64,000 nucleotides of DNA from Bacteroidales bacterium. Lineage in GTDB: Bacteria; Bacteroidota; Bacteroidia; Bacteroidales; UBA932. Position numbers and translations under genes: made by a program. The notes under the pieces were generated by a model that was not told the DNA's origin, did no database searches, and was given only the letters and a program-made list of their open reading frames with translations. Shown here in pieces: positions 1 to 64,000 of the stretch (positions within the stretch are counted from its first letter, which is position 1; every line of letters begins with the position of its first letter). The stretch covers positions 16,523 to 80,522 of the forward strand of contig JAFUGJ010000101.1 in the NCBI GenBank assembly GCA_017469425.1, given 5' to 3'.

Positions 1-2
1 GC

Positions 3-1403
3 GCCTATCCCGACAAGATGACTTCCACCGCCGACCGCGAACTGCGCAGGGCCTACAATGAAGCTTATACATCCCGCGGGCACAACGGCAACGAGTATGA
101 CAACGCACTGCTCGTCATCGAAGTGATACGCCTCCGTCAGGAGAAGGCAAAGATGCTTGGATACGAGAATTCCGCCGCCTACACCCTCGACAACAAGATG
201 GCGAAGACTCCTGCAACGGTGGATAATTTCCTCCGGGGGATAATGTCGGCTGCTACCGCCCGCGCCCGTGAAGAAATCGCCGACATGCAGAAGGTGATGG
301 ATGAAGACATTGCCGCCGGCCTTCTTCCCGCAGGCTCGAAGATTGAGCCCTGGGACTGGTGGTACTATGCAGAGAAGGTGCGCAAGGCAAAGTACGACCT
401 TGACGACGAGGAAGTGAAGCCTTATTTCCAGATGGATTCCGTGCGCAAGGGCGTTTTCCTTGCTGCCAAGGAACTTTACGGAGTGCAGATGGAACCCCTC
501 AGTGGCGTGCCTTCATACAATCCAGACTGCGTCCAGACCTATAAAGTCCTGGATGCCGACGGCTCGCTTCTCGGCATCTTCACTACCGACTATCTGCCCC
601 GCGACAGCAAGCGTGGGGGAGCGTGGATGAACAATATCCGCGAGCAGTATGTGGATGCTTCCGGAGTTGAGGTGCGGCCCATTATCGTGAATGTCGGGAA
701 TCTTGCCGAGAACATGAATGTGGACCAGGTGCAGACCGCCTTCCACGAATTCGGCCATGCCCTGCACGGGCTCCTTACCAAGTGCCATTATCCTTCGGTA
801 AGCGGCACCGGCGTCACCCGCGACTTTGTGGAGATGTTCAGCCAGTTCAACGAAAACTGGGCGTTCCAGCCTTCGCTGCTCGCGCGCTACGCACATAATT
901 CCGCCAATGAGACCATTCCTGCCGCACTCGTTGAGAAGATTAACAATTCCCTCAAGTTCAACCAGGGCTTCATGACTACGGAACTTTGTGCGGCATCCCT
1001 TCTGGATTTGAAATGGCACGAACTCGCCGACATCCCTTCCGATATTGACACTCGTGAGAAGGCGACGGCGTTCATCGATGCCTTCGAAGCCGACCTTGCC
1101 AAGTCCATAGGGCTGAATCCGGAAATTACCTATCGCTACCGCAGTACTTACTTCAACCACATTTTCTCCAGCGGCTACAACACCGGTTACTATGGTTATC
1201 TGTGGAGCGAAGTGCTCGACAAGGATGCGTTCAGCATCTTCGAAGCCTCCGAAGGCGGCCCGTTCAACCTCGAACTGGCCCGCAAGTTCCGCCAGACCTT
1301 CCTGGAGCGCGGCGGCAGCGAAGAACCCATGACGCTTTATGTGCAGTTCGCAGGCCGCGAGCCCGACTCCCGCGCCTTCCTTGAAGCGCGAGGATTGAAA
1401 TAG
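3..1403 (+). CDS. M3 family zinc peptidase, C-terminal part (dipeptidyl carboxypeptidase / oligopeptidase type)
   Basis: The reading frame is open to the left edge of the window, so the N-terminal part lies outside. The zinc site HEFGHALH is at about 742-765, with the downstream Glu expected for gluzincins in EMFSQFNENW (about 832-860). The C-terminal part, with YRYRSTYFNHIFSSGYNTGYYGYLW, is typical of Dcp-like M3 enzymes, which cut dipeptides or short oligopeptides. Signal peptide and location cannot be judged. The distinction between Dcp (periplasmic or cytosolic) and oligopeptidase A rests on family resemblance. Confidence 0.9.
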   Translation, partial: AYPDKMTSTADRELRRAYNEAYTSRGHNGNEYDNALLVIEVIRLRQEKAKMLGYENSAAYTLDNKMAKTPATVDNFLRGIMSAATARAREEIADMQKVMDEDIAAGLLPAGSKIEPWDWWYYAEKVRKAKYDLDDEEVKPYFQMDSVRKGVFLAAKELYGVQMEPLSGVPSYNPDCVQTYKVLDADGSLLGIFTTDYLPRDSKRGGAWMNNIREQYVDASGVEVRPIIVNVGNLAENMNVDQVQTAFHEFGHALHGLLTKCHYPSVSGTGVTRDFVEMFSQFNENWAFQPSLLARYAHNSANETIPAALVEKINNSLKFNQGFMTTELCAASLLDLKWHELADIPSDIDTREKATAFIDAFEADLAKSIGLNPEITYRYRSTYFNHIFSSGYNTGYYGYLWSEVLDKDAFSIFEASEGGPFNLELARKFRQTFLERGGSEEPMTLYVQFAGREPDSRAFLEARGLK

Positions 1404-1520
1404 GATTTTTTATTAACGGAAAACAGCTTGCATATTCTGCGACCATTTTCCCGTCAGGGCCGCAAAGCGACAGGGAGCGGAAATGCGAGGTGTTTTTCAA
1501 AAAGGAAACAAATAAATATA

Positions 1521-2267
1521 ATGAAAAACATCGTATTAGTACGCCATGGCGAGAGCCAGTGGAACAAAGAGAACCGCTTTACCGGTTGGACAAATGTTGA
1601 TTTAAGTGAGAAGGGCCTTCAGGAAGCTCTCGATGCAGGAAAGGCACTCAAGGAAGCAGGCTTCAAATTCGATATTGCCTACACTTCATATCTGAAGAGG
1701 GCCGTAAAGACCCTGAACAATGTGCTCGACGCAATGGACCTCGACTGGATTCCCGTGGAAAAGACCTGGCGCCTCAACGAGAAGCATTACGGCATGCTCC
1801 AGGGCCTCAACAAGGCCGAGACCGCGGCCAAGTACGGCGACGAGCAGGTTCTCATCTGGCGCCGCAGCTATGATGTGGAACCACTTCCCCTTCCCGAGAC
1901 CGACCCCAACTCCGCAACGCAGGATCCCCGCTATGCTGATGTTCCCGACCAGTATGTTCCCCGCACCGAAGCCCTCAAGCAGTGCATCGAGCGCGTAATG
2001 CCTTTCTGGGAGTGCGAAATCTTCCCCAAGCTCAAGACCGTCGATAACATCATCGTAGTTGCTCATGGCAACAGCCTCCGCGGTGTGGTAAAGCACCTCA
2101 AGGGCATCTCCGACGCCGACATCGTAAAACTCAACATCCCTACGGCCACCCCGTATGTATTCGAGTTCGACGACGACCTCAATCTCGTGCGCGACTACTA
2201 TCTCGCCGACCCCGAGGAACTCGCCGCCAAGCAGGCCGCCGTTGCCAACCAGGGCAAAGCGAAGTAA
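1521..2267 (+). CDS. gpmA: 2,3-bisphosphoglycerate-dependent phosphoglycerate mutase
   Basis: This enzyme interconverts 3-phosphoglycerate and 2-phosphoglycerate in glycolysis and gluconeogenesis. The protein is 248 aa, the usual length for the dimeric cofactor-dependent family. It starts [15 protein letters not shown], with the phospho-accepting His in RHGES. The second catalytic His is in [10 protein letters not shown] near residue 180. An in-frame extension to 1428 exists, but the homologous N-terminus starts at 1521. It is followed by the palindromic repeat at 2285-2317, which probably serves as its terminator. Confidence 0.96.
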
Positions 2268-2282
2268 TAATCAGGGATTTCC

Positions 2283-2525
2283 TTAAGAACTATCGCTCAT
2301 TTTGGGCGATAGTTCTTCGTTAAATGGTTGAAATATACTCACTTGCCTATTCCATATGTGGAACCCCTTCTCCATCTTTTCCCGCCAGGAGTAGTCAACG
2401 GCCATGTGCGGAGCGAGAGGTGGCAGGGGATAGGAAAGTCCGTACTTGCCTTGATACCTGCTAATTGCTTGTCGCAGCATTACCTTTACTTCACAGGTGA
2501 TGCTAATACCTCGAAGAACAATCAT
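2283..2525 (-). other. Doubtful 80-codon frame whose middle resembles the M64 lipoprotein tail
   Basis: The frame runs into repeat R at its 3' end, so it is probably not a normal gene. Its middle reads SYPLPPLAPHMAVDYSWRE followed by KMEKGF. The M64 protein ends KPLPPLPAPVVVGHGWRE followed by ELQKGK. The similarity is also visible in the DNA (about 2372-2440 against 3703-3760). I read this as a shared repeat or gene scrap. Nothing else supports translation. Confidence 0.3.
2285..2317. repeat. Palindromic repeat R, copy 1 (terminator-like)
   Basis: A perfect 12-base inverted repeat (AAGAACTATCGC / GCGATAGTTCTT) encloses a 9-base loop. The 41 bases from 2285 to 2325 recur with one difference at 8485-8525. 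The same core occurs in the other orientation at 44382, 47059 and 61255. Lying after gpmA and after the minus-strand gene at 2533, it can terminate transcription from both sides. Confidence 0.85.
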
Positions 2526-2532
2526 CGATGTA

Positions 2533-3543
2533 TTAGTTCTTTTTCAAGGATTTCGTCTCTTTTTGCAAAGAATCGAGATATGCTTTTTCTACAGGCGTTA
2601 ACTCCCGGACTTGATACTTCCGGTATTCTGCGATGGCTTTTTCCCGGGCCTGTTGGTTGGATACACTGCCGGAACCGTCAAGGACCTTGGCACCGTTTGC
2701 TGACAGGATATTATCCAGCAAAACCCTGTAATCGTGCATAGTCATGGGTTTTCTCATCAAAGCCTGGTTCTCGGCGAAGTCGAAATAACCGGATACAAGG
2801 TTGTTGAGATACCGGAGTTCTGTCTCGCTCAAGTAGTTCTTGGCAACAGTGACATCGGCAAGCGTAGGATGCGAACCTTTGAAGGAAGTAAGCCCCATAA
2901 ACTCCTTGTCAGAATCGGCCCGATTGTAAATTAGTTCGGCTGCCGTCTGCCCATGTGTTGCAAAATGAAATTTGTTCTGGACAATCTTGAAAAAGAGCCT
3001 GGTTTCCTCATCCGAAGCGTCATAGTCGATGCTGGTCGCATATAAATCCAGAACCTGACGATACAGAACTTTTTCGCTGGAGCGGATGTCCTTGATGGTA
3101 TTAAGCAGGTCATACCAGTACTGACCGCCTCCGTTCCCTTTCAGCCGGTTTACATCCAGCGTCCATCCTTTGACGATGTATTCACGCAAGCGCTTCGTGG
3201 CCCACTGCCGGAAACGGGTTCCAGCGATGGAGTGAACCCTGTAACCGACGGATATGATTACATCAAGATTGTATAGAAGAACTTCTTGATTCTGCATTTT
3301 GCCTGCAATAGCACCATGAGGAGTGGTTGTTCGGAATTTCCGAACAACCACTGATTTCTCCAGCTCTCCCTCTTTGAAAATATTGGAAATATGTTCGCTG
3401 ATTGTGGATTTAGCTTTGTTGAATAATAGACATAGCTGCTCTTGAGTCAGCCATACGGTTTCATTCTCTAAACGCACATCCAGATGTACATTTCCATCCT
3501 CGGACTGGTAAAGGATTATTTCCCCTTTATCTTTTCCCTCCAT
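2533..3543 (-). CDS. RhuM family protein (virulence RhuM)
   Basis: The protein is about 336 aa. It begins MEGKDKGEIILYQSEDGN and continues with VWLTQEQLCLLF and a segment ISEHISNIFKEGEL that suggests a small N-terminal DNA-binding or KilA/Rha-like region. The body (VGYRVHSIAGTRFRQWATKRLREYIVKGW) is the hallmark of the RhuM family. RhuM proteins are common on genomic islands, sometimes beside Fic/Doc genes, but their biochemical role is not established. No Fic motif is present here or next door. ATG at 3543 is chosen over an upstream TTG. It sits in an accessory block between two R repeats. Confidence 0.85.
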   Translation of the reverse strand: MEGKDKGEIILYQSEDGNVHLDVRLENETVWLTQEQLCLLFNKAKSTISEHISNIFKEGELEKSVVVRKFRTTTPHGAIAGKMQNQEVLLYNLDVIISVGYRVHSIAGTRFRQWATKRLREYIVKGWTLDVNRLKGNGGGQYWYDLLNTIKDIRSSEKVLYRQVLDLYATSIDYDASDEETRLFFKIVQNKFHFATHGQTAAELIYNRADSDKEFMGLTSFKGSHPTLADVTVAKNYLSETELRYLNNLVSGYFDFAENQALMRKPMTMHDYRVLLDNILSANGAKVLDGSGSVSNQQAREKAIAEYRKYQVRELTPVEKAYLDSLQKETKSLKKN

Positions 3544-3587
3544 AGCGATAAGCAATAGGGCGCTTGGTTCTCACCCTGATTGACATC

Positions 3588-3595
3588 CAAAGATA
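3588..3595 (-). promoter_or_regulatory. Putative -7 box for the RhuM gene
   Basis: The minus strand reads TATCTTTG, a perfect TAnnTTTG box, 44 bases upstream of the RhuM ATG. I see no well-spaced -33 TTTG, so the assignment rests on the -7 box and position. Confidence 0.5.
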
Positions 3596-3610
3596 ATCAC
3601 AAGAAAATGC

Positions 3611-3648
3611 AAATCCAAGTGATTGCAGCTTCGTAATCACTTGGATTT
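3611..3648. terminator. Perfect 14-base inverted repeat, likely terminator of the M64 gene
   Basis: Arms AAATCCAAGTGATT and AATCACTTGGATTT enclose a 10-base loop. On the minus strand the hairpin lies just after the M64 stop and is followed by GCATTTTCTT, a weak T-rich tail. It also separates that gene from the RhuM promoter. Confidence 0.6.
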
Positions 3649-3670
3649 GTTGATAGTTTTACTTCGCTGT

Positions 3671-3693
3671 CATTCTGAGCGAAGCGAAGAATC
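3671..3693. repeat. Dispersed repeat of the CATTCTGAGCGAAGCG type
   Basis: This 23-base near-palindrome abuts the M64 stop codon. The same motif is very widely scattered in bacterial genomes; read in one frame it gives the familiar spurious peptide CHSERSEES. It has no known coding role. Confidence 0.6.
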
Positions 3694-6600
3694 TATTTCC
3701 CCTTCTGCAGCTCTTCTCTCCAACCGTGACCTACCACAACCGGGGCCGGGAGCGGCGGCAGCGGTTTGGAGAGACGCGCCTTCGCAGCCTGAGTTTTGCG
3801 GCGCTGGATGGCGGCAGGAGTGCGGTTCACTGCATCGTAGGCCACGAAGTCTTCGTAACTGCCTTCCCATGATTCGCCGTAGGCCAGCTTTCCGATTCGG
3901 TACCAGATGGCGTATCGGCTGGGGGCGTTGAATCCGCCGGTATTGGTGTTCATGATACTGTTCACAGTTGGACGCCAAACGCCAGTCCAATAAGTGAGAC
4001 CGCCTTCGTAGCAACCAAGACCTTCGCCTGAATAACGAGGGTCACCAAGGAACTGCGACCATTTCACCTGAGCCGGGTCGCTCGTAAAGTCAACATTCTT
4101 CCACCAGCCGTAAGCCTCATTGACTTTGGTGTTGGCAATGGCATCCGCCGAAATTGCTCCATTATACTCGTATGCATACTCATCAGCCAGTTTGGAGAAG
4201 CCGTGACCGCCAGCCTCGTGGGATACGAGTCCGTTGAAAATATCGGTATCGCTGTTTGTGGGGAAATAGGCAATGGAAAGTCCGCTACCATAGTTGCCCG
4301 ATGATGGATAATACATGTAGCAGGTACCGGCGTAGGCGTTTTCATTCATCATGACGATGATGACAGCATCGTCCAGTCTGTCTTCGCTGATGGCTTTCTT
4401 GGCATATTCAATGACCTTTGAGTCGTCTCCATAGATGTATGTGCCATCACCATGAGCAGTGGAAAGTGCTTGGCCACTATGTTCATAGCCTTCGGTGGCC
4501 GATACGACATTCACTGTATAGACATTGAAGCGGTCTTTCATTGACTTGTAAGGCTCCTCTGAGAAGAACGCATCAGCAGCTTTCTGCATTATGTTGGCGT
4601 ATGTGCCGTCTGCTATCTGCCGGTCAGAGAAGCCATCTCCCATCAAAACGAGGTCTATGCCAGTGCCAATGGTTGACTGTTGGAGGGTTGATGTTGCGCC
4701 GTCTGAGGAATAGTCTGAGGACTGATACCAATCAACAACGATATTTTCTGCAAGAAACTGAGACAGATCTAGCGTACTTATAAGATTTGACCAAACAACC
4801 TTTGAATTACTATCTACGACTGTAATTGCGGGGGAGCCTGTATACCACAGTGGATAACTGACTATTTCGTAATCAGGGTCAACGCTTTTATAAAAATAGT
4901 TTCCTTCTTGGGAATAACAAAAATTTATCCAGGGAGTTTCGGATGCACGAATCTCATCAACACTATCGCCTGTCCATGCAATCATTCCCACTCCCTTATC
5001 CTTATACTCATTAAACAAATGAATCATTGTTTTGGTCATATCAGTATTTTCCCCTGGACGCCACTGCATCAAAATAGTGTACTGATTAGCCGTATAGATA
5101 TCCTTCGCAACTATCTGTTCACCATCAATATCAGTGGTAATAAATACAGGTGCATTGAAAGTAATTTCATTCAAGTCAAATTGATTCCCTGGAAGAATCT
5201 CTCCCCATTGATACATAAACCAGGGGGAAGACTTTACCGATTCTGGGATTATGCCTGAAAGATGATTCCCGGATAAAGTTAAATCGTGTAGTCTATTTAA
5301 ATATGAAAAAGACTCAGGGATAGTACCGATAAGGTTATTACCCCTAAGATCTAAAGTCTCGAGTTGATTCAGAGTACCGAGCGATTCGGGAATAACGCCA
5401 GTCAAGCCGCATGAACCAAATAATAGTCGCTGTAACTGTTGTAATTCTGAAATCCATGAAGGAATTTGTAATCCATCCATCCGTGTCAGTGAAAAGTCCA
5501 ATGTCCTAAGATTCTTTAATTCGCGAATTTGCTCAGGCATTTCATTTAATACACCCATATGGTATTCCAAGTATTTCAAGTTGGGAATAGAACATATTCC
5601 TATCGGGAAAGATTTAAAAACAATTGAAATACTAGACAAGTTAGTAAGGGGAGTAAAAGTCGGTTTTACATCTTCCAAATCAGCTCCGCCTATAAACAAA
5701 TAGTACAATTTGCTTAGTTTATCTATTTCTTGCGGGATTACTTTAGTTCGATGACCGCAAAGTGTAAGTTCCATTAGGTTTTTCAAATTGCCTATTTCCG
5801 ATGGAAATGATGTGATATTATCATCTTCAAGCCGTAAGGCTTTCAGATTTACCAATTCACCTAATGAGGCTGGCACATCACCTCTCATGCCGATATACTG
5901 TAGGGAAAGATTGCCAACATTTCCGTTCTCATCTGTATGAACCCCATACCATTCTCCAACCGGCTTATCCGAACACCAGTTCTCATTATTTGTCCAATTG
6001 TCACCATCCAAAGCATTATAAATAGCTATCAGTGCTTCACGCTCAAGTGCAAGCTGATAATCATGATTGGGTCCTTGTTCGATTAAGTATGGAAGGATAA
6101 TCGCTCCGTCTTCACTTTTGATAACCACCGTGGCGCTCCTTTTAGTGCCGGTATTCGATTGAACAATCAGTCCTATCGTCTGTTTCTCCATCGCCTTGGT
6201 CTCCGGAGCAACGCTAATCCAACTCTGAGCATCTTCAGGGATGACGATGTGGCAAGGAACATTGGCGAAGAACTCCAGCGTGACCTCGCCGCCTTCGTTG
6301 GAGACTTCCTTGGTAGTATTCTCCTCAACCTCAATAGCTTCCGCCTCAAAATTCAGCGTGCGCATAATGGCCTGGCTGCCATTAGAAACAAGCACCACAA
6401 CCTTGCTGTATTCATCAATTGTCGCGCCTGTCTTAACCTGAAGCGCCCCCGTCTTGGCATCGGTCTTTACGACCTTCACCTTGATATCGACCGAACTCAA
6501 TGCCTCAATAGTGATGTCGTCAATGCCGGAGGTAATAGTATAATGAATATTGCGGGTAGCGTTGGTGCCCATCACCACAAGGTCTGCCGAATCAAACTCT

Positions 6601-8159
6601 ATGCTCAGCGCAGCAGCACGACGAATGACAAAAGTCTGGCCGTCGCTTGTAACAAATGTCACTTCCGTTTCGGTCACATTCACGCTCTGGAACATACTGT
6701 CGCCGTCTTTGCCGTCAATTCCGTCTTTCCCATCTCTTCCATCCTGACCATTCTCGCCTGTAGCTTTGCCCAACTGGGTCCAGGTAGTACCGTTGTCTGT
6801 GGAAACATACCAGTAGCCGTCTTCAATCTTCAATTGAGGCGTGATGCCGTCTTTACCGTCCTGCCCATTCTGGCCATTCTCTCCGTCCTTGCCGGGGACA
6901 CCGTCTTCCCCGTCCTGACCATCCTTTCCGTCTTGGCCGTTTGCTCCGTTCTTACCATCAGTTCCTACGGCTTTGACCTTCTGGCCGTTGCTGTCAAGAA
7001 GCCACTGCCCGTCAAGGGTCCAGTACCAGATGCCGTCGGTATCCTGCTTCACTCCAATCACCGGCGTGTGACCGTCCTGACCATTTGTCCCATCCTTGCC
7101 ATCGGCCCCATCTTTTCCTTGATAGATAGTTACAGAACCACTCTTTGTGAAGTTGATGATGTACCCAACCTCCTTGCCGTCCTCTATAATGGGAAGAATT
7201 GCCGTGATATAGTCATTGTTCTGCAGAGCGTAAACAATAGTCTGCAACGCTTCAATGTTGGAATTCATCTGATTCACAAGGGTCCTGAGCTGTTCAAAAG
7301 CATACCAGGTAGGGATTGTGAGAACAGTTCCATCCATTAAAGTGAACACAATGTAATCACTGTTAGAGGTATCTATGCTAGTAAACATTGAATCTCCAGT
7401 TAGGCCGATTGCTCCGTCCTTGCCATCAACACCGTCCTTACCATCCTTGCCGTCTTCGCCTGTGGCTTTGCCCAGTTGGGTCCAGGTGGCACCGTTGTCT
7501 GTGGAAACATACCAGTAGCCGTCCTCAATCTTTAACTGAGGGGTGATGCCATCTTTCCCGTCTTGTCCATTCTGACCGTTCTCTCCGTCCTTGCCGGGGG
7601 CGCCGTCTTTACCATCCTGACCATCCTTTCCGTCTTGGCCGTTTGCTCCGTTCTTACCATCAGTTCCTACGGCTTTGACCTTCTGGCCGTTGCTGTCAAG
7701 CAGCCACTGCCCGTCAAGGGTCCAGTACCAGATGCCGTCGGTATCCTGCTTCACTCCAATCACCGGCGTGTGACCGTCCTGACCATTCGTCCCGTCCTTG
7801 CCATCTCTGCCATTGGTGCCGTCCTTTCCGTCAGCACCGTCTTTGCCATCGGCCCCATCCTGACCATGATAGATGGTGATGGGATTGCCCTTGGCGAAGG
7901 TGATGGTGTAGCCGACGGTCTTGCCACCCTCGGTAATGGGGTTGACCGAAGTGATGTAGTCGCCGGTCTGCAATGCAGAGACGATGCCCTGCAGGGAGGA
8001 GATGTTGCTGTTCATCTCGCCGCAGAGTTTCTCCAACGCCGATACGCGCTTTTCAAGGTCGTTCAAGCGCTCGTTGACATCCATGATTTCCTGCTGGCAG
8101 GAAGCGAGGGCAAGCATCGTGAGGAATGCTGCCAGAATAATTTTGATGCGTGTTATCAT
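3693..8159 (-). CDS. Giant mosaic lipoprotein: collagen-like DUF4988 units, BACON-like domain, LRRs and M64 metallopeptidase
   Basis: 1488 aa. A lipoprotein signal (LALASC, Cys21) implies export and lipid anchoring. Approximate order: coiled-coil DUF4988-like unit plus collagen-like GKDGxDGKDG repeats (20-255); a second near-identical unit (265-495); beta-sandwich/BACON-like region (500-690); leucine-rich repeats opening with the Bacteroidetes-type start ALDGDNWTNNENWC (700-985); a thioredoxin-like stretch without CxxC (990-1150); and an M64 peptidase (1165-1450). The zinc site is HEAGGHGFSKLADEY near 1320. M64 includes the IgA peptidase of Clostridium ramosum, so a host glycoprotein target is possible but is inference. 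The tail (PLPPLPAPVVVGHGWRE) resembles a scrap at 2283-2525. Confidence 0.88.
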   Translation of the reverse strand: MITRIKIILAAFLTMLALASCQQEIMDVNERLNDLEKRVSALEKLCGEMNSNISSLQGIVSALQTGDYITSVNPITEGGKTVGYTITFAKGNPITIYHGQDGADGKDGADGKDGTNGRDGKDGTNGQDGHTPVIGVKQDTDGIWYWTLDGQWLLDSNGQKVKAVGTDGKNGANGQDGKDGQDGKDGAPGKDGENGQNGQDGKDGITPQLKIEDGYWYVSTDNGATWTQLGKATGEDGKDGKDGVDGKDGAIGLTGDSMFTSIDTSNSDYIVFTLMDGTVLTIPTWYAFEQLRTLVNQMNSNIEALQTIVYALQNNDYITAILPIIEDGKEVGYIINFTKSGSVTIYQGKDGADGKDGTNGQDGHTPVIGVKQDTDGIWYWTLDGQWLLDSNGQKVKAVGTDGKNGANGQDGKDGQDGEDGVPGKDGENGQNGQDGKDGITPQLKIEDGYWYVSTDNGTTWTQLGKATGENGQDGRDGKDGIDGKDGDSMFQSVNVTETEVTFVTSDGQTFVIRRAAALSIEFDSADLVVMGTNATRNIHYTITSGIDDITIEALSSVDIKVKVVKTDAKTGALQVKTGATIDEYSKVVVLVSNGSQAIMRTLNFEAEAIEVEENTTKEVSNEGGEVTLEFFANVPCHIVIPEDAQSWISVAPETKAMEKQTIGLIVQSNTGTKRSATVVIKSEDGAIILPYLIEQGPNHDYQLALEREALIAIYNALDGDNWTNNENWCSDKPVGEWYGVHTDENGNVGNLSLQYIGMRGDVPASLGELVNLKALRLEDDNITSFPSEIGNLKNLMELTLCGHRTKVIPQEIDKLSKLYYLFIGGADLEDVKPTFTPLTNLSSISIVFKSFPIGICSIPNLKYLEYHMGVLNEMPEQIRELKNLRTLDFSLTRMDGLQIPSWISELQQLQRLLFGSCGLTGVIPESLGTLNQLETLDLRGNNLIGTIPESFSYLNRLHDLTLSGNHLSGIIPESVKSSPWFMYQWGEILPGNQFDLNEITFNAPVFITTDIDGEQIVAKDIYTANQYTILMQWRPGENTDMTKTMIHLFNEYKDKGVGMIAWTGDSVDEIRASETPWINFCYSQEGNYFYKSVDPDYEIVSYPLWYTGSPAITVVDSNSKVVWSNLISTLDLSQFLAENIVVDWYQSSDYSSDGATSTLQQSTIGTGIDLVLMGDGFSDRQIADGTYANIMQKAADAFFSEEPYKSMKDRFNVYTVNVVSATEGYEHSGQALSTAHGDGTYIYGDDSKVIEYAKKAISEDRLDDAVIIVMMNENAYAGTCYMYYPSSGNYGSGLSIAYFPTNSDTDIFNGLVSHEAGGHGFSKLADEYAYEYNGAISADAIANTKVNEAYGWWKNVDFTSDPAQVKWSQFLGDPRYSGEGLGCYEGGLTYWTGVWRPTVNSIMNTNTGGFNAPSRYAIWYRIGKLAYGESWEGSYEDFVAYDAVNRTPAAIQRRKTQAAKARLSKPLPPLPAPVVVGHGWREELQKGK
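6761..7802 (-). repeat. In-frame internal duplication within the M64 lipoprotein gene
   Basis: A segment of about 340 bases at 6761-7100 recurs nearly unchanged at 7463-7802, an offset of exactly 702 bases (234 codons). Each copy encodes a run of collagen-like GxDG triplets and a short globular piece (IWYWTLDGQWLL, DGYWYVSTDNG). The few differences suggest a recent duplication or ongoing gene conversion. Confidence 0.85.
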
Positions 8160-8193
8160 ATTTTGTGAGTTCTTGTTTCCTCCTATACATAAA

Positions 8194-8268
8194 GTGTGAG
8201 CCTCTCGGGTCTTATCCTAGCGAGGGCTCTGGAAAGCCTGTAAAGAGAATAAGGGAATCAGCTCACAC
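8194..8268 (-). promoter_or_regulatory. Structured leader of the M64 gene with two competing helices
   Basis: In the minus-strand leader GTGTGAGC (8261-8268) can pair with GCTCACAC (8194-8201) over 8 bases. Alternatively GAGCCCTCG (8221-8229) can pair with CGAG and AGGCTC (8198-8207). The two pairings share bases, so they exclude each other. A purine-rich stretch (AGGAGGAAAC) lies closer to the start codon, about 8180. I do not recognise a known riboswitch. The rest of 8160-8611 holds repeat R copy 2 and no convincing gene. Confidence 0.35.
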
Positions 8269-8484
8269 CGCTATATGGAGGGAAAACCCACAATACAGCC
8301 AATGCAAGCGTCTCACTATATCCCGTCTTTACAATGAATTATCCAGATTCTCGCTACGGAACAAGCTTAACGCTCAAATATGTACGCGCACCTTGCGGTG
8401 AGCATGGCAAAATTAACCAAAGTTTTGCAGATATACAATAATAGCAGGCGCATCCGTTATAGCTTGTATATCAGGTGTTTACTA

Positions 8485-8517
8485 AAGAACTATCGCTCAT
8501 TTCGGGCGATAGTTCTT
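8485..8517. repeat. Palindromic repeat R, copy 2
   Basis: The stem is identical to copy 1 (12 bases), with loop TCATTTCGG, and it is followed by the same CGTTAAAT tail. It lies in the same orientation as copy 1, so the two are direct repeats flanking the RhuM-M64 block. It is downstream of the minus-strand manA and can act as its terminator. Confidence 0.85.
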
Positions 8518-8611
8518 CGTTAAATTATTGATATTTAGCTATTTGAGTTTTCCGAGCGCTCTCAGATGACGCACAATCCTGGCATTTCACCGACGGAGGA
8601 TTGTCCGTATT

Positions 8612-9484
8612 TTAAAGATGTGTGGTAAGCAATTTAAGCGTATTTCCGTCGGGGATGAAACTCACCTCGCTCTCTCCCATTATGAGAAGGGCTTCGCCTG
8701 CGGCAATGGCAACCGGGTCGGAACCGTAAACCTGCACATGCCCGGAGCCTTCCAGTCCCATTACAACCAGGAAGTTCTTGCCGGTAAGCCCGAAAAGATC
8801 CTTGGTGAAGGGCTTGCTTAGTTCATACACGGATGTTACGAAGTAGGGGCACTCCACAACCTGCATTTCGGCATCGGGAACCCTTTCGTAAGCGGTCTTA
8901 TAGGAAGGATGGACTTTGTAGTCGATGACATCCTTGGCGAGTTCGGTATGGAGCTGGCGGGGTTTCCCGTCGAGCCCGGGGCGGTTGTAGTCGAAGATGC
9001 GGTAAGTGATGTCGGATGTCTCCTGAATCTCTGCGATGTAGCATCCTCCGCAGATGGCATGAACCCTTCCTGCAGGCAGGTAGAACACATCTCCTTTTTG
9101 GGTAGGATGATTCGCCAGCACCTCGGTAATCCTTCCTTCTGCAACCAGCCGTACATATTCTTCGGGCGTAATCTCCCTGCTCATCCCTGAATACAGATGC
9201 GCTCCGGGTGCGGCATCAATCATATACCACATTTCCGTCTTGCCACGGCAGCCGTGACGCTCCCGTGCAACATCATCGTTCGGGTGCACCTGAATGCTCA
9301 GGTCCTGCCTGGCATCTATGAATTTTATGAGCAGCGGAAACTCCTCCCCATACAGTTCATTCAGGGTTTTCCCGTCGGCAGGGCCTCCCGTTACTTTCGT
9401 TTCATTTCCCTTCACCCCCGACAGCACCCAGTTCTCGGTGCCCCATACCAGGGTCTTCAGTATCGGTTGAAATCTATATATCAT
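8612..9484 (-). CDS. manA: Class I mannose-6-phosphate isomerase
   Basis: 290 aa. The enzyme interconverts fructose 6-phosphate and mannose 6-phosphate, feeding GDP-mannose or mannose use. Zinc ligands are recognisable in SIQVHPND (Gln and His), KTEMWY (Glu) and PAGRVHAI (His), followed by the family segment EIQETSDITYRIFDYNR. The length matches the short cupin-type enzymes of Bacteroidetes and Firmicutes. It follows the rnr-ytxH-holin genes on the same strand, separated by a 9-base inverted repeat, and may have its own promoter there. Confidence 0.93.
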   Translation of the reverse strand: MIYRFQPILKTLVWGTENWVLSGVKGNETKVTGGPADGKTLNELYGEEFPLLIKFIDARQDLSIQVHPNDDVARERHGCRGKTEMWYMIDAAPGAHLYSGMSREITPEEYVRLVAEGRITEVLANHPTQKGDVFYLPAGRVHAICGGCYIAEIQETSDITYRIFDYNRPGLDGKPRQLHTELAKDVIDYKVHPSYKTAYERVPDAEMQVVECPYFVTSVYELSKPFTKDLFGLTGKNFLVVMGLEGSGHVQVYGSDPVAIAAGEALLIMGESEVSFIPDGNTLKLLTTHL

Positions 9485-9525
9485 TGCAGCACTTAACTAA
9501 TTTATTTTCAGTATCTTACCGGACA

Positions 9526-9552
9526 ACAAATCGGTAAAATCCGCCGATTTGT
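9526..9552. promoter_or_regulatory. Inverted repeat between the holin-like gene and manA
   Basis: Perfect arms ACAAATCGG and CCGATTTGT enclose a 9-base loop. It lies 42 bases upstream of the manA start and has no T-run, so it could be an operator or an RNA processing hairpin rather than a terminator. Confidence 0.4.
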
Positions 9553-9577
9553 TCCCCGGCAAATATTTGATATTCAA

Positions 9578-10012
9578 TCATTTGCGTGCTGCAAGTTTTA
9601 GGAAGATACGGAGTACTTGCAGCCCGAGGCGGCCAAGAGCGGACGAATCGCCGTTTTCGGCGTCCTGGAGACGGACGGCGTTGAGTTCTTCGCTGCGCAC
9701 GAGTTCTTTGTAGCCCGGCTTGTCGCTAAGGATGCGCACGAAGGTGCCGCGGAACATGCTCCCCCGGCAGAGGAAAAGCACCAGGAGGATAAGCAGCAGG
9801 GCTCCGGCCACAATGAGGGCGCCCAGGGCGTAGTTGCCGAGGGCCTGTCCGATGAAGAGGATGCCAGCAAATGCGAGTGCGCTCAGGGCGAGTATGCCGA
9901 TGGCGATTATCAGAATCCAGGCAACCAGGATGCCGAGGGCCTTTGAGCCGCTGTCGGCGCCTTTCAGTTTCAGTTGCTCAATGCGCAGGTCGATGTAGTC
10001 TTTGGTGCTCAT
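9578..10012 (-). CDS. Small membrane protein, phage holin / Holin-X-like family
   Basis: 144 aa. A charged N-terminus (STKDYIDLRIEQLKLKGADS) is followed by two strong membrane segments (about 27-55 and 60-85) and a cytoplasmic tail. This layout is that of the holin-X / phage_holin_3_6 family, chromosomal proteins with no phage context and no proven function. Its ATG overlaps the stop of the upstream ytxH-like gene (ATGA), so the two are translationally coupled, probably as an envelope pair. Confidence 0.75.
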   Translation of the reverse strand: MSTKDYIDLRIEQLKLKGADSGSKALGILVAWILIIAIGILALSALAFAGILFIGQALGNYALGALIVAGALLLILLVLFLCRGSMFRGTFVRILSDKPGYKELVRSEELNAVRLQDAENGDSSALGRLGLQVLRIFLKLAARK

Positions 10013-10269
10013 ACGGCTGCGTCCCGGGGTTGCTCTGGCGATTCTTCCCTGTCGATGGCGTTCTCAAGTGCATCCAGACCTTTGGAAACTGCATCCATTG
10101 CGCTGTCGGCAAATTCGCCAGCCTTGTTCTTGACTTTTTCACCAAGGTCGTCCATGGTCTGCCGGATGCGTTCTTTGTCTTCCTTGCCTTTGTCGGAAAG
10201 CAGATATGCCGCTCCGATTGCACCGAGTGCGAGACCGGCCATGAATCCGAAAAATGAGTTGTTTGCCAT
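10009..10269 (-). CDS. YtxH domain protein
   Basis: 86 aa. One N-terminal membrane or signal-anchor segment (FFGFMAGLALGAIGAAYLL) is followed by a charged amphipathic helix (KGKEDKERIRQTMDDLGEKV). This is the standard form of the YtxH/GvpT-like small stress and envelope proteins. It starts 3 bases after the rnr stop and overlaps the holin-like gene by 4 bases, giving an rnr-ytxH-holin unit. Confidence 0.8.
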   Translation of the reverse strand: MANNSFFGFMAGLALGAIGAAYLLSDKGKEDKERIRQTMDDLGEKVKNKAGEFADSAMDAVSKGLDALENAIDREESPEQPRDAAV

Positions 10270-10272
10270 ATC

Positions 10273-12405
10273 TTATCTGAGTTTTTCTACAAGTTCATAA
10301 TCGAGGAGACGCTGCTCCAGGTTGGCGCTCTTGACCTTGATGCGCACCGGGTCGCCCAGGCGGTAAACCTTGCGGGTGCGTTTGCCCACAAGCCGGTAGC
10401 GGGCTTCGTCGAATTCGAAGAAGTCGGACTTGATGTCGCGCAGGGCCACCATCCCTTCCACCATCGTGGGTTCGATGGCTACATACATGCCCCATTCGGT
10501 AACTCCCGAAACATGTCCGGGGAACTCCATGCCCACTTTGTCCTGCATGAATTCCACGAGTTTGTATTTTGTGCTTGTGCGCTCGGCGTCGGCGGCTATC
10601 ACTTCGCGTTCCGAAGCGTGCTGACACTCGGTTTCGTAGTAGCTCTTGTTCTGCGACTCTCCGCCTTCCAGATAGATTGTAAGAAGACGGTGTACCATCG
10701 TGTCGGGATAGCGGCGGATGGGGGAGGTGAAGTGGGTGTAGAAGTCAAAGGCGAGCCCGTAGTGGCCGATGTTGTCGGTGCTGTAGCAGGCTTTTGCCAT
10801 TGAGCGTAGGGCGATGTCTTCGAATGCGGCGAGTTCTGGCTTGTCCTTTGCCGCCTGCATGAGGGAGTTGATGCTCTTTGCAGCCGCGCGTCCCGAGAGT
10901 TCGCCGTCGATGTGGTAGCCGAATCCGCCCGCAAAGTTGCGCAGACCTTCGAGTTTTTCGGTATTGGGTTCGTCGTGGATACGGTAAACGAAGGTCTTGG
11001 CTTTCTTGGATGCCACGCCGTTCATCTTGCCGTCGGTGGCAATGAATTCCGCAACCGTGCGGTTGGCGAGGAGCATGAATTCTTCTATGAGGAAGTTGGC
11101 TTCTTTGCTGACCTTTTCGTAAACATTTATCGGTCGTCCGTTTTCATCAACCTCCACCTTCATTTCGGGCCTGTCGAAGTTTACCGCTCCGGCCTTGAAC
11201 CGCTTGGCCTTCAGTCTCTGCGCCAAATCATTCAGAATTAGAATAGCTTCGCGGAGTTCAGCGGAGGGGAGTATTTCTTCTGAAACAGTCTCGCTGTGCT
11301 CGACCCCTCCCAGCGATGCTGGGCCCCTCCCTCTTACATTGCCGAGGGTGGCATGTGTTCCAGAAGAAATCTCCCTTCCGCCCTCAATAATCTCTTGCGC
11401 CTGCCCGTAGTCCAGGCGGAAATCCGAATTTATGACTGTGCGCCCTATCCAGCGGTTCTTGATTTCCGCCTTGGGAGTCATCTCGCAAACCACTGCAAAG
11501 GTGAGCTTGTCTTCGTGCGGACGCAGCGAACAGAGTTTGTTGCAAAGCTTTTCGGGGAGCATAGGAACCGTGCGGTCTACAAGATAGACGCTCGTTCCGC
11601 GCTCGCGCGCCTCCCGGTCGACGGCGGTGCCGGGCTTTACATAATACGATACATCGGCGATATGCACGCCCACCTCGTAATTGCCGTTAGGGAGCTTACG
11701 GAACGACAGTGCGTCGTCGAAGTCCTTCGCGTCGGCAGGGTCGATGGTGAAGGTGAACACATCGCGGTAGTCTTTCCTGCCCTTCAGGTCTTTCGATGTT
11801 ATCTTTTCCGATATGGCATCGGCGGCATCTTCCACTTCCTTCTCGAACTTATAGGGGAGATTGAATTCCGCGAGAATGGCGTGCATCTCGGTATTGTTTT
11901 CTCCGGGAAAGCCCAGAACATCGGCGATGTGCCCCCGGGGGCTGATGTCGCTGCGGTTCCAGCGGTCCACCACCACGGAAACCTTCATCCCTCTCTGCGC
12001 CCCTGCAGCCGCCGCCTCTTCGGCATCCACTTCAATGTCGTAGGGCATGTTCTTGCTCTGCATCAGCACCCACGCCTGGGCGCCCACGGTGTGGTAGATT
12101 CCCACGAACTGCTTGCCGCTGCGGCGTATAATCTCAATCACTTCCCCTTCCCTGCGGCGCGAAGCCTTTCCTCCGGCGCGCGACGATGCCTTGGTTCCGC
12201 TCTCCTTGGTAACGGCCACTCTCACAGTGTCGCCGTCCAGGGCGTTTCGGGTCTTGGACGCCTTGACATAGATGTCGTCATCCTGTCCGTCCACTATTAC
12301 AAAAATGAATCCTTCGCGGGTCATCTGGACCCTTCCCTCCAGAATCGGGAAAACTTTTTTCTGCTTTCTGCCGGAACCTTTCCGGCTTGAATTCTTTTTT
12401 CTCAT
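10273..12405 (-). CDS. rnr: Ribonuclease R
   Basis: A 3'-5' exoribonuclease that degrades structured RNA. 710 aa from the ATG at 12405. Order: basic N-terminus (MRKKNSSRKGSGRKQKK), cold-shock/OB domains, the RNB catalytic domain with TIDPADAKDFDDALS and the family segment HIADVSYYVKPGTA, then a C-terminal S1 domain (EFPGHVSGVTEWGMYVAIE). The frame is open further upstream to 12486, but a -7 box at 12412-12419 lies inside that extension, so 12405 is the start. An insert of about 30 aa (GTHATLGNVRGRGPASLGG) sits in the RNB region. Confidence 0.95.
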   Translation of the reverse strand: MRKKNSSRKGSGRKQKKVFPILEGRVQMTREGFIFVIVDGQDDDIYVKASKTRNALDGDTVRVAVTKESGTKASSRAGGKASRRREGEVIEIIRRSGKQFVGIYHTVGAQAWVLMQSKNMPYDIEVDAEEAAAAGAQRGMKVSVVVDRWNRSDISPRGHIADVLGFPGENNTEMHAILAEFNLPYKFEKEVEDAADAISEKITSKDLKGRKDYRDVFTFTIDPADAKDFDDALSFRKLPNGNYEVGVHIADVSYYVKPGTAVDREARERGTSVYLVDRTVPMLPEKLCNKLCSLRPHEDKLTFAVVCEMTPKAEIKNRWIGRTVINSDFRLDYGQAQEIIEGGREISSGTHATLGNVRGRGPASLGGVEHSETVSEEILPSAELREAILILNDLAQRLKAKRFKAGAVNFDRPEMKVEVDENGRPINVYEKVSKEANFLIEEFMLLANRTVAEFIATDGKMNGVASKKAKTFVYRIHDEPNTEKLEGLRNFAGGFGYHIDGELSGRAAAKSINSLMQAAKDKPELAAFEDIALRSMAKACYSTDNIGHYGLAFDFYTHFTSPIRRYPDTMVHRLLTIYLEGGESQNKSYYETECQHASEREVIAADAERTSTKYKLVEFMQDKVGMEFPGHVSGVTEWGMYVAIEPTMVEGMVALRDIKSDFFEFDEARYRLVGKRTRKVYRLGDPVRIKVKSANLEQRLLDYELVEKLR

Positions 12406-12411
12406 ACGATA

Positions 12412-12419
12412 CAAAGTTA
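12412..12419 (-). promoter_or_regulatory. -7 box of rnr
   Basis: The minus strand reads TAACTTTG, ending 6 bases before the rnr ATG, so the transcript would have almost no leader. The box lies back to back with that of the plus-strand phosphatase gene. Confidence 0.65.
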
Positions 12420-12428
12420 GAAAATTCT

Positions 12429-12436
12429 TACCTTTG
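12429..12436 (+). promoter_or_regulatory. -7 box of the metallophosphatase gene
   Basis: TACCTTTG lies 9 bases before the ATG at 12446 and 21 before a second in-frame ATG at 12458. It diverges from the rnr promoter. Confidence 0.65.
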
Positions 12437-12445
12437 TGCGACAAT

Positions 12446-13645
12446 ATGAACCACAAAATGAAACGCTTTATTTTAATCATCTCCATTTTGCTGGCAGGGC
12501 TCTCTGCCGGTGCCCAGGAAACGCCCCGCAGGGCCTATGCAATTTGCGGACCTTATGTACAGAACCCCACGACCACGGGCTTTACCGTAGTGTGGGAATC
12601 CAATATGCATGCAATCGGCTGGGTTGAACTTGCTCCCGACGACGGAACCCATTTTTACAATTCCGACAGGCCCAAGTACTACGACATGCGCGGCTTCGGC
12701 AACCAGGTCATCAGCACCATCCACAAAGTGCGCGTGGACGGCCTTCAGCCCGGCACCACTTACCGCTACCGCATCATGATGAAGGGCGTAAAGGAATTCA
12801 AGGGCCCCGGAGAGGTGGAGTATGTGCTTGGATGGGGAAGCAATGTCTATTCAAAGAATCCCTTTAAGGTCACAACATTGAAGAAGGATTACGATAAAGT
12901 CCGCTTCGATGTGTATAACGATATCCACCAGCAGGATTCGATTCTCAATGTGCTGATGCAGGGTTCCAAGAAGGAGGAACTGGATTTCGTGGCATTCAAC
13001 GGCGACATGGTGAGCTCCCTTGCGTGGAAGGAGAAGATACGCGACATGTATCTTGCCACCGGTGCGAAGAATCTGGAAGGGAGCATTCCCCTCTATAATC
13101 TGCGCGGCAACCATGAGTTCCGCGGGGTGGATACGAAGCATTGGTTCGACTACGCCGACCTCCCTGAAGGAAAACCCTACTGGACCGCATCGTACGGCAA
13201 GTTCTTCTTTATTTTCCTCGACACCTGCGAGGATAAGCCCGACAACGACATAGAGTATGGCGGAACCATGCTGTCGGAACCCTATCTGAAGGAAGAGGCC
13301 GCATGGCTCTCGAAGGTGGTGGAGTCGGATGAGTGCAAGAATGCCGATGTGCGCATCGTGATAGGGCACATCTATCCCGAATCCGCAAGCTGGTACGGCA
13401 ACAGGAAGATAGAAGAGCACTTCGTGCCCGTGCTCAACAAGGCGGGCATCAGCCTGTGGATTGCGGCTCACCTGCACCAGTGGCGCGAGGATGAACCCGG
13501 AAAGGTTTCGGGCGCGAATTTCCCCGTTATCGTGAACAGCACCTGCGAGCGCTTGGAAGTGACTGCTACAAAGAAGGATATCTCCCTGAAAGCCTTCTCT
13601 CCCGACGGAAAGCAGACCCACAGTTACAACTGCAAGGTAAAGTAG
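12446..13645 (+). CDS. Secreted purple acid phosphatase-like metallophosphoesterase
   Basis: 399 aa. A signal peptide (MKRFILIISILLAGLSAGAQ) indicates export. An FN3-like N-terminal domain (about 30-130, GPYVQNPTTTGFTVVWES, LQPGTTYRYRI) precedes a calcineurin-like phosphoesterase with metal motifs DIHQ, FNGDMV, RGNHEFRG, IGHIYP and AAHLHQW. The first Asp motif is atypical (YNDIHQQ). It likely removes phosphate from organic esters in the periplasm or outside. ATG 12458 (MKR) may be the true start, because the promoter leaves only a few bases before 12446. Confidence 0.85.
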   Translation: MNHKMKRFILIISILLAGLSAGAQETPRRAYAICGPYVQNPTTTGFTVVWESNMHAIGWVELAPDDGTHFYNSDRPKYYDMRGFGNQVISTIHKVRVDGLQPGTTYRYRIMMKGVKEFKGPGEVEYVLGWGSNVYSKNPFKVTTLKKDYDKVRFDVYNDIHQQDSILNVLMQGSKKEELDFVAFNGDMVSSLAWKEKIRDMYLATGAKNLEGSIPLYNLRGNHEFRGVDTKHWFDYADLPEGKPYWTASYGKFFFIFLDTCEDKPDNDIEYGGTMLSEPYLKEEAAWLSKVVESDECKNADVRIVIGHIYPESASWYGNRKIEEHFVPVLNKAGISLWIAAHLHQWREDEPGKVSGANFPVIVNSTCERLEVTATKKDISLKAFSPDGKQTHSYNCKVK

Positions 13646-13651
13646 TGCATT

Positions 13652-15091
13652 TCAGAGCCTTGAGAGGACTTCTGCCCTGTATCTGATGCTGAGGTGGACG
13701 GTCCTTGCGGCGAGATGCGCGAAGTATGCCGCCATCAGAAGATGTATGGCGGCGGGGTTGTACGGCGTTGCGGCGAAAAGTTCCGGTGCCAGGGCTCTCC
13801 CTGCAAACCACACGCCGAGGAAGGCGGCAAGCGCCCAGGTCATGGCGTTGCGCATGGCCTTGGAAGCGGTAGCTCCTATGTAGATGCCGTCCCAAGTGAA
13901 AGCGGCGCAGCCTATGGGTGGCATGGCAATCAGCCAGGGTATGAATTGCATGCAGCTGTCGGTTACGGCAGGGTCGTCGCTCATCAGCCGCAGCATGGGA
14001 AGCCCGGCAAGTGCGTAGATGAACATCCAGATTCCCGCCACGCCCATGCTCCATCGGAAAGTGCCCGCTACGCTTCTGCGGAGCATTGCGCCGTCCTTTG
14101 CACCTATGAAGCGTCCGGTAAGGGCCTCTCCGGCATAGGCGAATCCGTCGGTGAAATAAGAGAAAATCATCAGCAGGTTCATCATGATATTGGCGCATGC
14201 GAGGAGCGTTTCCCCATAGCGCGATGCGATGATGGTGTAGCCGAGGTAGATGCCAGTGAAGCACAGCGACCGGACGAACAGGTCGGTATTCAGGTGGAAG
14301 AAGTCTGCAATGCCTGAAGCTGGCCGGGCAGGCAAAGGACCGTCCGAAGTCGCAGGGACATTCGGTACGGCATTGCCTTCTCCGGACACGACGCCCGCGC
14401 ACGGCATTGTAGACTTCTTCGGTGACATCCGGTATTTGAAACGGCAGACGCAGAAGGCGAAGATGAGCCCGGAGTATTGGGCAATGACCGTGCCGAGCGC
14501 GATGCCCGGGAAACCCATTCCCTGCCAGGAGCCTATGCCAAGGGTGAGGATGATGCTTGCGGCAATGTTCACAACATTCACAATGAGGTCGGTGAACATG
14601 GAACTTACCGTATCCTGCATGCCTATGAACCACCCCTTGAATGACATCAGGCTGAGTGTCGCCGGTGCTGCCCAGATGCGAATCATCACATACCGGATTG
14701 CAAGGGCGGCAACCCCGGGAGTAGCGTCCCGGAATATGAGGGCAAGGCGGGAGATGGGCCATTGGAGAGCCAGCAACAGAACGGATATGGCAAAGGACAG
14801 GCTCACCGCCCTCCGAAGGATGGAATGGCATTCGGACGGCGCCATTCTCCCATAAGCCTGGGCTGTTAGGCCGCCCGTGCTTGCCCGCAGGAAGGCGAAA
14901 TTCCAATAGATGACACTGAGAATCATCGCCCCCACGGAAATCCCCCCTATGAACTCCGCACTGCTCCCGGCGACAGAATGAAGATGCCCGGCCACGGCAG
15001 TATCCACCAGCCCCACGAGTGGAACGGTAATGTTCGCAAGTATGCTTGGAACGGCCAGGCGCAGTATTTCCTTGTCGAGGGCTTTCATCAT
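13652..15091 (-). CDS. MATE family efflux transporter (DinF/NorM-like)
   Basis: 479 aa with about 12 membrane segments. The N-terminus EILRLAVPSILANITVPLVGLVDTAVAGHL is characteristic of DinF-type MATE pumps, which export cationic drugs or metabolites using Na+ or H+. The central cytoplasmic loop carries an unusual Pro/Ala-rich insert (residues about 205-235). Its start overlaps the rsgA stop (ATGA), so it is the last gene of a polyprenyl synthase-rsgA-MATE unit. The substrate cannot be deduced. Confidence 0.9.
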   Translation of the reverse strand: MMKALDKEILRLAVPSILANITVPLVGLVDTAVAGHLHSVAGSSAEFIGGISVGAMILSVIYWNFAFLRASTGGLTAQAYGRMAPSECHSILRRAVSLSFAISVLLLALQWPISRLALIFRDATPGVAALAIRYVMIRIWAAPATLSLMSFKGWFIGMQDTVSSMFTDLIVNVVNIAASIILTLGIGSWQGMGFPGIALGTVIAQYSGLIFAFCVCRFKYRMSPKKSTMPCAGVVSGEGNAVPNVPATSDGPLPARPASGIADFFHLNTDLFVRSLCFTGIYLGYTIIASRYGETLLACANIMMNLLMIFSYFTDGFAYAGEALTGRFIGAKDGAMLRRSVAGTFRWSMGVAGIWMFIYALAGLPMLRLMSDDPAVTDSCMQFIPWLIAMPPIGCAAFTWDGIYIGATASKAMRNAMTWALAAFLGVWFAGRALAPELFAATPYNPAAIHLLMAAYFAHLAARTVHLSIRYRAEVLSRL

Positions 15092-16008
15092 TGCCTGAAT
15101 TTCCCGTCGTCCTCGAGCATGCCGAGGTAGGAGTTGTATCGTTCGGAGCTGATTTCGCCGGTTTCAACGGCAGCCTTTACTGCGCATCCCGGCTCATGGG
15201 TGTGGGTGCAGGGCACGAAACGGCAGTCGTCGGCTACGCGCAGCATTTCGGGGAAGTATTTTGCGATTTCCTCCTTCTCCAGGTCTACCAGCCCGAATCC
15301 CCTGAGCCCAGGGGAGTCAATGAGGTATCCGTCGCTGAATTTGTACATCTCGTAAAGCGAGGTGGTGTGCTTTCCCTGCAGATGGGCGAGGGATATCTGC
15401 CCGATTTTTGGGTCGAGAGAAGGGTCTATTGCCTTGATTACGGAGGATTTTCCCACTCCGGATTCGCCGGAAAACAGGCTCAGGCGGCCTTTGCATGCGT
15501 CGCGCAGGGCATCTATCCCTTCCCCCGTTTTGCAGGAAGTCTGAATCACCCTGTATCCCGCCCCTTCGTAGATTTGCATGAAGGTTTCCACTGCTTCCGG
15601 GGCGTCTTCCCGGTAGAGGTCAACTTTGTTGAGCACTATGACCGCCGGGATTTTATACACTTCGCAGGTAACCAGGATTCGGTCGAGGAAGGGGAGTTTT
15701 ATTTCGGGAAAAAAGAGGCTCACTACAATCACCGCCTGGTCGAGGTTGGCGGCAATGACATGGGCCTGGCGGCTCAGGTTCGTGGATTTGCGGATGAGGT
15801 AATTGCTTCGCGGAAGGATTTCGGTAATGACGCCGTCCTCGTAGCGGACCCTGTCGCCCACCGCGACGGGATTGGTCGAGGAACTTTTCTGCAGGCGGAC
15901 TTTTCCTCGGAGCACGGCGGGAAACGGCTCCCATGCCGGGAGCTCGCTAAGCAGATAATGGCTGCCTGCATTCTTTACGACCGTTGCCGTTCCGCCTGTC
16001 TTTGCCAT
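15088..16008 (-). CDS. rsgA: Ribosome small subunit-dependent GTPase A
   Basis: 306 aa. A circularly permuted GTPase acting late in 30S maturation. OB-fold N-terminus (about 1-75), G4 VLNKVD, P-loop FSGESGVGKSS, G3 DSPGLRGFGL, and a C-terminal zinc finger (CRFVPCTHTHEPGCAV). It overlaps its neighbours by 1 base (upstream polyprenyl synthase) and 4 bases (downstream MATE gene). Confidence 0.96.
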   Translation of the reverse strand: MAKTGGTATVVKNAGSHYLLSELPAWEPFPAVLRGKVRLQKSSSTNPVAVGDRVRYEDGVITEILPRSNYLIRKSTNLSRQAHVIAANLDQAVIVVSLFFPEIKLPFLDRILVTCEVYKIPAVIVLNKVDLYREDAPEAVETFMQIYEGAGYRVIQTSCKTGEGIDALRDACKGRLSLFSGESGVGKSSVIKAIDPSLDPKIGQISLAHLQGKHTTSLYEMYKFSDGYLIDSPGLRGFGLVDLEKEEIAKYFPEMLRVADDCRFVPCTHTHEPGCAVKAAVETGEISSERYNSYLGMLEDDGKFRQ

Positions 16009-16994
16009 TATTTTGCGCGTCCTACGAGTTTTTCGGCAAAGCGCCGCAGCGTTTCCGAACGGATTGCCGACAGTTTCAGGGAAGAAGTGGCCTCAAGGGC
16101 CTTGGATGTGTAAAGGGCTATCTCGGCACGGGCATCCGTATCGGCGCCGCAGTTCATGTAATCCTGCCTGATTGTCTCAATTTTTACCCTGTCGGCTTCG
16201 GGAGAAGAAGTGCTGCAGTTGAAGCGTGCGATAAAATCCTCCCTCTCCTTTCCGGAAAGCTTTTCTATGGTGCGTACGGTCAGCCAGCTCTTCTTGCAGT
16301 TGAGGATGTCGCCTCCGATGGGCTTGCCGAATACTTTTTCGTCGCCGAAGGCATCCAGATAATCGTCTGCCACCTGGAAAGCCATTCCCAGTTCATAGCC
16401 ATATCGGTACATCGCTTCGCTGTCCTTTTCCGAAGCGCCTGCAAGCAGGGCTCCCATCTTTGCGGAGCAAGCCAGAAGCACGGCTGTCTTCAGCCCTATC
16501 ATCTTGCAGTATTCCTCCATGGAAACCTGGGGAACACGCTCGAATTCCATGTCGTATTGCTGCCCTTCGCAGACCTCGGCCGCCGTCTTGCTGAAAAGCT
16601 CGAGCACTGCCTCCAGCTTGTCGGAAGGGGCGGTGGCTATGCGCTTGTAGGCATCAATCTGCATCACATCACCGGAGAGGATTGCGGTATCCTCATCCCA
16701 TTTTTTCCATACTGTAGGCTTGCCACGGCGCAGGGGGGAACGGTCCATGATGTCGTCGTGCAGGAGGGTGAATGTGTGGAAGACCTCCAGCGCGCGGGCC
16801 GGTTCAAGAACCTCGTTTGCGATGCTGTCCCTGAAAATGGAGTAAGCCGTGAGGCAGAGGCGCGGGCGGATGCGTTTTCCGCCTATTTCAATCATGTATC
16901 GCAGCGGGTCATAGAGTCCTGCGGGTTCGGCAGGGAATTCTATGCCCGCGAACATTTTTTTTACGGTGGTATCTATCAGTGCTTCTGTTATCAT
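16008..16994 (-). CDS. Trans-isoprenyl diphosphate synthase (polyprenyl synthetase family)
   Basis: 328 aa. Condenses isopentenyl diphosphate onto allylic diphosphates. First aspartate-rich motif LLHDDIMDRSPLRRG (about 80-95), second FQVADDYLDAFGD (about 205-217). The chain length of the product (menaquinone side chain, farnesyl or geranylgeranyl) cannot be read safely. ATG 16994 is chosen because a -7 box at 17000-17007 lies inside the longer frame that begins at 17030. Confidence 0.9.
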   Translation of the reverse strand: MITEALIDTTVKKMFAGIEFPAEPAGLYDPLRYMIEIGGKRIRPRLCLTAYSIFRDSIANEVLEPARALEVFHTFTLLHDDIMDRSPLRRGKPTVWKKWDEDTAILSGDVMQIDAYKRIATAPSDKLEAVLELFSKTAAEVCEGQQYDMEFERVPQVSMEEYCKMIGLKTAVLLACSAKMGALLAGASEKDSEAMYRYGYELGMAFQVADDYLDAFGDEKVFGKPIGGDILNCKKSWLTVRTIEKLSGKEREDFIARFNCSTSSPEADRVKIETIRQDYMNCGADTDARAEIALYTSKALEATSSLKLSAIRSETLRRFAEKLVGRAK

Positions 16995-16999
16995 ATCCA

Positions 17000-17007
17000 C
17001 AAAAGTA
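17000..17007 (-). promoter_or_regulatory. -7 box of the polyprenyl synthase-rsgA-MATE unit
   Basis: The minus strand reads TACTTTTG, ending 5 bases before the ATG at 16994, so the mRNA would be leaderless or nearly so. Confidence 0.65.
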
Positions 17008-17061
17008 ATAAATTTGGATGTCGATGCCAAGCCGCCGCTTTGTTTTTCGGCCGATTATTGA

Positions 17062-17069
17062 TAGATTTG
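17062..17069 (+). promoter_or_regulatory. -7 box of the YgjP-like gene
   Basis: TAGATTTG is followed by 7 bases and then the ATG at 17077, again leaving essentially no 5' leader. Confidence 0.65.
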
Positions 17070-17076
17070 CGCCGCC

Positions 17077-17484
17077 ATGAGAATAACTTTGGGCGATATC
17101 CTTTCAGGACGGGTGCGGTTCGTGGTGCGGAGGCGCAGGCGCAAACTGCCCGAAACCCCTGAGGTGGCCGCACTTCGCAAAGAGGCGAAGGCGTATCTTC
17201 CCGTGCGGCTCGCCGAGCTCGCCGCGGAGCATGGCTTCGAGTTCAATTCGGTGCGCATCAAGCACAATTCCAGCAACTGGGGAAGCTGCTCGTCGAAAGG
17301 CAACATCAACCTGAACCTCAATCTCATGCGTCTGCCGGAAGAGCTGCGCGACTATGTTCTTCTCCACGAACTCTGCCACCTGCGCCACATGAACCACGGA
17401 CCCGAGTTCCACGCGCTGCTCGAAAGCCTCTGCCCCAACCATGCCGAACTTCGCAAAAGGCTCAGGGAATACAAGTTGATTTAA
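17077..17484 (+). CDS. YgjP/DUF45-type metal-dependent hydrolase
   Basis: 135 aa, shorter than the usual 200-240 aa of this family and consisting mostly of the catalytic half. The segment NSSNWGSCSSKGNINLN and the zinc site HELCHLRHMNHGPEF (about 104-118) are diagnostic of the DUF45 metallopeptidase-like fold. Substrate is unknown. An Arg-rich stretch (VVRRRRRKL) near the N-terminus is basic and may bind nucleic acid. Stands alone between two promoters. Confidence 0.85.
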   Translation: MRITLGDILSGRVRFVVRRRRRKLPETPEVAALRKEAKAYLPVRLAELAAEHGFEFNSVRIKHNSSNWGSCSSKGNINLNLNLMRLPEELRDYVLLHELCHLRHMNHGPEFHALLESLCPNHAELRKRLREYKLI

Positions 17485-17521
17485 AAACTAAATTATTTAC
17501 ATAAAAGTCGGCGGAAATGGC

Positions 17522-17529
17522 TATATTTG
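17522..17529 (+). promoter_or_regulatory. -7 box of the engB-prs-der run
   Basis: TATATTTG is followed by 7 bases and the ATG of engB at 17537, the same spacing as for the gene before it. Confidence 0.65.
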
Positions 17530-17536
17530 CAATGCA

Positions 17537-18133
17537 ATGAAGATAACGGACGCTAAATTCGCTGGCAGCAGCACGAGGGTTTCCGGCAAACCCAAGCGGA
17601 AACTGCCCGAATTCGCCTTTATCGGAAGGTCGAATGTGGGCAAGAGTTCGCTCATCAACATGCTCACCGGCAACGGCAGGCTTGCCATGACTTCTTCCAC
17701 TCCCGGCAAGACCAAGCTCGTCAACCATTTCCTCATCAACGACAGGTGGTATCTGGTGGATCTCCCCGGCTACGGCTATGCCAGGATGGGGCAGAAAGGG
17801 CGCGGCGAACTGCAGGCGGTAATCAGCGACTACATCCTCGGCTCCGAAGAACTGCGCACCCTTTTCGTGCTGGTGGATTCCCGCTACGACATCACCCCCA
17901 TCGACATCGGCTTCATTGCCGAACTCGGCGAAAAGGGCATCCCCTTCGCCCTTGTCTTCACGAAATGCGACAAACTCGGCCCGGTGGCGCTGCAGGCGCA
18001 GATAGAGCAAAGCTGCAGCATCCTCCTTCGCGACTGGGAAAGTCTTCCTCCGGTTTTCGTGAGCTCTGCGGTAAAAAAGCAGGGACGCGACGAAATCCTG
18101 AAGTATATTGACGAGATTCTATCATTAAAATAA
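17537..18133 (+). CDS. engB: Ribosome biogenesis GTP-binding protein YsxC/EngB
   Basis: 198 aa. GTPase needed for 50S subunit assembly. P-loop GRSNVGKSS (about 31-39), switch region TSSTPGKTK, G3 DLPGYGYARMG, G4 TKCD, G5 SSAVK. First gene of a plus-strand run followed 3 bases later by prs. Confidence 0.96.
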   Translation: MKITDAKFAGSSTRVSGKPKRKLPEFAFIGRSNVGKSSLINMLTGNGRLAMTSSTPGKTKLVNHFLINDRWYLVDLPGYGYARMGQKGRGELQAVISDYILGSEELRTLFVLVDSRYDITPIDIGFIAELGEKGIPFALVFTKCDKLGPVALQAQIEQSCSILLRDWESLPPVFVSSAVKKQGRDEILKYIDEILSLK

Positions 18134-18136
18134 ACT

Positions 18137-19123
18137 ATGCAACACGAACACAGAATGTTGGTTTTCAGCTGCAAGGCTTCCGAAGCTTTTGCGCAGCAAG
18201 TGGTGAGTTATCTTCAGGCTACCGAGGGGCCCGATGACGAGCACATTGTACTCGGCCAGTTGGAAGTGGATAAGTTCAGCGACGGAGAGTTCCAGCCTTC
18301 GTACCGCGACAGCGTGCGCGGGGCGACGGTGTTCCTCATCCAGAGCACATTCCCCCCGGCAGACAATCTGATGGAGCTGCTTCTGTGCATCGATGCGGCC
18401 AAGCGTGCCTCCGCCGACAAGGTGATAGCAGTGATGCCCTATTTCGGATGGGCCCGTCAGGACCGCAAGGACCGCCCCCGCGTGAGCATCGGTGCCAAGC
18501 TCGTAGCCAACCTGCTTCGTGCAGCCGGATGTGACCGCGTGATGACCTGCGACCTCCATGCCGACCAGATACAAGGCTTTTTCGATATTCCGGTCGACCA
18601 CATCTACGCCAGCGGAGTGTTCGTGAAGGAGATTTCCGAAATGAAGCTCAAGCACCTCGCCATCGCCGCTCCCGACATGGGCGGTGCAAAGAGGGCCAAC
18701 TCTTATGCCAAATACCTGAGCAAACGCCGCGACTGCCCCGTCATCATCTGCCACAAGACCCGCGAGCGCGCCAATGTGGTGAGCGAGATAAAGGCTATTG
18801 GCGATGTGGAAGGAAAGGATGTGGTTATCGTCGATGATATGATAGATACCGCCGGCACCCTCTGCAAGGCTGCCGATGTGCTCAAGAAGATGGGTGCGGA
18901 GAGCGTGCGCGCCTGCGCCAGCCACGGAGTGCTTTCCGGCGAAGCCCTGAACCGCATCGAGGCTTCGGCGCTTGACGAAGTGCTCATTACCGACACCATC
19001 CCGCATGCCGAGCTTGCGGATTATCCCAAAATCAAGGTCCTGAGCATCGCTCCCGTATTTGCCGAGATGATGCGCAGGGTTTATATGTACGAACCTATCA
19101 GCACACAGTTCGAGGTCAAGTGA
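18137..19123 (+). CDS. prs: Ribose-phosphate pyrophosphokinase
   Basis: 328 aa. Makes PRPP from ribose 5-phosphate and ATP for nucleotide, His and Trp synthesis. The pyrophosphate-transfer segment YFGWARQDRKDRPR and the metal/substrate segment TCDLHADQIQGFFDIPVDH are present, and the PRPP loop is VVIVDDMIDTAGTL. It overlaps the following small membrane-protein gene by 4 bases (TGATG region), suggesting coupling. Confidence 0.95.
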   Translation: MQHEHRMLVFSCKASEAFAQQVVSYLQATEGPDDEHIVLGQLEVDKFSDGEFQPSYRDSVRGATVFLIQSTFPPADNLMELLLCIDAAKRASADKVIAVMPYFGWARQDRKDRPRVSIGAKLVANLLRAAGCDRVMTCDLHADQIQGFFDIPVDHIYASGVFVKEISEMKLKHLAIAAPDMGGAKRANSYAKYLSKRRDCPVIICHKTRERANVVSEIKAIGDVEGKDVVIVDDMIDTAGTLCKAADVLKKMGAESVRACASHGVLSGEALNRIEASALDEVLITDTIPHAELADYPKIKVLSIAPVFAEMMRRVYMYEPISTQFEVK

Positions 19124-19377
19124 TGAAAGTGCTTCTCGCCGCCATACTGCTTGTGGGAATCTGCGTCCTGCTGATGAGCGTAGGCATCATCGCCAGACGC
19201 GGCTTTCCCCAGTTTGATGTGGGGAAGAACGAGAAGCTCAAGGAACGCGGCATTACTTGTTTCAAAGACGAGGATGCTCTCCTGCACCGGCGTCCGGATA
19301 CTGTGTGCGACGGCAATTTTACCGACGCCTGCAAGGACTGCAGCCTGTACGGTATCGAATCAACGAAACGAGTATGA
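19120..19377 (+). CDS. Small membrane-anchored protein with conserved C-terminal cysteines
   Basis: 85 aa, of unrecognised function. One N-terminal membrane segment ([22 protein letters not shown]) is followed by a short soluble part, [17 protein letters not shown], and a Cys-rich end ([16 protein letters not shown]). Similar small proteins described only as membrane or secreted occur in Bacteroidetes. The cysteines could hold metal. It overlaps prs by 4 bases and der by 4 bases, so it is surely translated in the same operon. ATG at 19123 is an equally good start. Confidence 0.7.
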
Positions 19378-20684
19378 ACGGATTAGTAGCAATAGTAGGA
19401 CGCCCGAATGTGGGCAAATCCACACTTTTCAACCGTCTGGTGGGAATGCGCCAGGCAATAGTCGATGACATTTCCGGCGTGACCCGCGACCGCCATTACG
19501 GGCGCAGCGACTGGAACGGACGGGAGTTCTCGGTGGTGGATACGGGGGGATATACCTCCAATTCCGACGATGTTTTCGAAACAGCCATCCGCCGTCAGGT
19601 GCAGATAGCAATCGACGAGGCGGATGTCGTACTCTTCATGGTCGAGGCGGGAACGGGCATCACCGATTATGATTCGGAGATTGCAGATGTGCTGCGCCGC
19701 TCGCGCAAGCCCGTCATCCTTTGCGTGAACAAGGTGGATTCGGGCGAGAAAGTGTTCGACACCTATCAGTTCTACGGTCTCGGGCTTGGAGAGGTGTATT
19801 CAATTTCCGCGGCCAACGGAAGCGGCACCGGCGACCTGCTGGACGCGGTTGTGTCGGCGCTTCCAGTAGAAAATGAGGCACCGGACCCTTACGAGGGGCT
19901 GCCGCGCATCGCCATCGTGGGAAAACCGAATGTGGGAAAATCCTCCATCACCAACGCCCTGCTCGGTGAAGAGCGCAACATAGTCACCCCTGTTGCAGGC
20001 ACCACCCGCGACAGCATCGAAACCCACTACAACAAGTTCGGCCATGAATTCATGCTGGTGGACACCGCCGGCATACGCAAGAAAGGCAAGGTTACCGAAG
20101 ACCTGGAATTCTACTCCGTCATGCGCTCCATACGCGCCATTGAACACAGCGATGTGTGCGTGATGATGATAGACGCCACCACGGGCATGGAAGCCCAGGA
20201 CATGAACATCTTCAACCTCATCGTCCGCAACCGCAAAGCCTGCGTGCTGGTGGTGAACAAATGGGACCTTTTCATCAAGGATTCCAAGACGATGAAGGAA
20301 TACACCCGCGCCCTCAAGGAGCGCCTTGCCCCGTTCGACGATGTGCCCATAATCTTCACTTCGGTAGTGAAGATGCAGCGTATCCAGGATGTGCTGGATG
20401 CTGTGACGGAGGTCTATGCCAACTATTCGCAGAAGATTCCCACCGCCCGCCTGAACGAGGCCCTGCTTCCCATAATCGAACAGACTCCTCCTCCCGCATG
20501 GAAGGGCAAGTATGTGAAAATCAAATACATCACCCAGCTCCCCACCAAGTTCCCGTCCTTTGCATTCTTCTGCAATCTTCCGCAGTACATCAAGGAGCCC
20601 TACAAGCGCTTCCTCGAAAACAAACTGCGCGAGAACTTCAATCTCACCGGATGCCCCGTGCAGATTTACTGCAGGCAGAAATAG
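19374..20684 (+). CDS. der: Ribosome biogenesis GTPase Der (EngA)
   Basis: 436 aa. Double-GTPase protein required for 50S assembly. First G domain has [12 protein letters not shown] (residues 8-19) and VDTGGY; the second has [12 protein letters not shown] (about 181) and [11 protein letters not shown]-terminal KH-like domain ends the protein ([10 protein letters not shown]). ATG 19374 is chosen because homology begins at [11 protein letters not shown], although the frame is open further upstream. Confidence 0.96.
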
Positions 20685-20690
20685 TGCTTT

Positions 20691-21791
20691 ATGGCAGCCG
20701 TGGAAGAAATCTCCCTGCTCGAACTGCAGACCCTAATTGCGGAAGGCATTGAAGATGCCGTTCCGGGGAAACTGTGGATACGCGCGGAGATAGCTTCCGT
20801 ACAGGCGAAAAGCAACGGGCACTGCTATCTGGAGCTTTGCCAGAATGAGGGCGGACGCCTGGTCGCCAAGGCCCGGGCAGTTATCTGGAAGAATGTGTTT
20901 TTCGCCCTGCGCCGCTATTTTTACGACGCCACCGGCAGCGACCTCACCCCTGGAATGCAGATTCTCGCAAGGGTGCAGGTGTCGTACAGCGAACTGTACG
21001 GACTTTCCCTGGTGATTGACGAACTGGAACCCCGGTTTACCCTCGGTGCGGCTGAACTTGAAAAGCGCCGTACCATCGAAAAACTCGAAAAGGAAGGACT
21101 GCTCGACAGACAGCAGGAACTCTCGCTTGCCGACCTTCCATATTCCCTTGCCGTGATTTCCGCCGAAGATGCCGCAGGGTTCGGCGACTTCTGCCGCCAT
21201 CTTTCCGAAAATGAATACGGATTCAAATTCCGGGTGGAACTTTTTCCTGCGGTGATGCAGGGGGAGTCTGCCCCGGAAAGCATTATAGATGCCCTTCAGG
21301 CAGTTGAGGCGGAAGGAGGTTTCGACGCCGTGCTGATTCTCCGAGGGGGTGGCGCCCGGCTCGATCTCGCCTGTTTCGACGACTACGGCCTTGCTTTTGC
21401 CATAGCGAACTGCGGCATCCCCGTTTTTACCGCCATCGGACATGAGCGCGACCACAGCGTGGCCGACATGGTGGCTTTTCGGGCGGTCAAGACCCCGACG
21501 GCACTTGCGGATGAATTCATTGATGCCTTCGCCGCGGAAGACGAGCGCATCAGTTCCTTCTCCAACCGCCTCCGACTTGCGCTGAGCGGCAAGATTTCCG
21601 CAATGGAAAACGCCGTTTCCCTTTTGCAGCAGCGCATCCGTGCCGCCGACCCGCGGAACATCCTCACCCGAGGCTATTCCCTCGTTACCGACGAAGGCGG
21701 TGTCGTTCTCAAATCCGCCTCCGGCCTCAAGGCAGGCCGGCGCCTCCGCATCCTCTTCGCCGACGGCTCCGTCGATGCCGAAGTGCTTTGA
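20691..21791 (+). CDS. xseA: Exodeoxyribonuclease VII large subunit
   Basis: 366 aa, shorter than the E. coli protein (456) because the central coiled-coil region is reduced. N-terminal OB domain (about 20-110, GKLWIRAEIASVQ, GHCYLELCQ), then the nuclease core with ILRGGGARLDLACFDD, AIGHERDHSVADMVA, and the C-terminal TRGYSLV segment. With XseB it degrades single-stranded DNA. xseB follows 75 bases downstream. Confidence 0.92.
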   Translation: MAAVEEISLLELQTLIAEGIEDAVPGKLWIRAEIASVQAKSNGHCYLELCQNEGGRLVAKARAVIWKNVFFALRRYFYDATGSDLTPGMQILARVQVSYSELYGLSLVIDELEPRFTLGAAELEKRRTIEKLEKEGLLDRQQELSLADLPYSLAVISAEDAAGFGDFCRHLSENEYGFKFRVELFPAVMQGESAPESIIDALQAVEAEGGFDAVLILRGGGARLDLACFDDYGLAFAIANCGIPVFTAIGHERDHSVADMVAFRAVKTPTALADEFIDAFAAEDERISSFSNRLRLALSGKISAMENAVSLLQQRIRAADPRNILTRGYSLVTDEGGVVLKSASGLKAGRRLRILFADGSVDAEVL

Positions 21792-21839
21792 ATCGTGCTG
21801 AAGCTGAAGAACAATCTTGACTAATTCAAAGAATATCAG

Positions 21840-21847
21840 TATCTTTG
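21840..21847 (+). promoter_or_regulatory. -7 box in front of xseB and the glycogen operon
   Basis: TATCTTTG lies 19 bases upstream of the xseB ATG at 21867. Because the next genes overlap one another, this promoter could drive the whole run to ribF. Confidence 0.6.
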
Positions 21848-21866
21848 AATGTTATTAAAACGGATT

Positions 21867-22049
21867 ATGATTAAGGATTTCGACTATAAAAAGGCCCTGG
21901 ACGAGCTGGAGGCGATTGCAAAGAAGGTTGAGGACACTTCTACGGGGCTGGACGACATTGACAAATACATTATGAGGGCCGACGAGCTCATTGCTTCGTG
22001 CAGGGAGTATCTGCGTTCGGCGAGGGAGCGCCTGGACGGAATTGAATGA
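21867..22049 (+). CDS. xseB: Exodeoxyribonuclease VII small subunit
   Basis: 60 aa, normal for XseB. It reads DYKKALDELEAIAKKVEDTS, then the conserved LDDIDKYIMRADELIASCREYL helix. ATG 21867 is preferred to 21849, which would fall at the transcription start. The stop overlaps the ATG of the branching enzyme gene by 4 bases, an unexpected coupling between a nuclease subunit and glycogen metabolism. Confidence 0.9.
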   Translation: MIKDFDYKKALDELEAIAKKVEDTSTGLDDIDKYIMRADELIASCREYLRSARERLDGIE

Positions 22050-24061
22050 AGATGAAAGTCAAGAAGATATATGAAACCGACCCGTGGCTGGAACCTTTCC
22101 GTCAGGCGGTGGATGAGCGTGGCGTGCGGCTGTCGAAGCTGACGGCGGAAATCAGCGGAGCCGGTCCGGAAGGGCTGCTGTCGCCCCATGTCAACAACCA
22201 TCTTTGGTATGGCCTTCACAAGGAGGCCGGGAGCTGGGTGCTTCGCGAGTGGGCTCCGGGCGCCACGAGGATTTTCCTTATAGGGGAATTCAATAACTGG
22301 AAGAAGGCTGATGCCTGGGCACTCAAGCCTGTGGGCAGCGGCAACTGGGAGCTTCGCATCCCGCAGATATTCCTCCATCACGGCGAACTCTACAAACTGT
22401 TCGTGGAATGGCCCGGTGGTGGCGGAGAGAGGATTCCCGCGTATGCGACGAGGGTCGTGCAGGACCCGGATACCAAGGTGTTCAGCGCCCAGGTGTGGGA
22501 TGCCGCCCCGTACAAGTGGAAGCATGAAGGCCCGGGAAAGCGTCCGCACCCTTTCATCTATGAGTGCCACATTGGCATGAGTTCCGAGAAGGAGAAGGTT
22601 GCAAGTTTCGACGATTTCCGGACAACTGTGCTTCCGAGAGTGAAGCGGCTTGGTTACGATACGCTTCAGATAATGGCGCTTCAGGAGCATCCGTATTATG
22701 GTTCGTTCGGCTATCAGGTGAGCAGTTTCTTCGCGCTCAGTTCGCGTTTCGGCACCCCCGAGCAGTTCAAGGCCCTGGTGGATGAAGCCCACGGCATGGG
22801 GATAGCGGTAATCATGGACATAGTTCATTCTCATGCGGTGTCCAACGAAATAGAGGGGCTCGGGCGTTTCGACGGGCACGAGGACCTTTACTTCTATCCC
22901 GGCGAGGCGGGGCATCATCCGGCATGGGGTTCGCGCTGTTTCGATTATGGCAAGCCCGAGGTGCGTTATTTCCTTCTTTCCAACTGCAAATACTGGCTCG
23001 AAGAGTATCATCTCGACGGATTCCGTTTCGACGGGGTGACTTCCATGCTGTATTGGGACCATGGCCTGGGCACCGATTTTGGCGACTATGGCATTTATTT
23101 CGGGCCGGGGGTCGATGCCAATGCAGTGGATTATCTCGGACTGGCGAATTCCCTCATCCATGAAATCAATCCCGATGCAATCACAATCGCCGAGGATGTG
23201 AGCGGAATGCCCGGTCTTGCAGCTCCCCGGAAGGCTGGAGGCGTGGGCTTCGATTTCCGCATGGCCATGGGCATAGCCGACCACTGGATAAAGTGGATAA
23301 AGGAGAAGGGAGACGAGCAGTGGAGTCCCGGGGAAATATGGTACGAACTTACCAACAAACGGGCCGACGAGAAGACGGTGAGCTATGCAGAATGCCACGA
23401 CCAGGCGCTGGTGGGCGACAAGACCATAATCTTCCGCCTAATCGACAAGGAGATGTACTTCTCCATGGACAAGCCCGTCAAGAACATCACCGTGGAGAGG
23501 GGAATTGCGCTGCACAAGATGATAAGGCTGGTTACCGCCGCCACCGCAGGCGACGGCTACCTCGATTTCATGGGCAATGAGTTCGGACATCCGGAGTGGA
23601 TTGACTTCCCGAGGGAGGGCAACGGATGGAGTTATTCGCACGCCCGCAGGCTCTGGTCGATAGCGGACGATGACTCCCTTTTGTACAAGGGGCTTGAGGC
23701 ATTCGACGCCGCAATGGTGCACTTCATCCGCAAAAACCAACTGCTCAGCCATAAACCGGTGCTGCTCACCGCCGATGAGCAGAAACAAATACTCGTTTTC
23801 CTACGGAAAAATACTATCTTTGCACTGAATTTCAATCCGACAGGCTCCTTTGGAGACTACGGCTTTGCCGCTCCTGAGGGCACATACGAACTCGTGTTCA
23901 GTTCCGACGATGCCGCATTCAACGGACAAGGGAGGCTCAGCGTGGGCGAAAGGCACATCAGCCTCGCGCAGAAGTGCCCCAACGGAAACCGGGAGTTCGA
24001 CAATACCCTGTATCTGTATCTCCCTGCGAGGAGCGCTGTGGTTTTGAAGAAAATCAAGTAA
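22046..24061 (+). CDS. glgB: 1,4-alpha-glucan branching enzyme (GH13)
   Basis: 671 aa. Introduces alpha-1,6 branches into glycogen. An N-terminal CBM48-like domain (about 50-140, REWAPGATRIFLIGEFNNW) precedes the GH13 barrel. The nucleophile Asp is in DGFRFDGVTSML, the acid Glu in TIAEDVSGMPG, and the region IV His-Asp in YAECHDQAL; a C-terminal beta domain follows. The size and sequence match the eukaryote-like branching enzymes of Bacteroidetes rather than the long proteobacterial GlgB. Confidence 0.94.
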   Translation: MKMKVKKIYETDPWLEPFRQAVDERGVRLSKLTAEISGAGPEGLLSPHVNNHLWYGLHKEAGSWVLREWAPGATRIFLIGEFNNWKKADAWALKPVGSGNWELRIPQIFLHHGELYKLFVEWPGGGGERIPAYATRVVQDPDTKVFSAQVWDAAPYKWKHEGPGKRPHPFIYECHIGMSSEKEKVASFDDFRTTVLPRVKRLGYDTLQIMALQEHPYYGSFGYQVSSFFALSSRFGTPEQFKALVDEAHGMGIAVIMDIVHSHAVSNEIEGLGRFDGHEDLYFYPGEAGHHPAWGSRCFDYGKPEVRYFLLSNCKYWLEEYHLDGFRFDGVTSMLYWDHGLGTDFGDYGIYFGPGVDANAVDYLGLANSLIHEINPDAITIAEDVSGMPGLAAPRKAGGVGFDFRMAMGIADHWIKWIKEKGDEQWSPGEIWYELTNKRADEKTVSYAECHDQALVGDKTIIFRLIDKEMYFSMDKPVKNITVERGIALHKMIRLVTAATAGDGYLDFMGNEFGHPEWIDFPREGNGWSYSHARRLWSIADDDSLLYKGLEAFDAAMVHFIRKNQLLSHKPVLLTADEQKQILVFLRKNTIFALNFNPTGSFGDYGFAAPEGTYELVFSSDDAAFNGQGRLSVGERHISLAQKCPNGNREFDNTLYLYLPARSAVVLKKIK

Positions 24062-24062
24062 T

Positions 24063-26003
24063 ATGGCTTTTTTGAAATTCAATAAGGCGGAACTCGTGAA
24101 TCTCTCGTATTCGCTGAAGCGGGAGATTATCTGTGTAAACAAGACGGGCGCCTACTGCAACACCAGCATCGTCACCTGCAACACCCGCCGCTACCACGGC
24201 CTGCTCAGTGTGACTCTGGACCGTTTCGGAGGCGACAAATACCTCCTTCTCTCGGCAATCGACGAGAGCATATATGTGAACGGCAAGCAGTTCAACCTTG
24301 GCATACATTGCTATGGCGACAGCTACGAACCCAGAGGACATAAATATGTTGTTGATTTCGGCGCGGACCCCATTCCTTCCATCACCTACAAGGTGGGGGA
24401 AATCGTGTTCCGCAAGTCGCTCCTGCTGCTGCCCGGGAAAGACCAGCTGCTCATCCGTTACGAGCTTCTGGAGTCTCCCGCAAAGGCCGTGATAAGGCTG
24501 AGGCCCTTCCTCGCCTTCCGCAACATACATGCGCTCACACAGCGCAACGATGTTGCCGACACCGGCTTCAGGGAAGTGGGCAACGGAGCCTCGTTCCGCA
24601 TGTACGGCAACTTCCCGGACCTGGTGCTCCAGGCTTCCGATTCCTCGTTTGCCTACACCCACGAGCCTGCATGGTACTATGGCATCACCTATTCCGACGA
24701 ATACCGCCGTGGCTTCGACTGCAAGGAGGACCTGTTCGTTCCGGGATATTTCGAAGGGGGCATGAAGGCAGGGGATTCCCTGGTGGTTTCCGCATCGCTC
24801 AAGGAGGAAACCCCCTCCGGATTCAAGCGCATTTTCAGCAATGCCCTCGCAAAGGCTCCCACCATAACGAACTATCAGGACCTTCTGAAGCGCTGGGCGA
24901 ATCTTTTCATCTGCGAACACAATGGGCGCAAGCGCATTACCGCAGGATTTTCCTGGATGTATACCGGGCTGCTCCGCGAAACTCTGATTTCACTTCCCGG
25001 CCTTACCCTTTATGCCGGCGGCGACACCCGCACTTTCGAGGAAGTGCTGGACAATCTCATTGCCGACGAGCAGGAACGCCTGTTCCGCCGCACCACCCAG
25101 GTTGAGGCTCCGCTGATGCTCGCTTCGGTGCTGCAGCAGTATATCGCTTTCGGGGCTTCTCCCGCAAAGGTATGGAAGAAGTATGGCGTCATCGTGCGCG
25201 GCATCCTTGAAAGTTACCTTCCGGGCCGCAGGCGCGAAGTGGCAATGCATCCCAACGGCCTGCTGTGGGCCCAGATGGAGCGCGTCGCACTGAGCTGGAT
25301 GAACGCGTACATCGATGGAAATCCCGTCACGGAACGCGCAGGTTATCAGGTAGAAACCAACGCCCTTTGGTACAACGCCATCTGCTTTGCGGTTGAAATG
25401 GAATCCAAATATGGCACTGGCAGCAGCTTCGTGCGCGAGTGGAGCGCCATCCGCGACCTCGTGAAGGCTAACTACCAGCCTGTTTTCTGGAATGCAAAGC
25501 GCGGATGCCTTGCCGACTATGTGGACAACAACGGCCAGAACATGGACATCCGCCCCAACCAGCTGATAGCCCTTTGGGTCAAGAATACACCGGTTGAGGA
25601 TGAACTTCATCCGTCCATTTTCAAGGTGGTTTCGGCAGAACTTGAAACATCGCGCGGCATCAGGACACTGTCGCCCCGCGACCCCAAATACAAATCCGTT
25701 TACGAAGGCTCCCAGGTGGACCGCGACCTTGCCTACCATCAGGGCAGCACCCGTCCGTTCCTGCTGGAATACTATGTGGCCGCAGGCTTCCGCCTCAAGG
25801 GTGCCAGCTTTGCGAAGAAGGCCGAATGGCTGTGCGAAGGCTTCTACGAAGACCTCGGCAAGCACGGAGTAGTGGCATTCAGCGAGCTTTACGACGGCGA
25901 CCCGCCGCAGGAACCTCACGGGGCCATAGCTTCCGCCCTCAGCACCGCCGCCCTCGTAACCGTCAATTACATCATCGGACTTAACAAGGAGGACGCCAGA
26001 TGA
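24063..26003 (+). CDS. Glycogen debranching enzyme (amylo-alpha-1,6-glucosidase type)
   Basis: 646 aa. The N-terminal domain (NKTGAYCNTSIVTCNTRRYHGLL) and the (alpha/alpha)6 C-terminal domain match the GDE_N and GDE_C families. Catalytic acid candidates lie in GLLWAQM and DIRPNQLIALW / YHQGSTRPFLLEYY. It removes branch points from glycogen or limit dextrins. It starts 1 base after glgB and overlaps the GT4 gene by 4 bases. The set GDE-GT4-GH57 in this order is a recurrent Bacteroidetes glycogen cluster. Confidence 0.92.
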   Translation: MAFLKFNKAELVNLSYSLKREIICVNKTGAYCNTSIVTCNTRRYHGLLSVTLDRFGGDKYLLLSAIDESIYVNGKQFNLGIHCYGDSYEPRGHKYVVDFGADPIPSITYKVGEIVFRKSLLLLPGKDQLLIRYELLESPAKAVIRLRPFLAFRNIHALTQRNDVADTGFREVGNGASFRMYGNFPDLVLQASDSSFAYTHEPAWYYGITYSDEYRRGFDCKEDLFVPGYFEGGMKAGDSLVVSASLKEETPSGFKRIFSNALAKAPTITNYQDLLKRWANLFICEHNGRKRITAGFSWMYTGLLRETLISLPGLTLYAGGDTRTFEEVLDNLIADEQERLFRRTTQVEAPLMLASVLQQYIAFGASPAKVWKKYGVIVRGILESYLPGRRREVAMHPNGLLWAQMERVALSWMNAYIDGNPVTERAGYQVETNALWYNAICFAVEMESKYGTGSSFVREWSAIRDLVKANYQPVFWNAKRGCLADYVDNNGQNMDIRPNQLIALWVKNTPVEDELHPSIFKVVSAELETSRGIRTLSPRDPKYKSVYEGSQVDRDLAYHQGSTRPFLLEYYVAAGFRLKGASFAKKAEWLCEGFYEDLGKHGVVAFSELYDGDPPQEPHGAIASALSTAALVTVNYIIGLNKEDAR

Positions 26004-27292
26004 GAGTGCTCATGTTTGGATGGGAGTTCCCTCCGCACATTGCCGGAGGACTCGGAACGGCCTGTGAAGGCATAGTCAAGGGCCTCGCCTACAATGGGGT
26101 GGAAAGCATTTTCGTGATGCCTTCCGCAAGCGGCGATGAAGACCAGTCCGCCACCCGCATCATCAATGCGAGCGATGTCGCCGTGGAGAACTTTACGGAC
26201 ACCGTGGATGAATTCCTCGACAAGGTGAAGTTCATCCATATCGACTCCAACCTCATCCCCTATGCCGACCCGGAAGAGTTCTCGAAGATAGTTGAAAACG
26301 AACGCGCCCGCCAGGTAAAGGATTTCAGCATCAGTTTCGGCCAGAAATACAAGTTCTCCGGAAAATACGGCGCCAACCTCCTGGAAGAGGTGGCGCGCTA
26401 CGCAATGGTGGGCGGAACCATCGCAATGCAGCATCGCGGTGAGTTCGATATCATCCACGCACACGACTGGCTCACCTACCTTGCAGGCATAGCCGCCAAG
26501 GAACTTACCGGGAAGCCCCTCGTGGTGCATGTGCATGCCACATCTTTCGACCGCGGAACCGACGACATGGTGGATTCCAGGGTCTATGCCATCGAAAAGC
26601 GTGGCATGGAGGCGGCAGACCGCGTGGTCACCGTGAGCGACCTTACCCGCAACATCGTCATCAACAAATATGGCATCGACCCCGCCAAGGTGGTGACGGT
26701 GCATAACGCCGTGGATTTCAGCGGACGCGAAAATATAGAGGTGGAGCGGGGAGTGCGCGACAAAGTCGTCACCTTCCTCGGCCGCATCACCTTCCAGAAA
26801 GGACCCGAGTACTTTATCGAAGCGGCTGCCAAGGTGCTGAAGCGCACCAAGGGCGTGCGTTTCGTGATGGCGGGCAGCGGCGACATGATGAACCGCTCCA
26901 TCCGTATGGTGGCGCGCCTCGGCATTTCCGACCGCTTCCATTTCACGGGCTTCCTTCACGGGGCGGATGTGCAGAAGATGTTCGCGCTGTCCGATGTCTA
27001 TATCATGCCTTCGGTGTCGGAGCCTTTCGGCATTTCGCCGCTTGAAGCCATGCGCACCGGAGTGCCCTCCATCATCTCCCACCAGAGCGGTGCGGCAGAG
27101 GTGCTCCGCTATGCCCTCAAGGTGGACTTCTGGGATGTGGATGCCATGGCGGACGACATATATGCCCTTCTCTCCTATCCTGCCCTTTCGCATTTTGCAA
27201 CAGTGCAGGGCTTCGACGAAGTGAATGAGCTGAAGTGGAACAACGCCACCGCAAAGCTCAAGAAAGTTTATGAATCAGTATTAAACCAGTAG
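26000..27292 (+). CDS. GT4 glycosyltransferase, probable glycogen synthase
   Basis: 430 aa, GT-B fold. The N-terminal part MRVLMFGWEFPPHIAGGLGTAC resembles the start of starch and glycogen synthases. DIIHAHDWLTY and the C-terminal nucleotide-sugar motif SEPFGISPLEAMRTG (E-x7-E) place it in family GT4. Its position between debranching enzyme and GH57, with no glgA or glgC in the window, suggests it is the chain-elongating enzyme. Whether it uses UDP- or ADP-glucose cannot be seen. Confidence 0.85.
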   Translation: MRVLMFGWEFPPHIAGGLGTACEGIVKGLAYNGVESIFVMPSASGDEDQSATRIINASDVAVENFTDTVDEFLDKVKFIHIDSNLIPYADPEEFSKIVENERARQVKDFSISFGQKYKFSGKYGANLLEEVARYAMVGGTIAMQHRGEFDIIHAHDWLTYLAGIAAKELTGKPLVVHVHATSFDRGTDDMVDSRVYAIEKRGMEAADRVVTVSDLTRNIVINKYGIDPAKVVTVHNAVDFSGRENIEVERGVRDKVVTFLGRITFQKGPEYFIEAAAKVLKRTKGVRFVMAGSGDMMNRSIRMVARLGISDRFHFTGFLHGADVQKMFALSDVYIMPSVSEPFGISPLEAMRTGVPSIISHQSGAAEVLRYALKVDFWDVDAMADDIYALLSYPALSHFATVQGFDEVNELKWNNATAKLKKVYESVLNQ

Positions 27293-27296
27293 CCTT

Positions 27297-28472
27297 ATGA
27301 AAAAGGTTTGTTTCTATTTCCAGATACATCAGCCCGACCGTCTGCGCGTGTTCCGTTTTTTTGACATCGGCAAGGATTCGCACTACTACGACGATTTCGT
27401 GAACCGCACCATCCTGCGCCGTATCGCCCAGCGCTGCTATCTTCCCATGAATGAAGTCGTGCTGGAAGCGATTCGCAGCACCGGAGGAAAGTTCAAGGTT
27501 GCTTATTCGATTACCGGCAGCGCCCTCGAGCAGTTCGAGCGCTACGCTCCGGAAGTAATCGACAGCTTCCGCGAACTGGCGGCTACCGGCTGCGTGGAAT
27601 TCCTCTGCGAAACCTGCAACCACTCGCTTTCGTCGTTAAAGAGCGAGAATGAGTTCGCACACCAGGTGCGCAGGCATAAGGCGACCATAGAAAAATATTT
27701 CGGGGTGACTCCCACCACCTTCCGCAACACCGAGCTCATCTACTCGGATTCCATCGGGAAGACGGTCTATGGCCTTGGATTCAAGACCATCCTCACCGAG
27801 GGCGCCAAGCACATCCTCGGATGGAAGAGCCCCAACTACATCTATTCCAACGATATCCAGGCTTCGCAGAAGCTGCTGCTGCGCAACTACACGCTCAGCG
27901 ACGACATCGCCTTCCGCTTCGGCTCCGGCGCCACTACCGCAGAGAGCTTCGTCGCCAAACTGCAGGCGGAAGAAGGTGACATCGTGAACCTTTTCATGGA
28001 TTACGAGACCTTCGGCGAGCACCAGAGCGCCGACACCGGCATCTTCGAGTTCATGAAGGCCCTGCCTGCCGCCGCCGTCGCCGCAGGCATCAGCTTCGTG
28101 ACCCCCGCGGAGGCCGCCAAAAAGCTGAAGAGCGTCGCCCCCCTCTCCGTTCCACAGCCCATTTCCTGGGCCGATGAAGAGCGCGATGTTACCGCATGGC
28201 TTGGAAATGAACTCCAGCAGGATGCCTTCAACAAGCTCTACTCGCTGGTGGAAAAACTTTCGATAATTGACAATGCCGACCTGTGGGCCGACTTCGGACG
28301 CCTGCAGGAAAGCGACCATTTCTACTATATGTGCACCAAGTTCTTCTCCGATGGCGATGTGCACAAATATTTCAATCCTTATGACACTCCGTACGAAGCT
28401 TTCATCAACTATATGAATGTACTGAGTGATTTCATTATCAGAGTAAACGACGAATATGCAACAAAAAATTGA
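27297..28472 (+). CDS. Glycoside hydrolase family 57 protein (alpha-amylase / glucanotransferase type)
   Basis: 391 aa. N-terminal YFQIHQPDRLR carries the conserved His-Gln-Pro. TFRNTELIYSDSIG holds the probable nucleophile Glu, and LFMDYETFGEHQ the acid Asp. Intracellular, with no signal peptide. Specificity (alpha-amylase, 4-alpha-glucanotransferase or branching) is not predictable from these motifs. The end overlaps the phosphorylase gene by 17 bases. Confidence 0.92.
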   Translation: MKKVCFYFQIHQPDRLRVFRFFDIGKDSHYYDDFVNRTILRRIAQRCYLPMNEVVLEAIRSTGGKFKVAYSITGSALEQFERYAPEVIDSFRELAATGCVEFLCETCNHSLSSLKSENEFAHQVRRHKATIEKYFGVTPTTFRNTELIYSDSIGKTVYGLGFKTILTEGAKHILGWKSPNYIYSNDIQASQKLLLRNYTLSDDIAFRFGSGATTAESFVAKLQAEEGDIVNLFMDYETFGEHQSADTGIFEFMKALPAAAVAAGISFVTPAEAAKKLKSVAPLSVPQPISWADEERDVTAWLGNELQQDAFNKLYSLVEKLSIIDNADLWADFGRLQESDHFYYMCTKFFSDGDVHKYFNPYDTPYEAFINYMNVLSDFIIRVNDEYATKN

Positions 28473-31020
28473 GATTGGAGCCCCTTCATGGGCAAGTGTA
28501 CGCGTGACGCGCCACTTGCCCGGAGAACTCGAGGGGCTGGAAAAACTGTGCAGTAATCTTTGGTGGTGCTGGAACGACAACGCGAAAGCCCTTTTCAAAT
28601 ATGTGGACCCGGACATTTGGCACCGTTTCGGGCACAATCCCATGGTAATCCTCGACAAAGTATCGCTCAAGCGTTACAAACAATTGTCGAAGGATTCCGA
28701 ATTCCTCGGAAGGCTGCATGCCGTGCTGGACGAATTCAATGCCTACATGGCCGAAAAGGAGCATCGCAGCGACCCTTCCGTAGCGTATTTCTGCATGGAA
28801 TACGGCCTCGACACCTCGCTTCAGATTTACTCCGGAGGTCTCGGCATCCTTGCAGGCGACTACCTCAAGGAAAGCAGCGACATGAATGTGAATCTCGTCG
28901 CGGTGGGTCTTCTTTACCGTTACGGGTATTTCACACAGAAGATTACTCCCCAGGGCAACCAGGTTGCGGAGTACAATGCCCAGGACTTCCTGCGCATTCC
29001 CGCCGAGCCCGTTACTGATTCGGAAGGCAAGTGGCTCACCGTCAGCTGCCAGCTGCCCGGACGCGACCTTCACGCCCGCATCTGGAGGGTTGCGGTAGGC
29101 CGTACCGACCTGTATCTTCTCGACACCGACTTTGAAGATAACAGCCCCGAGGACCGTCAGATTACATATCAGCTCTACGGCGGCGACTGGGAGAACCGCC
29201 TGAAGCAGGAAATCCTGCTCGGAATCGGAGGCATCCGCGCCCTGCGCGCCCTCGGCCTGCATCCTACAATCTACCATTCCAACGAGGGCCATGCCGCATT
29301 CATCGGCCTCGAGCGCCTGCGCGAATACATGTTCGAGCAGAAGATGGATTACGACGAAGCCATGGAGCTCGTGCGTGCGAGCGGTCTGTTCACCACGCAC
29401 ACCCCCGTTCCCGCCGGTCACGACGCTTTCGACGAGGGGATGATGTACAACTACTTCGGGCACTATCCTTCCCGCTTCGGCATCGACTGGGACACCCTTC
29501 TCGGGCTGGGCAAGGTGAATGTCCACGACCATAACGAGCGCTTCAGCATGAGCGTACTCGCCGCCAACTGCTCGCAGAATGTGAACGGCGTGTCCATGCT
29601 GCACGGAAAGGTCAGCCAGGACATTTTCGCCCGCATGTACCCCGGGTATCTGCCGGAAGAACTGCACATAGGCTATGTAACCAACGGAGTTCACTATCCC
29701 ACATGGGCGGCCAAGGAATGGAAGGCGGTGCACGCGAAGGTGTTCGGCCCCGAGTTTCAGACCCATCATTACGACAAGAGTTGCTTCGAGGGCATCTTCA
29801 ATGTTTCCGACAAGGAGATATGGGATACCCGCACCGTGCTGAAGAAAGAACTCATACGCATCATAGGCGACCGCCTTTCCAATCCGGAAATCAGCAGCCA
29901 TTATTCGCCGAGCGAAGTCGTGGAAATAAGGGAAAAGCTTCGTGAGGATGTGCTCACGATAGGCTTTGCCCGTCGTTTTGCAACTTACAAGAGGGCTACC
30001 CTTCTCTTCTCCGACCTCGACGAACTCGACAGCATCGTCAACAATCCCGAGCGCCCCGTGCAGTTCATCTTTGCGGGCAAGGCCCATCCTGCCGACCAGG
30101 CCGGACAGGACCTTATCAAACATATCATCGAAATCTCCAAGCAGCCCCGCTTCCTTGGCAAGATAGTGTTTGTGCCCGGATACGACATTTCCCTCGCAAA
30201 GAGGCTCGTGCAAGGCGTGGATGTGTGGCTCAACAACCCCACCCGTCCTCTCGAAGCGTCCGGCACCTCGGGCGAAAAGGCCGTGATGAACGGCGTGATG
30301 CACTTCTCCGTGCTCGACGGATGGTGGGTTGAAGGCTACAAGGAAGGCTGCGGCTGGGCACTGCCTCTGGAAAAGACTTATGACGACAACAACTACCAGA
30401 ACGAACTCGACGCCGCCACGATTTATTCCATAATCGAGAATGAAATCGCTCCCGCATACTACCGCAGGGATCCTTCCACCGGACTTTCTCAGGAGTGGCT
30501 GTCGCAGATTCGCAACACCATCGCCCATGTCGCCTGCAACTTTACCACCAACCGCATGATGGAAGACTACTGCGTGCAGTATTACAGGCCGCAGTACGAC
30601 CGCTACAACTTCCTCGTCGCAGACGACTGTGCCAAGGCACGCGAGATTGCCGCATGGAAGAAGAAGGTCGCGGAAGCCTGGGGAAATATCAATGTACATT
30701 CCGTCACGGCGCCCAATGCTTCATATGTGCTCTCGCAGGACAATCCTCTCGAAAGCGAAGTGGTGGCCGACCTTGCCGGACTCACACCCGAAGACATCGG
30801 CGTGGAAATGATTTTCGCCGTTGCCGACAAGAAGAATGTTCTTCACATTCAGGAAAAGGTGGATTACGAACTCTTAAGCTTCGAAGACGGAGTCGCCACT
30901 TTCCGCGCATCCATCATACCCGAGCGTACCGGCATGTACCAGATTGGCGTGAGGATGTATGCCAAGAATGTGCTGCTTCCCCACAGGATGGACTTCCCTC
31001 TGGTCAAATGGCTGTCATAG
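28456..31020 (+). CDS. glgP: Alpha-glucan (glycogen) phosphorylase, GT35
   Basis: 854 aa. Releases glucose 1-phosphate from glycogen with PLP. An N-terminal domain (LEKLCSNLWWCWND) typical of the bacterial/archaeal alpha-glucan phosphorylase branch is followed by the active-site segments FCMEYGLDTSLQIYSGGLG, HSNEGHAAF, and the PLP-lysine region RPLEASGTSGEKAVMNG, where the lysine follows an unusual Glu (Met is more common). A C-terminal extension of about 100 aa follows. ribF starts 13 bases before its stop. Confidence 0.94.
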   Translation: MQQKIEIGAPSWASVRVTRHLPGELEGLEKLCSNLWWCWNDNAKALFKYVDPDIWHRFGHNPMVILDKVSLKRYKQLSKDSEFLGRLHAVLDEFNAYMAEKEHRSDPSVAYFCMEYGLDTSLQIYSGGLGILAGDYLKESSDMNVNLVAVGLLYRYGYFTQKITPQGNQVAEYNAQDFLRIPAEPVTDSEGKWLTVSCQLPGRDLHARIWRVAVGRTDLYLLDTDFEDNSPEDRQITYQLYGGDWENRLKQEILLGIGGIRALRALGLHPTIYHSNEGHAAFIGLERLREYMFEQKMDYDEAMELVRASGLFTTHTPVPAGHDAFDEGMMYNYFGHYPSRFGIDWDTLLGLGKVNVHDHNERFSMSVLAANCSQNVNGVSMLHGKVSQDIFARMYPGYLPEELHIGYVTNGVHYPTWAAKEWKAVHAKVFGPEFQTHHYDKSCFEGIFNVSDKEIWDTRTVLKKELIRIIGDRLSNPEISSHYSPSEVVEIREKLREDVLTIGFARRFATYKRATLLFSDLDELDSIVNNPERPVQFIFAGKAHPADQAGQDLIKHIIEISKQPRFLGKIVFVPGYDISLAKRLVQGVDVWLNNPTRPLEASGTSGEKAVMNGVMHFSVLDGWWVEGYKEGCGWALPLEKTYDDNNYQNELDAATIYSIIENEIAPAYYRRDPSTGLSQEWLSQIRNTIAHVACNFTTNRMMEDYCVQYYRPQYDRYNFLVADDCAKAREIAAWKKKVAEAWGNINVHSVTAPNASYVLSQDNPLESEVVADLAGLTPEDIGVEMIFAVADKKNVLHIQEKVDYELLSFEDGVATFRASIIPERTGMYQIGVRMYAKNVLLPHRMDFPLVKWLS

Positions 31021-31871
31021 CAACAGGATTCTTCGACGGTGTCCACAAAGGGCACCGTCTGATTATCGAAAAACTCGTTGCCGAGGCTCGGAGACGGGGA
31101 GAGGAGAGCATAGTGCTCACTTTCTGGCCGCATCCACGCACCGTGCTTCAGGACGATGCGCTCAGCCTGCGCCTGCTCAACACTCCCGACGAAAAGCGGA
31201 AAATACTGCTTTCACTCGGGGTTGACCGGGTGGAACAGCTGCCCTTCACCAGGGAATTCAGCCGTATGGGCACCGAACAGTACCTGCGCGAGGTGGTCGT
31301 GGGGCGTTTCGGCGGCACTGCGATTCTTCTTGGCTACGACAACCGCATAGGGCACGACTTGCTCACTCCTTCCCAGACCTCGGACATCGCTGCGGGCCTC
31401 GGGCTGGATGTGGTGCGGGCGGAACAGGTTTCGTCCGTAGGCATTGCGGTGAGTTCCACCAAGATACGCGCGGCGCTGCGAAGCGGTGATGTGAAGCTTG
31501 CATCCTCCTATCTCGGTTACGACTACAGCCTCTGCGGTGAAGTGGTTCATGGGAAGAAGCTGGGCCGCACGATAGGCTTTCCTACTGCCAACATGGAAGT
31601 ATCGGAGCCCCTCAAGATGGTTCCCGCCCCCGGAGTATACGCCAGCGTCGTGGAAGTGGGAGGAAGGGAGTTCGGAGGCATGACCAACATCGGCTCCGCC
31701 ATCGAAACCCATATCTTCGCTTTCGACGAACAGATTTACGGGCAGCGCATCACTGTGGCCTTTTCGGACCGCGTGCGCGACGAGATTTCATTCGGCTCTT
31801 TGCAGGATTTGAAAAAGCAGTTGCAGACCGATGAAGAATGTTGCAAAAAATTATTATCTTTGCATAAATGA
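31008..31871 (+). CDS. ribF: Bifunctional riboflavin kinase / FAD synthetase
   Basis: 287 aa. N-terminal FMN adenylyltransferase domain with ATGFFDGVHKGHR, then the riboflavin kinase domain with GKKLGRTIGFPTANM (PTAN motif) and GGMTNIGSAIETHIFAFD. The overlap with glgP makes it the last gene of the glycogen run. The start is set by homology at MAVIATGFF, within the glgP frame. Confidence 0.95.
   Translation: MAVIATGFFDGVHKGHRLIIEKLVAEARRRGEESIVLTFWPHPRTVLQDDALSLRLLNTPDEKRKILLSLGVDRVEQLPFTREFSRMGTEQYLREVVVGRFGGTAILLGYDNRIGHDLLTPSQTSDIAAGLGLDVVRAEQVSSVGIAVSSTKIRAALRSGDVKLASSYLGYDYSLCGEVVHGKKLGRTIGFPTANMEVSEPLKMVPAPGVYASVVEVGGREFGGMTNIGSAIETHIFAFDEQIYGQRITVAFSDRVRDEISFGSLQDLKKQLQTDEECCKKLLSLHK
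31855..31862 (+). promoter_or_regulatory. -7 box of greA
   Basis: TATCTTTG inside the 3' end of ribF. A good -33 TTTG is not visible at the usual spacing. A transcript from here would carry a leader of about 60 bases with the hairpin at 31881-31911. Confidence 0.5.
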
Positions 31872-31880
31872 CAAAAGCGA

Positions 31881-31911
31881 GGGTTCTGCCGCAAGGGCAG
31901 GACTCCTTTTT
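31881..31911 (+). terminator. Intrinsic terminator hairpin between ribF and greA, possibly an attenuator
   Basis: GGGTTCTGCC pairs with GGCAGGACTC (two wobble pairs, 5-base loop) and is followed by TTTTT. It terminates ribF readthrough. Because a -7 box precedes it, it could also act within the greA leader. A 19-codon ORF (31868-31927) starts on the ribF stop, spans the hairpin and ends one base before greA. Confidence 0.6.
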
Positions 31912-31928
31912 GATTAACCAATACTAAT

Positions 31929-32399
31929 ATGGCAGCAATACATTATATGAGCCAGGAAGGGCTCGACAAACTTAAGAAAGAACTTGCAGATGCGCTCGCC
32001 CAGCGTCCTGTGATTTCTGCCGCAATCGCCGAAGCGCGCGAAAAGGGCGACCTCTCCGAGAATGCCGAATATGAGTCGGCCAGGGAGGCGCAGGGCCTGC
32101 TCGAACTGAAGATAGCCCAGCTCCAGAACCAGGTCGCCAACGCAAAAGTAGTGGCGGCTTCACAGCTCGGCACCGACAAAGTACAGATGCTCAACAAAGT
32201 AAAGGTGCAGAACATCACCGCAGGTGCGGTGATGGAGTTCACCATCGTGGGCGAGTCTGAAGCCGATTTCTCAAAGGGGCGCCTTGCCGCCACCACTCCC
32301 ATTGCAAAGGCTCTCATGGGCCATGGCAAAGGTGATGTCGTGGAGGCTCAGGTTCCTTCCGGCGTACTCAAGTTCAAGATTCTCGACATTTCAATTTAG
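31929..32399 (+). CDS. greA: Transcription elongation factor GreA
   Basis: 156 aa. Stimulates transcript cleavage in stalled RNA polymerase. N-terminal coiled coil (LDKLKKELADALAQRPVIS, tip acidic residues in EKGDLSENAEYE) and C-terminal FKBP-like domain with ATPIAKALMGHGKGDVV. Followed 6 bases later by a HIT protein gene. Confidence 0.96.
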   Translation: MAAIHYMSQEGLDKLKKELADALAQRPVISAAIAEAREKGDLSENAEYESAREAQGLLELKIAQLQNQVANAKVVAASQLGTDKVQMLNKVKVQNITAGAVMEFTIVGESEADFSKGRLAATTPIAKALMGHGKGDVVEAQVPSGVLKFKILDISI

Positions 32400-32405
32400 T
32401 GCGAT

Positions 32406-32810
32406 ATGGCTACACTGTTCACACGCATAGCAAACGGGGAAATCCCTTCTTATAAAGTGGCTGAAAACGAGGATTTTTATGCTTTTCTCGACATCAGCCC
32501 GCTCGCGCCCGGGCATACCCTCGTGATTCCCAAGAAGGTTGAGGACGATTATATCTTCAATCTCGATTCTTCCGTGTATGAAGGTCTCTGGGCCTTTGCG
32601 CGTAAAGTCGCCGTCGCCATCAAAGCCGCCGTTCCCTGCAAAAGGGTAGGCGTGGCCGTGCTCGGCATGGAAGTGCCCCACACTCACATTCACCTTGTGC
32701 CTCTGCAGAACGAGGGTGACATGGATTTCCGCAAGCAGAAGCCCGTGGTTACCGATGAGCAGAAAGCCGAAATCGCCAAATCCATACTTTCCGAATATGA
32801 AAAGCTTTAG
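32406..32810 (+). CDS. HIT family nucleotide hydrolase/transferase
   Basis: 134 aa. Starts MATLFTRIANGEIPSYKVAE, with the catalytic triad HTHIHLVPL near residue 98. Resembles the HINT/PKCI branch, which cleaves nucleoside phosphoramidates. The substrate is unknown. It overlaps the following lipoprotein gene by 14 bases. Confidence 0.92.
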   Translation: MATLFTRIANGEIPSYKVAENEDFYAFLDISPLAPGHTLVIPKKVEDDYIFNLDSSVYEGLWAFARKVAVAIKAAVPCKRVGVAVLGMEVPHTHIHLVPLQNEGDMDFRKQKPVVTDEQKAEIAKSILSEYEKL

Positions 32811-33900
32811 ACTTGCCGCTTTTGCCGCTGCGGTGCTTCTTCTTGCATCCTGTACTTCCAACAAGGCAGGCATCAGTGCCAGCATCCCTTCCGCTCCCAA
32901 TTCGGCGCTTGTCATCAAGCAGCTGAACGGCACTGCGGTAAGCGTCCTTGATACTGTCAAAACCGATGCTGCGGGTGCGTTCAGGTACAATGTCAAACTT
33001 CAGCCCGGGCAGCCCGAGTTCATCTATATCTACAAGGGCGACACCCGTCTCGCCTCGCTTCTTGCCCAGGCCGGGGAGACTCTTGCCGTCGAGGCCGACA
33101 CTCTCGGAAATTACACGGTGGAAGGTTCCGATGCTTCCGCTCTTCTGAAGCGTGGGGATGATGCCTACAAGGCTTTCCTCTCCCGCATCGTTGCTCTGTC
33201 CAATTCCGGTGCGGAGCCCGCAGAAATCGCGAAAGAGTATGTGTCGCACTATCGTGAAAGCGCAAAATTCGTCCTGGAAAACAGCGGTTCGCTTGCCGTG
33301 ATTCCCGTGCTTTACGAAGGGATGCCCGACGCTCCCACATTCAGCAGCCTCACCGACGCATTCATTTTCCGCCGCGTCTGCGATTCGCTTTCTACATTGT
33401 ATCCCGACTCAAAATATGTAAAGGCCCTCGAAAAGGAAACCCAGCGCAGGGAACATCTTTTCAACTTGTCAAACAGCCTGAATTCCGCCAGCGAATCACC
33501 TTATCCTGAACTCAATCTGCCCGGCCTGGACGGGCAGAAGGTTTCGTTGACCGGACTTGATGCCAAGCTCGTTCTGGTTTATTTCTGGTCTGCTTCGGAT
33601 GCCACCCACAAGATTTTCAATCAGGATGTGCTCAAGCCTCTTTATGCCCAATATGCATCCAGAGGTTTTGATATTTATGCCGTGGGCGTCGGTGCCGACA
33701 AGGTTGAATGGGCCCAGGTTGTGAAGGACCAGCAGCTTCCCTGGAAGAATGTGAACGACGGCCTCGGCACTGCATCGAGAGCACTGTATCTTTACAATGT
33801 GCAGAGTGTGCCTGCATGTGTTCTGGTGTCTGAAAAGGAAGTACGGCAGGTGGAAGTGAGCGAAAAGGCTCTCCGCGCAGCCCTTGCAAGTATGCTTTGA
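32797..33900 (+). CDS. Lipoprotein with DUF4369-like and redox-dead thioredoxin-like domains
   Basis: 367 aa. Lipoprotein signal LLLASC (Cys near 18). The N-terminal half (NSALVIKQLNGTAVSVLDTV, GDTRLASLLAQAGETLAVEAD) looks like DUF4369. The C-terminal half has the TlpA/AhpC-like course (PYPELNLPGLDGQKVSLTGL, KLVLVYFWSASDATHK, VQSVPACVLV). Where TlpA has WCxxC this protein has WSASDA, so it cannot do dithiol chemistry. Probably envelope-located and structural or binding. ATG 32797 is inside the end of the HIT gene. Confidence 0.78.
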   Translation: MKSFRLAAFAAAVLLLASCTSNKAGISASIPSAPNSALVIKQLNGTAVSVLDTVKTDAAGAFRYNVKLQPGQPEFIYIYKGDTRLASLLAQAGETLAVEADTLGNYTVEGSDASALLKRGDDAYKAFLSRIVALSNSGAEPAEIAKEYVSHYRESAKFVLENSGSLAVIPVLYEGMPDAPTFSSLTDAFIFRRVCDSLSTLYPDSKYVKALEKETQRREHLFNLSNSLNSASESPYPELNLPGLDGQKVSLTGLDAKLVLVYFWSASDATHKIFNQDVLKPLYAQYASRGFDIYAVGVGADKVEWAQVVKDQQLPWKNVNDGLGTASRALYLYNVQSVPACVLVSEKEVRQVEVSEKALRAALASML

Positions 33901-33909
33901 CACTTGCCT

Positions 33910-34278
33910 ATGAACGGTATCTGGACCGTGTTGATGCTGGTTGCGTCAAACATCTTCATGACTTTTGCCTGGTACGGGCATCTGAAACTCAGCGAAATGA
34001 AAATATCTACGGGATGGCCGCTGATTGCAGTCATCCTTTTTTCCTGGGGCATCGCTTTCTTTGAGTATTGCCTTACCGTTCCGGCAAACCGCATAGGCTT
34101 TTCCGGCAATGGAGGTCCGTTCAACCTGATGCAGTTGAAAGTGATTCAGGAGGTAGTATCCCTTACGGTGTTTTCCCTGATTGTGCTCTTCGTATTCAAG
34201 GGACAGGCCATCCAGTGGAACCACATTGCCGCCTTCGTCTGCCTTGTGCTCGCGGTTTTCTTCGTGTTCCTAAAATAG
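33910..34278 (+). CDS. DMT family protein, DUF486
   Basis: 122 aa and four predicted membrane segments: WTVLMLVASNIFMTFAWYGHL, WPLIAVILFSWGIAFFEYCL, VVSLTVFSLIVLFVF and IAAFVCLVLAVFFVFL. The stretch EYCLTVPANRIGFSGNGG is diagnostic of DUF486, a small drug/metabolite transporter-like family without known substrate. A TTG six bases upstream is an alternative start. Its end overlaps the convergent tsaB by 9 bases. Confidence 0.88.
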   Translation: MNGIWTVLMLVASNIFMTFAWYGHLKLSEMKISTGWPLIAVILFSWGIAFFEYCLTVPANRIGFSGNGGPFNLMQLKVIQEVVSLTVFSLIVLFVFKGQAIQWNHIAAFVCLVLAVFFVFLK

Positions 34279-34953
34279 TTTCTTGCCCACGGTGGCAACG
34301 AATTGTTTGAGATAGAAGGGTTCGAAGTACGCAATGTCTTCGAACTCTTTCTTTTCGAATTTTGCAAGGGCGGGGGTGAGCATCGCCTTGGCTTCCGGGC
34401 AGCATTGGATGAAGCGGGAGGCGGGGAGTACTTCGCGACATTTGTCTGCCGCATCGCCTATGACGGTAACCGGTCCGGAAGCAAACAGGTCTGCGAAACT
34501 GTTTTCATCCAGCACTGCCGGGGCGATGTCGGACAGGCGCTGCCCGGAAGGGGAATAGACGGCTGTGTAAACCTCCATCCTTCTGGCATCCACTACGGGG
34601 AGTATGCCCGTGCATCCCTCGGGAAGAAGCCCGCCTTCGATTGCCTGCCATGCAAGGACATCGAGGGTGCTGACGGCCAATAAAGGGATGCCCGCGCCGA
34701 AACAAAGCCCCTTTGCGGTGGATACGCCGACCCGCAGTCCTGTGTAGGAACCGGGGCCCATGCTGACGGCAACGGCGTCCAGGTCCGATGCGCGGAGCCC
34801 GCATTCATCCAGAACTTCTTTTGCAAAGACGGCGGTAAGGGATGCGTGTGCGCGGGGCTCGGCACTGCGGCGCTCTGCGGCAATCTTTCCGTCAATTGCA
34901 AGTGCTACCGAGCACAGCGAAGTGGATGTTTCGATAAGGAGCAGTTCAGACAT
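34270..34953 (-). CDS. tsaB: tRNA threonylcarbamoyladenosine biosynthesis protein TsaB
   Basis: 227 aa. Inactive ASKHA-fold partner of TsaD in making t6A37 of ANN-decoding tRNAs. ILLIETSTSLCSVALAIDG-type N-terminus, AVSMGPGSYTGLRVGVSTAKGLCFG, and ILPVVDARRMEVYTA are conserved. ATG 34953 is used; a TTG six bases upstream is also in frame. Overlaps cvpA by 8 bases. Confidence 0.93.
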   Translation of the reverse strand: MSELLLIETSTSLCSVALAIDGKIAAERRSAEPRAHASLTAVFAKEVLDECGLRASDLDAVAVSMGPGSYTGLRVGVSTAKGLCFGAGIPLLAVSTLDVLAWQAIEGGLLPEGCTGILPVVDARRMEVYTAVYSPSGQRLSDIAPAVLDENSFADLFASGPVTVIGDAADKCREVLPASRFIQCCPEAKAMLTPALAKFEKKEFEDIAYFEPFYLKQFVATVGKKLF

Positions 34954-35440
34954 TGGCAATCAATGATTTCAGGTAGGGGAAAACCTTGAGTGAAAGTTCG
35001 CTCAGGCTCTGATAGACTATGGATGATTCAAGCACTTCGGGCTTCACTATCATGTATTTTGCATTGACAGGGTTGAAAATGAAGATGATGAGGCTGATTA
35101 TCAGCGCGGCTTTCAGCAGGGCGAAAACGAGCCCTGCAAGGCGGTTCAGCCAGCTTAACGACGCCAGCTTCAGCACTCCTGTGAGGAGCCTGCCGAGCAG
35201 CGATAGCAGCACTATGGCGATGATTACCATGAGCGCGAAGGCGATAATGTTTGTTATCTTTGGCTCCAGCGAGAGAAAACCCGACATCCATACGGCCAGG
35301 GGGCCGGAAAATTTGAAGGCGGCCCATACACCCACGAAAACGGACACGAGAGATACGACTTGTTCGACTATCCCTTTCCGTATCCCCGTCACGAGGGCGG
35401 GTACGAAACATACAAGAAGTATAATGTCAAGAGTTTCCAA
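34946..35440 (-). CDS. CvpA family membrane protein
   Basis: 164 aa with four membrane segments, beginning TLDIILLVCFVPALVTGIRKG and matching CvpA (colicin V production / biofilm and envelope maintenance). The start codon is TTG at 35440: no in-frame ATG exists before residue 52, and homology begins at residue 1. It is divergent from ileS. Confidence 0.85.
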   Translation of the reverse strand: METLDIILLVCFVPALVTGIRKGIVEQVVSLVSVFVGVWAAFKFSGPLAVWMSGFLSLEPKITNIIAFALMVIIAIVLLSLLGRLLTGVLKLASLSWLNRLAGLVFALLKAALIISLIIFIFNPVNAKYMIVKPEVLESSIVYQSLSELSLKVFPYLKSLIANV

Positions 35441-35449
35441 AGAATTGAT

Positions 35450-35457
35450 TATATTTG
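35450..35457 (+). promoter_or_regulatory. -7 box of ileS
   Basis: TATATTTG, with about 35 bases to the ileS ATG. This leader is AT-rich and has no T-box or stable hairpin. Confidence 0.6.
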
Positions 35458-35492
35458 TAAATTATTTATAAGGACAAATTTAAGGAAAAAAT

Positions 35493-38400
35493 ATGACATT
35501 CAAAGAATATAAGGGATTGGACTTGGTTGCCACCGGCAACCGTGTGTTGGAACGCTGGAAGGAACACAAGGCTTTCGAGAATAGTCTCGAACTCTCGGAA
35601 GGGGAGCCGGAGTTCATCTTCTTTGAAGGTCCTCCTTCTGCCAACGGAATGCCCGGCATACATCATGTGATGGCCCGTTCCATCAAGGATGCCATCTGCC
35701 GCTACAAGAGCCAGACCGGGCACAAGGTGCGTCGCCGCGCAGGATGGGATACCCACGGGCTGCCCGTGGAACTCAGCGTGGAAAAGAAACTCGGCATCAC
35801 CAAGGCCGACATCGGCACCAAAATCACCGTAGAGGAATACAACCGCACCTGCCGCGAGGAGGTGATGAAATATACTGCGGAGTGGGAGAACATGACGCAG
35901 CGTGTGGGCTACTGGGTTGACATGAACGACCCGTACATCACCTACGACAACCGCTACATCGAGACCCTCTGGTATCTGCTTCGCAGGATTTACGACAAGG
36001 GGCTGCTCTACAAGGGCAAGACCATTCAGCCCTATTCTCCTACCGACGGTACGGGCCTGAGTTCCCACGAGCTCAACCAGCCCGGATGCTATAAGGATGT
36101 CACCGACACCACCGCTACCGTGCAGTTCGAAGTCGTCCGCAACGAGGTTTCCGAGAAGCTCTTCGGCGAAGGTCCGGTCTACTTCCTTGCCTGGACCACG
36201 ACGCCATGGACCCTTCCTTCCAATACGGCTCTCTGCGTCGGCCCCAAAATCGACTATGTCCGCGTGAAATCCACCAATCCCTATACCGGGGAACCTGCGG
36301 TATATGTGCTTGCGGAAGCTCTGGTGGGAGCCTGGTTCAATGATAAGATACCCTACGAAGTGCTTCCCGGAAAGATGAAGGGCACGGAGCTCGCGGGCAT
36401 TGCCTACAGGCAGCTGATTCCCTGGTTCAAGCCCGACGGAAAGGCATTTGAAGTCATACTCGGCGACTATGTCACCACCGAGGACGGTACGGGCATAGTG
36501 CATATCGCACCCACCTTCGGCGCCGACGACAAGAAGGTTGCCACCATCGCGGGAATCGCCCCCCTCATGGTTGTCGACCGCGACGGAAATCCCCAGGCGC
36601 AGGTGGACCGCCAGGGGCGCTTCTATCGCCTGGAAGACCTCGACCCAGCCTATGTGGCAGCGTCCGTGGACCCTTCATACAAGGAGTTCGAGGGCCGCTA
36701 TGTGAAGAACGCCATCGAAAACTTCTTCCGCCAGTTCTCCGGACAGGAGCCTCTCGGAAAAGACGCTCCCACGCTCGACATCGACCTCAGCGTCATGCTG
36801 AAGGCGCAGGGCAAGGCTTTCCGCATCCAGAAGCATGTGCACAGCTATCCTCACAGTTGGCGCACCGATGTTCCCATCCTCTACTATCCCCTCGACTCCT
36901 GGTTCATCCGCACCAGCGCGGTGAAGGACGACATGGTGGCCTTGAACAATCAGATACGCTGGAAGCCCGAATCCACCGGTACGGGCCGCTTCGGGGTGTG
37001 GCTCGAGAACATCCAGGACTGGAATCTCAGCCGCAGCCGTTTCTGGGGCACCCCTCTGCCCATCTGGCGTACCGAGGACGGGAAGGAGGAAATCTGCATA
37101 GGGAGCGTAAAAGAACTCTATTCCGAGATAGAAAAGGCGGTAGGGGCCGGTTTCATGGCCTCCAATCCGCTCAAGCTTCAGGGCTTCAACCCCGACGACA
37201 TGAGCAAGGAAAACTACGACCGCATCGACCTGCACCGGCCTTATGTGGATGAAATATTCCTCGTGAGCCCGAGCGGACGCAAGATGGTGCGCGAGAGCGA
37301 CCTCATCGATGTATGGTTCGACTCGGGAGCAATGCCTTATGCCCAGACAGGGCTCCGCGGCCTCGGCACTTCCGACTTCGGCAGCACAGCCGACTTCATT
37401 GCGGAAGGAGTGGACCAGACCCGCGGATGGTTCTATACCCTGCATGCAATCCATACCATGGTAAGCGGCACGCCTGCGTTCAAACGCGTGATTTCCAACG
37501 GCTTGGTGCTCGACAAGAACGGCAACAAGATGAGCAAGCGCCTCGGCAACGCTGTTGACCCCTTCAAGGCCCTTGACACCTACGGGGCCGACGCCCTCCG
37601 CTGGTACATGCTTACCAATGCCCAGCCCTGGGATAATCTGCGTTTCGACGAGGCCGGAGTGGACGAGGTGCGCCGCAAGTTCTTCGGCACGCTCTACAAC
37701 ACCTACTCTTTCTTCGCCCTCTATGCCAATGTGGACGGCTTCGACCCTTGTGCCGAAGAGGTACCGGTGGCTCTGCGGCCCGAAATCGACAGGTGGATAG
37801 TATCGCTTCAGAACAGCCTCATCCGCGATGTGCGCGCCGCATACGAAGACTACGACATCACCCTTGCAGGCAGACTCATCCAGACCTTCGTCTGCGACCA
37901 TCTTTCCAACTGGTATGTGCGTCTGAACCGCAAGCGCTTCTGGGGTGGGGAATTCTCCGCCGACAAACTCTCCGCGTATCAGACCCTTTACGGAGTGCTC
38001 CGTACCGTGGCCCTGCTCTCCGCTCCCATCGCTCCTTTTTATGCCGACGAACTCTGGCGCGACCTCGTGCCCGCTTCGGAGTGCGTGCATTTCGAGTCCA
38101 TGCCGGAGGCGGACGGCGCTCTTATCGACAAAGACCTGGAGCAGCGCATGGAGCTTGCCCAGAAGGCCACTTCGCTCGTGCTTGCGCTTCGCCGCAAGGT
38201 GAACATCAAGGTCAAGCAGCCGCTTGCCAAAATGCTGATTCCGGTCATTTCGGAGGAACTTCGTTCCGCGCTCGAAAAGGTCAAGGACATCATTCTTGCC
38301 GAGGTGAATGTCAAGGACGCCGAGTTCATTGCCGACACCGCCGGTATCATCACCAAGAAAATCAAACCCAACTTCCGTGTCCTTGGCAAGAAGCATGGCG

Positions 38401-38882
38401 CCCGGATGAAGGAGATTGCCGCTGCGTTCGCCAAGCTCGACCAGGCAGGAATTTCGGACATCCAGGCTTCGGAGCAGTATACCCTCGCACTGCCTTCAGG
38501 TCCGATAGTGCTCGTGCCTGAAGACTACGAAATCACTTCCGAGGACATGCCCGGCTGGCTCGTGGCTTCGGACGGGCCGCTCACCATCGCGCTCGACATC
38601 CAGCTCACCGATGCACTGCGCAGGGAAGGCACTGCCCGCGAACTTATCAACCGTATCCAGAACCTGCGCAAGGACAGCGGATTCGAGGTTACCGACCGCG
38701 TTAGCGTGCATGTCGTGGCCGATGGCGAGTCTTACGACGAACTTGAAGACGCTTTGGCGGATTATAAGGACTATATTGCATCGCAGACCCTCGCCGTGGC
38801 TCTGACCCTCGCCCGTGAAGGCGAAGGCGCAGAGGTGGAGTGGAACGATGCCGTAATAAAGATAAATGTAATACGAAAATAA
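35493..38882 (+). CDS. ileS: Isoleucyl-tRNA synthetase
   Basis: 1129 aa, the long eukaryote-like (type 2) form common in Bacteroidetes. HIGH region PPSANGMPGIHH (about 48-59), editing domain with LAWTTTPWTLPSNTAL, KMSKR in NKMSKRLGNAVDP, then the anticodon-binding domain (DNLRFDEAGVDEVRRKFFGTL) and a long C-terminal extension. Eukaryote-like IleRS forms are often less sensitive to mupirocin; that is a family property, not tested here. Confidence 0.96.
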   Translation: MTFKEYKGLDLVATGNRVLERWKEHKAFENSLELSEGEPEFIFFEGPPSANGMPGIHHVMARSIKDAICRYKSQTGHKVRRRAGWDTHGLPVELSVEKKLGITKADIGTKITVEEYNRTCREEVMKYTAEWENMTQRVGYWVDMNDPYITYDNRYIETLWYLLRRIYDKGLLYKGKTIQPYSPTDGTGLSSHELNQPGCYKDVTDTTATVQFEVVRNEVSEKLFGEGPVYFLAWTTTPWTLPSNTALCVGPKIDYVRVKSTNPYTGEPAVYVLAEALVGAWFNDKIPYEVLPGKMKGTELAGIAYRQLIPWFKPDGKAFEVILGDYVTTEDGTGIVHIAPTFGADDKKVATIAGIAPLMVVDRDGNPQAQVDRQGRFYRLEDLDPAYVAASVDPSYKEFEGRYVKNAIENFFRQFSGQEPLGKDAPTLDIDLSVMLKAQGKAFRIQKHVHSYPHSWRTDVPILYYPLDSWFIRTSAVKDDMVALNNQIRWKPESTGTGRFGVWLENIQDWNLSRSRFWGTPLPIWRTEDGKEEICIGSVKELYSEIEKAVGAGFMASNPLKLQGFNPDDMSKENYDRIDLHRPYVDEIFLVSPSGRKMVRESDLIDVWFDSGAMPYAQTGLRGLGTSDFGSTADFIAEGVDQTRGWFYTLHAIHTMVSGTPAFKRVISNGLVLDKNGNKMSKRLGNAVDPFKALDTYGADALRWYMLTNAQPWDNLRFDEAGVDEVRRKFFGTLYNTYSFFALYANVDGFDPCAEEVPVALRPEIDRWIVSLQNSLIRDVRAAYEDYDITLAGRLIQTFVCDHLSNWYVRLNRKRFWGGEFSADKLSAYQTLYGVLRTVALLSAPIAPFYADELWRDLVPASECVHFESMPEADGALIDKDLEQRMELAQKATSLVLALRRKVNIKVKQPLAKMLIPVISEELRSALEKVKDIILAEVNVKDAEFIADTAGIITKKIKPNFRVLGKKHGARMKEIAAAFAKLDQAGISDIQASEQYTLALPSGPIVLVPEDYEITSEDMPGWLVASDGPLTIALDIQLTDALRREGTARELINRIQNLRKDSGFEVTDRVSVHVVADGESYDELEDALADYKDYIASQTLAVALTLAREGEGAEVEWNDAVIKINVIRK

Positions 38883-38891
38883 GTATATACT

Positions 38892-39293
38892 ATGGCAGAA
38901 CAAGTTAAAACCCGTTATTCTGATGAAGAGCTTGCCGAGTTCAGGCAAATCATCGAAGGAATGCTGGAAAAGGCCAAGGCGGAGTACAACACACTCAGGG
39001 CCGTGGTAATGCACGGGGGCAACAACGACATCGAGGACACTTCGCCCTCGTTCCGTACTGTAGAGGATGATGGAGCCAACCAGCTTACGAAAGAAGAGGC
39101 GAGCCAGCTCGCACAGCGCCAGTACAAGTTCATAAAGAACCTTGAGGCTGCGCTCATCCGCATTGAAAACAAGACTTATGGAATCTGCCGGGTTACCGGC
39201 AAACTGATTCCGAAGGAGAGGCTTCGCCTTGTTCCTCATGCCACGCTCACCGTGGAGGCCAAGGAGATGCTTGCAAGGCAGGGTAAGAATTAG
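38892..39293 (+). CDS. DksA/TraR-like protein with a degenerate zinc finger
   Basis: 133 aa. An N-terminal coiled coil (DEELAEFRQIIEGMLEKAKAEY) and the C-terminal TYGICRVTGKLIPKERLRLVPHATLTVEAKE follow the DksA layout, but only one of the four zinc cysteines remains. Such forms are widespread in Bacteroidetes. Binding in the RNA polymerase secondary channel is plausible by analogy. It lies between ileS and lspA with gaps of 9 and 3 bases. Confidence 0.88.
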   Translation: MAEQVKTRYSDEELAEFRQIIEGMLEKAKAEYNTLRAVVMHGGNNDIEDTSPSFRTVEDDGANQLTKEEASQLAQRQYKFIKNLEAALIRIENKTYGICRVTGKLIPKERLRLVPHATLTVEAKEMLARQGKN

Positions 39294-39296
39294 CTT

Positions 39297-39845
39297 ATGA
39301 AAGTGTCCAGGGGGGCGAGGCTCCTCATATTGGGAGTATTGTTGGTTGTCGTCGATCAGGTGATAAAGTACCTGGTCAAGACCAATATGTCGCTTGGCGA
39401 ACAGATTCCCGTCATCGGGAACTGGTTCCGCCTTTGTTTCGTTGAAAACGAGGGCATGGCTTTCGGAATGAAGTTCGGGGGCAGCGTGGGCAAGTTCCTG
39501 CTGTCGCTTTTCCGCATTGTGCTGTTTTGCCTGCTCTGCTGGTGGATTTCCTCACTCGACCGTAAAAACAAGGCACCTGCAGGCGTTCTCGTAGGCTTGA
39601 CCATGATTACTGCCGGGGCCCTCGGCAACATTATAGACTGCCTTTTCTACGGGCTTGTATGGGATTATGCTCCGTTCATGTTCGGAAAGGTAGTGGACAT
39701 GTTCTATTTCCCGCTAATCCATAATTCAGCCGGAGAAGTCATATTTTTCAGTCCGGTGTTCAATTTTGCCGATTCCTGCGTGACGGTCGGAGCTTTCTAT
39801 CTGCTCCTTTTCCAGTGGAAATTCTTTGTGAAGGAAGAAAAATAA
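39297..39845 (+). CDS. lspA: Lipoprotein signal peptidase (SPase II)
   Basis: 182 aa with four membrane segments. Removes signal peptides from prolipoproteins after lipidation. Conserved DQVIKYLVK near residue 21, VENEGMAFGM, GALGNIIDCLFYG (first catalytic Asp) and FNFADSCVTVG (second catalytic Asp). The window itself encodes several lipoprotein substrates. Confidence 0.95.
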   Translation: MKVSRGARLLILGVLLVVVDQVIKYLVKTNMSLGEQIPVIGNWFRLCFVENEGMAFGMKFGGSVGKFLLSLFRIVLFCLLCWWISSLDRKNKAPAGVLVGLTMITAGALGNIIDCLFYGLVWDYAPFMFGKVVDMFYFPLIHNSAGEVIFFSPVFNFADSCVTVGAFYLLLFQWKFFVKEEK

Positions 39846-39876
39846 AATCAGCCTCGGAGCAATCCGAGGCTGATTT
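39845..39876. terminator. Bidirectional terminator between lspA and the barrel protein gene
   Basis: A perfect 14-base stem (AAATCAGCCTCGGA / TCCGAGGCTGATTT) with a GCAA tetraloop, followed by TCTTTT on the plus strand and A-rich on the other side. It serves both convergent units. Confidence 0.88.
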
Positions 39877-39894
39877 CTTTTCAATACGCCGGTT

Positions 39895-40461
39895 TTAGAA
39901 CAGGTATGCCACGCCGAAGTGGAAACCACCGGTCGTGACAGAGTCGTCGGATTCCTTTATGCGGTTCAGCAGACCCTTGTTGTAACCTACGCTGATGCGT
40001 ATGATGTCCATTACATCAAGAGCTACGCCTCCGCCGACGAGAATGTCGAAGCGCTTGGCAATGTCAACATCCTTGTCGTAAAGGTTGATGCTTACACCGG
40101 AACTCTCCACTTTGTCGCTGAGTCCGATGCTGAAGGTAGGGCCGAGGAATGGAACAAGGTTGAATCCTTCGGCAAGAGTGACGGTGTAGTTGGCAAGAAC
40201 GGGAATTCCCAAGTTGAATTCCTTGATGGTTGCGCCGCCTTGATCGCCGCTGAGGAAGTTGACGACTGCGCCGAGCGAAACTGCCAGGCTCTGGTCGAGT
40301 ACATAATTGTAGTTGGCACCGACATATACGCCTCCTACGGAGTAGGAATCGTCGCCGTCCGAATACTTTTTGCCCTGATAACCTGCGCCGACTCCAATCT
40401 GTGCGCTTGCACTGATGGCTGCTGCAGCCGCGAGTGCGAGAGTGATGATAATTCTTTTCAT
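39895..40461 (-). CDS. PorT-like outer membrane beta-barrel protein
   Basis: 188 aa. Signal peptide MKRIIITLALAAAAAISASAQ. Alternating beta segments (VGAGYQGKKYS, GANYNYVLDQSLAVSLGAVVNF, NLGIPVLANYTVTL, LVPFLGPTFSIGL) and a terminal aromatic residue (FHFGVAYLF) indicate an eight-stranded barrel. The function is unknown. Last gene of a minus-strand trio with the EF-hand protein (14 bases upstream). Confidence 0.82.
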   Translation of the reverse strand: MKRIIITLALAAAAAISASAQIGVGAGYQGKKYSDGDDSYSVGGVYVGANYNYVLDQSLAVSLGAVVNFLSGDQGGATIKEFNLGIPVLANYTVTLAEGFNLVPFLGPTFSIGLSDKVESSGVSINLYDKDVDIAKRFDILVGGGVALDVMDIIRISVGYNKGLLNRIKESDDSVTTGGFHFGVAYLF

Positions 40462-40475
40462 GTTATATATACTGA

Positions 40476-42677
40476 TTATTCTGCATTTTCAGATATGGTT
40501 TCTTCAACTGTTTCCGCTGCATCGACTGCGGCTTCCACTGCTTCGGCGGCCTGCTGTTTGGCAGCCTTGCATGCCTGGTACTTCGTGTATCCGAGGTAAC
40601 CGCATCCTGCCAGAAGGAGCACGACTATCGTCCAGACAAGGCAGCGCTTGCGCACCACCTTCTTGCGCTCTGCAGGGTCAACCGCAGTAAGCTTGGGATA
40701 TTTTACGAGAGTGGTAAGCGTCTTTCCGAACTTCGTGTTCACATACGCGGCGGCATTGATGGCCCAGCCGTTGGCATTGAGCACGGGGCCGAGGTCGCGC
40801 TTGCGGAGTTTGCGCCAGGTGATGAATACGGAAGGCAGGGAAATTACCAGCATAACGGCGATGATTACGAGAACCACTTTGACGAATCCGAGGTTCGCGG
40901 CTCCTTTCGCAAGCGATACGAGCGCCTGTCCGATGAATCCGAGAGCCATGCCTATTGCGGCGAAGATGCCTGCGAACTTGGCGATGTCGAAGGTACTCTG
41001 CACGGTTGCGGCGGCTCCTTCCTTGCTTGAGGTAGCGCTGTCGGCCGAAGCGGTGAGATTCGCCATCGAAGCGTCGTTCTTTTCCGCTGCGGACTTGTCA
41101 ATCTTGTCGGAAATCCATTTGCCTACCTTCTTATACGGAGCCCAGAAAGCCTGGCGGAGGCTGATGGGATTGTCGATGATGCCGGTGACGGTTGCGTCGT
41201 ACTGCTCTCCTGCGCGGTCGTAGAAGATTGCGTTCTTTCCGACGCGAAGTCCGTCCACATCACCGTCGGTAAGCACGGCTGCAATGGGGAAACTCTTGCC
41301 GCTGACTTTGCTCACGCAGTTGCAATACAGGATATACATTCCGCTCAGGGCCGAAATATCTCCCTGCTTTCCGGCATCCAGGACCTTGACGCACAGGTCA
41401 GTGCTTCTCTGGTCGATGTAGAGCCGTCCTGCCTGGAAGATGGCTTTGGTGTCGGGATTTTTGTCGTAGAAGTCTTCAAGCACGACATAGTTCTTGAGGA
41501 AAGTGTAGAAGTCGCGCACATAGTGCAGGAGCTTGTCTACGGCCTCGATGCTGAGGGCTTCTTCCTCAAGGGCCTTGTCCTCAGCGATGAGTCCGAGCAG
41601 TATTGCCTTGCAGTCGGCCTTGAGCGCTGCATTGACCGCTTCGATGCCGAGGGGTTCGACTTCGGCGCCCTTCTTTGCGGCTTTCCAAGCATTGTAGCTG
41701 TCGAACTTCGCAAGGGTTTCCTGCCATTCAGCCTCGCTGATTTCTTCCTTATCGGGGAAAACCAGGCTTTTCAGCGCTGCGACTGCGCCCTGCCATGCGG
41801 GGTTGATGCCGTTTCCGAGGGGAAGTTTTCCGTCTTTTACGGGACGGGCGAGGGGATAGGTCGCAATTTCTCCCGTGGCTGCGGAAAGGTCGCCACCGCT
41901 GATGGCTCCGACCTTGTCCACCGACACATCCACGACTCCGGCAACGCTTTCGTCGAAGCTGATGAGTTTGCAGCGCATGAAGAAATCGGCAACTTTATCT
42001 TTTACGGCCTCGCATGCGGCAAGGGCTGCTTCTGTGTTGTCGCCGAAAGGTCCTTTGTCTTCGGCGGCCTTCCATGCGCTGTAATCTGCGAGGGCTGTGT
42101 AGAAGGCTTCAATCTGGTCGGTATTCACGCCATCCGCGCCGCTGCGGTCCTTGCTGGAGCCGATGGTGGCGATGATGTTCTTGATGGTCTCTTTGATTTG
42201 CCCGTCATCAGTGCTGGCTTCGGTGATGATGCCGTCGCCGTTGAAGCGGGTTTCGGCAAATATTTTCTCGTTGTCGGAAGTTTCGGCAAGGGAGATGCCG
42301 TCCTTCTCGATGCCGAGGTTTGAAAGAATCTGGCGGGCGGATTTTTCGAGCCTTGCGCCTTCTTCGCTCTTCTTGTTGAAGTCGCTGAATTTCAGGCTGT
42401 CGCCGCCTTTGATAAGGATTTCGGGGGTCTTCAGCACCGAGGTGAGCCACTGCGAAGCTGCAATGACTTCATCGACATGGATGCGTCCGTCGCCGTCGGC
42501 ATCCAGGAGGGAAAGGGTCTTGGCATCGAACTCCAAGCCTGTGGTGGGGCAGCTGAGCACCGTCCACTTCTTGCGGTCGAGTTCGTGCAGGTGTGCGATG
42601 TCTTCACCGCTTTCAATCTTCACGCGGACGGACCCGCCCACGGAAGCGTATTTCCAGTTGTAGCTTTCTTTGGACAT
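40476..42677 (-). CDS. Large membrane protein with a canonical EF-hand
   Basis: 733 aa, not a family I can name. A perfect EF-hand loop DADGDGRIHVDE lies at residues 59-70, and a second DxNGDGxI-like loop (RFNGDGIITE) near 145. The middle is long, helical, Ala- and Lys-rich. Three membrane segments follow: FAGIFAAIGMALGFIGQAL, VVLVIIAVMLVISLPSVFI (about 575-635) and VWTIVVLLLAGCGYLGY (about 690). The C-terminus is Ala/Glu-rich. No signal peptide. Calcium binding is strongly suggested by the loop. It lies between an endonuclease-fold lipoprotein and a barrel protein. Confidence 0.75.
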   Translation of the reverse strand: MSKESYNWKYASVGGSVRVKIESGEDIAHLHELDRKKWTVLSCPTTGLEFDAKTLSLLDADGDGRIHVDEVIAASQWLTSVLKTPEILIKGGDSLKFSDFNKKSEEGARLEKSARQILSNLGIEKDGISLAETSDNEKIFAETRFNGDGIITEASTDDGQIKETIKNIIATIGSSKDRSGADGVNTDQIEAFYTALADYSAWKAAEDKGPFGDNTEAALAACEAVKDKVADFFMRCKLISFDESVAGVVDVSVDKVGAISGGDLSAATGEIATYPLARPVKDGKLPLGNGINPAWQGAVAALKSLVFPDKEEISEAEWQETLAKFDSYNAWKAAKKGAEVEPLGIEAVNAALKADCKAILLGLIAEDKALEEEALSIEAVDKLLHYVRDFYTFLKNYVVLEDFYDKNPDTKAIFQAGRLYIDQRSTDLCVKVLDAGKQGDISALSGMYILYCNCVSKVSGKSFPIAAVLTDGDVDGLRVGKNAIFYDRAGEQYDATVTGIIDNPISLRQAFWAPYKKVGKWISDKIDKSAAEKNDASMANLTASADSATSSKEGAAATVQSTFDIAKFAGIFAAIGMALGFIGQALVSLAKGAANLGFVKVVLVIIAVMLVISLPSVFITWRKLRKRDLGPVLNANGWAINAAAYVNTKFGKTLTTLVKYPKLTAVDPAERKKVVRKRCLVWTIVVLLLAGCGYLGYTKYQACKAAKQQAAEAVEAAVDAAETVEETISENAE

Positions 42678-42689
42678 ATCGTTGTTTGT

Positions 42690-43538
42690 TTAGAATACGA
42701 GGATTGCCGCCACGGGGTAGTGGTCGGAAATGTAGGGGATGTTTTCGTAGGTCTTGCGAATGCATTCGAACAGCGGGGTGGCGCTGAATCCGGATTCGTA
42801 GATGTAGTCGATGGCGGTGTCGCGGTCGGTCGTGCCCCATCCGTTGTAGGTTACGAGGCTGTCGGTGACGGGAGCGATGTCACGCACGGATTCCATGCGC
42901 CCGACGAGGCTCTGCAGGCAGGGGTCGCCAAGCTCGACATTGAAGTCGCCTGTGAGAATCATGGGGTATCCTTCGGGATTTATGTCGTCGATGCGGTCAA
43001 CGATGAGGCTGAGCCCCTTGGCACGGGCAACAGGTCCGATGTGGTCCAGATGCGTATTTACATAGTAGTAATTCTTGTTGTAGCGCTTGTCTTTGAGAAG
43101 GGCCCAGGTTGCGGTGCGGAAGCACGCGGCGTCCCATCCCCTGGAAGGAACCTCCGGGGTCTCGGACAGCCAGAAATTGCCCCATTTTACAAGTTCCTGC
43201 GTCTTGGTGTTCCAGAAGATGGCCATCACTTCGCCCTTGGTGTCGCCGTCGTCGCGGTGTACGCCTACATATTTGTAATCGGGGCAGGTTTCGGTGAGAT
43301 AGTCAAGTTGCATCTGCAACGCTTCCTGCAGGCCGAAAATGTCCGGCTGCTGGTCTGCAATCATTGCGGGCGACGCGCTCTTTCGCTTGTCCCAGTGATT
43401 GTCGCCGTCGTGGGCGGTACCTACGCGGATGTTGTAGGATATTACCTTTAGGGTCTGTTGTTTTTCTTTTTTGCAGCCGCTGAGGCTTGCGGGGAGAATG
43501 ACGGCAATGCCGAGAAGGATGATGAATATTCGTTTCAT
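42690..43538 (-). CDS. Endonuclease/exonuclease/phosphatase family lipoprotein
   Basis: 282 aa. Signal ending ILPASLSGC gives a lipoprotein (Cys22). The EEP fold motifs are VISYNIRVG, IFGLQEAL (metal Glu), NTHLDHIG, LTGDFNVELG and the terminal ISDHYPVAA (catalytic Asp-His). Related secreted Bacteroidetes proteins act on phosphoesters such as nucleic acids, phospholipids or phosphoinositides; the substrate is not deducible here. First gene of a trio under the promoter at 43564. Confidence 0.85.
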   Translation of the reverse strand: MKRIFIILLGIAVILPASLSGCKKEKQQTLKVISYNIRVGTAHDGDNHWDKRKSASPAMIADQQPDIFGLQEALQMQLDYLTETCPDYKYVGVHRDDGDTKGEVMAIFWNTKTQELVKWGNFWLSETPEVPSRGWDAACFRTATWALLKDKRYNKNYYYVNTHLDHIGPVARAKGLSLIVDRIDDINPEGYPMILTGDFNVELGDPCLQSLVGRMESVRDIAPVTDSLVTYNGWGTTDRDTAIDYIYESGFSATPLFECIRKTYENIPYISDHYPVAAILVF

Positions 43539-43563
43539 CTTGCTGAATGGATTTAGATTTACA

Positions 43564-43571
43564 CAAAAGTA
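43564..43571 (-). promoter_or_regulatory. -7 box of the EEP lipoprotein-EF-hand-barrel genes
   Basis: The minus strand reads TACTTTTG, with a TTTTG about 20 bases upstream of it as -33 element and 25 bases to the ATG. Confidence 0.7.
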
Positions 43572-43585
43572 ACTTTTTTATTCCA

Positions 43586-43617
43586 TTTGTCAAAATAAAT
43601 AAAAATCCATAACTTTG
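43586..43617 (+). promoter_or_regulatory. Promoter of tRNA-Ser
   Basis: TTTG at 43586-43589, 20 bases, then TAACTTTG at 43610-43617: a full Bacteroidetes promoter about 70 bases upstream of the tRNA, divergent from the EEP gene promoter. Confidence 0.75.
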
Positions 43618-43686
43618 CGTTCCCTTTCGGACTGGAGTTCCGTCTGGGCACGCCTTGCAGCCGGAAGTGCTGCACCGCGTTAACAT

Positions 43687-43771
43687 GGAGGAATGGCCGA
43701 GTGGTCGATGGCGGCAGTCTTGAAAACTGTTGTGCGGCAACGCACCGGGGGTTCGAATCCCTCTTCCTCCG
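43687..43771 (+). tRNA. tRNA-Ser, anticodon TGA
   Basis: 85 bases. Acceptor arms GGAGGAA and TTCCTCC, discriminator G, anticodon loop CTTGAAA (anticodon TGA), a long class II variable arm (TGTGCGGCAACGCAC) and a standard T-loop GTTCGAATC. The 3' CCA is not encoded. The gene is followed immediately by the structured element at 43778-43907 and accessory DNA, as expected for an integration site. Confidence 0.96.
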
Positions 43772-43777
43772 CGCAAT

Positions 43778-43907
43778 GCAATCAGAATCAGGTGCCGCAC
43801 ATGAGTGCGGCATTTGTGTTTGCCGGTGCGCCCGTTGAAAGCTTGCTTTCATAAGGGTGTGCCGGCAAACACAAAGCAACCTATGGTTGCACCTGCATAC
43901 TGATTGC
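43778..43907 (+). ncRNA. Compact four-helix structured element downstream of tRNA-Ser
   Basis: Five segments abut with almost no linkers. An outer stem pairs 43778-43792 with 43892-43907 (GCAATCAG / CTGATTGC plus an inner 4-base part). Helix 1 is TGCCGCAC-ATGA-GTGCGGCA (43793-43812). Helix 2 is 21 pairs (43813-43833 with 43855-43875), three of them G-U, capped by TGAAAGC/GCTTTCA. Helix 3 is GCAACC-TAT-GGTTGC (43876-43890). The G-U pairs argue for an RNA fold. It may be processed from the tRNA transcript. Helix 1 followed by TTTGTGTTT could also be a terminator. Confidence 0.6.
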
Positions 43908-43946
43908 TCCCGGACATCAGGGAAAAGGCACGGCGCGGCCGTGGCT

Positions 43947-43960
43947 AATCCCTCTTCCTC
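43947..43960 (+). repeat. 14-base copy of the tRNA-Ser 3' end (att-like)
   Basis: AATCCCTCTTCCTC is identical to 43756-43769 inside the tRNA T-arm and acceptor stem. Such duplications are left when an element integrates at a tRNA end. No integrase is present in the 177 bases between the copies. The surrounding 43908-44668 contains short GC-rich hairpins (for example AGGGGC-GCT-GCCCCT), direct repeats and repeat R, but no gene I can support. Confidence 0.45.
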
Positions 43961-44202
43961 TTCGCTCAGGAAGAAGCTTGGTTTGCGTCAGGCTCTTTTT
44001 AGGGGCGCTGCCCCTGATGTATTCCGCGGATTCCGGCCTTCGTCCTTCGGACCGGCCTCCGCCGTTTGCGCTGGGGCTCTCAATGAATATTCTTCTGAAC
44101 TATTGCTTGCCGACAGTGCGGGAAGGCCAAGGTGGCTGACACCTTCGGCCCTGGCGGGCCTTAAATAGGCTGAAATGTCTTCAAGCTGCCGGAGGCCTGT
44201 CA

Positions 44203-44272
44203 GTTGTTGGACCACCTCCGTAAAAATAGGCCGTTTTTGACGGACCCATGCCAGGTTGTTGGACCACCTCCG
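44203..44272. repeat. Two 18-base direct repeats
   Basis: GTTGTTGGACCACCTCCG occurs at 44203-44220 and again at 44255-44272, a period of 52 bases. Only two copies are present and the spacer is unrelated, so it is not a CRISPR array. It sits just upstream of the long repeat at 44293. Confidence 0.75.
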
Positions 44273-44292
44273 GCATCGAAGCCTTGTTTTGA

Positions 44293-44447
44293 TTTGAAAA
44301 GAATTAATCGGCGTCGAAATAATTGGGCAGCGATTTTGCTGCGCGATATTAAATAATTGATTATTAATAACTTCGCAACTTACTATCGCTGGAAATGAGC
44401 GATAGTTTTTAAGTAATCGCCTGGCTATTAACGATTTAAGGACGCGC
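44293..44447. repeat. Long direct repeat containing palindrome R, copy 3
   Basis: About 155 bases that recur, with roughly ten differences, at 46968-47124. The palindrome core is at 44382-44406 (ACTATCGC / GCGATAGT). The pair encloses an AT-rich two-gene segment. Confidence 0.88.
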
Positions 44448-44668
44448 GAGCAATATAGACTGAACTTTTCGTGTGCTTCTCTCCTATCGGGAAAGAGGCA
44501 TGAGATGAAAGCAGATTCTTTGACACCGTAGGTTTTATTGTATAGTTTAACCACTAAGCATGGTGCATAGCTGCCTCTCCAAAAACGCAGTTTGGGGGAG
44601 AAGTTGTCACCCCTATGGAGAATAATTCTTATATTTATAGCTTGAAATAAGATACACAGAATAGAGCT

Positions 44669-45250
44669 ATGGAAGATTCTTTGAAGGAACTGAATAATAG
44701 TGTTGACAAATATATTGCCGATGGTACATTTACCGAGGATGCCTTCAATAGGTATGCTCAGTCGTTTTGCTGGTACTGCGGAAATACCTATGTGGACGGA
44801 AAAGTTTACAAGGATGTCATCCACTTTTCTCGATATGAATCCAAAAGGGTGGGCGCGAAAAGAGTCTCAAGAACAGAATACAAAACAATTGAGGTGCATC
44901 AATGTAGAAATTGCTGGCACATCCACGAAGATGAATCTTCTTGCATTGAAAGAGCGCAGTCAATTTTCAAAAAGGCATATTGGGGACTTGCAATAGCAGT
45001 TCCAATCATTCTATTCCTCTCCACTGAGCCTTGGGATAATTGGAATTGGGAAATTCTTGGAATATTAGCGTTCTGGGCTGTTCTTCTTTCCTTTGCCGCT
45101 TATTTTATTGTTCGGGCAATTGTAATGATGATTGTCTCTGAAAAAGTTCATAAAGAAGTCGTCAACAAATATCACCTCCGTAAAAGAGAAGATATCCCAG
45201 CTGTCAAAAAGGCACTTAAACACAAGTGGAAAATTGACAGATTTCTTTGA
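44669..45250 (+). CDS. Zinc-ribbon and two-transmembrane protein of unknown function
   Basis: 193 aa. CWYCG (about 34-38) and CRNCW (about 79-83) form a probable zinc ribbon in the N-terminal half. Two membrane segments follow (GLAIAVPIILFLS and ILGILAFWAVLLSFAAYFIVRAIVMMIV), then a basic tail (KHKWKIDRF). I do not recognise a family. Base composition is clearly AT-richer than the chromosomal genes around. It is the first gene in the cassette between the 155-base repeats, with its own terminator. Confidence 0.7.
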   Translation: MEDSLKELNNSVDKYIADGTFTEDAFNRYAQSFCWYCGNTYVDGKVYKDVIHFSRYESKRVGAKRVSRTEYKTIEVHQCRNCWHIHEDESSCIERAQSIFKKAYWGLAIAVPIILFLSTEPWDNWNWEILGILAFWAVLLSFAAYFIVRAIVMMIVSEKVHKEVVNKYHLRKREDIPAVKKALKHKWKIDRFL

Positions 45251-45255
45251 TTCAG

Positions 45256-45279
45256 CGCTCACTCCGGTGAGCGTTTTTT
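45256..45279 (+). terminator. Intrinsic terminator of the zinc-ribbon gene
   Basis: CGCTCAC-TCCG-GTGAGCG followed by six T, 6 bases after the stop codon. It separates the gene from the ATPase gene. Confidence 0.85.
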
Positions 45280-45343
45280 GTTTTCCAGAGGAGGTGTTGG
45301 AACCAGCGCATTCTCCGCAATCTTCCTCTTAGGATTCACCTGC

Positions 45344-45550
45344 TTAAGAGCTCCGGTCTTGGTAGAGCGCCATCTCCCGGCAGCAGGCTACCAGCAGGTA
45401 CAACTTCTTGGCCGTTTCCTTCAGGCCCCTTGCCTTGGGAAGAGCCGTCACCGGATTCACCGAGACAACGGCTCCATCCATCCGGCATGGCTGGTCGGTA
45501 GCCCGGAGGCGCTTGGCCTCGTTCGATATCTTCTTTCTGTCTTTTGTCAT
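45344..45550 (-). CDS. Possible small basic protein
   Basis: 68 aa starting MTKDRKKISNEAKRLRATD, with a second half KARGLKETAKKLYLLVACC. Unlike its AT-rich neighbours the stretch is GC-rich, so it may be a remnant of another gene. No promoter box or recognised family. It fills most of the 45280-45574 gap. Could be a shadow ORF. Confidence 0.3.
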   Translation of the reverse strand: MTKDRKKISNEAKRLRATDQPCRMDGAVVSVNPVTALPKARGLKETAKKLYLLVACCREMALYQDRSS

Positions 45551-45574
45551 AAATCAAAGAATGTGTTTACATTT

Positions 45575-45606
45575 TTTGTAATTACAATTTTTGTTTTATA
45601 CCTTTG
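45575..45606 (+). promoter_or_regulatory. Promoter of the ATPase gene
   Basis: TTTG at 45575-45578, 20 bases, TACCTTTG at 45599-45606, then 22 bases to the ATG. Confidence 0.75.
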
Positions 45607-45628
45607 CGGTGGTAAATCACACATTAGG

Positions 45629-46762
45629 ATGGAAGCGCCTTTCATATTCGGCAAGATTGCCACAGACAAGAATTTTACAGACAGAGAACAGGAAACGGCT
45701 CATCTGGTAAACAATTTCGAATCTCTCATCAACACAATCATCATTTCTCCAAGGCGTTGGGGAAAAAGTTCTCTCGTTCATAAGGCTGCAACCATTGCAC
45801 AGTATGAAGATAAACAGCTCAAAATATGCACGGTTGACCTTTTTAATGTCAAGACAGAAGAACAATTCTACACTGTCTTTGCTCGCAGTGTCATTCGGGG
45901 AACTGCATCTCGGTGGAATGAGGCAGTTGAAAACGCGAAGAAGTTCTTCTCTCGTCTGGTTCCCAAAATATCCATCGGGGCCGACCCGATGAACGAGGTC
46001 TCCATTGACTTTGATTGGGAGGAAATGAAAAGGAACCCCGATGAGATTCTTGATCTTCCGGAACGGATCGCACAGTCGAAGGGGATAAAGGTTATGGTTT
46101 GTATTGATGAATTCCAGAACATCGCGGAATTTGACGACCCTCTTTTCTTCCAAAGGAAGTTGCGTGCTCACTGGCAAAAACACCAGAAAGTGAGCTATTG
46201 CCTTTATGGGAGTAAGCGTCACATGATGCTTGAGGTCTTCACGGACTCATCCATGCCATTTTATAAGTTCGGTGACCTTTTTTTTCTGAATAAGATTGAT
46301 ACAGATCATTTTGTTCCATTCATTATAGAGCGGTTCTCCTCCACAGGAAAAACTATCTCTGAAGGCGCTTGCAAGAAAATCATTGCTCTCGCAGACAATC
46401 ATCCATACTATGTCCAGCAGCTTTCTCAACTTTCTTGGCTCAGATCCTCCTCGCAGTGTACTGAAGAGATTGTAATAAAGGCTCATGAATCGCTCGTCGA
46501 ACAGCTCAGTCTCCTTTTCTCCAACCTTATTGAAACCTTCACATTCCAACAGGTTTGTTACCTTCATGCCGTCATTGCAGGGGAAAAAGCTATAACGAGT
46601 TCCGAGACCATGCACCGATACCATATAAGCAGTGCCACGGCAGCATCGAGGTCTCTCAAGACATTGATTAAAAAAGACATTCTTGACAGCAAAGCTGGCA
46701 TCGTTTCTTTTCAAGATCCCATCTTTGAATATTGGCTGAGACATCATTACTATCAGGTTTAG
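45629..46762 (+). CDS. AAA-type ATP-binding protein (archaeal-ATPase-like, STAND-related)
   Basis: 377 aa. P-loop ISPRRWGKSSLVHKA (about 38-52), Walker B with adjacent Glu VMVCIDEFQNI (about 150-160), a sensor segment SYCLYGSKRHMM, and a C-terminal winged-helix-like part (YHISSATAASRSLKTLIKKDIL, FQDPIFEYWLRHHY). This is the layout of the ATPase families with PRRxGKSSL that are scattered among Bacteroides and archaea; their function is mostly unknown. AT-rich, within the repeat-bounded cassette. A longer upstream frame to 45278 is not supported, since the promoter lies inside it. The 376 bases that follow hold only the repeat. Confidence 0.82.
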   Translation: MEAPFIFGKIATDKNFTDREQETAHLVNNFESLINTIIISPRRWGKSSLVHKAATIAQYEDKQLKICTVDLFNVKTEEQFYTVFARSVIRGTASRWNEAVENAKKFFSRLVPKISIGADPMNEVSIDFDWEEMKRNPDEILDLPERIAQSKGIKVMVCIDEFQNIAEFDDPLFFQRKLRAHWQKHQKVSYCLYGSKRHMMLEVFTDSSMPFYKFGDLFFLNKIDTDHFVPFIIERFSSTGKTISEGACKKIIALADNHPYYVQQLSQLSWLRSSSQCTEEIVIKAHESLVEQLSLLFSNLIETFTFQQVCYLHAVIAGEKAITSSETMHRYHISSATAASRSLKTLIKKDILDSKAGIVSFQDPIFEYWLRHHYYQV

Positions 46763-46967
46763 CATATCCATATTCCACAATTTTGCACGCGAGCGTTCTC
46801 GACTCAAGGGGCGGTTGACATTTGAGAGCCCGAAGGAAATCTGACTCCCTCCCCGTTGGAGTCAGTCGTATGCACAGAGTTGTCTTTTCGAGTGTTTTCT
46901 AAACTTTTATCAAAGAGTTACGCGGTTTCGGGCCGATTTTTCCGTAGTTAATTCGAGTGTGCATCTG

Positions 46968-47124
46968 TTTGAAAAGAATTAATCGGTGTCGAAATAATTG
47001 TGTGCGGCAATTTTGCTGCGCGATATTAAATAATTGATTATCAATAACTTCGCAACTCACTATCGTTGGAAATGAGCGATAGTTTTTAAGTAATTGCCTG
47101 GCTATTAACGATTTAAGGATGCGC
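46968..47124. repeat. Long direct repeat containing palindrome R, copy 4
   Basis: The second member of the 155-base pair. Its palindrome core is at 47059-47083 with one G-T pair. It ends 14 bases from the stop of the minus-strand gene at 47139 and may terminate it. The remaining 46763-46967 shows a short inverted repeat (TGACTCC / GGAGTCA, about 46840-46870) and no gene. Confidence 0.88.
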
Positions 47125-47138
47125 TAACAACGGAACGG

Positions 47139-47912
47139 TCATTGTATCCAATTCAGTATGACCTGATAATTTGCAATCGAGTAGTCGGGAAGAATGAATA
47201 GGTCATCTATTAATGAATTGGGGGATACCTCCGCTATCATACAGTTTTTGAACTGATAAAAAGCCACTATATCAGGGTATGTCACATATGAATAGTAGCC
47301 GGGTAGCATTCCTGCGCTCTGCACTGGGATAAAACGCTTCGCCATTTCAACCCGGTCCGGACGAGATTCAAAGTAATCGTCCAGCAGTTTATCTGTTTCC
47401 TGGGTGAGGTATAATACTTTCTTCCCTTTTACAGCCGGTGGAAACATATAAGTTGTATCCGCGTAAGTATAAGAATCCAAATCGGAATAATAACTATACT
47501 CATCAGTGTGATAACTATACTTATACTCTTCTTCAGAATGAAATACGCTCACGCAGTATCTTCGTACTACATAATCGAGAGTGTCAGCATCTGATTTGGA
47601 TCCGGGATAATTGGATAAAACCAATTCATAGTAGCGATTCATCATGGTGTCGGAAGCCTCTTTTTCCTGATCCATGGACCATTTTCGCCATTCTCTGATA
47701 AAGCGCGCGAAATTCTGCTTGGTCAATGAATCATACCTCTTCAGGAATGGCTGTTCCACTCTGGGTCTGTGATCCCTATAATTTGCTACCATGTGCGCTT
47801 GCCTTTCTGCTTCCGGAATGACGACAAGAAACATGATGGAACCCAGTACCGTCAGGAGGACAGCCGCATACCCTGACATATTAGCCGGGTTATGAAAGTT
47901 TCTTCTCCGCAT
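47139..47912 (-). CDS. Membrane-anchored protein of unknown function
   Basis: 257 aa from the ATG at 47912 (a TTG at 47933 would add seven residues). One N-terminal membrane segment (YAAVLLTVLGSIMFLVVI) is followed by a large outer domain rich in Tyr, Asp and Ser (EEEYKYSYHTDEYSYYSDLDSYTYAD). No recognisable domain. AT-richer than the neighbouring core genes and adjacent to repeat copy 4, so probably also accessory. Confidence 0.65.
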   Translation of the reverse strand: MRRRNFHNPANMSGYAAVLLTVLGSIMFLVVIPEAERQAHMVANYRDHRPRVEQPFLKRYDSLTKQNFARFIREWRKWSMDQEKEASDTMMNRYYELVLSNYPGSKSDADTLDYVVRRYCVSVFHSEEEYKYSYHTDEYSYYSDLDSYTYADTTYMFPPAVKGKKVLYLTQETDKLLDDYFESRPDRVEMAKRFIPVQSAGMLPGYYSYVTYPDIVAFYQFKNCMIAEVSPNSLIDDLFILPDYSIANYQVILNWIQ

Positions 47913-48019
47913 ACATCTTTCATCGTTTTGCAATTATCAATCCGTTGCAATCTTAGCATAAAAACGAAGGCCCGTATCCTTAGATGCAGACCTCCATTAA
48001 GTCAAATGATCCGTCAAGT

Positions 48020-48202
48020 CTACTTGAACCACTCGGTGAGATGGTCCTTGGCATACAGATAGTAAACTGCCAGGCCAATCCAGCTCGTTGCGAGCACGAG
48101 GACGGCGGTGATAATCTTGCCTACGAGGGAGATGGGTTTCTTGAGAATGTCGAGGACGGCGATGATGGAAAGAACTACGCCAATGATGTAAATGATGCTC
48201 AT
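48020..48202 (-). CDS. Small two-helix membrane protein, PLDc_N-like
   Basis: 60 aa. Two membrane segments (IIYIIGVVLSIIAVLDIL and IITAVLVLATSWIGLAVYYLYA) joined by KKPISLVGK follow the phospholipase D N-terminal (PLDc_N) pattern, which occurs alone in many small bacterial proteins. Function unknown. A clear -7 box precedes it. Confidence 0.75.
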   Translation of the reverse strand: MSIIYIIGVVLSIIAVLDILKKPISLVGKIITAVLVLATSWIGLAVYYLYAKDHLTEWFK

Positions 48203-48230
48203 AATATTAAGGTTTAGATGTTTCCGCTTT

Positions 48231-48238
48231 CAAATATA
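48231..48238 (-). promoter_or_regulatory. -7 box of the small PLDc_N-like gene
   Basis: The minus strand reads TATATTTG, 28 bases before the ATG at 48202. Confidence 0.65.
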
Positions 48239-48277
48239 GGAATTAGCCGTATTAAATGCAACTTTTATTTGGAGCGT

Positions 48278-48892
48278 TCAGACAATCTCCACCTTCTTTC
48301 CTTCGGTAATGGAGAGTATGCTTTTTATGATTTGGGTGTAGTCCTTGGTCTTGAACCTTATTTGCAGCGATGCTTTTCCGTCCGAGACCGTGAACGAATC
48401 CACCTCTATCCCGGCATTTTCAAAAGCGTCGATATATTTGAGCAGACCTTCGTTGTCAACGGGAAACAGGCTCACGGAAAGGGTCTTTTCCCCGTATTTC
48501 CGCGTAATGAAGTGCATGGTTTCCAGCACGAGGATGGTCATCAGCGTTGCGGCGGCGGCCACCGGATACATTGCCGAACCGCAGGCAAGTCCGATTGCGG
48601 CGGCGACCCAGAGTCCTGCCGCCGTGGTTACTCCCCGGACGGCGTTTTTCTGGAAGATAATCACTCCGGCGCCGATGAAACCGATGCCGGACACCACCTG
48701 GGCGGCAACCCTGGCGTGGTCGAACTGCCCTTTGAATGCATATTGGGAAATAATCATGAACAGGGCACTTCCGAGTGCAACGATGAAATGCGTGCGCACC
48801 CCCGCTTCCTTGGCCCTGAACTCACGCTCGAAACCTATCAGGCCGCCGAGCAGCCCTGCAACAAAAATCCTTAATATGAAATCCCAAGTCAT
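48278..48892 (-). CDS. MgtC/SapB family protein
   Basis: 204 aa. Four to five membrane segments with LLGGLIGFEREF near the N-terminus and GIGFIGAGVIIF, both typical of MgtC; a C-terminal cytoplasmic domain (about 130-204, ACT-like) follows. MgtC of Salmonella is tied to Mg2+, ATP and phosphate homeostasis. It follows the SLC13 gene by 12 bases and closes the minus-strand run from 56179. ATG 48892 is preferred to a TTG two codons upstream. Confidence 0.9.
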   Translation of the reverse strand: MTWDFILRIFVAGLLGGLIGFEREFRAKEAGVRTHFIVALGSALFMIISQYAFKGQFDHARVAAQVVSGIGFIGAGVIIFQKNAVRGVTTAAGLWVAAAIGLACGSAMYPVAAAATLMTILVLETMHFITRKYGEKTLSVSLFPVDNEGLLKYIDAFENAGIEVDSFTVSDGKASLQIRFKTKDYTQIIKSILSITEGKKVEIV

Positions 48893-48904
48893 GCGCAAAT
48901 ATAA

Positions 48905-50512
48905 CTAAAATAATCCCGGTGTGATGCTCAGCCACTTGAGAACCGTTTCGCCGAAGACAAGAATCAGCAGCCATGAGAAGGTCATCATGGTGATTCCGAA
49001 CTTGAAGGCGTCGGTGAGGCTGTACTGGTTGGTGTTGTACAGCAACGCTGCGGGTTTGCTGTTGAAAGGCAGCACATAACAGTGCTCGATGAGCATCGAT
49101 ACCGGCAGGGCGAGGCTCATGGGAGGGAAGCCGAAGCGCTTTTCCACTCCGAGCGCGATGGGCACGAATACCATCGTTCGTATGGTCTTGCTCTGGAACA
49201 CGAGTCCGGAGTACATCATCAGGAAGGTAAGCACCACATAAAGAACCCAGAAAGGAGTGTCGGAGGTGATGCCCATGGAGTCGAATGCGGCGTTTACCAT
49301 GGTGTTGGGAAGGTCAGTGGCGTTGAGCCCGCTCCCGAGAACATAGGCACCTGCCGAAAAGAGCATGAGGTGCCAGGGGATGTCAACATCGTTCCATTTT
49401 ACAACCCCAATGCCCGGCAGCAGTGCGAGTACGGCGCCGATGAGTGCAACGATTGTTTCGTCGATATTGTGGAATGTGCCTTTGGTGACCCATAGAACGA
49501 GCACTACCATGAAGATTGCAACGGCCTTCCATTCTTCCTTCGACATCTTTCCCATGGTTGCGAGCTCATCTTTGAGACGGTCGATACCGCCTTGAATCTG
49601 AGGTACTTGCTCTTCTTTCTTCATGGGGAAGAATACATACATTCCGAGCAGCAGCCCTACCACGAGGATAATGACGCTCATGGGCCCCACTGCAATCAGC
49701 CATTCCTTGTATCCGAAATCGCATGAGCCGAGGAATCCGGCGATGAGCGAGATGGCGAGCAGGTGGGCGCCGCTTCCGGTGTAAAAGGCATTTGCGCCGA
49801 TGTTCACCTGGAACAGGTTCTGGATTACGAGGTTGCGGCCGAAGTTGTTGCGGTTTCCGTTGGATGCTCCATATATGGCACATATTACCATGAAGATAGG
49901 CAGCATTATGGTCGCTTTGACGGTGGTTGCGGAGATGAACGCGGAGAGCACCAGGTTGATGACCAGGAAGCTCCAGAGCACGCCTTTTGCGCTTTTGCCG
50001 AATTTGATGACGAATGCGAGGGCGAGGCGTTTTGCAAAGCGCGTTTTCACCAGCATTGACGCGAGCACGAAACTTAGTATGTTCAGCCACATCACCGGAT
50101 GTCCGAGCTGTGCAAGGGCCTCTTTTTGCGTGGTGACTCCGAACAGCACCGTGAACAGAATCAGAATCAGGGAGGTCAGATAGTTGGGAAGGGCCTCCGT
50201 GACCCATAAAATGAGGCTCGACACAAAGATGGCGAGCATCGCGTAGTTTGCGCGGATGAAACCATCAAGGCCCAGGGCGGCAAGGCGTTTCTGCGCCGAT
50301 GCCGCCAGGCCAGTGGTGTCGAGATTGTCGATGAATCCTATATGGCAGAACCAGCATATCCAGACGAAGGCGATTATCGCAAGCGGACCGCCCAGGCGGG
50401 CGAGCCACACTTCGAAGCCCGACTTCTGCATTTTGGGGAGTTTCTCAATCTTGTAATTGTTCATGTCCAGCGGGTCGAACTGCACCGCCTCCGTCATGGT
50501 ATCTGCTGCCAT
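48905..50512 (-). CDS. SLC13/DASS family anion transporter
   Basis: 535 aa, about 11-12 membrane segments, with an unusual hydrophilic N-terminal stretch of about 30 aa. SAFISATTVKATIMLPIFMV and the repeat FNSKPAALLYNTNQYS are the two helical-hairpin motif regions of the divalent anion:Na+ symporters. Members carry dicarboxylates, citrate, sulfate or phosphate. The neighbouring porin and triphosphatase genes favour phosphate, but this is inference. Gaps to neighbours are 9 and 12 bases. Confidence 0.88.
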   Translation of the reverse strand: MAADTMTEAVQFDPLDMNNYKIEKLPKMQKSGFEVWLARLGGPLAIIAFVWICWFCHIGFIDNLDTTGLAASAQKRLAALGLDGFIRANYAMLAIFVSSLILWVTEALPNYLTSLILILFTVLFGVTTQKEALAQLGHPVMWLNILSFVLASMLVKTRFAKRLALAFVIKFGKSAKGVLWSFLVINLVLSAFISATTVKATIMLPIFMVICAIYGASNGNRNNFGRNLVIQNLFQVNIGANAFYTGSGAHLLAISLIAGFLGSCDFGYKEWLIAVGPMSVIILVVGLLLGMYVFFPMKKEEQVPQIQGGIDRLKDELATMGKMSKEEWKAVAIFMVVLVLWVTKGTFHNIDETIVALIGAVLALLPGIGVVKWNDVDIPWHLMLFSAGAYVLGSGLNATDLPNTMVNAAFDSMGITSDTPFWVLYVVLTFLMMYSGLVFQSKTIRTMVFVPIALGVEKRFGFPPMSLALPVSMLIEHCYVLPFNSKPAALLYNTNQYSLTDAFKFGITMMTFSWLLILVFGETVLKWLSITPGLF

Positions 50513-50521
50513 AGTCTAATA

Positions 50522-50998
50522 TTATTTCCAGTTCTTGTAAGGATTCTTCATCAACATGGAGTTGAAGTACTTGGGGTCGCCGGTAACCTCTTCGCCAAGC
50601 CATGCGGGTTTGTCGAAGGGCTCGTTCTCGTCAGCAAGTTCCACTTCGGCCACTGTGAGGCCGTCGTTGTCGCCGTAGAACTCGTCAACTTCCCAGGTAT
50701 GCACTCCGTCGGTATTCTTTACCAGATAGCGGGTCTTGTCGATAACGCCGGGTTCGGCAAGGTCGAGAAGCTGTTTGACTTCTTCGACGGGGATTTCTTT
50801 TTCCCACTCAAAGCGGGCTGCGCCGGACGCATTGCCAATGCCCTTCACGGTGATGAATCCCTTCTCGCCTTTTACGCGGATGCGCACCGTCCTTTCGGGA
50901 ACGCTGCTGAGGTAGCCCTGGGTAATGCGGGTTGCCTTGAAGGCTTCGGACTTGAAGTCGCCCTTGACCAAGAATTTCTTTTCAATTTCCTGTGCCAT
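50522..50998 (-). CDS. CYTH domain protein (triphosphate tunnel enzyme)
   Basis: 158 aa. N-terminal EIEKKFLV is the ExExK signature. The paired-charge strands RTVRIRVKGEKGFITVKG, RFEWEKEIP, KTRYLV, WEVDEFYGDN and VAEVELADE are the beta-tunnel of CYTH proteins. Short bacterial members of this form hydrolyse inorganic tripolyphosphate; some make cAMP or act on thiamine triphosphate. Starts 3 bases after the next gene's stop and is co-transcribed with the SLC13 transporter. Confidence 0.9.
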   Translation of the reverse strand: MAQEIEKKFLVKGDFKSEAFKATRITQGYLSSVPERTVRIRVKGEKGFITVKGIGNASGAARFEWEKEIPVEEVKQLLDLAEPGVIDKTRYLVKNTDGVHTWEVDEFYGDNDGLTVAEVELADENEPFDKPAWLGEEVTGDPKYFNSMLMKNPYKNWK

Positions 50999-51001
50999 AG
51001 T

Positions 51002-51640
51002 CTATTCGTTTGCTAAAGGTTTGTCGCTCATGCCAATCACGCGCTTGATGGCCTGCAGGTAGTTGATGTTCTCAACACCCTCGAGGCCGACATCGGCGAT
51101 GGTTTTCTTGATGTCCTCGATTTCGGTGGATTCGGAGTTGATGGTAACCACCTTCGCTCCGTTGATAATGACATTGCCCACTTCGCAGATGGTGTTGTTT
51201 ACCATATATCCGAAGCGCTGCTTGTGCACGCGTACGGCTGCAAGGTCCTTGTTCGCCTTCACCATTGCAATGAATTCTTCATAGGTGTAGGTGTCTTTGG
51301 TGAGTGCAGGCATCTCTACCATGAAAGCCGGGAATACCTCTTTCTCCAGAACTTCGCGGGAGATGGGGAATTCGCCCTTCATGAGGGGATTCCACTGCTC
51401 GAGTCCGTCAACGGTCTGGACATAGGTTTTGATATCCATTTTTCCGTTGCGGATTTTGGTGTTGTTTATGTCATTCTTTGCCGAGATGATGTAAATCTCG
51501 TCGCTTTCACGCTCCCACACTTTCTCAGGAACGGGAACGCTGAGGCGTGCCATGCGTTTTGCTGCGGCGCAGAAATCCTGTCCGAAGCTGCGGAATTCGA
51601 AGCGAGGCTTGCTCTGCTCGCCAATTTTAAGTTCTGCCAT
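51002..51640 (-). CDS. Probable second triphosphate-tunnel (CYTH-like) protein
   Basis: 212 aa. No assignment by name, but the strand pattern follows the CYTH fold: PRFEFRSFG in place of ExExK, then DEIYII..., TKIRNGKMDIKTYVQ, VHKQRFGYMV, TICEVGNVIINGAKVVTINSES and a final helix NYLQAIKRVIG. The N-terminal acidic signature is incomplete, so its metal site may be altered. It lies directly before the CYTH gene, so the two could form a heteromer or act on different polyphosphates. Confidence 0.6.
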   Translation of the reverse strand: MAELKIGEQSKPRFEFRSFGQDFCAAAKRMARLSVPVPEKVWERESDEIYIISAKNDINNTKIRNGKMDIKTYVQTVDGLEQWNPLMKGEFPISREVLEKEVFPAFMVEMPALTKDTYTYEEFIAMVKANKDLAAVRVHKQRFGYMVNNTICEVGNVIINGAKVVTINSESTEIEDIKKTIADVGLEGVENINYLQAIKRVIGMSDKPLANE

Positions 51641-51663
51641 AATTAATACAAGGTTTAAGGTTA

Positions 51664-52488
51664 TCAGTCATTTTTCACATAATCATCGTCCGCTGCTGCG
51701 GTGGAGTTCGCTTCGCCGGGGGTAAAGGCGTCGGTGCGCTGCCATTCTCCTATTCCGTCCGGAACACGGCTCCATGAACCGGAGTAATTGCTGATGCTTA
51801 CGCCCCAGCCGGAGTCGCCCTTGTCGCCGCGCTGGAAGTAGTCAACAAGTTCACCCTTGGGATTGTAGAGGTCGATGCGAACGCTCTTCTTTGCGGAGAA
51901 GCCGCTGGAGAATCCTCTGGGGGTCGTTCCCTTGCCGCCGACGATTGCGAAGAATCCGTGTGCGGGGATGACCTCTCCGTCAATTCCGGTCCAGGTAAGT
52001 TCTTCGTCCTTGTTGATGGTAACGCCCGTAAGCTTTACGGGATAGTCGGTTCCGTTCCAGAGTTCGAAGAACTTCTCGTCATCGGCGCCCGCTCCGTAAA
52101 CCTCGTTGAGTTTAACCTTGCTCCAGTCGGTGGCGGGGTCGCCCACGGTGTAGGTGTATTTGTCGGACACGGTGGTAAAGTCGGCGTCGTTCACTACGGT
52201 AACATTGAAAGAAACCTCGGTTCCGTCGGCAAGAGCGGGTATGGTTCCGGTGTAAGTGGAGCCTGACCCTGTCATGGGAACCTTGTTGCCGTTATACTCC
52301 AGTGTTGCGGAAGTTACAGCCTGCAGGCCGCTCACGGTGGCGGTTACGGTTACTTCGGAAAGGGAAGTAGGCGCTTCAGGTGTGAAGACGACCTTGTCGA
52401 TGGAGGAAGGGCCTTTGTAAATTTCGTCCTCCATGCAGGCGGTGAAAGCCAGGACGGCTGCTGCAGCGAAATACAGTATCTTTTTCAT
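51664..52488 (-). CDS. Lipoprotein with Ig-like and lamin-tail domains
   Basis: 274 aa. Lipoprotein signal VLAFTAC (Cys18). An Ig-like domain (about 30-115, VVFTPEAPTSLSEVTVTATVSG) precedes a lamin-tail domain (about 120-250: VKLNEVYGAGADDEKFFELWN, VIPAHGFFAIVGGKG, DLYNPKGELVDYF). Bacterial lamin-tail domains are attached to secreted nucleases, phosphatases and other surface enzymes. No catalytic domain is present here. Follows the porin gene by 20 bases. Confidence 0.82.
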   Translation of the reverse strand: MKKILYFAAAAVLAFTACMEDEIYKGPSSIDKVVFTPEAPTSLSEVTVTATVSGLQAVTSATLEYNGNKVPMTGSGSTYTGTIPALADGTEVSFNVTVVNDADFTTVSDKYTYTVGDPATDWSKVKLNEVYGAGADDEKFFELWNGTDYPVKLTGVTINKDEELTWTGIDGEVIPAHGFFAIVGGKGTTPRGFSSGFSAKKSVRIDLYNPKGELVDYFQRGDKGDSGWGVSISNYSGSWSRVPDGIGEWQRTDAFTPGEANSTAAADDDYVKND

Positions 52489-52508
52489 ATTCTTGTTCTT
52501 TTAAATTG

Positions 52509-53876
52509 CTAAAAGTCGATTTCGAAACGCACTGCAAGCATGTGGTAGTCAACACCGGCTTTGCCGCTCCCTGCTACGACCTTGGTGTAGTCCTTGGTGG
52601 GATTGCCTGCGGCATCCTTGCCGACATTCAGTTTGTTCTTGCCGTTTGCGTAGCGGTCATTGTCGTTGTACTGGTAGTTCACCATCATCTTTACATTGTC
52701 GTTCACATACCAGTTGAGGCCGAGGGTGTATGCCTGTGCAGCACCGCCATAGACATTGTCGCAGTTGAGGTTTACATTCTCGATGCGGGCGCAGAGCTCG
52801 AGGTCGCCCCACTTCTGTCCGCGCTCAACCCTGGTGTACTTGCCACCCTTTGCATCATAACGCTGCTTTCCGCCTCCGAGCAGGTAGCCTGCCTGTACAT
52901 ACCATCCGCCGAAATTCTTCGTCGCGGGGTCGGCTGCATCCTTCTTGAAGTGAACATTGTCGCCTATGTAAGCGGCTTCGTAGCGAAGTCCGTTCCAGTG
53001 GCCTGCAAGTTCGACCGTCCAGAGGTTGTTGTGGTCGAAACCGGGAAGGTTGTTGGTGTCAACATATTTCTTGCGGTTGATGTTGGTGGAGTTGCGGCAG
53101 CTTGCGCGGTAGGTTCCCCATTCGCCTGTGGCGAGGTCGGTAGTGGTGGTCCTGTGGGAATAAGCCGCGCCGATGTGCAGGCTTGCATTGTCCATCTTGT
53201 AGAGAGGGCGAACCACCAGTTTGGTAGTGAGGGAGTATCCGGAATTGCGGCCGAAATCCTTGTTGTTGTCGGCGACATTGTCCCATTCCTCCGTTCCGGC
53301 TACTTTCTGGGTGAAGGCGCCTGCCGATACCCAAAGCCAGTCTTTTGCATACTTGGCGTTGAAACCAAGGTGACGGGAAGGGGCGAGTGCGGAACTGACC
53401 ATGGGCCTCTCGATGAACTGTAGGTAACGCGAAGTGGTGTTCCTCTGGATTGAGAAGAATTCCTTGAAGTTACCTACCTGCAGGTCGAGGTCGGGAACTC
53501 CGGTGTAGCGGACGATTGCGTCCTTCAGTTCGGCGAGACCGTTTGCGAGGTCCATGTCGAACTCACCGTACCAGTCTTTGTTGATTTGTGCCTTGACGGC
53601 GAAACGGGCACGGCGGATGCTGGTGCCGTTGCCGATGGCGTCGGCATAGTCGGGAGCGCCGAAGAATACGGCGCCGTCTGCCTGTGCGCGGGAATCGAAC
53701 CAGAGTTTATATCCGCTCTTGGGCGATTCGAGAACCAGAATGCCATCCTGGGCTTCCGCATCCAGAACATCCGACTCGACAGCCACTCCGTACTGATTGT
53801 ACTTGACTGCCTTCTGAGCCTGTGCCGCCCCGATGGGGAGCAGCATCAGAACTGCGATGTAAAGTAGTTTACGCAT
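52509..53876 (-). CDS. OprO/OprP-like phosphate-selective porin
   Basis: 455 aa. Signal peptide MRKLLYIAVLMLLPIGAAQAQ. The family core is seen in SIRRARFAVKAQINKDWYGEFDMDLANGLAELKDAIVRYTG (from about residue 87), NFKEFFSIQ and the terminal strand MLAVRFEIDF. OprP and OprO of Pseudomonas conduct phosphate and pyrophosphate. It lies 30 bases after the PiT-like/LuxR gene. Confidence 0.88.
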   Translation of the reverse strand: MRKLLYIAVLMLLPIGAAQAQKAVKYNQYGVAVESDVLDAEAQDGILVLESPKSGYKLWFDSRAQADGAVFFGAPDYADAIGNGTSIRRARFAVKAQINKDWYGEFDMDLANGLAELKDAIVRYTGVPDLDLQVGNFKEFFSIQRNTTSRYLQFIERPMVSSALAPSRHLGFNAKYAKDWLWVSAGAFTQKVAGTEEWDNVADNNKDFGRNSGYSLTTKLVVRPLYKMDNASLHIGAAYSHRTTTTDLATGEWGTYRASCRNSTNINRKKYVDTNNLPGFDHNNLWTVELAGHWNGLRYEAAYIGDNVHFKKDAADPATKNFGGWYVQAGYLLGGGKQRYDAKGGKYTRVERGQKWGDLELCARIENVNLNCDNVYGGAAQAYTLGLNWYVNDNVKMMVNYQYNDNDRYANGKNKLNVGKDAAGNPTKDYTKVVAGSGKAGVDYHMLAVRFEIDF

Positions 53877-53906
53877 AATGTTTTTAAATGTGGTTAATAA
53901 ATGATG

Positions 53907-55517
53907 TTAGATGGATTTTATGAATTTTGTAAGATTTTCGCCATGGTCCAGGCCAAGTTTCGACCTGAGCCGGTAGCGGTTGATTTCCACCGATTTGGGC
54001 GTGATGTTCATCAGCGATGCTATGTGCTTGGTGCTCAGGCCCTGCCGCAGAAGGTTGGCAAGTTTGCGCTCGTTCTCCGTGAGGCCCGGGAAGGCTTCGC
54101 GCAGGCGCATGTTGAAGTCCTTGTGCAGCACTTCGCTGCGGGCGTAAAAGTCGTTCACTTCGCTTGCGAAATACATCCTTTCCCTCAGTGAATGGAGGAT
54201 TTCGTCGGTGGCGGCGTCCTTGTCGGGGCCGTCGGGCATCGCCCTCATCTTGCCGAGCCTGGCATAAATGTCGTCCATGAATTCCTTCTGGCTGCTGATG
54301 CCCACGGCAAAATCCACGAGTTCCTTGCGCTTCAGCTCAAGTTTTTCAAGAAGCTCCTTCTCATTCATTTCCGAACGCACTTCGAGCGCCGAAAGGGATT
54401 TCTGGTTGCTATATATTTGTTGTTCGCGCGAGCGCATGATTTGCCGTTGCAGGTCGCGGCCTTTCTGTATCCTGAGGTAGAGCGACACCAGCGCCGCCAG
54501 CAGAATGATGCCTGCGACTATCAGGGTGCTTACCATGTCGCCGCCCAGAATGCTCGCCAGGCTGTATGCAAACAGCACTCCCAGCACGGGGGAGAGAATT
54601 GCGGCGGCAAGGTGCTTGTACAGTGTGGTTTCGTCCGTGAGGGCGCTTTTTCTTGCTATGCCCAGGCCGGTCAGCGCCGCCAGATAAAGGCTGCATGCCG
54701 AAAGGGGAGTTGCGCTCATTCCCGCAAAGGACGGGAGCCTGGTGGAGAAGATGACAAGGGTCGCAGTGATGGCACAAAGAACCGACAGCACCGATTCGGA
54801 ATTTATCTCCAGTTCATTGTCGGCGATGCCGGAGCAGCTTGTGTAGGTGCGCCTGCGCAGGATGAAGAAAAGCGCAAGGTATGACAGCGGGATTATAAGA
54901 GCGGCAAGGCGTACTTCTGCCGACCCTGTTACTGCAAAGAAAGCGGCGATGCTGCCGGTGTTGAGGCTGTATGCTGCAATGAGGATGAACGAAACAAGTG
55001 TGGAAAGGGCGAGCAGGCGGCTGTCGAGCCGTGCGAGATGGATTCTGCGCTTTCCAGTGCATGCGGAGTAGAGCCGCCAGAATCCTGCCGCGAAAATGGC
55101 GCACAGCACGAAGGCCGCTATCCATGACGACATGTGCGTGAGTGCGCTTCCGGCTGCAAAAGTACCGTTTTCTGCCAGGTCCAGTCCGAAAATCGCACCT
55201 GTGAATGCATAAGGCACGGCCGGGTAGCGGCTTATCAGGTTGCTTATGATGCCTGCGGCTGCCGTGGCAATTACGAGAGCCAGGGCATTCTGGAAGGGAA
55301 CGGCCAGGATTGCGGGGCATGCGTCTGCAAAGGTCCTGTCTCCTGTCAGGATGAGAAGCCCCGGCCCCGCGGCAATCAGCAGGGGAAGCAGTAATCTTAC
55401 CGAGCGTCTTTCACCGGCACCGGATGCGAGGATGCAGCCCTCCACGACGGGATAGTCGCGAAGCAGCAGCATTGCGCCGCAGAGCATGGATGCCAATGTC
55501 AGGTACGCGAGCGTCAT
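53907..55517 (-). CDS. PiT-like membrane domain fused to a LuxR-type HTH: putative phosphate-sensing regulator
   Basis: 536 aa. Residues 1-335 hold about ten membrane segments that follow the inorganic phosphate transporter PiT course: IISNLISRYPAVPYAFTGA corresponds to the NLxxWYxGLPxSSSHxxxGA region of the first half, and FSTRLPSFAGMSATPLSA to the second half. The transport signature GANDxANA is lost: the equivalent place near 185-200 reads YSLNTGSIAAFF. A cytoplasmic coiled coil (about 340-420) leads to a C-terminal HTH (LTENERKLANLLRQGLSTKHIASLM). It overlaps DUF47 by one base, the usual partner of PiT transporters. A sensor role is inference. Confidence 0.7.
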   Translation of the reverse strand: MTLAYLTLASMLCGAMLLLRDYPVVEGCILASGAGERRSVRLLLPLLIAAGPGLLILTGDRTFADACPAILAVPFQNALALVIATAAAGIISNLISRYPAVPYAFTGAIFGLDLAENGTFAAGSALTHMSSWIAAFVLCAIFAAGFWRLYSACTGKRRIHLARLDSRLLALSTLVSFILIAAYSLNTGSIAAFFAVTGSAEVRLAALIIPLSYLALFFILRRRTYTSCSGIADNELEINSESVLSVLCAITATLVIFSTRLPSFAGMSATPLSACSLYLAALTGLGIARKSALTDETTLYKHLAAAILSPVLGVLFAYSLASILGGDMVSTLIVAGIILLAALVSLYLRIQKGRDLQRQIMRSREQQIYSNQKSLSALEVRSEMNEKELLEKLELKRKELVDFAVGISSQKEFMDDIYARLGKMRAMPDGPDKDAATDEILHSLRERMYFASEVNDFYARSEVLHKDFNMRLREAFPGLTENERKLANLLRQGLSTKHIASLMNITPKSVEINRYRLRSKLGLDHGENLTKFIKSI

Positions 55518-56179
55518 TACAGGTTTCGTTTGATTGCCATAACCGACAGTTGCTCAGCCACTTTGACCGCCGCTCTCGAGAGGTCTTCGATATGGAGTGC
55601 GAAGTATCTGAGATGGAATTTTTCGCTGAGTTTCAGTCCGTCCATGTCATGAAACACGGTGCGCTTTATCGACTGCGAGAGTTTTACGGCCTCTTTCTCG
55701 TAGAAATATACCCTGCTTGTCGTTTCCGCGACAGAGTCGGGATTGTTGAAGTATGCCTTCGTTCCGGGAATGGAGCTTTCCACCGAGAGGGCGGCGAGTT
55801 CGGAAAGTTTTACGAATTCCTTTTTCAGTTCGGCGGGAATTTTGGGTGCTTCAATCTCGAATTGTATAAGGTCATTGCTGATTATCGAAATGATGTGGTC
55901 GAACCTTTCGAGAAGGCGCATGATGTCGCCCCTTGAACGGATGAGGTATCCGCGCGAATACAGGGTGTTTTCGATGTCGCGCCTGAGAACGCCTGTTTCA
56001 GTCTCCAGCTCCGCCATGGTGGAAAGGTTGTCTTGGAAGGATGAAGGATCGTCGTAAAGGTAATTCCTTACCCCGTCCTTGAAGACGAGCAGCGAGTGGT
56101 CGACCTTGTCGAGCAGGTTGTCGATGTCGGCTGCGAGCCTGTCCGCCCTGCGGGTCCGGAATATATTAGGAAGGTGCAT
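55517..56179 (-). CDS. DUF47 / PhoU-like Pit accessory protein
   Basis: 220 aa, all helical. LLVFKDGVRNYLYDDPSSFQ, ISNDLIQFEIEAPKIP and DGLKLSEKFHLRYFALHIEDLSRAA match the TIGR00153/DUF47 family, distant PhoU relatives encoded beside PiT phosphate transporters. First gene of the minus-strand run. No perfect -7 box is seen upstream; a weak TATCTTCA lies at about 56205. Confidence 0.88.
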   Translation of the reverse strand: MHLPNIFRTRRADRLAADIDNLLDKVDHSLLVFKDGVRNYLYDDPSSFQDNLSTMAELETETGVLRRDIENTLYSRGYLIRSRGDIMRLLERFDHIISIISNDLIQFEIEAPKIPAELKKEFVKLSELAALSVESSIPGTKAYFNNPDSVAETTSRVYFYEKEAVKLSQSIKRTVFHDMDGLKLSEKFHLRYFALHIEDLSRAAVKVAEQLSVMAIKRNL

Positions 56180-56246
56180 TTGTCTTAGTGTTGATTATGG
56201 TTGTGAAGATAGTCATTATTTTTATAAATCATGCTCCATGTAGAGG

Positions 56247-56282
56247 AAGGCGGCCCGGCCTTGCAGAGGGCCGGACCGCCTT
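56247..56282. terminator. Strong GC-rich hairpin between cysE and the phosphate operon
   Basis: Arms AAGGCGGCCCGGCC and GGCCGGACCGCCTT pair over 14 positions with one mismatch and an 8-base loop. It lacks a T-run on either strand. It lies downstream of cysE and upstream of DUF47, so it probably separates the two units. Confidence 0.5.
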
Positions 56283-56385
56283 GTACCTACGGTCTAAAAT
56301 ATTGAAAACTAACTAACTGATGGTGATATATGGTTTTTGTTGCATAGGTTGCATATAGAGTAAATGTAGAGTTTTTCCAAAGGGC

Positions 56386-57075
56386 TTATATTCCTTCTCC
56401 ATCCTGAAATCCGTGTTGGTAGATAGCTTTTCCCTGCACTATCCGGGAATACGGGGGCACGCTGGAAGTGAGCCATACATTTCCTCCAATCACCGAGCCT
56501 TTCCCTATCGTCACCCTTCCGAGTATCGAAGCGTTGGAATATACCGTCACATCGTCTTCGAGGATGGGATGTCTTGGGCCGGAGGAAATCTTCCTCGCAC
56601 CGAGCGTCACGCCCTGATACAGGGTGACGCCGTTGCCGATGACGGTGGTTGCGCCTATCACCACTCCCGTGCCGTGGTCGATTGCAAATCTTTCCCCTAT
56701 CTGCGCCGCCGGGTGAATGTCGATGCCGGTAAGGGAGTGAGCCATCTCCGTAAGCATCCTCGGGATTATCTTTACATTCAGTGCGAGCAGGGCGTGCGCC
56801 GTGCGGTAATGGAGCATCGCGGTAACCGACTGATAGCAAAGGATTACTTCGTCCAGCGAATCCGTGGCAGGGTCTGCATCCATTACAGCCCGGACATCGC
56901 TGTAAACGAGTCTCCTGATTTCCGGAAGCTCTTTCCTGAAGCCCTCCGCCGCCTCCTGCCCCGTAAGGTCGGCAAGGGCGGCGTAGATGGCTTCTTCGCG
57001 CATGGCTGCCGGATAGTATTCCGGAAACACATAGCTGCGGATGTCTTCCATCAGGATGTTGAGTTTCTCTCTCAT
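56386..57075 (-). CDS. cysE: Serine O-acetyltransferase
   Basis: 229 aa, of the short EpsC/SAT class with a left-handed beta-helix. HSLTGIDIHPAAQIGERFAIDHGTGVVIGATTVIG carries the catalytic Asp-His pair. DVTVYSNASILGRVTIGKGSVIGGNVWLT forms the last coils. It acetylates serine to O-acetylserine, the substrate of CysK. The ATG overlaps the cysK stop by 4 bases, so both come from the attenuator-controlled cysK transcript. Confidence 0.94.
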   Translation of the reverse strand: MREKLNILMEDIRSYVFPEYYPAAMREEAIYAALADLTGQEAAEGFRKELPEIRRLVYSDVRAVMDADPATDSLDEVILCYQSVTAMLHYRTAHALLALNVKIIPRMLTEMAHSLTGIDIHPAAQIGERFAIDHGTGVVIGATTVIGNGVTLYQGVTLGARKISSGPRHPILEDDVTVYSNASILGRVTIGKGSVIGGNVWLTSSVPPYSRIVQGKAIYQHGFQDGEGI

Positions 57076-58007
57076 GCTACAGGATACTCTTCGAATGCAT
57101 ACAGGACGGTGGAGAGATATCTTTCTCCGGTGTCGGGAAGCAGGGCCACTATGGTCTTGCCCTCGTTTGCAGGATTCTGGGCGAGTTTGAGTGCGGCGGC
57201 AAATGACGCTCCGGACGAAATGCCCACGAGAAGTCCTTCCTTGGATGCAAGCTTTCGCGAAGCGCCTATTGCCTCGTCGTCGCTGATGGTAAGGATTTCA
57301 TCGACTATCGCTGCATTGTAGGTGTCGGGAACGAAGCCTGCACCTATTCCCTGAATTTTGTGCTTTCCTGCAACTCCGGTGCTCAGCACGGCGGAAGAAG
57401 ACGGCTCCACGGCCACCACTTTCACTGCGGGATTATATTTCTTAAGGGTTTTGCCTGCTCCGCTTACGGTGCCGCCTGTACCCACTCCGGCTACGAAAAT
57501 ATCCACTTTTCCTTCAGTGTCCGCCCAGATTTCCTCGCCGGTGGTGCGCTCATGTACGGCAGGATTTGCGGGATTTACGAACTGGCCGAGGATTACGGCT
57601 CCTTCGATGCTGGCTTTGAGTTCGTCGGCCTTGCGGATTGCTCCCTTCATTCCTTCTGCGCCGGGAGTAAGTTCGAGTTTTGCTCCAAGGGCCTTGAGCA
57701 GGCTTCTTCGTTCCTGGCTCATGGTGTCGGGCATGGTGAGGATGACTTTGTATCCGCGGGCGGTTCCCACCCATGCAAGGCCGACGCCGGTGTTCCCGCT
57801 GGTGGGTTCGATGATGGTGGCTCCGGGTTTGAGGATGCCCTTCTGCTCCGCATCTTCAATCATGGCGAGGGCGATGCGGTCTTTCACGCTTCCTCCGGGG
57901 TTGAAGTATTCGAGTTTGACTACGATGTCGGCTTTCTGTCCTTCGAGGCCGGAGACGCGCAGCAGCGGCGTGCGTCCGATGAGTTCTGTAAGATTGTTGT
58001 AAATCAT
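57072..58007 (-). CDS. cysK: Cysteine synthase A (O-acetylserine sulfhydrylase)
   Basis: 311 aa. PLP enzyme that turns O-acetylserine and sulfide into cysteine. PLP lysine in NPGGSVKDRIA, substrate loop EPTSGNTGVGLAW, phosphate-binding GTGGTVSGAGK, and VGISSGASFAA. The frame continues upstream to 58073 through the leader terminator, so the ATG at 58007 is the real start, matching homologues (MIYNNLTELIGRTPLL). The leader carries a cysteine-codon attenuator. Confidence 0.96.
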   Translation of the reverse strand: MIYNNLTELIGRTPLLRVSGLEGQKADIVVKLEYFNPGGSVKDRIALAMIEDAEQKGILKPGATIIEPTSGNTGVGLAWVGTARGYKVILTMPDTMSQERRSLLKALGAKLELTPGAEGMKGAIRKADELKASIEGAVILGQFVNPANPAVHERTTGEEIWADTEGKVDIFVAGVGTGGTVSGAGKTLKKYNPAVKVVAVEPSSSAVLSTGVAGKHKIQGIGAGFVPDTYNAAIVDEILTISDDEAIGASRKLASKEGLLVGISSGASFAAALKLAQNPANEGKTIVALLPDTGERYLSTVLYAFEEYPVA

Positions 58008-58036
58008 GATATTGGTGTTTTGAATGATGAATTGAC

Positions 58037-58068
58037 AAAAAAAGCCAGCCGGAAATACACCGACTGGC
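58037..58068 (-). terminator. Attenuator terminator in the cysK-cysE leader
   Basis: On the minus strand GCCAGTCGG pairs with CCGGCTGGC (one G-U, 7-base loop), followed by seven T, 30 bases before the cysK ATG and about 120 bases after the promoter. Its 5' arm (extended TTGTTGCCAGTCGG, 58060-58073) can instead pair with 58123-58138 in the leader peptide. Confidence 0.88.
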
Positions 58069-58102
58069 AACAAGATGATATCGTCTGTTTAAAGAAAACT
58101 GC

Positions 58103-58186
58103 TTAGTTCATATACGACGCCTTTGCTGTACCAATCGGGAAATCGGCACGACAGCAACAAGCGATATTTACTACAAGCGTTCTCAT
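58103..58186 (-). CDS. Leader peptide with three consecutive Cys codons (cysteine attenuator)
   Basis: 27 codons, ATG to TAA, beginning MRTLVVNIACCCR. The codons TGT TGC TGT are at 58151-58159. Seven bases separate the -7 box from the ATG, so it is translated from a leaderless or nearly leaderless mRNA. The Cys codons themselves (TTGCTGT) are complementary to ACAGCAA (58123-58129), the start of the antiterminator strand. A ribosome waiting for Cys-tRNA would cover them and free that strand. No homology search was possible; the case rests on gene context and base pairing. Confidence 0.82.
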   Translation of the reverse strand: MRTLVVNIACCCRADFPIGTAKASYMN

Positions 58187-58193
58187 TCGGATG

Positions 58194-58225
58194 CAAATCT
58201 ATGTAATCCTTTTCGTATATCCAAA
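58194..58225 (-). promoter_or_regulatory. Promoter of the cysK-cysE leader
   Basis: On the minus strand TTTG (58222-58225), 20 bases, then TAGATTTG (58194-58201): a perfect match. Predicted start of transcription is next to the leader peptide ATG. Confidence 0.85.
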
Positions 58226-58262
58226 CTTTTTCCAATTTATTTTTTGAGAAGGTGCGCAAGTT

Positions 58263-58293
58263 TTTGTGGATTAAGAAAAAATGGCTAAATTTG
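58263..58293 (+). promoter_or_regulatory. Promoter of rpsO
   Basis: TTTG at 58263-58266, 19 bases, TAAATTTG at 58286-58293. It diverges from the cysK promoter. The leader to rpsO is about 100 bases. Confidence 0.8.
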
Positions 58294-58345
58294 CACGCTT
58301 TTGTCCGAAGTGGTGAACGGCGATTTTGCCACATTGGCAACAAGC

Positions 58346-58365
58346 CTTCCGGCGCTGGCCGGAAG
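58346..58365 (+). promoter_or_regulatory. Hairpin in the rpsO leader
   Basis: CTTCCGGC-GCTG-GCCGGAAG, preceded by a smaller hairpin TTGCC-ACATT-GGCAA (58326-58340). S15 mRNAs of several phyla carry structured leaders that bind S15 and repress translation, so autoregulation is likely but not shown. Confidence 0.5.
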
Positions 58366-58398
58366 TTCCTGATTAACAACTTTTAATTTTTATTGAAA

Positions 58399-58674
58399 AT
58401 GGCAGAGTATTTACAGCCTGAAAAGAAGCAGGAAGTCTTTGCAAAGTACGGAAAGTCCAACACCGACACCGGTTCTCCCGAGAGCCAGATTGCACTGTTC
58501 TCCTACCGTATTGCGCACCTTACCGAGCATGTCAAGAAAAACAAGAAGGATGTGGTGACGCGCCGCAGCCTTCTGCGTCTGGTCGGCAAGCGCCGTCAGC
58601 TCCTCGACTATCTCAAGGAAGTTGACATTGAAAGGTACCGCAGCATCGTCAAGGAACTTGGCCTCCGTCGATAA
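58399..58674 (+). CDS. rpsO: 30S ribosomal protein S15
   Basis: 91 aa. [26 protein letters not shown] and [22 protein letters not shown] are highly conserved in S15, which binds 16S rRNA and organises the platform. ATG 58399 fits homologues; an in-frame codon two positions upstream is less likely. pnp follows, as in many bacteria. Confidence 0.97.
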
Positions 58675-58696
58675 TCCGGCCTTTTATGAAAGAAAT

Positions 58697-58720
58697 CCGG
58701 TCGCTTGCGGCCGGTTTTTT
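58697..58720 (+). terminator. Terminator between rpsO and pnp
   Basis: CCGGTCG-CTTG-CGGCCGG (one wobble) followed by six T, ending 42 bases upstream of pnp. Confidence 0.85.
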
Positions 58721-58761
58721 GATGAATTAACACGCAGCACTTCCGGCAACGGGTCGGAAGA

Positions 58762-61173
58762 ATGGCAAATAGAGAAACGATAATGAATGTAATCAACAAG
58801 AAAATCGAATTGCCCGATGGTAGGGTAATCGAAATCGAAACCGGCAAACTCGCCAAGCAGGCCGCCGGTTCGGCAGTAGTAAAAATGGGTGGCACCATGC
58901 TCCTCGCCACCGTCACCGCAGCAGAAGAAGTAAAGGAAGGCACCGATTTCATGCCCCTCACGGTCGATTACCGCGAGAAGTATTATGCTGCAGGGCGTTT
59001 CCCCGGCGGTTTCATGAAGAGGGAAAGCAAGCCCTCCGACTATGAGGTCCTCATCGCACGCCTGGTGGACCGCCCCATCCGCCCTCTTTGGCCGGATGAT
59101 TTCCATCTTGAAGTATTCGTGCAAATCAGCCTCATTTCGGCAGAAAAGGACATCCAGCCCGATGCTCTCGCGGGTCTCGCAGCATCCTGCGCCCTTGCAA
59201 CATCCGACCTTCCCTTCGGAGGCCCTGTTTCCGAGGTCCGCGTCAGCCGCGTGAACGGAGAGTGGATCATCAACCCCGGTTTCAGCCAGATGGCGGATTC
59301 CGACATCGAACTCATGGTTGCAGCCACCGAAGAGAACATCATGATGGTGGAAGGCGAAATGAAGGAAGTGTCCGAGGCCGACATGCTCGAGGCAATCAAG
59401 GTCGCCCACGAAGAAATCAAGAAGCACTGCCGTGTGCAGAAAGAACTCATGCACGAGCTCGGCACCGACGGCCCCAAGCGTGAATATCCCCACGATATTG
59501 AAGATGAAGAACTCAAGGCTGCAGTGCAGAAGGCTTGCTACGACAAGTGCTATGCCCTTGCAAAGAGTGCAAAACCCAAGCACGAACGCGAAGCAGGCTT
59601 CAAGGCCATAAAGGAAGAATTCCTCGCCACGATTCCCGAAGAGGAACTCGAAGAAAAGACTCCCATCGTAGAGCGTTACTACCACGCAGTGGAGAAAGAA
59701 GCCATGCGCAACCTCATCCTCGACGAGGGCATCCGTCTCGACGGCCGCAAGACCAACGAAGTGCGCCCCATCTGGTGCGAAGTTGACTACTTGCCTTGCG
59801 CCCACGGCTCCGCCATCTTCACCCGAGGCGAAACCCAGAGCCTTGCAACCGTCACCCTCGGCACCAAGCTCGACATGAAGGAGATGGACGAAGTTCTCAT
59901 CCAGGAAGACCAGCAGTTCGTGCTGCACTACAACTTCCCTCCTTTCGCTACCGGTGAAGCCAAGCCCCAGCGCGGTGTAGGCCGCCGCGAAATCGGCCAC
60001 GGCAACCTCGCAATGCGCGCTCTCAAGCCTGTGGTTCCGCTCGCACCTGAGAATCCCTATGCAGTCCGCGTAGTTTCCGATATTCTCGAATCCAACGGTT
60101 CTTCTTCCATGGCCTCCGTCTGCGGCGGCTGCCTCGCCCTCATGGACGCAGGCGTGAAGATCAAGAAGCCCGTTGCAGGTGTGGCCATGGGTCTCATCAC
60201 AGATGCCGAACGCCCCAACGACCGTTATGCCATCCTCACCGACATCCTTGGCGACGAAGACCATCTCGGCGACATGGACTTCAAGGTGACAGGCACTGCC
60301 GACGGCATTACCGCCACCCAGATGGATATCAAGGTTGACGGCCTCAGCTACGAAGTTCTTGCAAAAGCCCTCGAGCAGGCCCGTCAGGGACGCATCCACA
60401 TCATGGGCGAAATGCTCAAGACCATATCCGAACCCCGCGAAGACTACAAGCCTTTCGTTCCCCGCATCGAAGAAATCCGCATTCCTGCAGAGTTTATCGG
60501 CGCGGTTATCGGAAAAGGTGGCGAAACCATCCAGAAGATTCAGAAGGAAACCGGCACCACCATCAACATCGAGGAAGTGCAGCTTCCCGGCGGCGGTTCC
60601 GAAGGTGTGGTTGATGTGGCAAGTACCGATGCCGAATCCATGCAGAAGGCCCTTGATTGGATTAAGGGAATCTGCGCCGTTCCCGAGGCCGGACAGGTTT
60701 ATCATGGAAAGGTCGTGAGCATTCTCGAGTTCGGCGCGTTTGTCGAAATTCTCCCCGGTAAGGAAGGTCTGCTTCATGTAAGCGAGATTGCCTGGACCAA
60801 GACCGAGAAGGTGGAAGATGTGCTCAAGGTTGGCGACGAGGTTGATGTCAAACTCCTCGAAATCGATGCCAAGACCGGCAAGATGCGTCTTTCGCTTCGT
60901 GCCCTCACCGAAAAGCCCGAGGGATATGTAGAGCCCAAGAGTTCCCGCGGACCCCGCCGCGAAGGTGGCAGCGACCGCAAGGACGACCGTCGCTCCGGTG
61001 ACCGCCGTCAGGACAGGGGCGACCGCCGCAATTCCGACCGTGGAGAGCGCGGTGAGCGCCGTGAAGGTGGCCGCAACGACCGTGGCGAGCGCCGCAGCTT
61101 TGGCCCCCGCCGCGAGCAGGCTCCCGCTCCCCAGGCCGACGACTTCAAAGAACCTGTAGAGGAAATCTACTAA
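58762..61173 (+). CDS. pnp: Polynucleotide phosphorylase
   Basis: 803 aa. 3'-5' phosphorolytic exoribonuclease. Two RNase PH domains (first from about 10, second with [25 protein letters not shown] near 335), KH domain with [16 protein letters not shown] (about 575), S1 domain [18 protein letters not shown] (about 650), then a tail of about 70 aa rich in Arg, Gly and Asp ([15 protein letters not shown]). The tail is longer and more repetitive than in E. coli and may bind RNA or partners. ATG 58783 is an alternative start. Confidence 0.95.
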
Positions 61174-61254
61174 CGGGTCTTACAGTCCGTCTGCTTGACG
61201 CGCTGTCCGTTTGGTGCGCTTTCTTAAAAGGCTGATTATCAGCCTGTTGTTTAT

Positions 61255-61290
61255 AAACTATCGCTGGATTCCGGCGATAGTTTTTCTTTT
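61255..61290 (+). terminator. Terminator of pnp, palindrome R copy 5
   Basis: AAACTATCGC / GCGATAGTTT stem with loop TGGATTCCG, followed by TTCTTTT. The stem is the same as in the R repeats at 2285, 8485, 44382 and 47059, and the flank AATGCCTGATAATCAATCAG resembles that of copies 3 and 4. A second hairpin AGGCTGA-TTA-TCAGCCT precedes it (about 61229-61245). Confidence 0.85.
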
Positions 61291-61375
61291 AATGCCTGAT
61301 AATCAATCAGTTGAAAAAATCCGTGACACTAATGATTTTTTGCGTATATTTACGGTTGTTTAAGAAGTTGTTCAG

Positions 61376-62239
61376 ATGAAAAACAAGATTCTCATGGCAT
61401 TTGCTTTCTGGAGCTTCCTTTGCGGTTGCTCATTGGTCAAGGATATTGATGTTGATGCTTTTGCCCAGGCAGCCTCGGATGGGGCGAGGGTTCTGGATGT
61501 CCGAACTCCTGCGGAATATGAGGAAGGTTATATTCCCGGTGCCGCTAATGTGGACTGGAATGGAGAAGGTTTCATCTCCAAGGTGGATGCTATCTTTGAC
61601 GGTTCCGCACCTTTGTATATATATTGCCGCAGCGGACGCCGTAGTGCAGCGGCTGGCAAGGCGTTGGTCAAGGCGGGATATGAGGTTTTCAATCTTATAG
61701 GAGGATATGAGGCGTGGACTGCGGCAGGAAAGCGCATCGACCAGGATGCAAAATATGCTGCAAGCCTGATTCCGGCGGGCGAGTCCGTTCCGGATTTCGA
61801 ATTGAATGACATTGACGGCAAAGCCGTGAAACTGAGCGATTTCAGGGGCAAGAGCGTAGTGCTTGTATTCTGGGCTTCATGGTGCCCGGACTGCCGTGCC
61901 GAGATTCCTGAGCTCAAGGCAATGTATGCTGATGCCGACCCTGCCAAAGTGGAATTCGTATCCGTTTCGTTCGACAGGGAATTTGAAGCCCTCCGTTCTT
62001 TCGTGGCCGAAAACGAGCTTCCCGGGGTGCAGCTTTTCGACCCGGCGGGGAAAAAGGAATCTAAAGTAGGTGCCGACTTTGGCGTCAAGTGGATACCCTC
62101 GCTCTATCTTATCGATGCCGAAGGCAAAGTGCTGGTTTCCACCGTTATGGCTTGGAAGATTGCCGACGCCCTTAATGGCAGTATCCCTGTTTCATCCCGC
62201 ACCGGGGCGCTCTGCTCCGATGAAAGTTGCGCATTATGA
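61376..62239 (+). CDS. Rhodanese-thioredoxin (TlpA-like) fusion lipoprotein
   Basis: 287 aa. Signal FLCGC gives a lipoprotein (Cys near 18). Rhodanese domain (about 22-120) with active-site loop YCRSGRRSAAAG. TlpA-like thioredoxin domain (about 135-265) with FWASWCPDCRAEIPELK, both redox Cys intact. The fusion suggests sulfur-transfer or thiol-repair chemistry in the envelope. The C-terminus carries two more Cys (CSDESC). Overlaps the SDR gene by 4 bases. Confidence 0.88.
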   Translation: MKNKILMAFAFWSFLCGCSLVKDIDVDAFAQAASDGARVLDVRTPAEYEEGYIPGAANVDWNGEGFISKVDAIFDGSAPLYIYCRSGRRSAAAGKALVKAGYEVFNLIGGYEAWTAAGKRIDQDAKYAASLIPAGESVPDFELNDIDGKAVKLSDFRGKSVVLVFWASWCPDCRAEIPELKAMYADADPAKVEFVSVSFDREFEALRSFVAENELPGVQLFDPAGKKESKVGADFGVKWIPSLYLIDAEGKVLVSTVMAWKIADALNGSIPVSSRTGALCSDESCAL

Positions 62240-63048
62240 TAGTTTTCATAACCGGCGCGAGCAGCGGAATAGGATTTGATGCTGCCCGAAAACTCGCATC
62301 CCAGGGGCATAAAGTTTATGCCGGAGCCAGGCGTACCGACAGGTTGGAAGCCCTCAAGGAATACGGGGTAGTACCTTTATTTATAGATGTTACCGATGAT
62401 GTATCCTGCCAGGCTGCGGTGCGGCAGATTCTGGATGCCGAGGGCCGCATTGATGTTCTGGTGAACAATGCCGGATATGGATTTTATGGAGCAGTGGAAA
62501 ATGTGCCTATGGAGAATGCCCGCAACCAGCTGGATGTAAATGTTTTCGGCCTTGCACGGCTCTGTCAGCTCGTTCTTCCGTCCATGCGGGAGCAGGGGAG
62601 CGGACGCATTATCAACATCGCTTCCGTCGCCGGGCACATGAGCATGGCCTTCGGCGGATGGTATTGCGTGTCGAAGCATTCCGTGGAAGCGCTCAGCGAT
62701 GCCCTCCGCATGGAAGTGAAGCCCTTTGGCATAAAAGTATCGATTATCGAACCTGGGCCCATCCACACAGACTGGGGGCTTATCGCCGCCGACCACTTGG
62801 AAGAAACATCCGCAGGCACGGTCTATGAGACCTCGGCTGCGCGCACTGCCGCCGTTTTCCGCAAGGCATACGGTTCCACCATACTTCCGGAGCCTAAAGC
62901 GGTTACCAGAAAGATTTGCAGGGCCGTGAATTCCCGCAGGCCGCGCATCCGTTACCGTGCCGGATTCGGTGCAGGCCTCATCATCTTTGCCCATACCATC
63001 CTCCCTTCGCGCTGGTGGGATGCAATGATGAGAGTGATGTCCAAATAG
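62236..63048 (+). CDS. Short-chain dehydrogenase/reductase
   Basis: 270 aa. Classical SDR: TGASSGIGFDAA (cofactor loop near residue 6), NNAGYG, catalytic Ser in IINIASVAG, and YCVSKHS as YxxxK. ARRTDR after strand 2 suggests NADP(H). Substrate unknown. The C-terminus ends in a hydrophobic segment (AGLIIFAHTILPSRWW) that may touch the membrane. ATG overlaps the preceding stop (ATGA). Confidence 0.92.
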   Translation: MIVFITGASSGIGFDAARKLASQGHKVYAGARRTDRLEALKEYGVVPLFIDVTDDVSCQAAVRQILDAEGRIDVLVNNAGYGFYGAVENVPMENARNQLDVNVFGLARLCQLVLPSMREQGSGRIINIASVAGHMSMAFGGWYCVSKHSVEALSDALRMEVKPFGIKVSIIEPGPIHTDWGLIAADHLEETSAGTVYETSAARTAAVFRKAYGSTILPEPKAVTRKICRAVNSRRPRIRYRAGFGAGLIIFAHTILPSRWWDAMMRVMSK

Positions 63049-63078
63049 CCTTCCCTAACTGAAAATTTGTCACCTTTT

Positions 63079-63105
63079 CCTGCCAAAATGTTCATTTTCG
63101 GCAGG
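63079..63105. promoter_or_regulatory. Inverted repeat between the SDR and hsp20 genes
   Basis: CCTGCC-AAAAT and ATTTT-C-GGCAGG pair over 11 bases with one bulge. No T-run follows. Could be a terminator-like end of the SDR gene or an operator for hsp20, whose start is about 95 bases on. No perfect -7 box is visible there. Confidence 0.4.
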
Positions 63106-63198
63106 TGGTCCGCGCTTTGTATTTATGGAGTTGTCCTGCAGAGGACACGGCAAGATGGCAGGGTGGCCGGAAACCGTAACGATTAAAGTTTTTGAATT

Positions 63199-63630
63199 AT
63201 GTTACCTGTTCGTAGAACTGCAAATAGCTGGTTGCCGGACATTTTCAACGACTTCTTCGACAACAGCTGGATGGAAAGGACAAACTACACCGCTCCTGCC
63301 ATCAATGTAATAGAAAATGAAAAAGAGTATGATGTGGAACTCGCCGCTCCTGGCCTTACCAAAGACGATTTCCAGATTCACATCGACAACGAGGGCAAGC
63401 TCCGGATTACCATGGAAAAGAAGAGCGAAACCAAAGAAGGCCACAGGCATGGCCGCTACCTGCGCCGCGAATTCTCCTACGAGAAGTTTGCCCAGACCCT
63501 GCTCCTGCCCGACGATGTAGATCAGGAAAAGATTGAAGCCCGTATGGAAAACGGCGTGCTGAATGTGCATCTGCCCAAGCGCGAAAAGATTCAGTATCCC
63601 GAAACCGTGAAGCAGATTGACATTAAATAA
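63199..63630 (+). CDS. Small heat shock protein, Hsp20 family
   Basis: 143 aa. Begins MLPVRRTANSWLPDIFNDFFDN, then an alpha-crystallin domain (about 35-125) with YDVELAAPGLTKDDFQIHID and the conserved ARMENGVLNVHLPK end. ATP-independent holdase chaperone of stressed proteins. Single gene with its own terminator. Confidence 0.95.
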   Translation: MLPVRRTANSWLPDIFNDFFDNSWMERTNYTAPAINVIENEKEYDVELAAPGLTKDDFQIHIDNEGKLRITMEKKSETKEGHRHGRYLRREFSYEKFAQTLLLPDDVDQEKIEARMENGVLNVHLPKREKIQYPETVKQIDIK

Positions 63631-63678
63631 GGGTCTGCTCAGCTCTTTTAAACCTGACGGGCCTGTTCCGTTCTTGTT

Positions 63679-63711
63679 GAGGTCGACTAAAAAGGGTCGG
63701 CCTCTTTTTTT
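63679..63711 (+). terminator. Terminator of hsp20
   Basis: GAGGTCGAC pairs with GTCGGCCTC (one wobble), followed by seven T. Confidence 0.85.
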
Positions 63712-63723
63712 CAGTATATTAGC

Positions 63724-64000
63724 TTAAAGTCTTGCTATTTCTTCTTCACTGAGCCCGGTGAATTCACAGATATCGCTTATGTGAATCCCTTTTTTGAGCA
63801 TTTTACGGGCAATCTCGATACTTTTCTCTCCAGCGCCTTCGGCTCTGCCCTTCTCCAGTCCGGCATCGAAACCATCTTCGCGTCCGTAATCGTAATTGGC
63901 CTTGGCGATGTCTTCGCGTTCGTATTCATCGAGACCGGACTTGAAGTACTCCGTCCGCTCGGCGTCGGTCATTTTGTCGATGCGCAGCTTATCCATAATC
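63724..64000 (-). CDS. Rpn family PD-(D/E)XK nuclease/transposase, C-terminal part
   Basis: The frame is open to the right edge, so the nuclease domain lies outside. The visible 90-odd residues show the usual Rpn C-terminus: TEYFKSGLDEYEREDIAKANY, a Glu/Gly-rich linker (EDGFDAGLEKGRAEGAGEKS) and the tail IARKMLKKGIHISDICEFTGLSEEEI. Rpn (recombination-promoting nuclease) proteins are mobile-element-like and often multicopy in Bacteroidales. Confidence 0.8.
   Translation of the reverse strand, partial: IMDKLRIDKMTDAERTEYFKSGLDEYEREDIAKANYDYGREDGFDAGLEKGRAEGAGEKSIEIARKMLKKGIHISDICEFTGLSEEEIARL

Follow-up and report, generated by a model that had tools for sequence, protein, structure and literature searches.

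A candidate cysteine leader-peptide attenuator upstream of cysK-cysE in Bacteroidales

The cysK-cysE gene pair on the minus strand of the window (the whole stretch of DNA analysed here, 64,000 nucleotides from a gut or rumen Bacteroidales bacterium) is preceded by a short open reading frame with adjacent Cys codons, by a predicted intrinsic terminator and by an alternative helix that shares the 5′ arm of this terminator. We consider this leader to be very probably a ribosome-mediated transcription attenuator that senses charged tRNA-Cys. Comparison with related leaders shows, at the level of the sequence, that the Cys codons and the terminator are conserved, that the antiterminator covaries and that the spacing of these elements is similar. 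The features of the locus are collected in Table 1.

A preliminary description had placed the promoter, the leader ORF, the Cys codons, the terminator and the pairing regions on the minus strand, and all of them could be read back base for base. The putative promoter (TTTG-20 nt-TAGATTTG) matches the Bacteroidota consensus TTTG/TAnnTTTG, as quoted in PMC7366714. Since the ATG of the leader ORF lies only 7 nt past the -7 box, the leader mRNA is predicted to be leaderless or to have a 5′ UTR only a few bases long. The second gene of the pair scores 173.9 bits against the cysE model TIGR01172, under the cut-off of 210.65, and 156.4 bits against NF041874 (serine O-acetyltransferase EpsC), over the cut-off of 150. 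Downstream of it lie a gene (55517-56179) that matches TIGR00153 only weakly (21.4 bits, far under the cut-off) and, after this, a 536-codon ORF (53907-55517). The upstream neighbour of the leader, rpsO, is divergently oriented; therefore, the terminator of an upstream gene is ruled out and the hairpin belongs to the cysK transcript.

Table 1. Features of the predicted cysK-cysE leader in the window
Feature	Position	Strand	Sequence or description	Basis or remark
-33 promoter element	58222..58225	minus	TTTG	read back from the sequence; 20 nt ahead of the -7 box
-7 promoter element	58194..58201	minus	TAGATTTG	read back from the sequence
Predicted leader peptide ORF	58103..58186	minus	27 codons, MRTLVVNIACCCRADFPIGTAKASYMN; ATG at 58186, stop TAA at 58105-58103	equivalents in 28 other leaders
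Regulatory codons (region 1)	58151..58159	minus	TGT TGC TGT, TGTTGCTGT	read from the sequence; the chief feature constant among the leader peptides is the Cys cluster
Region 2, antiterminator 5′ strand	58123..58138	minus	CCGATTGGTACAGCAA (CCGATTGG-TA-CAGCAA)	duplex energy, covariation
Region 3, antiterminator 3′ strand	58060..58073	minus	TTGTTGCCAGTCGG; overlaps the terminator 5′ arm	duplex, covariation
Predicted intrinsic terminator (regions 3:4)	58037..58068	minus	9-bp stem plus T7	fold energy; helix covaries
cysK, cysteine synthase A	57072..58007	minus		NCBIfam TIGR01139, 438.9 bits, cut-off 350.95
cysE-like serine O-acetyltransferase	56386..57075	minus	ATG overlaps the cysK stop; 4-base overlap	

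Related leaders were collected by CysK searches in 149 genomes of the family, 26 genomes of the sister genus, 101 genomes of the own genus and the contigs of named genomes. Upstream regions were read for the best-ranked matches, namely 30 of the family-genome matches, the 17 sister-genus genomes with matches, and 19 new loci plus 15 fetched stretches of the own genus. These searches added 21 Cys leaders ahead of cysK, of which 8 come from the sister genus, 12 from the own genus and one (L032) from a named reindeer MAG assigned to Bacteroidales. In 80 named loci, the best of 591, a stretch of at most 350 nt ahead of cysK was screened for CC-containing ORFs; we accepted L032 and L034 (both with at least three Cys) and L038 (two Cys), and set aside the ORFs in L036, L039, L068, L076, L089 and L097, the last four at first listing. 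The named relatives with the leader are uncultured Bacteroidales or Bacteroidia, several of them from ruminants. An RNA model built from 18 leaders and applied to 151 genomes of the genus found 7 further leaders, each before cysK; their genomes were not part of the model building, and four of the seven (L175, L176, L178 and L183) are near kin of model rows. Altogether, 24 of the 151 genomes matched the model and 21 hold the leader, one in truncated form (L187), while the matches in G180, G129 and G657 and a second match in G173 were judged to be due to chance. The resulting set, including the window, comprises 29 leaders before cysK, with 8 from the sister genus, 20 from the own genus and one from the named Bacteroidales MAG. 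The same model matched 14 of 393 genomes of the order, only the match in the window's own genome being real; inspection of the other 13 (21-27 bits) led us to treat them as chance matches. This points weakly to an absence of leaders elsewhere in the order, the scan having been of reduced sensitivity (stricter filters, 9 first-look candidates scored per genome, a model tuned to the family).

Across the groups, the leader peptides (for example MKQIMSNMCCCCAIRKVGRRCRAY, MKTSGTKSFNVCCCCIILNGWCGSCVA, MRHLTNNTCCCCADSADWYGQPCVL, MTRIYSSVCCCCTILSDWYGV, MKNSMIISMSACCCCCFAPVSDWYGKPAL, MVRLYSMNSCCCTFLPGWYTLCP and MTMKRNNTACCCCDCYTPGGAVALS) are alike in little except a cluster of 2-5 Cys codons, which takes the patterns CCC, CCCC, CCCCC, CLCC, CRCC, CCIC and CC and is split by one other codon in L125, L152, L178 and L188. 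All 29 leaders, found by searches that started from cysK, have neighbouring Cys codons in a short ORF ahead of this Cys-making gene. A short ORF with three Cys within 4 codons and a later T4 run occurs in 51 of 20,000 random 260-nt windows of the loci, a frequency that rules out a chance ORF beside an unrelated terminator; the same combination is found in 29 of the 69 cysK upstream regions, a set that includes 7 rows contributed by the RNA model and three duplicates of other rows (L034, L036 and L038). Looking at related cysK leaders had been proposed in the preliminary description as a check on its reading, and these leaders indeed keep the Cys cluster, the terminator and the covarying antiterminator, with the rest of the peptide varying.

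A cluster of adjacent cysteines could bind metal, and it is conceivable that the poly-Cys nascent chain acts as a sensor, either as a ligand of metal, sulfide or oxidants or by chemically causing the ribosome to pause, so that the same switch, with an RNA part of identical appearance, answers to metal or redox state. However, as only 7-11 residues stand ahead of the cluster, the cysteines would at this point lie far inside the exit tunnel, given its length; moreover, their number and pattern vary, and cysK as the next gene in 29 of 29 leaders (again by searches begun from cysK) fits cysteine supply. We therefore regard sensing by the nascent chain as unlikely, and favour the sensing of charged tRNA-Cys. 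The presence of a terminator and a mutually exclusive structure would also suit a ligand-binding riboswitch, or a regulatory protein acting on the terminator, the short ORF being incidental; this is very improbable, because the Cys codons stay in frame while the flanking residues change and because little else is conserved in the alignments apart from these codons and the two helices. In addition, the whole window has only one Rfam match at the gathering score, a tRNA (43687-43771), which rules out a known RNA family (riboswitch, T-box or leader), and a search of 57990-58300 at E ≤ 5 returned nothing relevant, the weak matches being to unrelated families (Qrr, snoRNAs).

The attenuator proposed here depends on two competing helices. 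The terminator of the window has a predicted energy of -16.2 kcal/mol (p = 0.002, 1000 dinucleotide shuffles), and 22 of 22 leaders tested have a hairpin with p ≤ 0.008 against shuffles and an adjoining T-run; these values are optimistic, as in both tests the best hairpin was chosen ahead of shuffling. The regularity with which a strong hairpin stands beside a T-run, together with the covarying partner of its 5′ arm (see below), argues against a leader that controls cysK translation or Rho-dependent termination with the hairpin being secondary, as has been proposed for mycobacteria. There, according to PMC1262725, leaders with Cys runs are predicted before cys operons and a conserved terminator is lacking; PMC13236596 describes translation attenuation for polycysteine leaderless short ORFs before such operons, and Rho has been proposed as well. 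We deem a mechanism of this kind highly improbable for the cysK leaders, and retain transcription attenuation at the intrinsic terminator.

That region 2 pairs with the 5′ arm of the terminator, as the preliminary description had claimed, is supported by the predicted energy of the 2:3 duplex in the window (-18.3 kcal/mol; p = 0.011, and p = 0.006 with 500 shuffles) and by its covariation in relatives. The duplex reaches p ≤ 0.05 in 19 of the 29 leaders, and 5 of these 19 are among the 7 model-found leaders; in the remaining 10 of the 29 the pairing is not above shuffles. The full set of 29 includes 7 near copies from the sister genus. The antiterminator so predicted is mutually exclusive with the terminator, whose 5′ arm it shares. 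Its pairing part in region 2 starts 8-16 nt past the main Cys run in 17 leaders, and 0-19 nt past the last Cys of the cluster when 22 leaders are considered, some of them with further Cys codons downstream. The complementarity also described between region 1 and region 2 (TTGCTGT with ACAGCAA) is present in the window but weak by itself (-9.2) and not above shuffles (p = 0.18). Base pairing between Cys codons and region 2 exceeds shuffles in 7 of 22 leaders, the window not among them, and does not appear to be a general feature of these leaders.

Covariation was evaluated on MAFFT alignments of 18 and 25 leaders made from sequence alone, the near copies L004, L112, L113 and L114 being left out of both; in the larger alignment the 3′ strand of L134, L150 and L183 was misplaced at two columns and these cells were counted as gaps. 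The alignments bring out two elements, GGNTGG-TA-CGG after the Cys codons and CCTGCCANNC within the 5′ arm of the terminator. For the antiterminator of 18 leaders, 85.2% of the cells are paired and the covariation is 0.351 (0 of 500 shuffles as high), as against 27-50% and 0.06-0.17 when the partner is slid along. With 25 leaders the values are 87.2% and 0.365 (0 of 500), and 24 cells are changed on both sides compared to a shuffled mean of 6.6 (0 of 500). One pair, 38:121 of the 18-leader alignment, shows five types (UG, UA, GC, CG and AU). The terminator helix is stronger than the antiterminator in this respect, with 91.7% of the cells paired and a covariation of 0.527 in 18 leaders. Under stricter measures (both-side-changed pairs and pair types, respectively), as high a value was obtained in 276 and 369 of 500 shuffles for the antiterminator in 18 leaders, in 80 and 60 of 500 in 25 leaders, and in 57 and 88 of 500 for the terminator in 18 leaders. 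Because these measures are not above the shuffles, which moreover ignore the relatedness of the leaders, we base the covariation of the antiterminator on the paired cells, the score and the slides, and chiefly on pair 38:121. Among the three helices named in the preliminary description, 2:3 and 3:4 covary; the pairing between Cys codons and region 2 does not appear to recur generally. The pairing element appears to be kept as RNA and not as peptide, since it is read in different frames in the window (CCG ATT GGT) and in L032 (GAT TGG TAC), and since in L135 the GGTTGGTATGG element lies past the leader stop codon.

The mechanism that we infer runs from the start of transcription through translation of the ORF and ribosome stalling to readthrough, with cysteine as signal. 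In this mechanism, the transcript would start at the leader ATG or a few bases from it, and a ribosome would immediately start on the leader peptide. If Cys-tRNA is plentiful, this ribosome would translate through the three Cys codons and across region 2 on its way to the stop codon; region 2, being covered, could not pair with region 3, the 3:4 terminator would form and transcription would end before cysK. When Cys-tRNA is scarce, the ribosome would stall at the Cys codons and, judging from the reach of a ribosome on mRNA, would extend forward about to region 2 or end short of it. Free region 2 would then pair with region 3 as soon as this is transcribed, the terminator would not form, and cysK-cysE would be transcribed.

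Folding models with a placed ribosome are largely consistent with this scheme. In the stalled model, where only regions 1-3 are made and the RNA is masked as far as 12 nt from the start of the first Cys codon, the predicted probability of the antiterminator is at least 0.6 in 25 of the 29 leaders. For the window, the predicted 2:3 pairing rises from 0.16 without a ribosome to 0.77 with the RNA blocked to the first Cys codon, in line with the earlier proposal that a Cys-stalled ribosome frees region 2. In 18 of the 29 leaders the gain is 0.2 or more; in the other 11 it is smaller, the antiterminator being predicted about equally well with the stalled ribosome and without translation. Relative to the stalled model, placing the ribosome at the stop codon lowers the predicted antiterminator by at least 0.2 in all 29 leaders, and placing it over region 2 does so in 22. 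The reach of a stop-codon ribosome in the window would extend barely as far as region 2. When the whole leader is folded at equilibrium and the ribosome is placed on the first Cys codon, the antiterminator equals or exceeds the terminator in just 6 of 22 leaders, with a tie in the window. As the terminator wins at equilibrium in most full-length leaders, the antiterminator must form first; known attenuators likewise depend on this order.

The position of the putative promoter relative to the ORF varies among the leaders. A -7-like TTTG box lies 7-9 nt ahead of the ORF start in 14 of 29 (L192 being used for L121), and a near-leaderless start is predicted for about half of them. The nearest TTTG is 16-36 nt from the ORF start in 10 others, none is present within 60 nt in 4, and in L175 a TTTG that is not -7-like stands 5 nt from the start. 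For comparison, about 3.7% of the 5′ UTRs of Bacteroides thetaiotaomicron are shorter than 10 nt, as reported in PMC7366714. Two odd contexts were encountered. In L032 (1749-1963), the ATG of the Cys leader (1826) is one base beyond the end of a tRNA-His gene (1749-1824), so that 3′ processing of the tRNA would give a near-leaderless message. In L141 (464-603), L142 (490-628) and L176 (about 538-677), the leader ORF is located 4 nt past the stop codon of a putative rpoC, recognised from its C-terminal reading, and these leaders may be read inside a longer operon. We put forward only tentatively, and as a possibility more doubtful than probable, that the leaders represent a Bacteroidota-specific family of Cys attenuators whose ORF is built for reading from the 5′ end of the mRNA, with coinciding starts of transcription and translation, and can be moved behind other 5′ ends, such as the end of tRNA-His (one relative) or an rpoC-like gene (three).

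No such leader is found in 38 of the 69 cysK upstream regions. Several cysK genes without it (L012, L017, L024, L029, L115-L119, L138, L139, L143 and L147) lie directly behind a gene putatively encoding O-acetylhomoserine sulfhydrylase, again from a C-terminal reading. On a tree of 64 CysK rows, which left out L034, L036 and L038 (duplicates of L005, L129 and L135) and two rows shorter than 240 aa, the leader label needs 11 changes compared with 21 after shuffling. The distribution is clustered but patchy, which we provisionally take as repeated loss or gene movement. Individual leaders also deviate from the common plan: L135 has two Cys codons only and its stop codon falls ahead of region 2. 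About 76 nt before cysK in L129/L036 (same contig), a near-leaderless ORF, MQDFLQQYKYTLPISG, overlaps the terminator; this leader has neither Cys codons nor region 2 and is perhaps a decayed one. In L187 (match 1501-1629, minus strand), the Cys leader is joined at CCTGCCAATCCC directly to an internal part of a cysK coding sequence, where similar letters encode NPANP of cysK; this fusion stems from a deletion between short homologous stretches or else from an assembly error.

The classical trp, his and leu attenuators consist of a short ORF with codons for the end product, an intrinsic terminator and an antiterminator that shares one strand with it. The cysK leaders are alike in all three elements and differ in that about half are predicted to be near-leaderless and in the lack of a generally conserved pairing between control codons and region 2. 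Polycysteine leaderless short ORFs before mycobacterial cys operons were reportedly described by Canestrari in 2020. With these, the cysK leaders share an ORF carrying a Cys run ahead of cysteine-synthesis genes, and a start that in part of them is predicted to be leaderless or nearly so; they differ by their intrinsic terminator and covarying antiterminator, in contrast to the mycobacterial leaders as characterised in the sources cited above. A further parallel, by description alone, is uORFC-8-2 before cysS of Rhodobacterales, for which PMC8632094 reports tandem Cys codons in a short uORF, a terminator and a proposed stalling for lack of Cys-tRNA. It belongs to another phylum, precedes cysS instead of cysK and has its Cys codons inside the first stem. 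Within the same phylum, leader-peptide attenuation of amino-acid operons, the same general mechanism, is described for Flavobacterium psychrophilum in PMC9723704, cysteine genes not being named in the text available, and leader-like sORFs are reported for B. thetaiotaomicron in PMC7366714.

The preliminary description knew of no Cys leader-peptide case in Bacteroidota, and none was found in the literature searched, the coverage of which leaves aside most subscription papers. Amino-acid leader attenuation in Bacteroidota and Cys leaders in other phyla are thus known, and the well-supported novelty, judged from sequence comparison, is a predicted cysteine attenuator in Bacteroidota. If confirmed, it would be a complete cysteine-responsive attenuator, with terminator and covarying antiterminator, in a phylum for which the literature searched describes few leader-peptide controls, and a switch often placed on near-leaderless ORFs, which are rare in this phylum to judge from the B. 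thetaiotaomicron figure in PMC7366714. Since such a switch works only if ribosomes follow RNA polymerase closely, it would also offer a test of the closeness between the two machineries in Bacteroidota.
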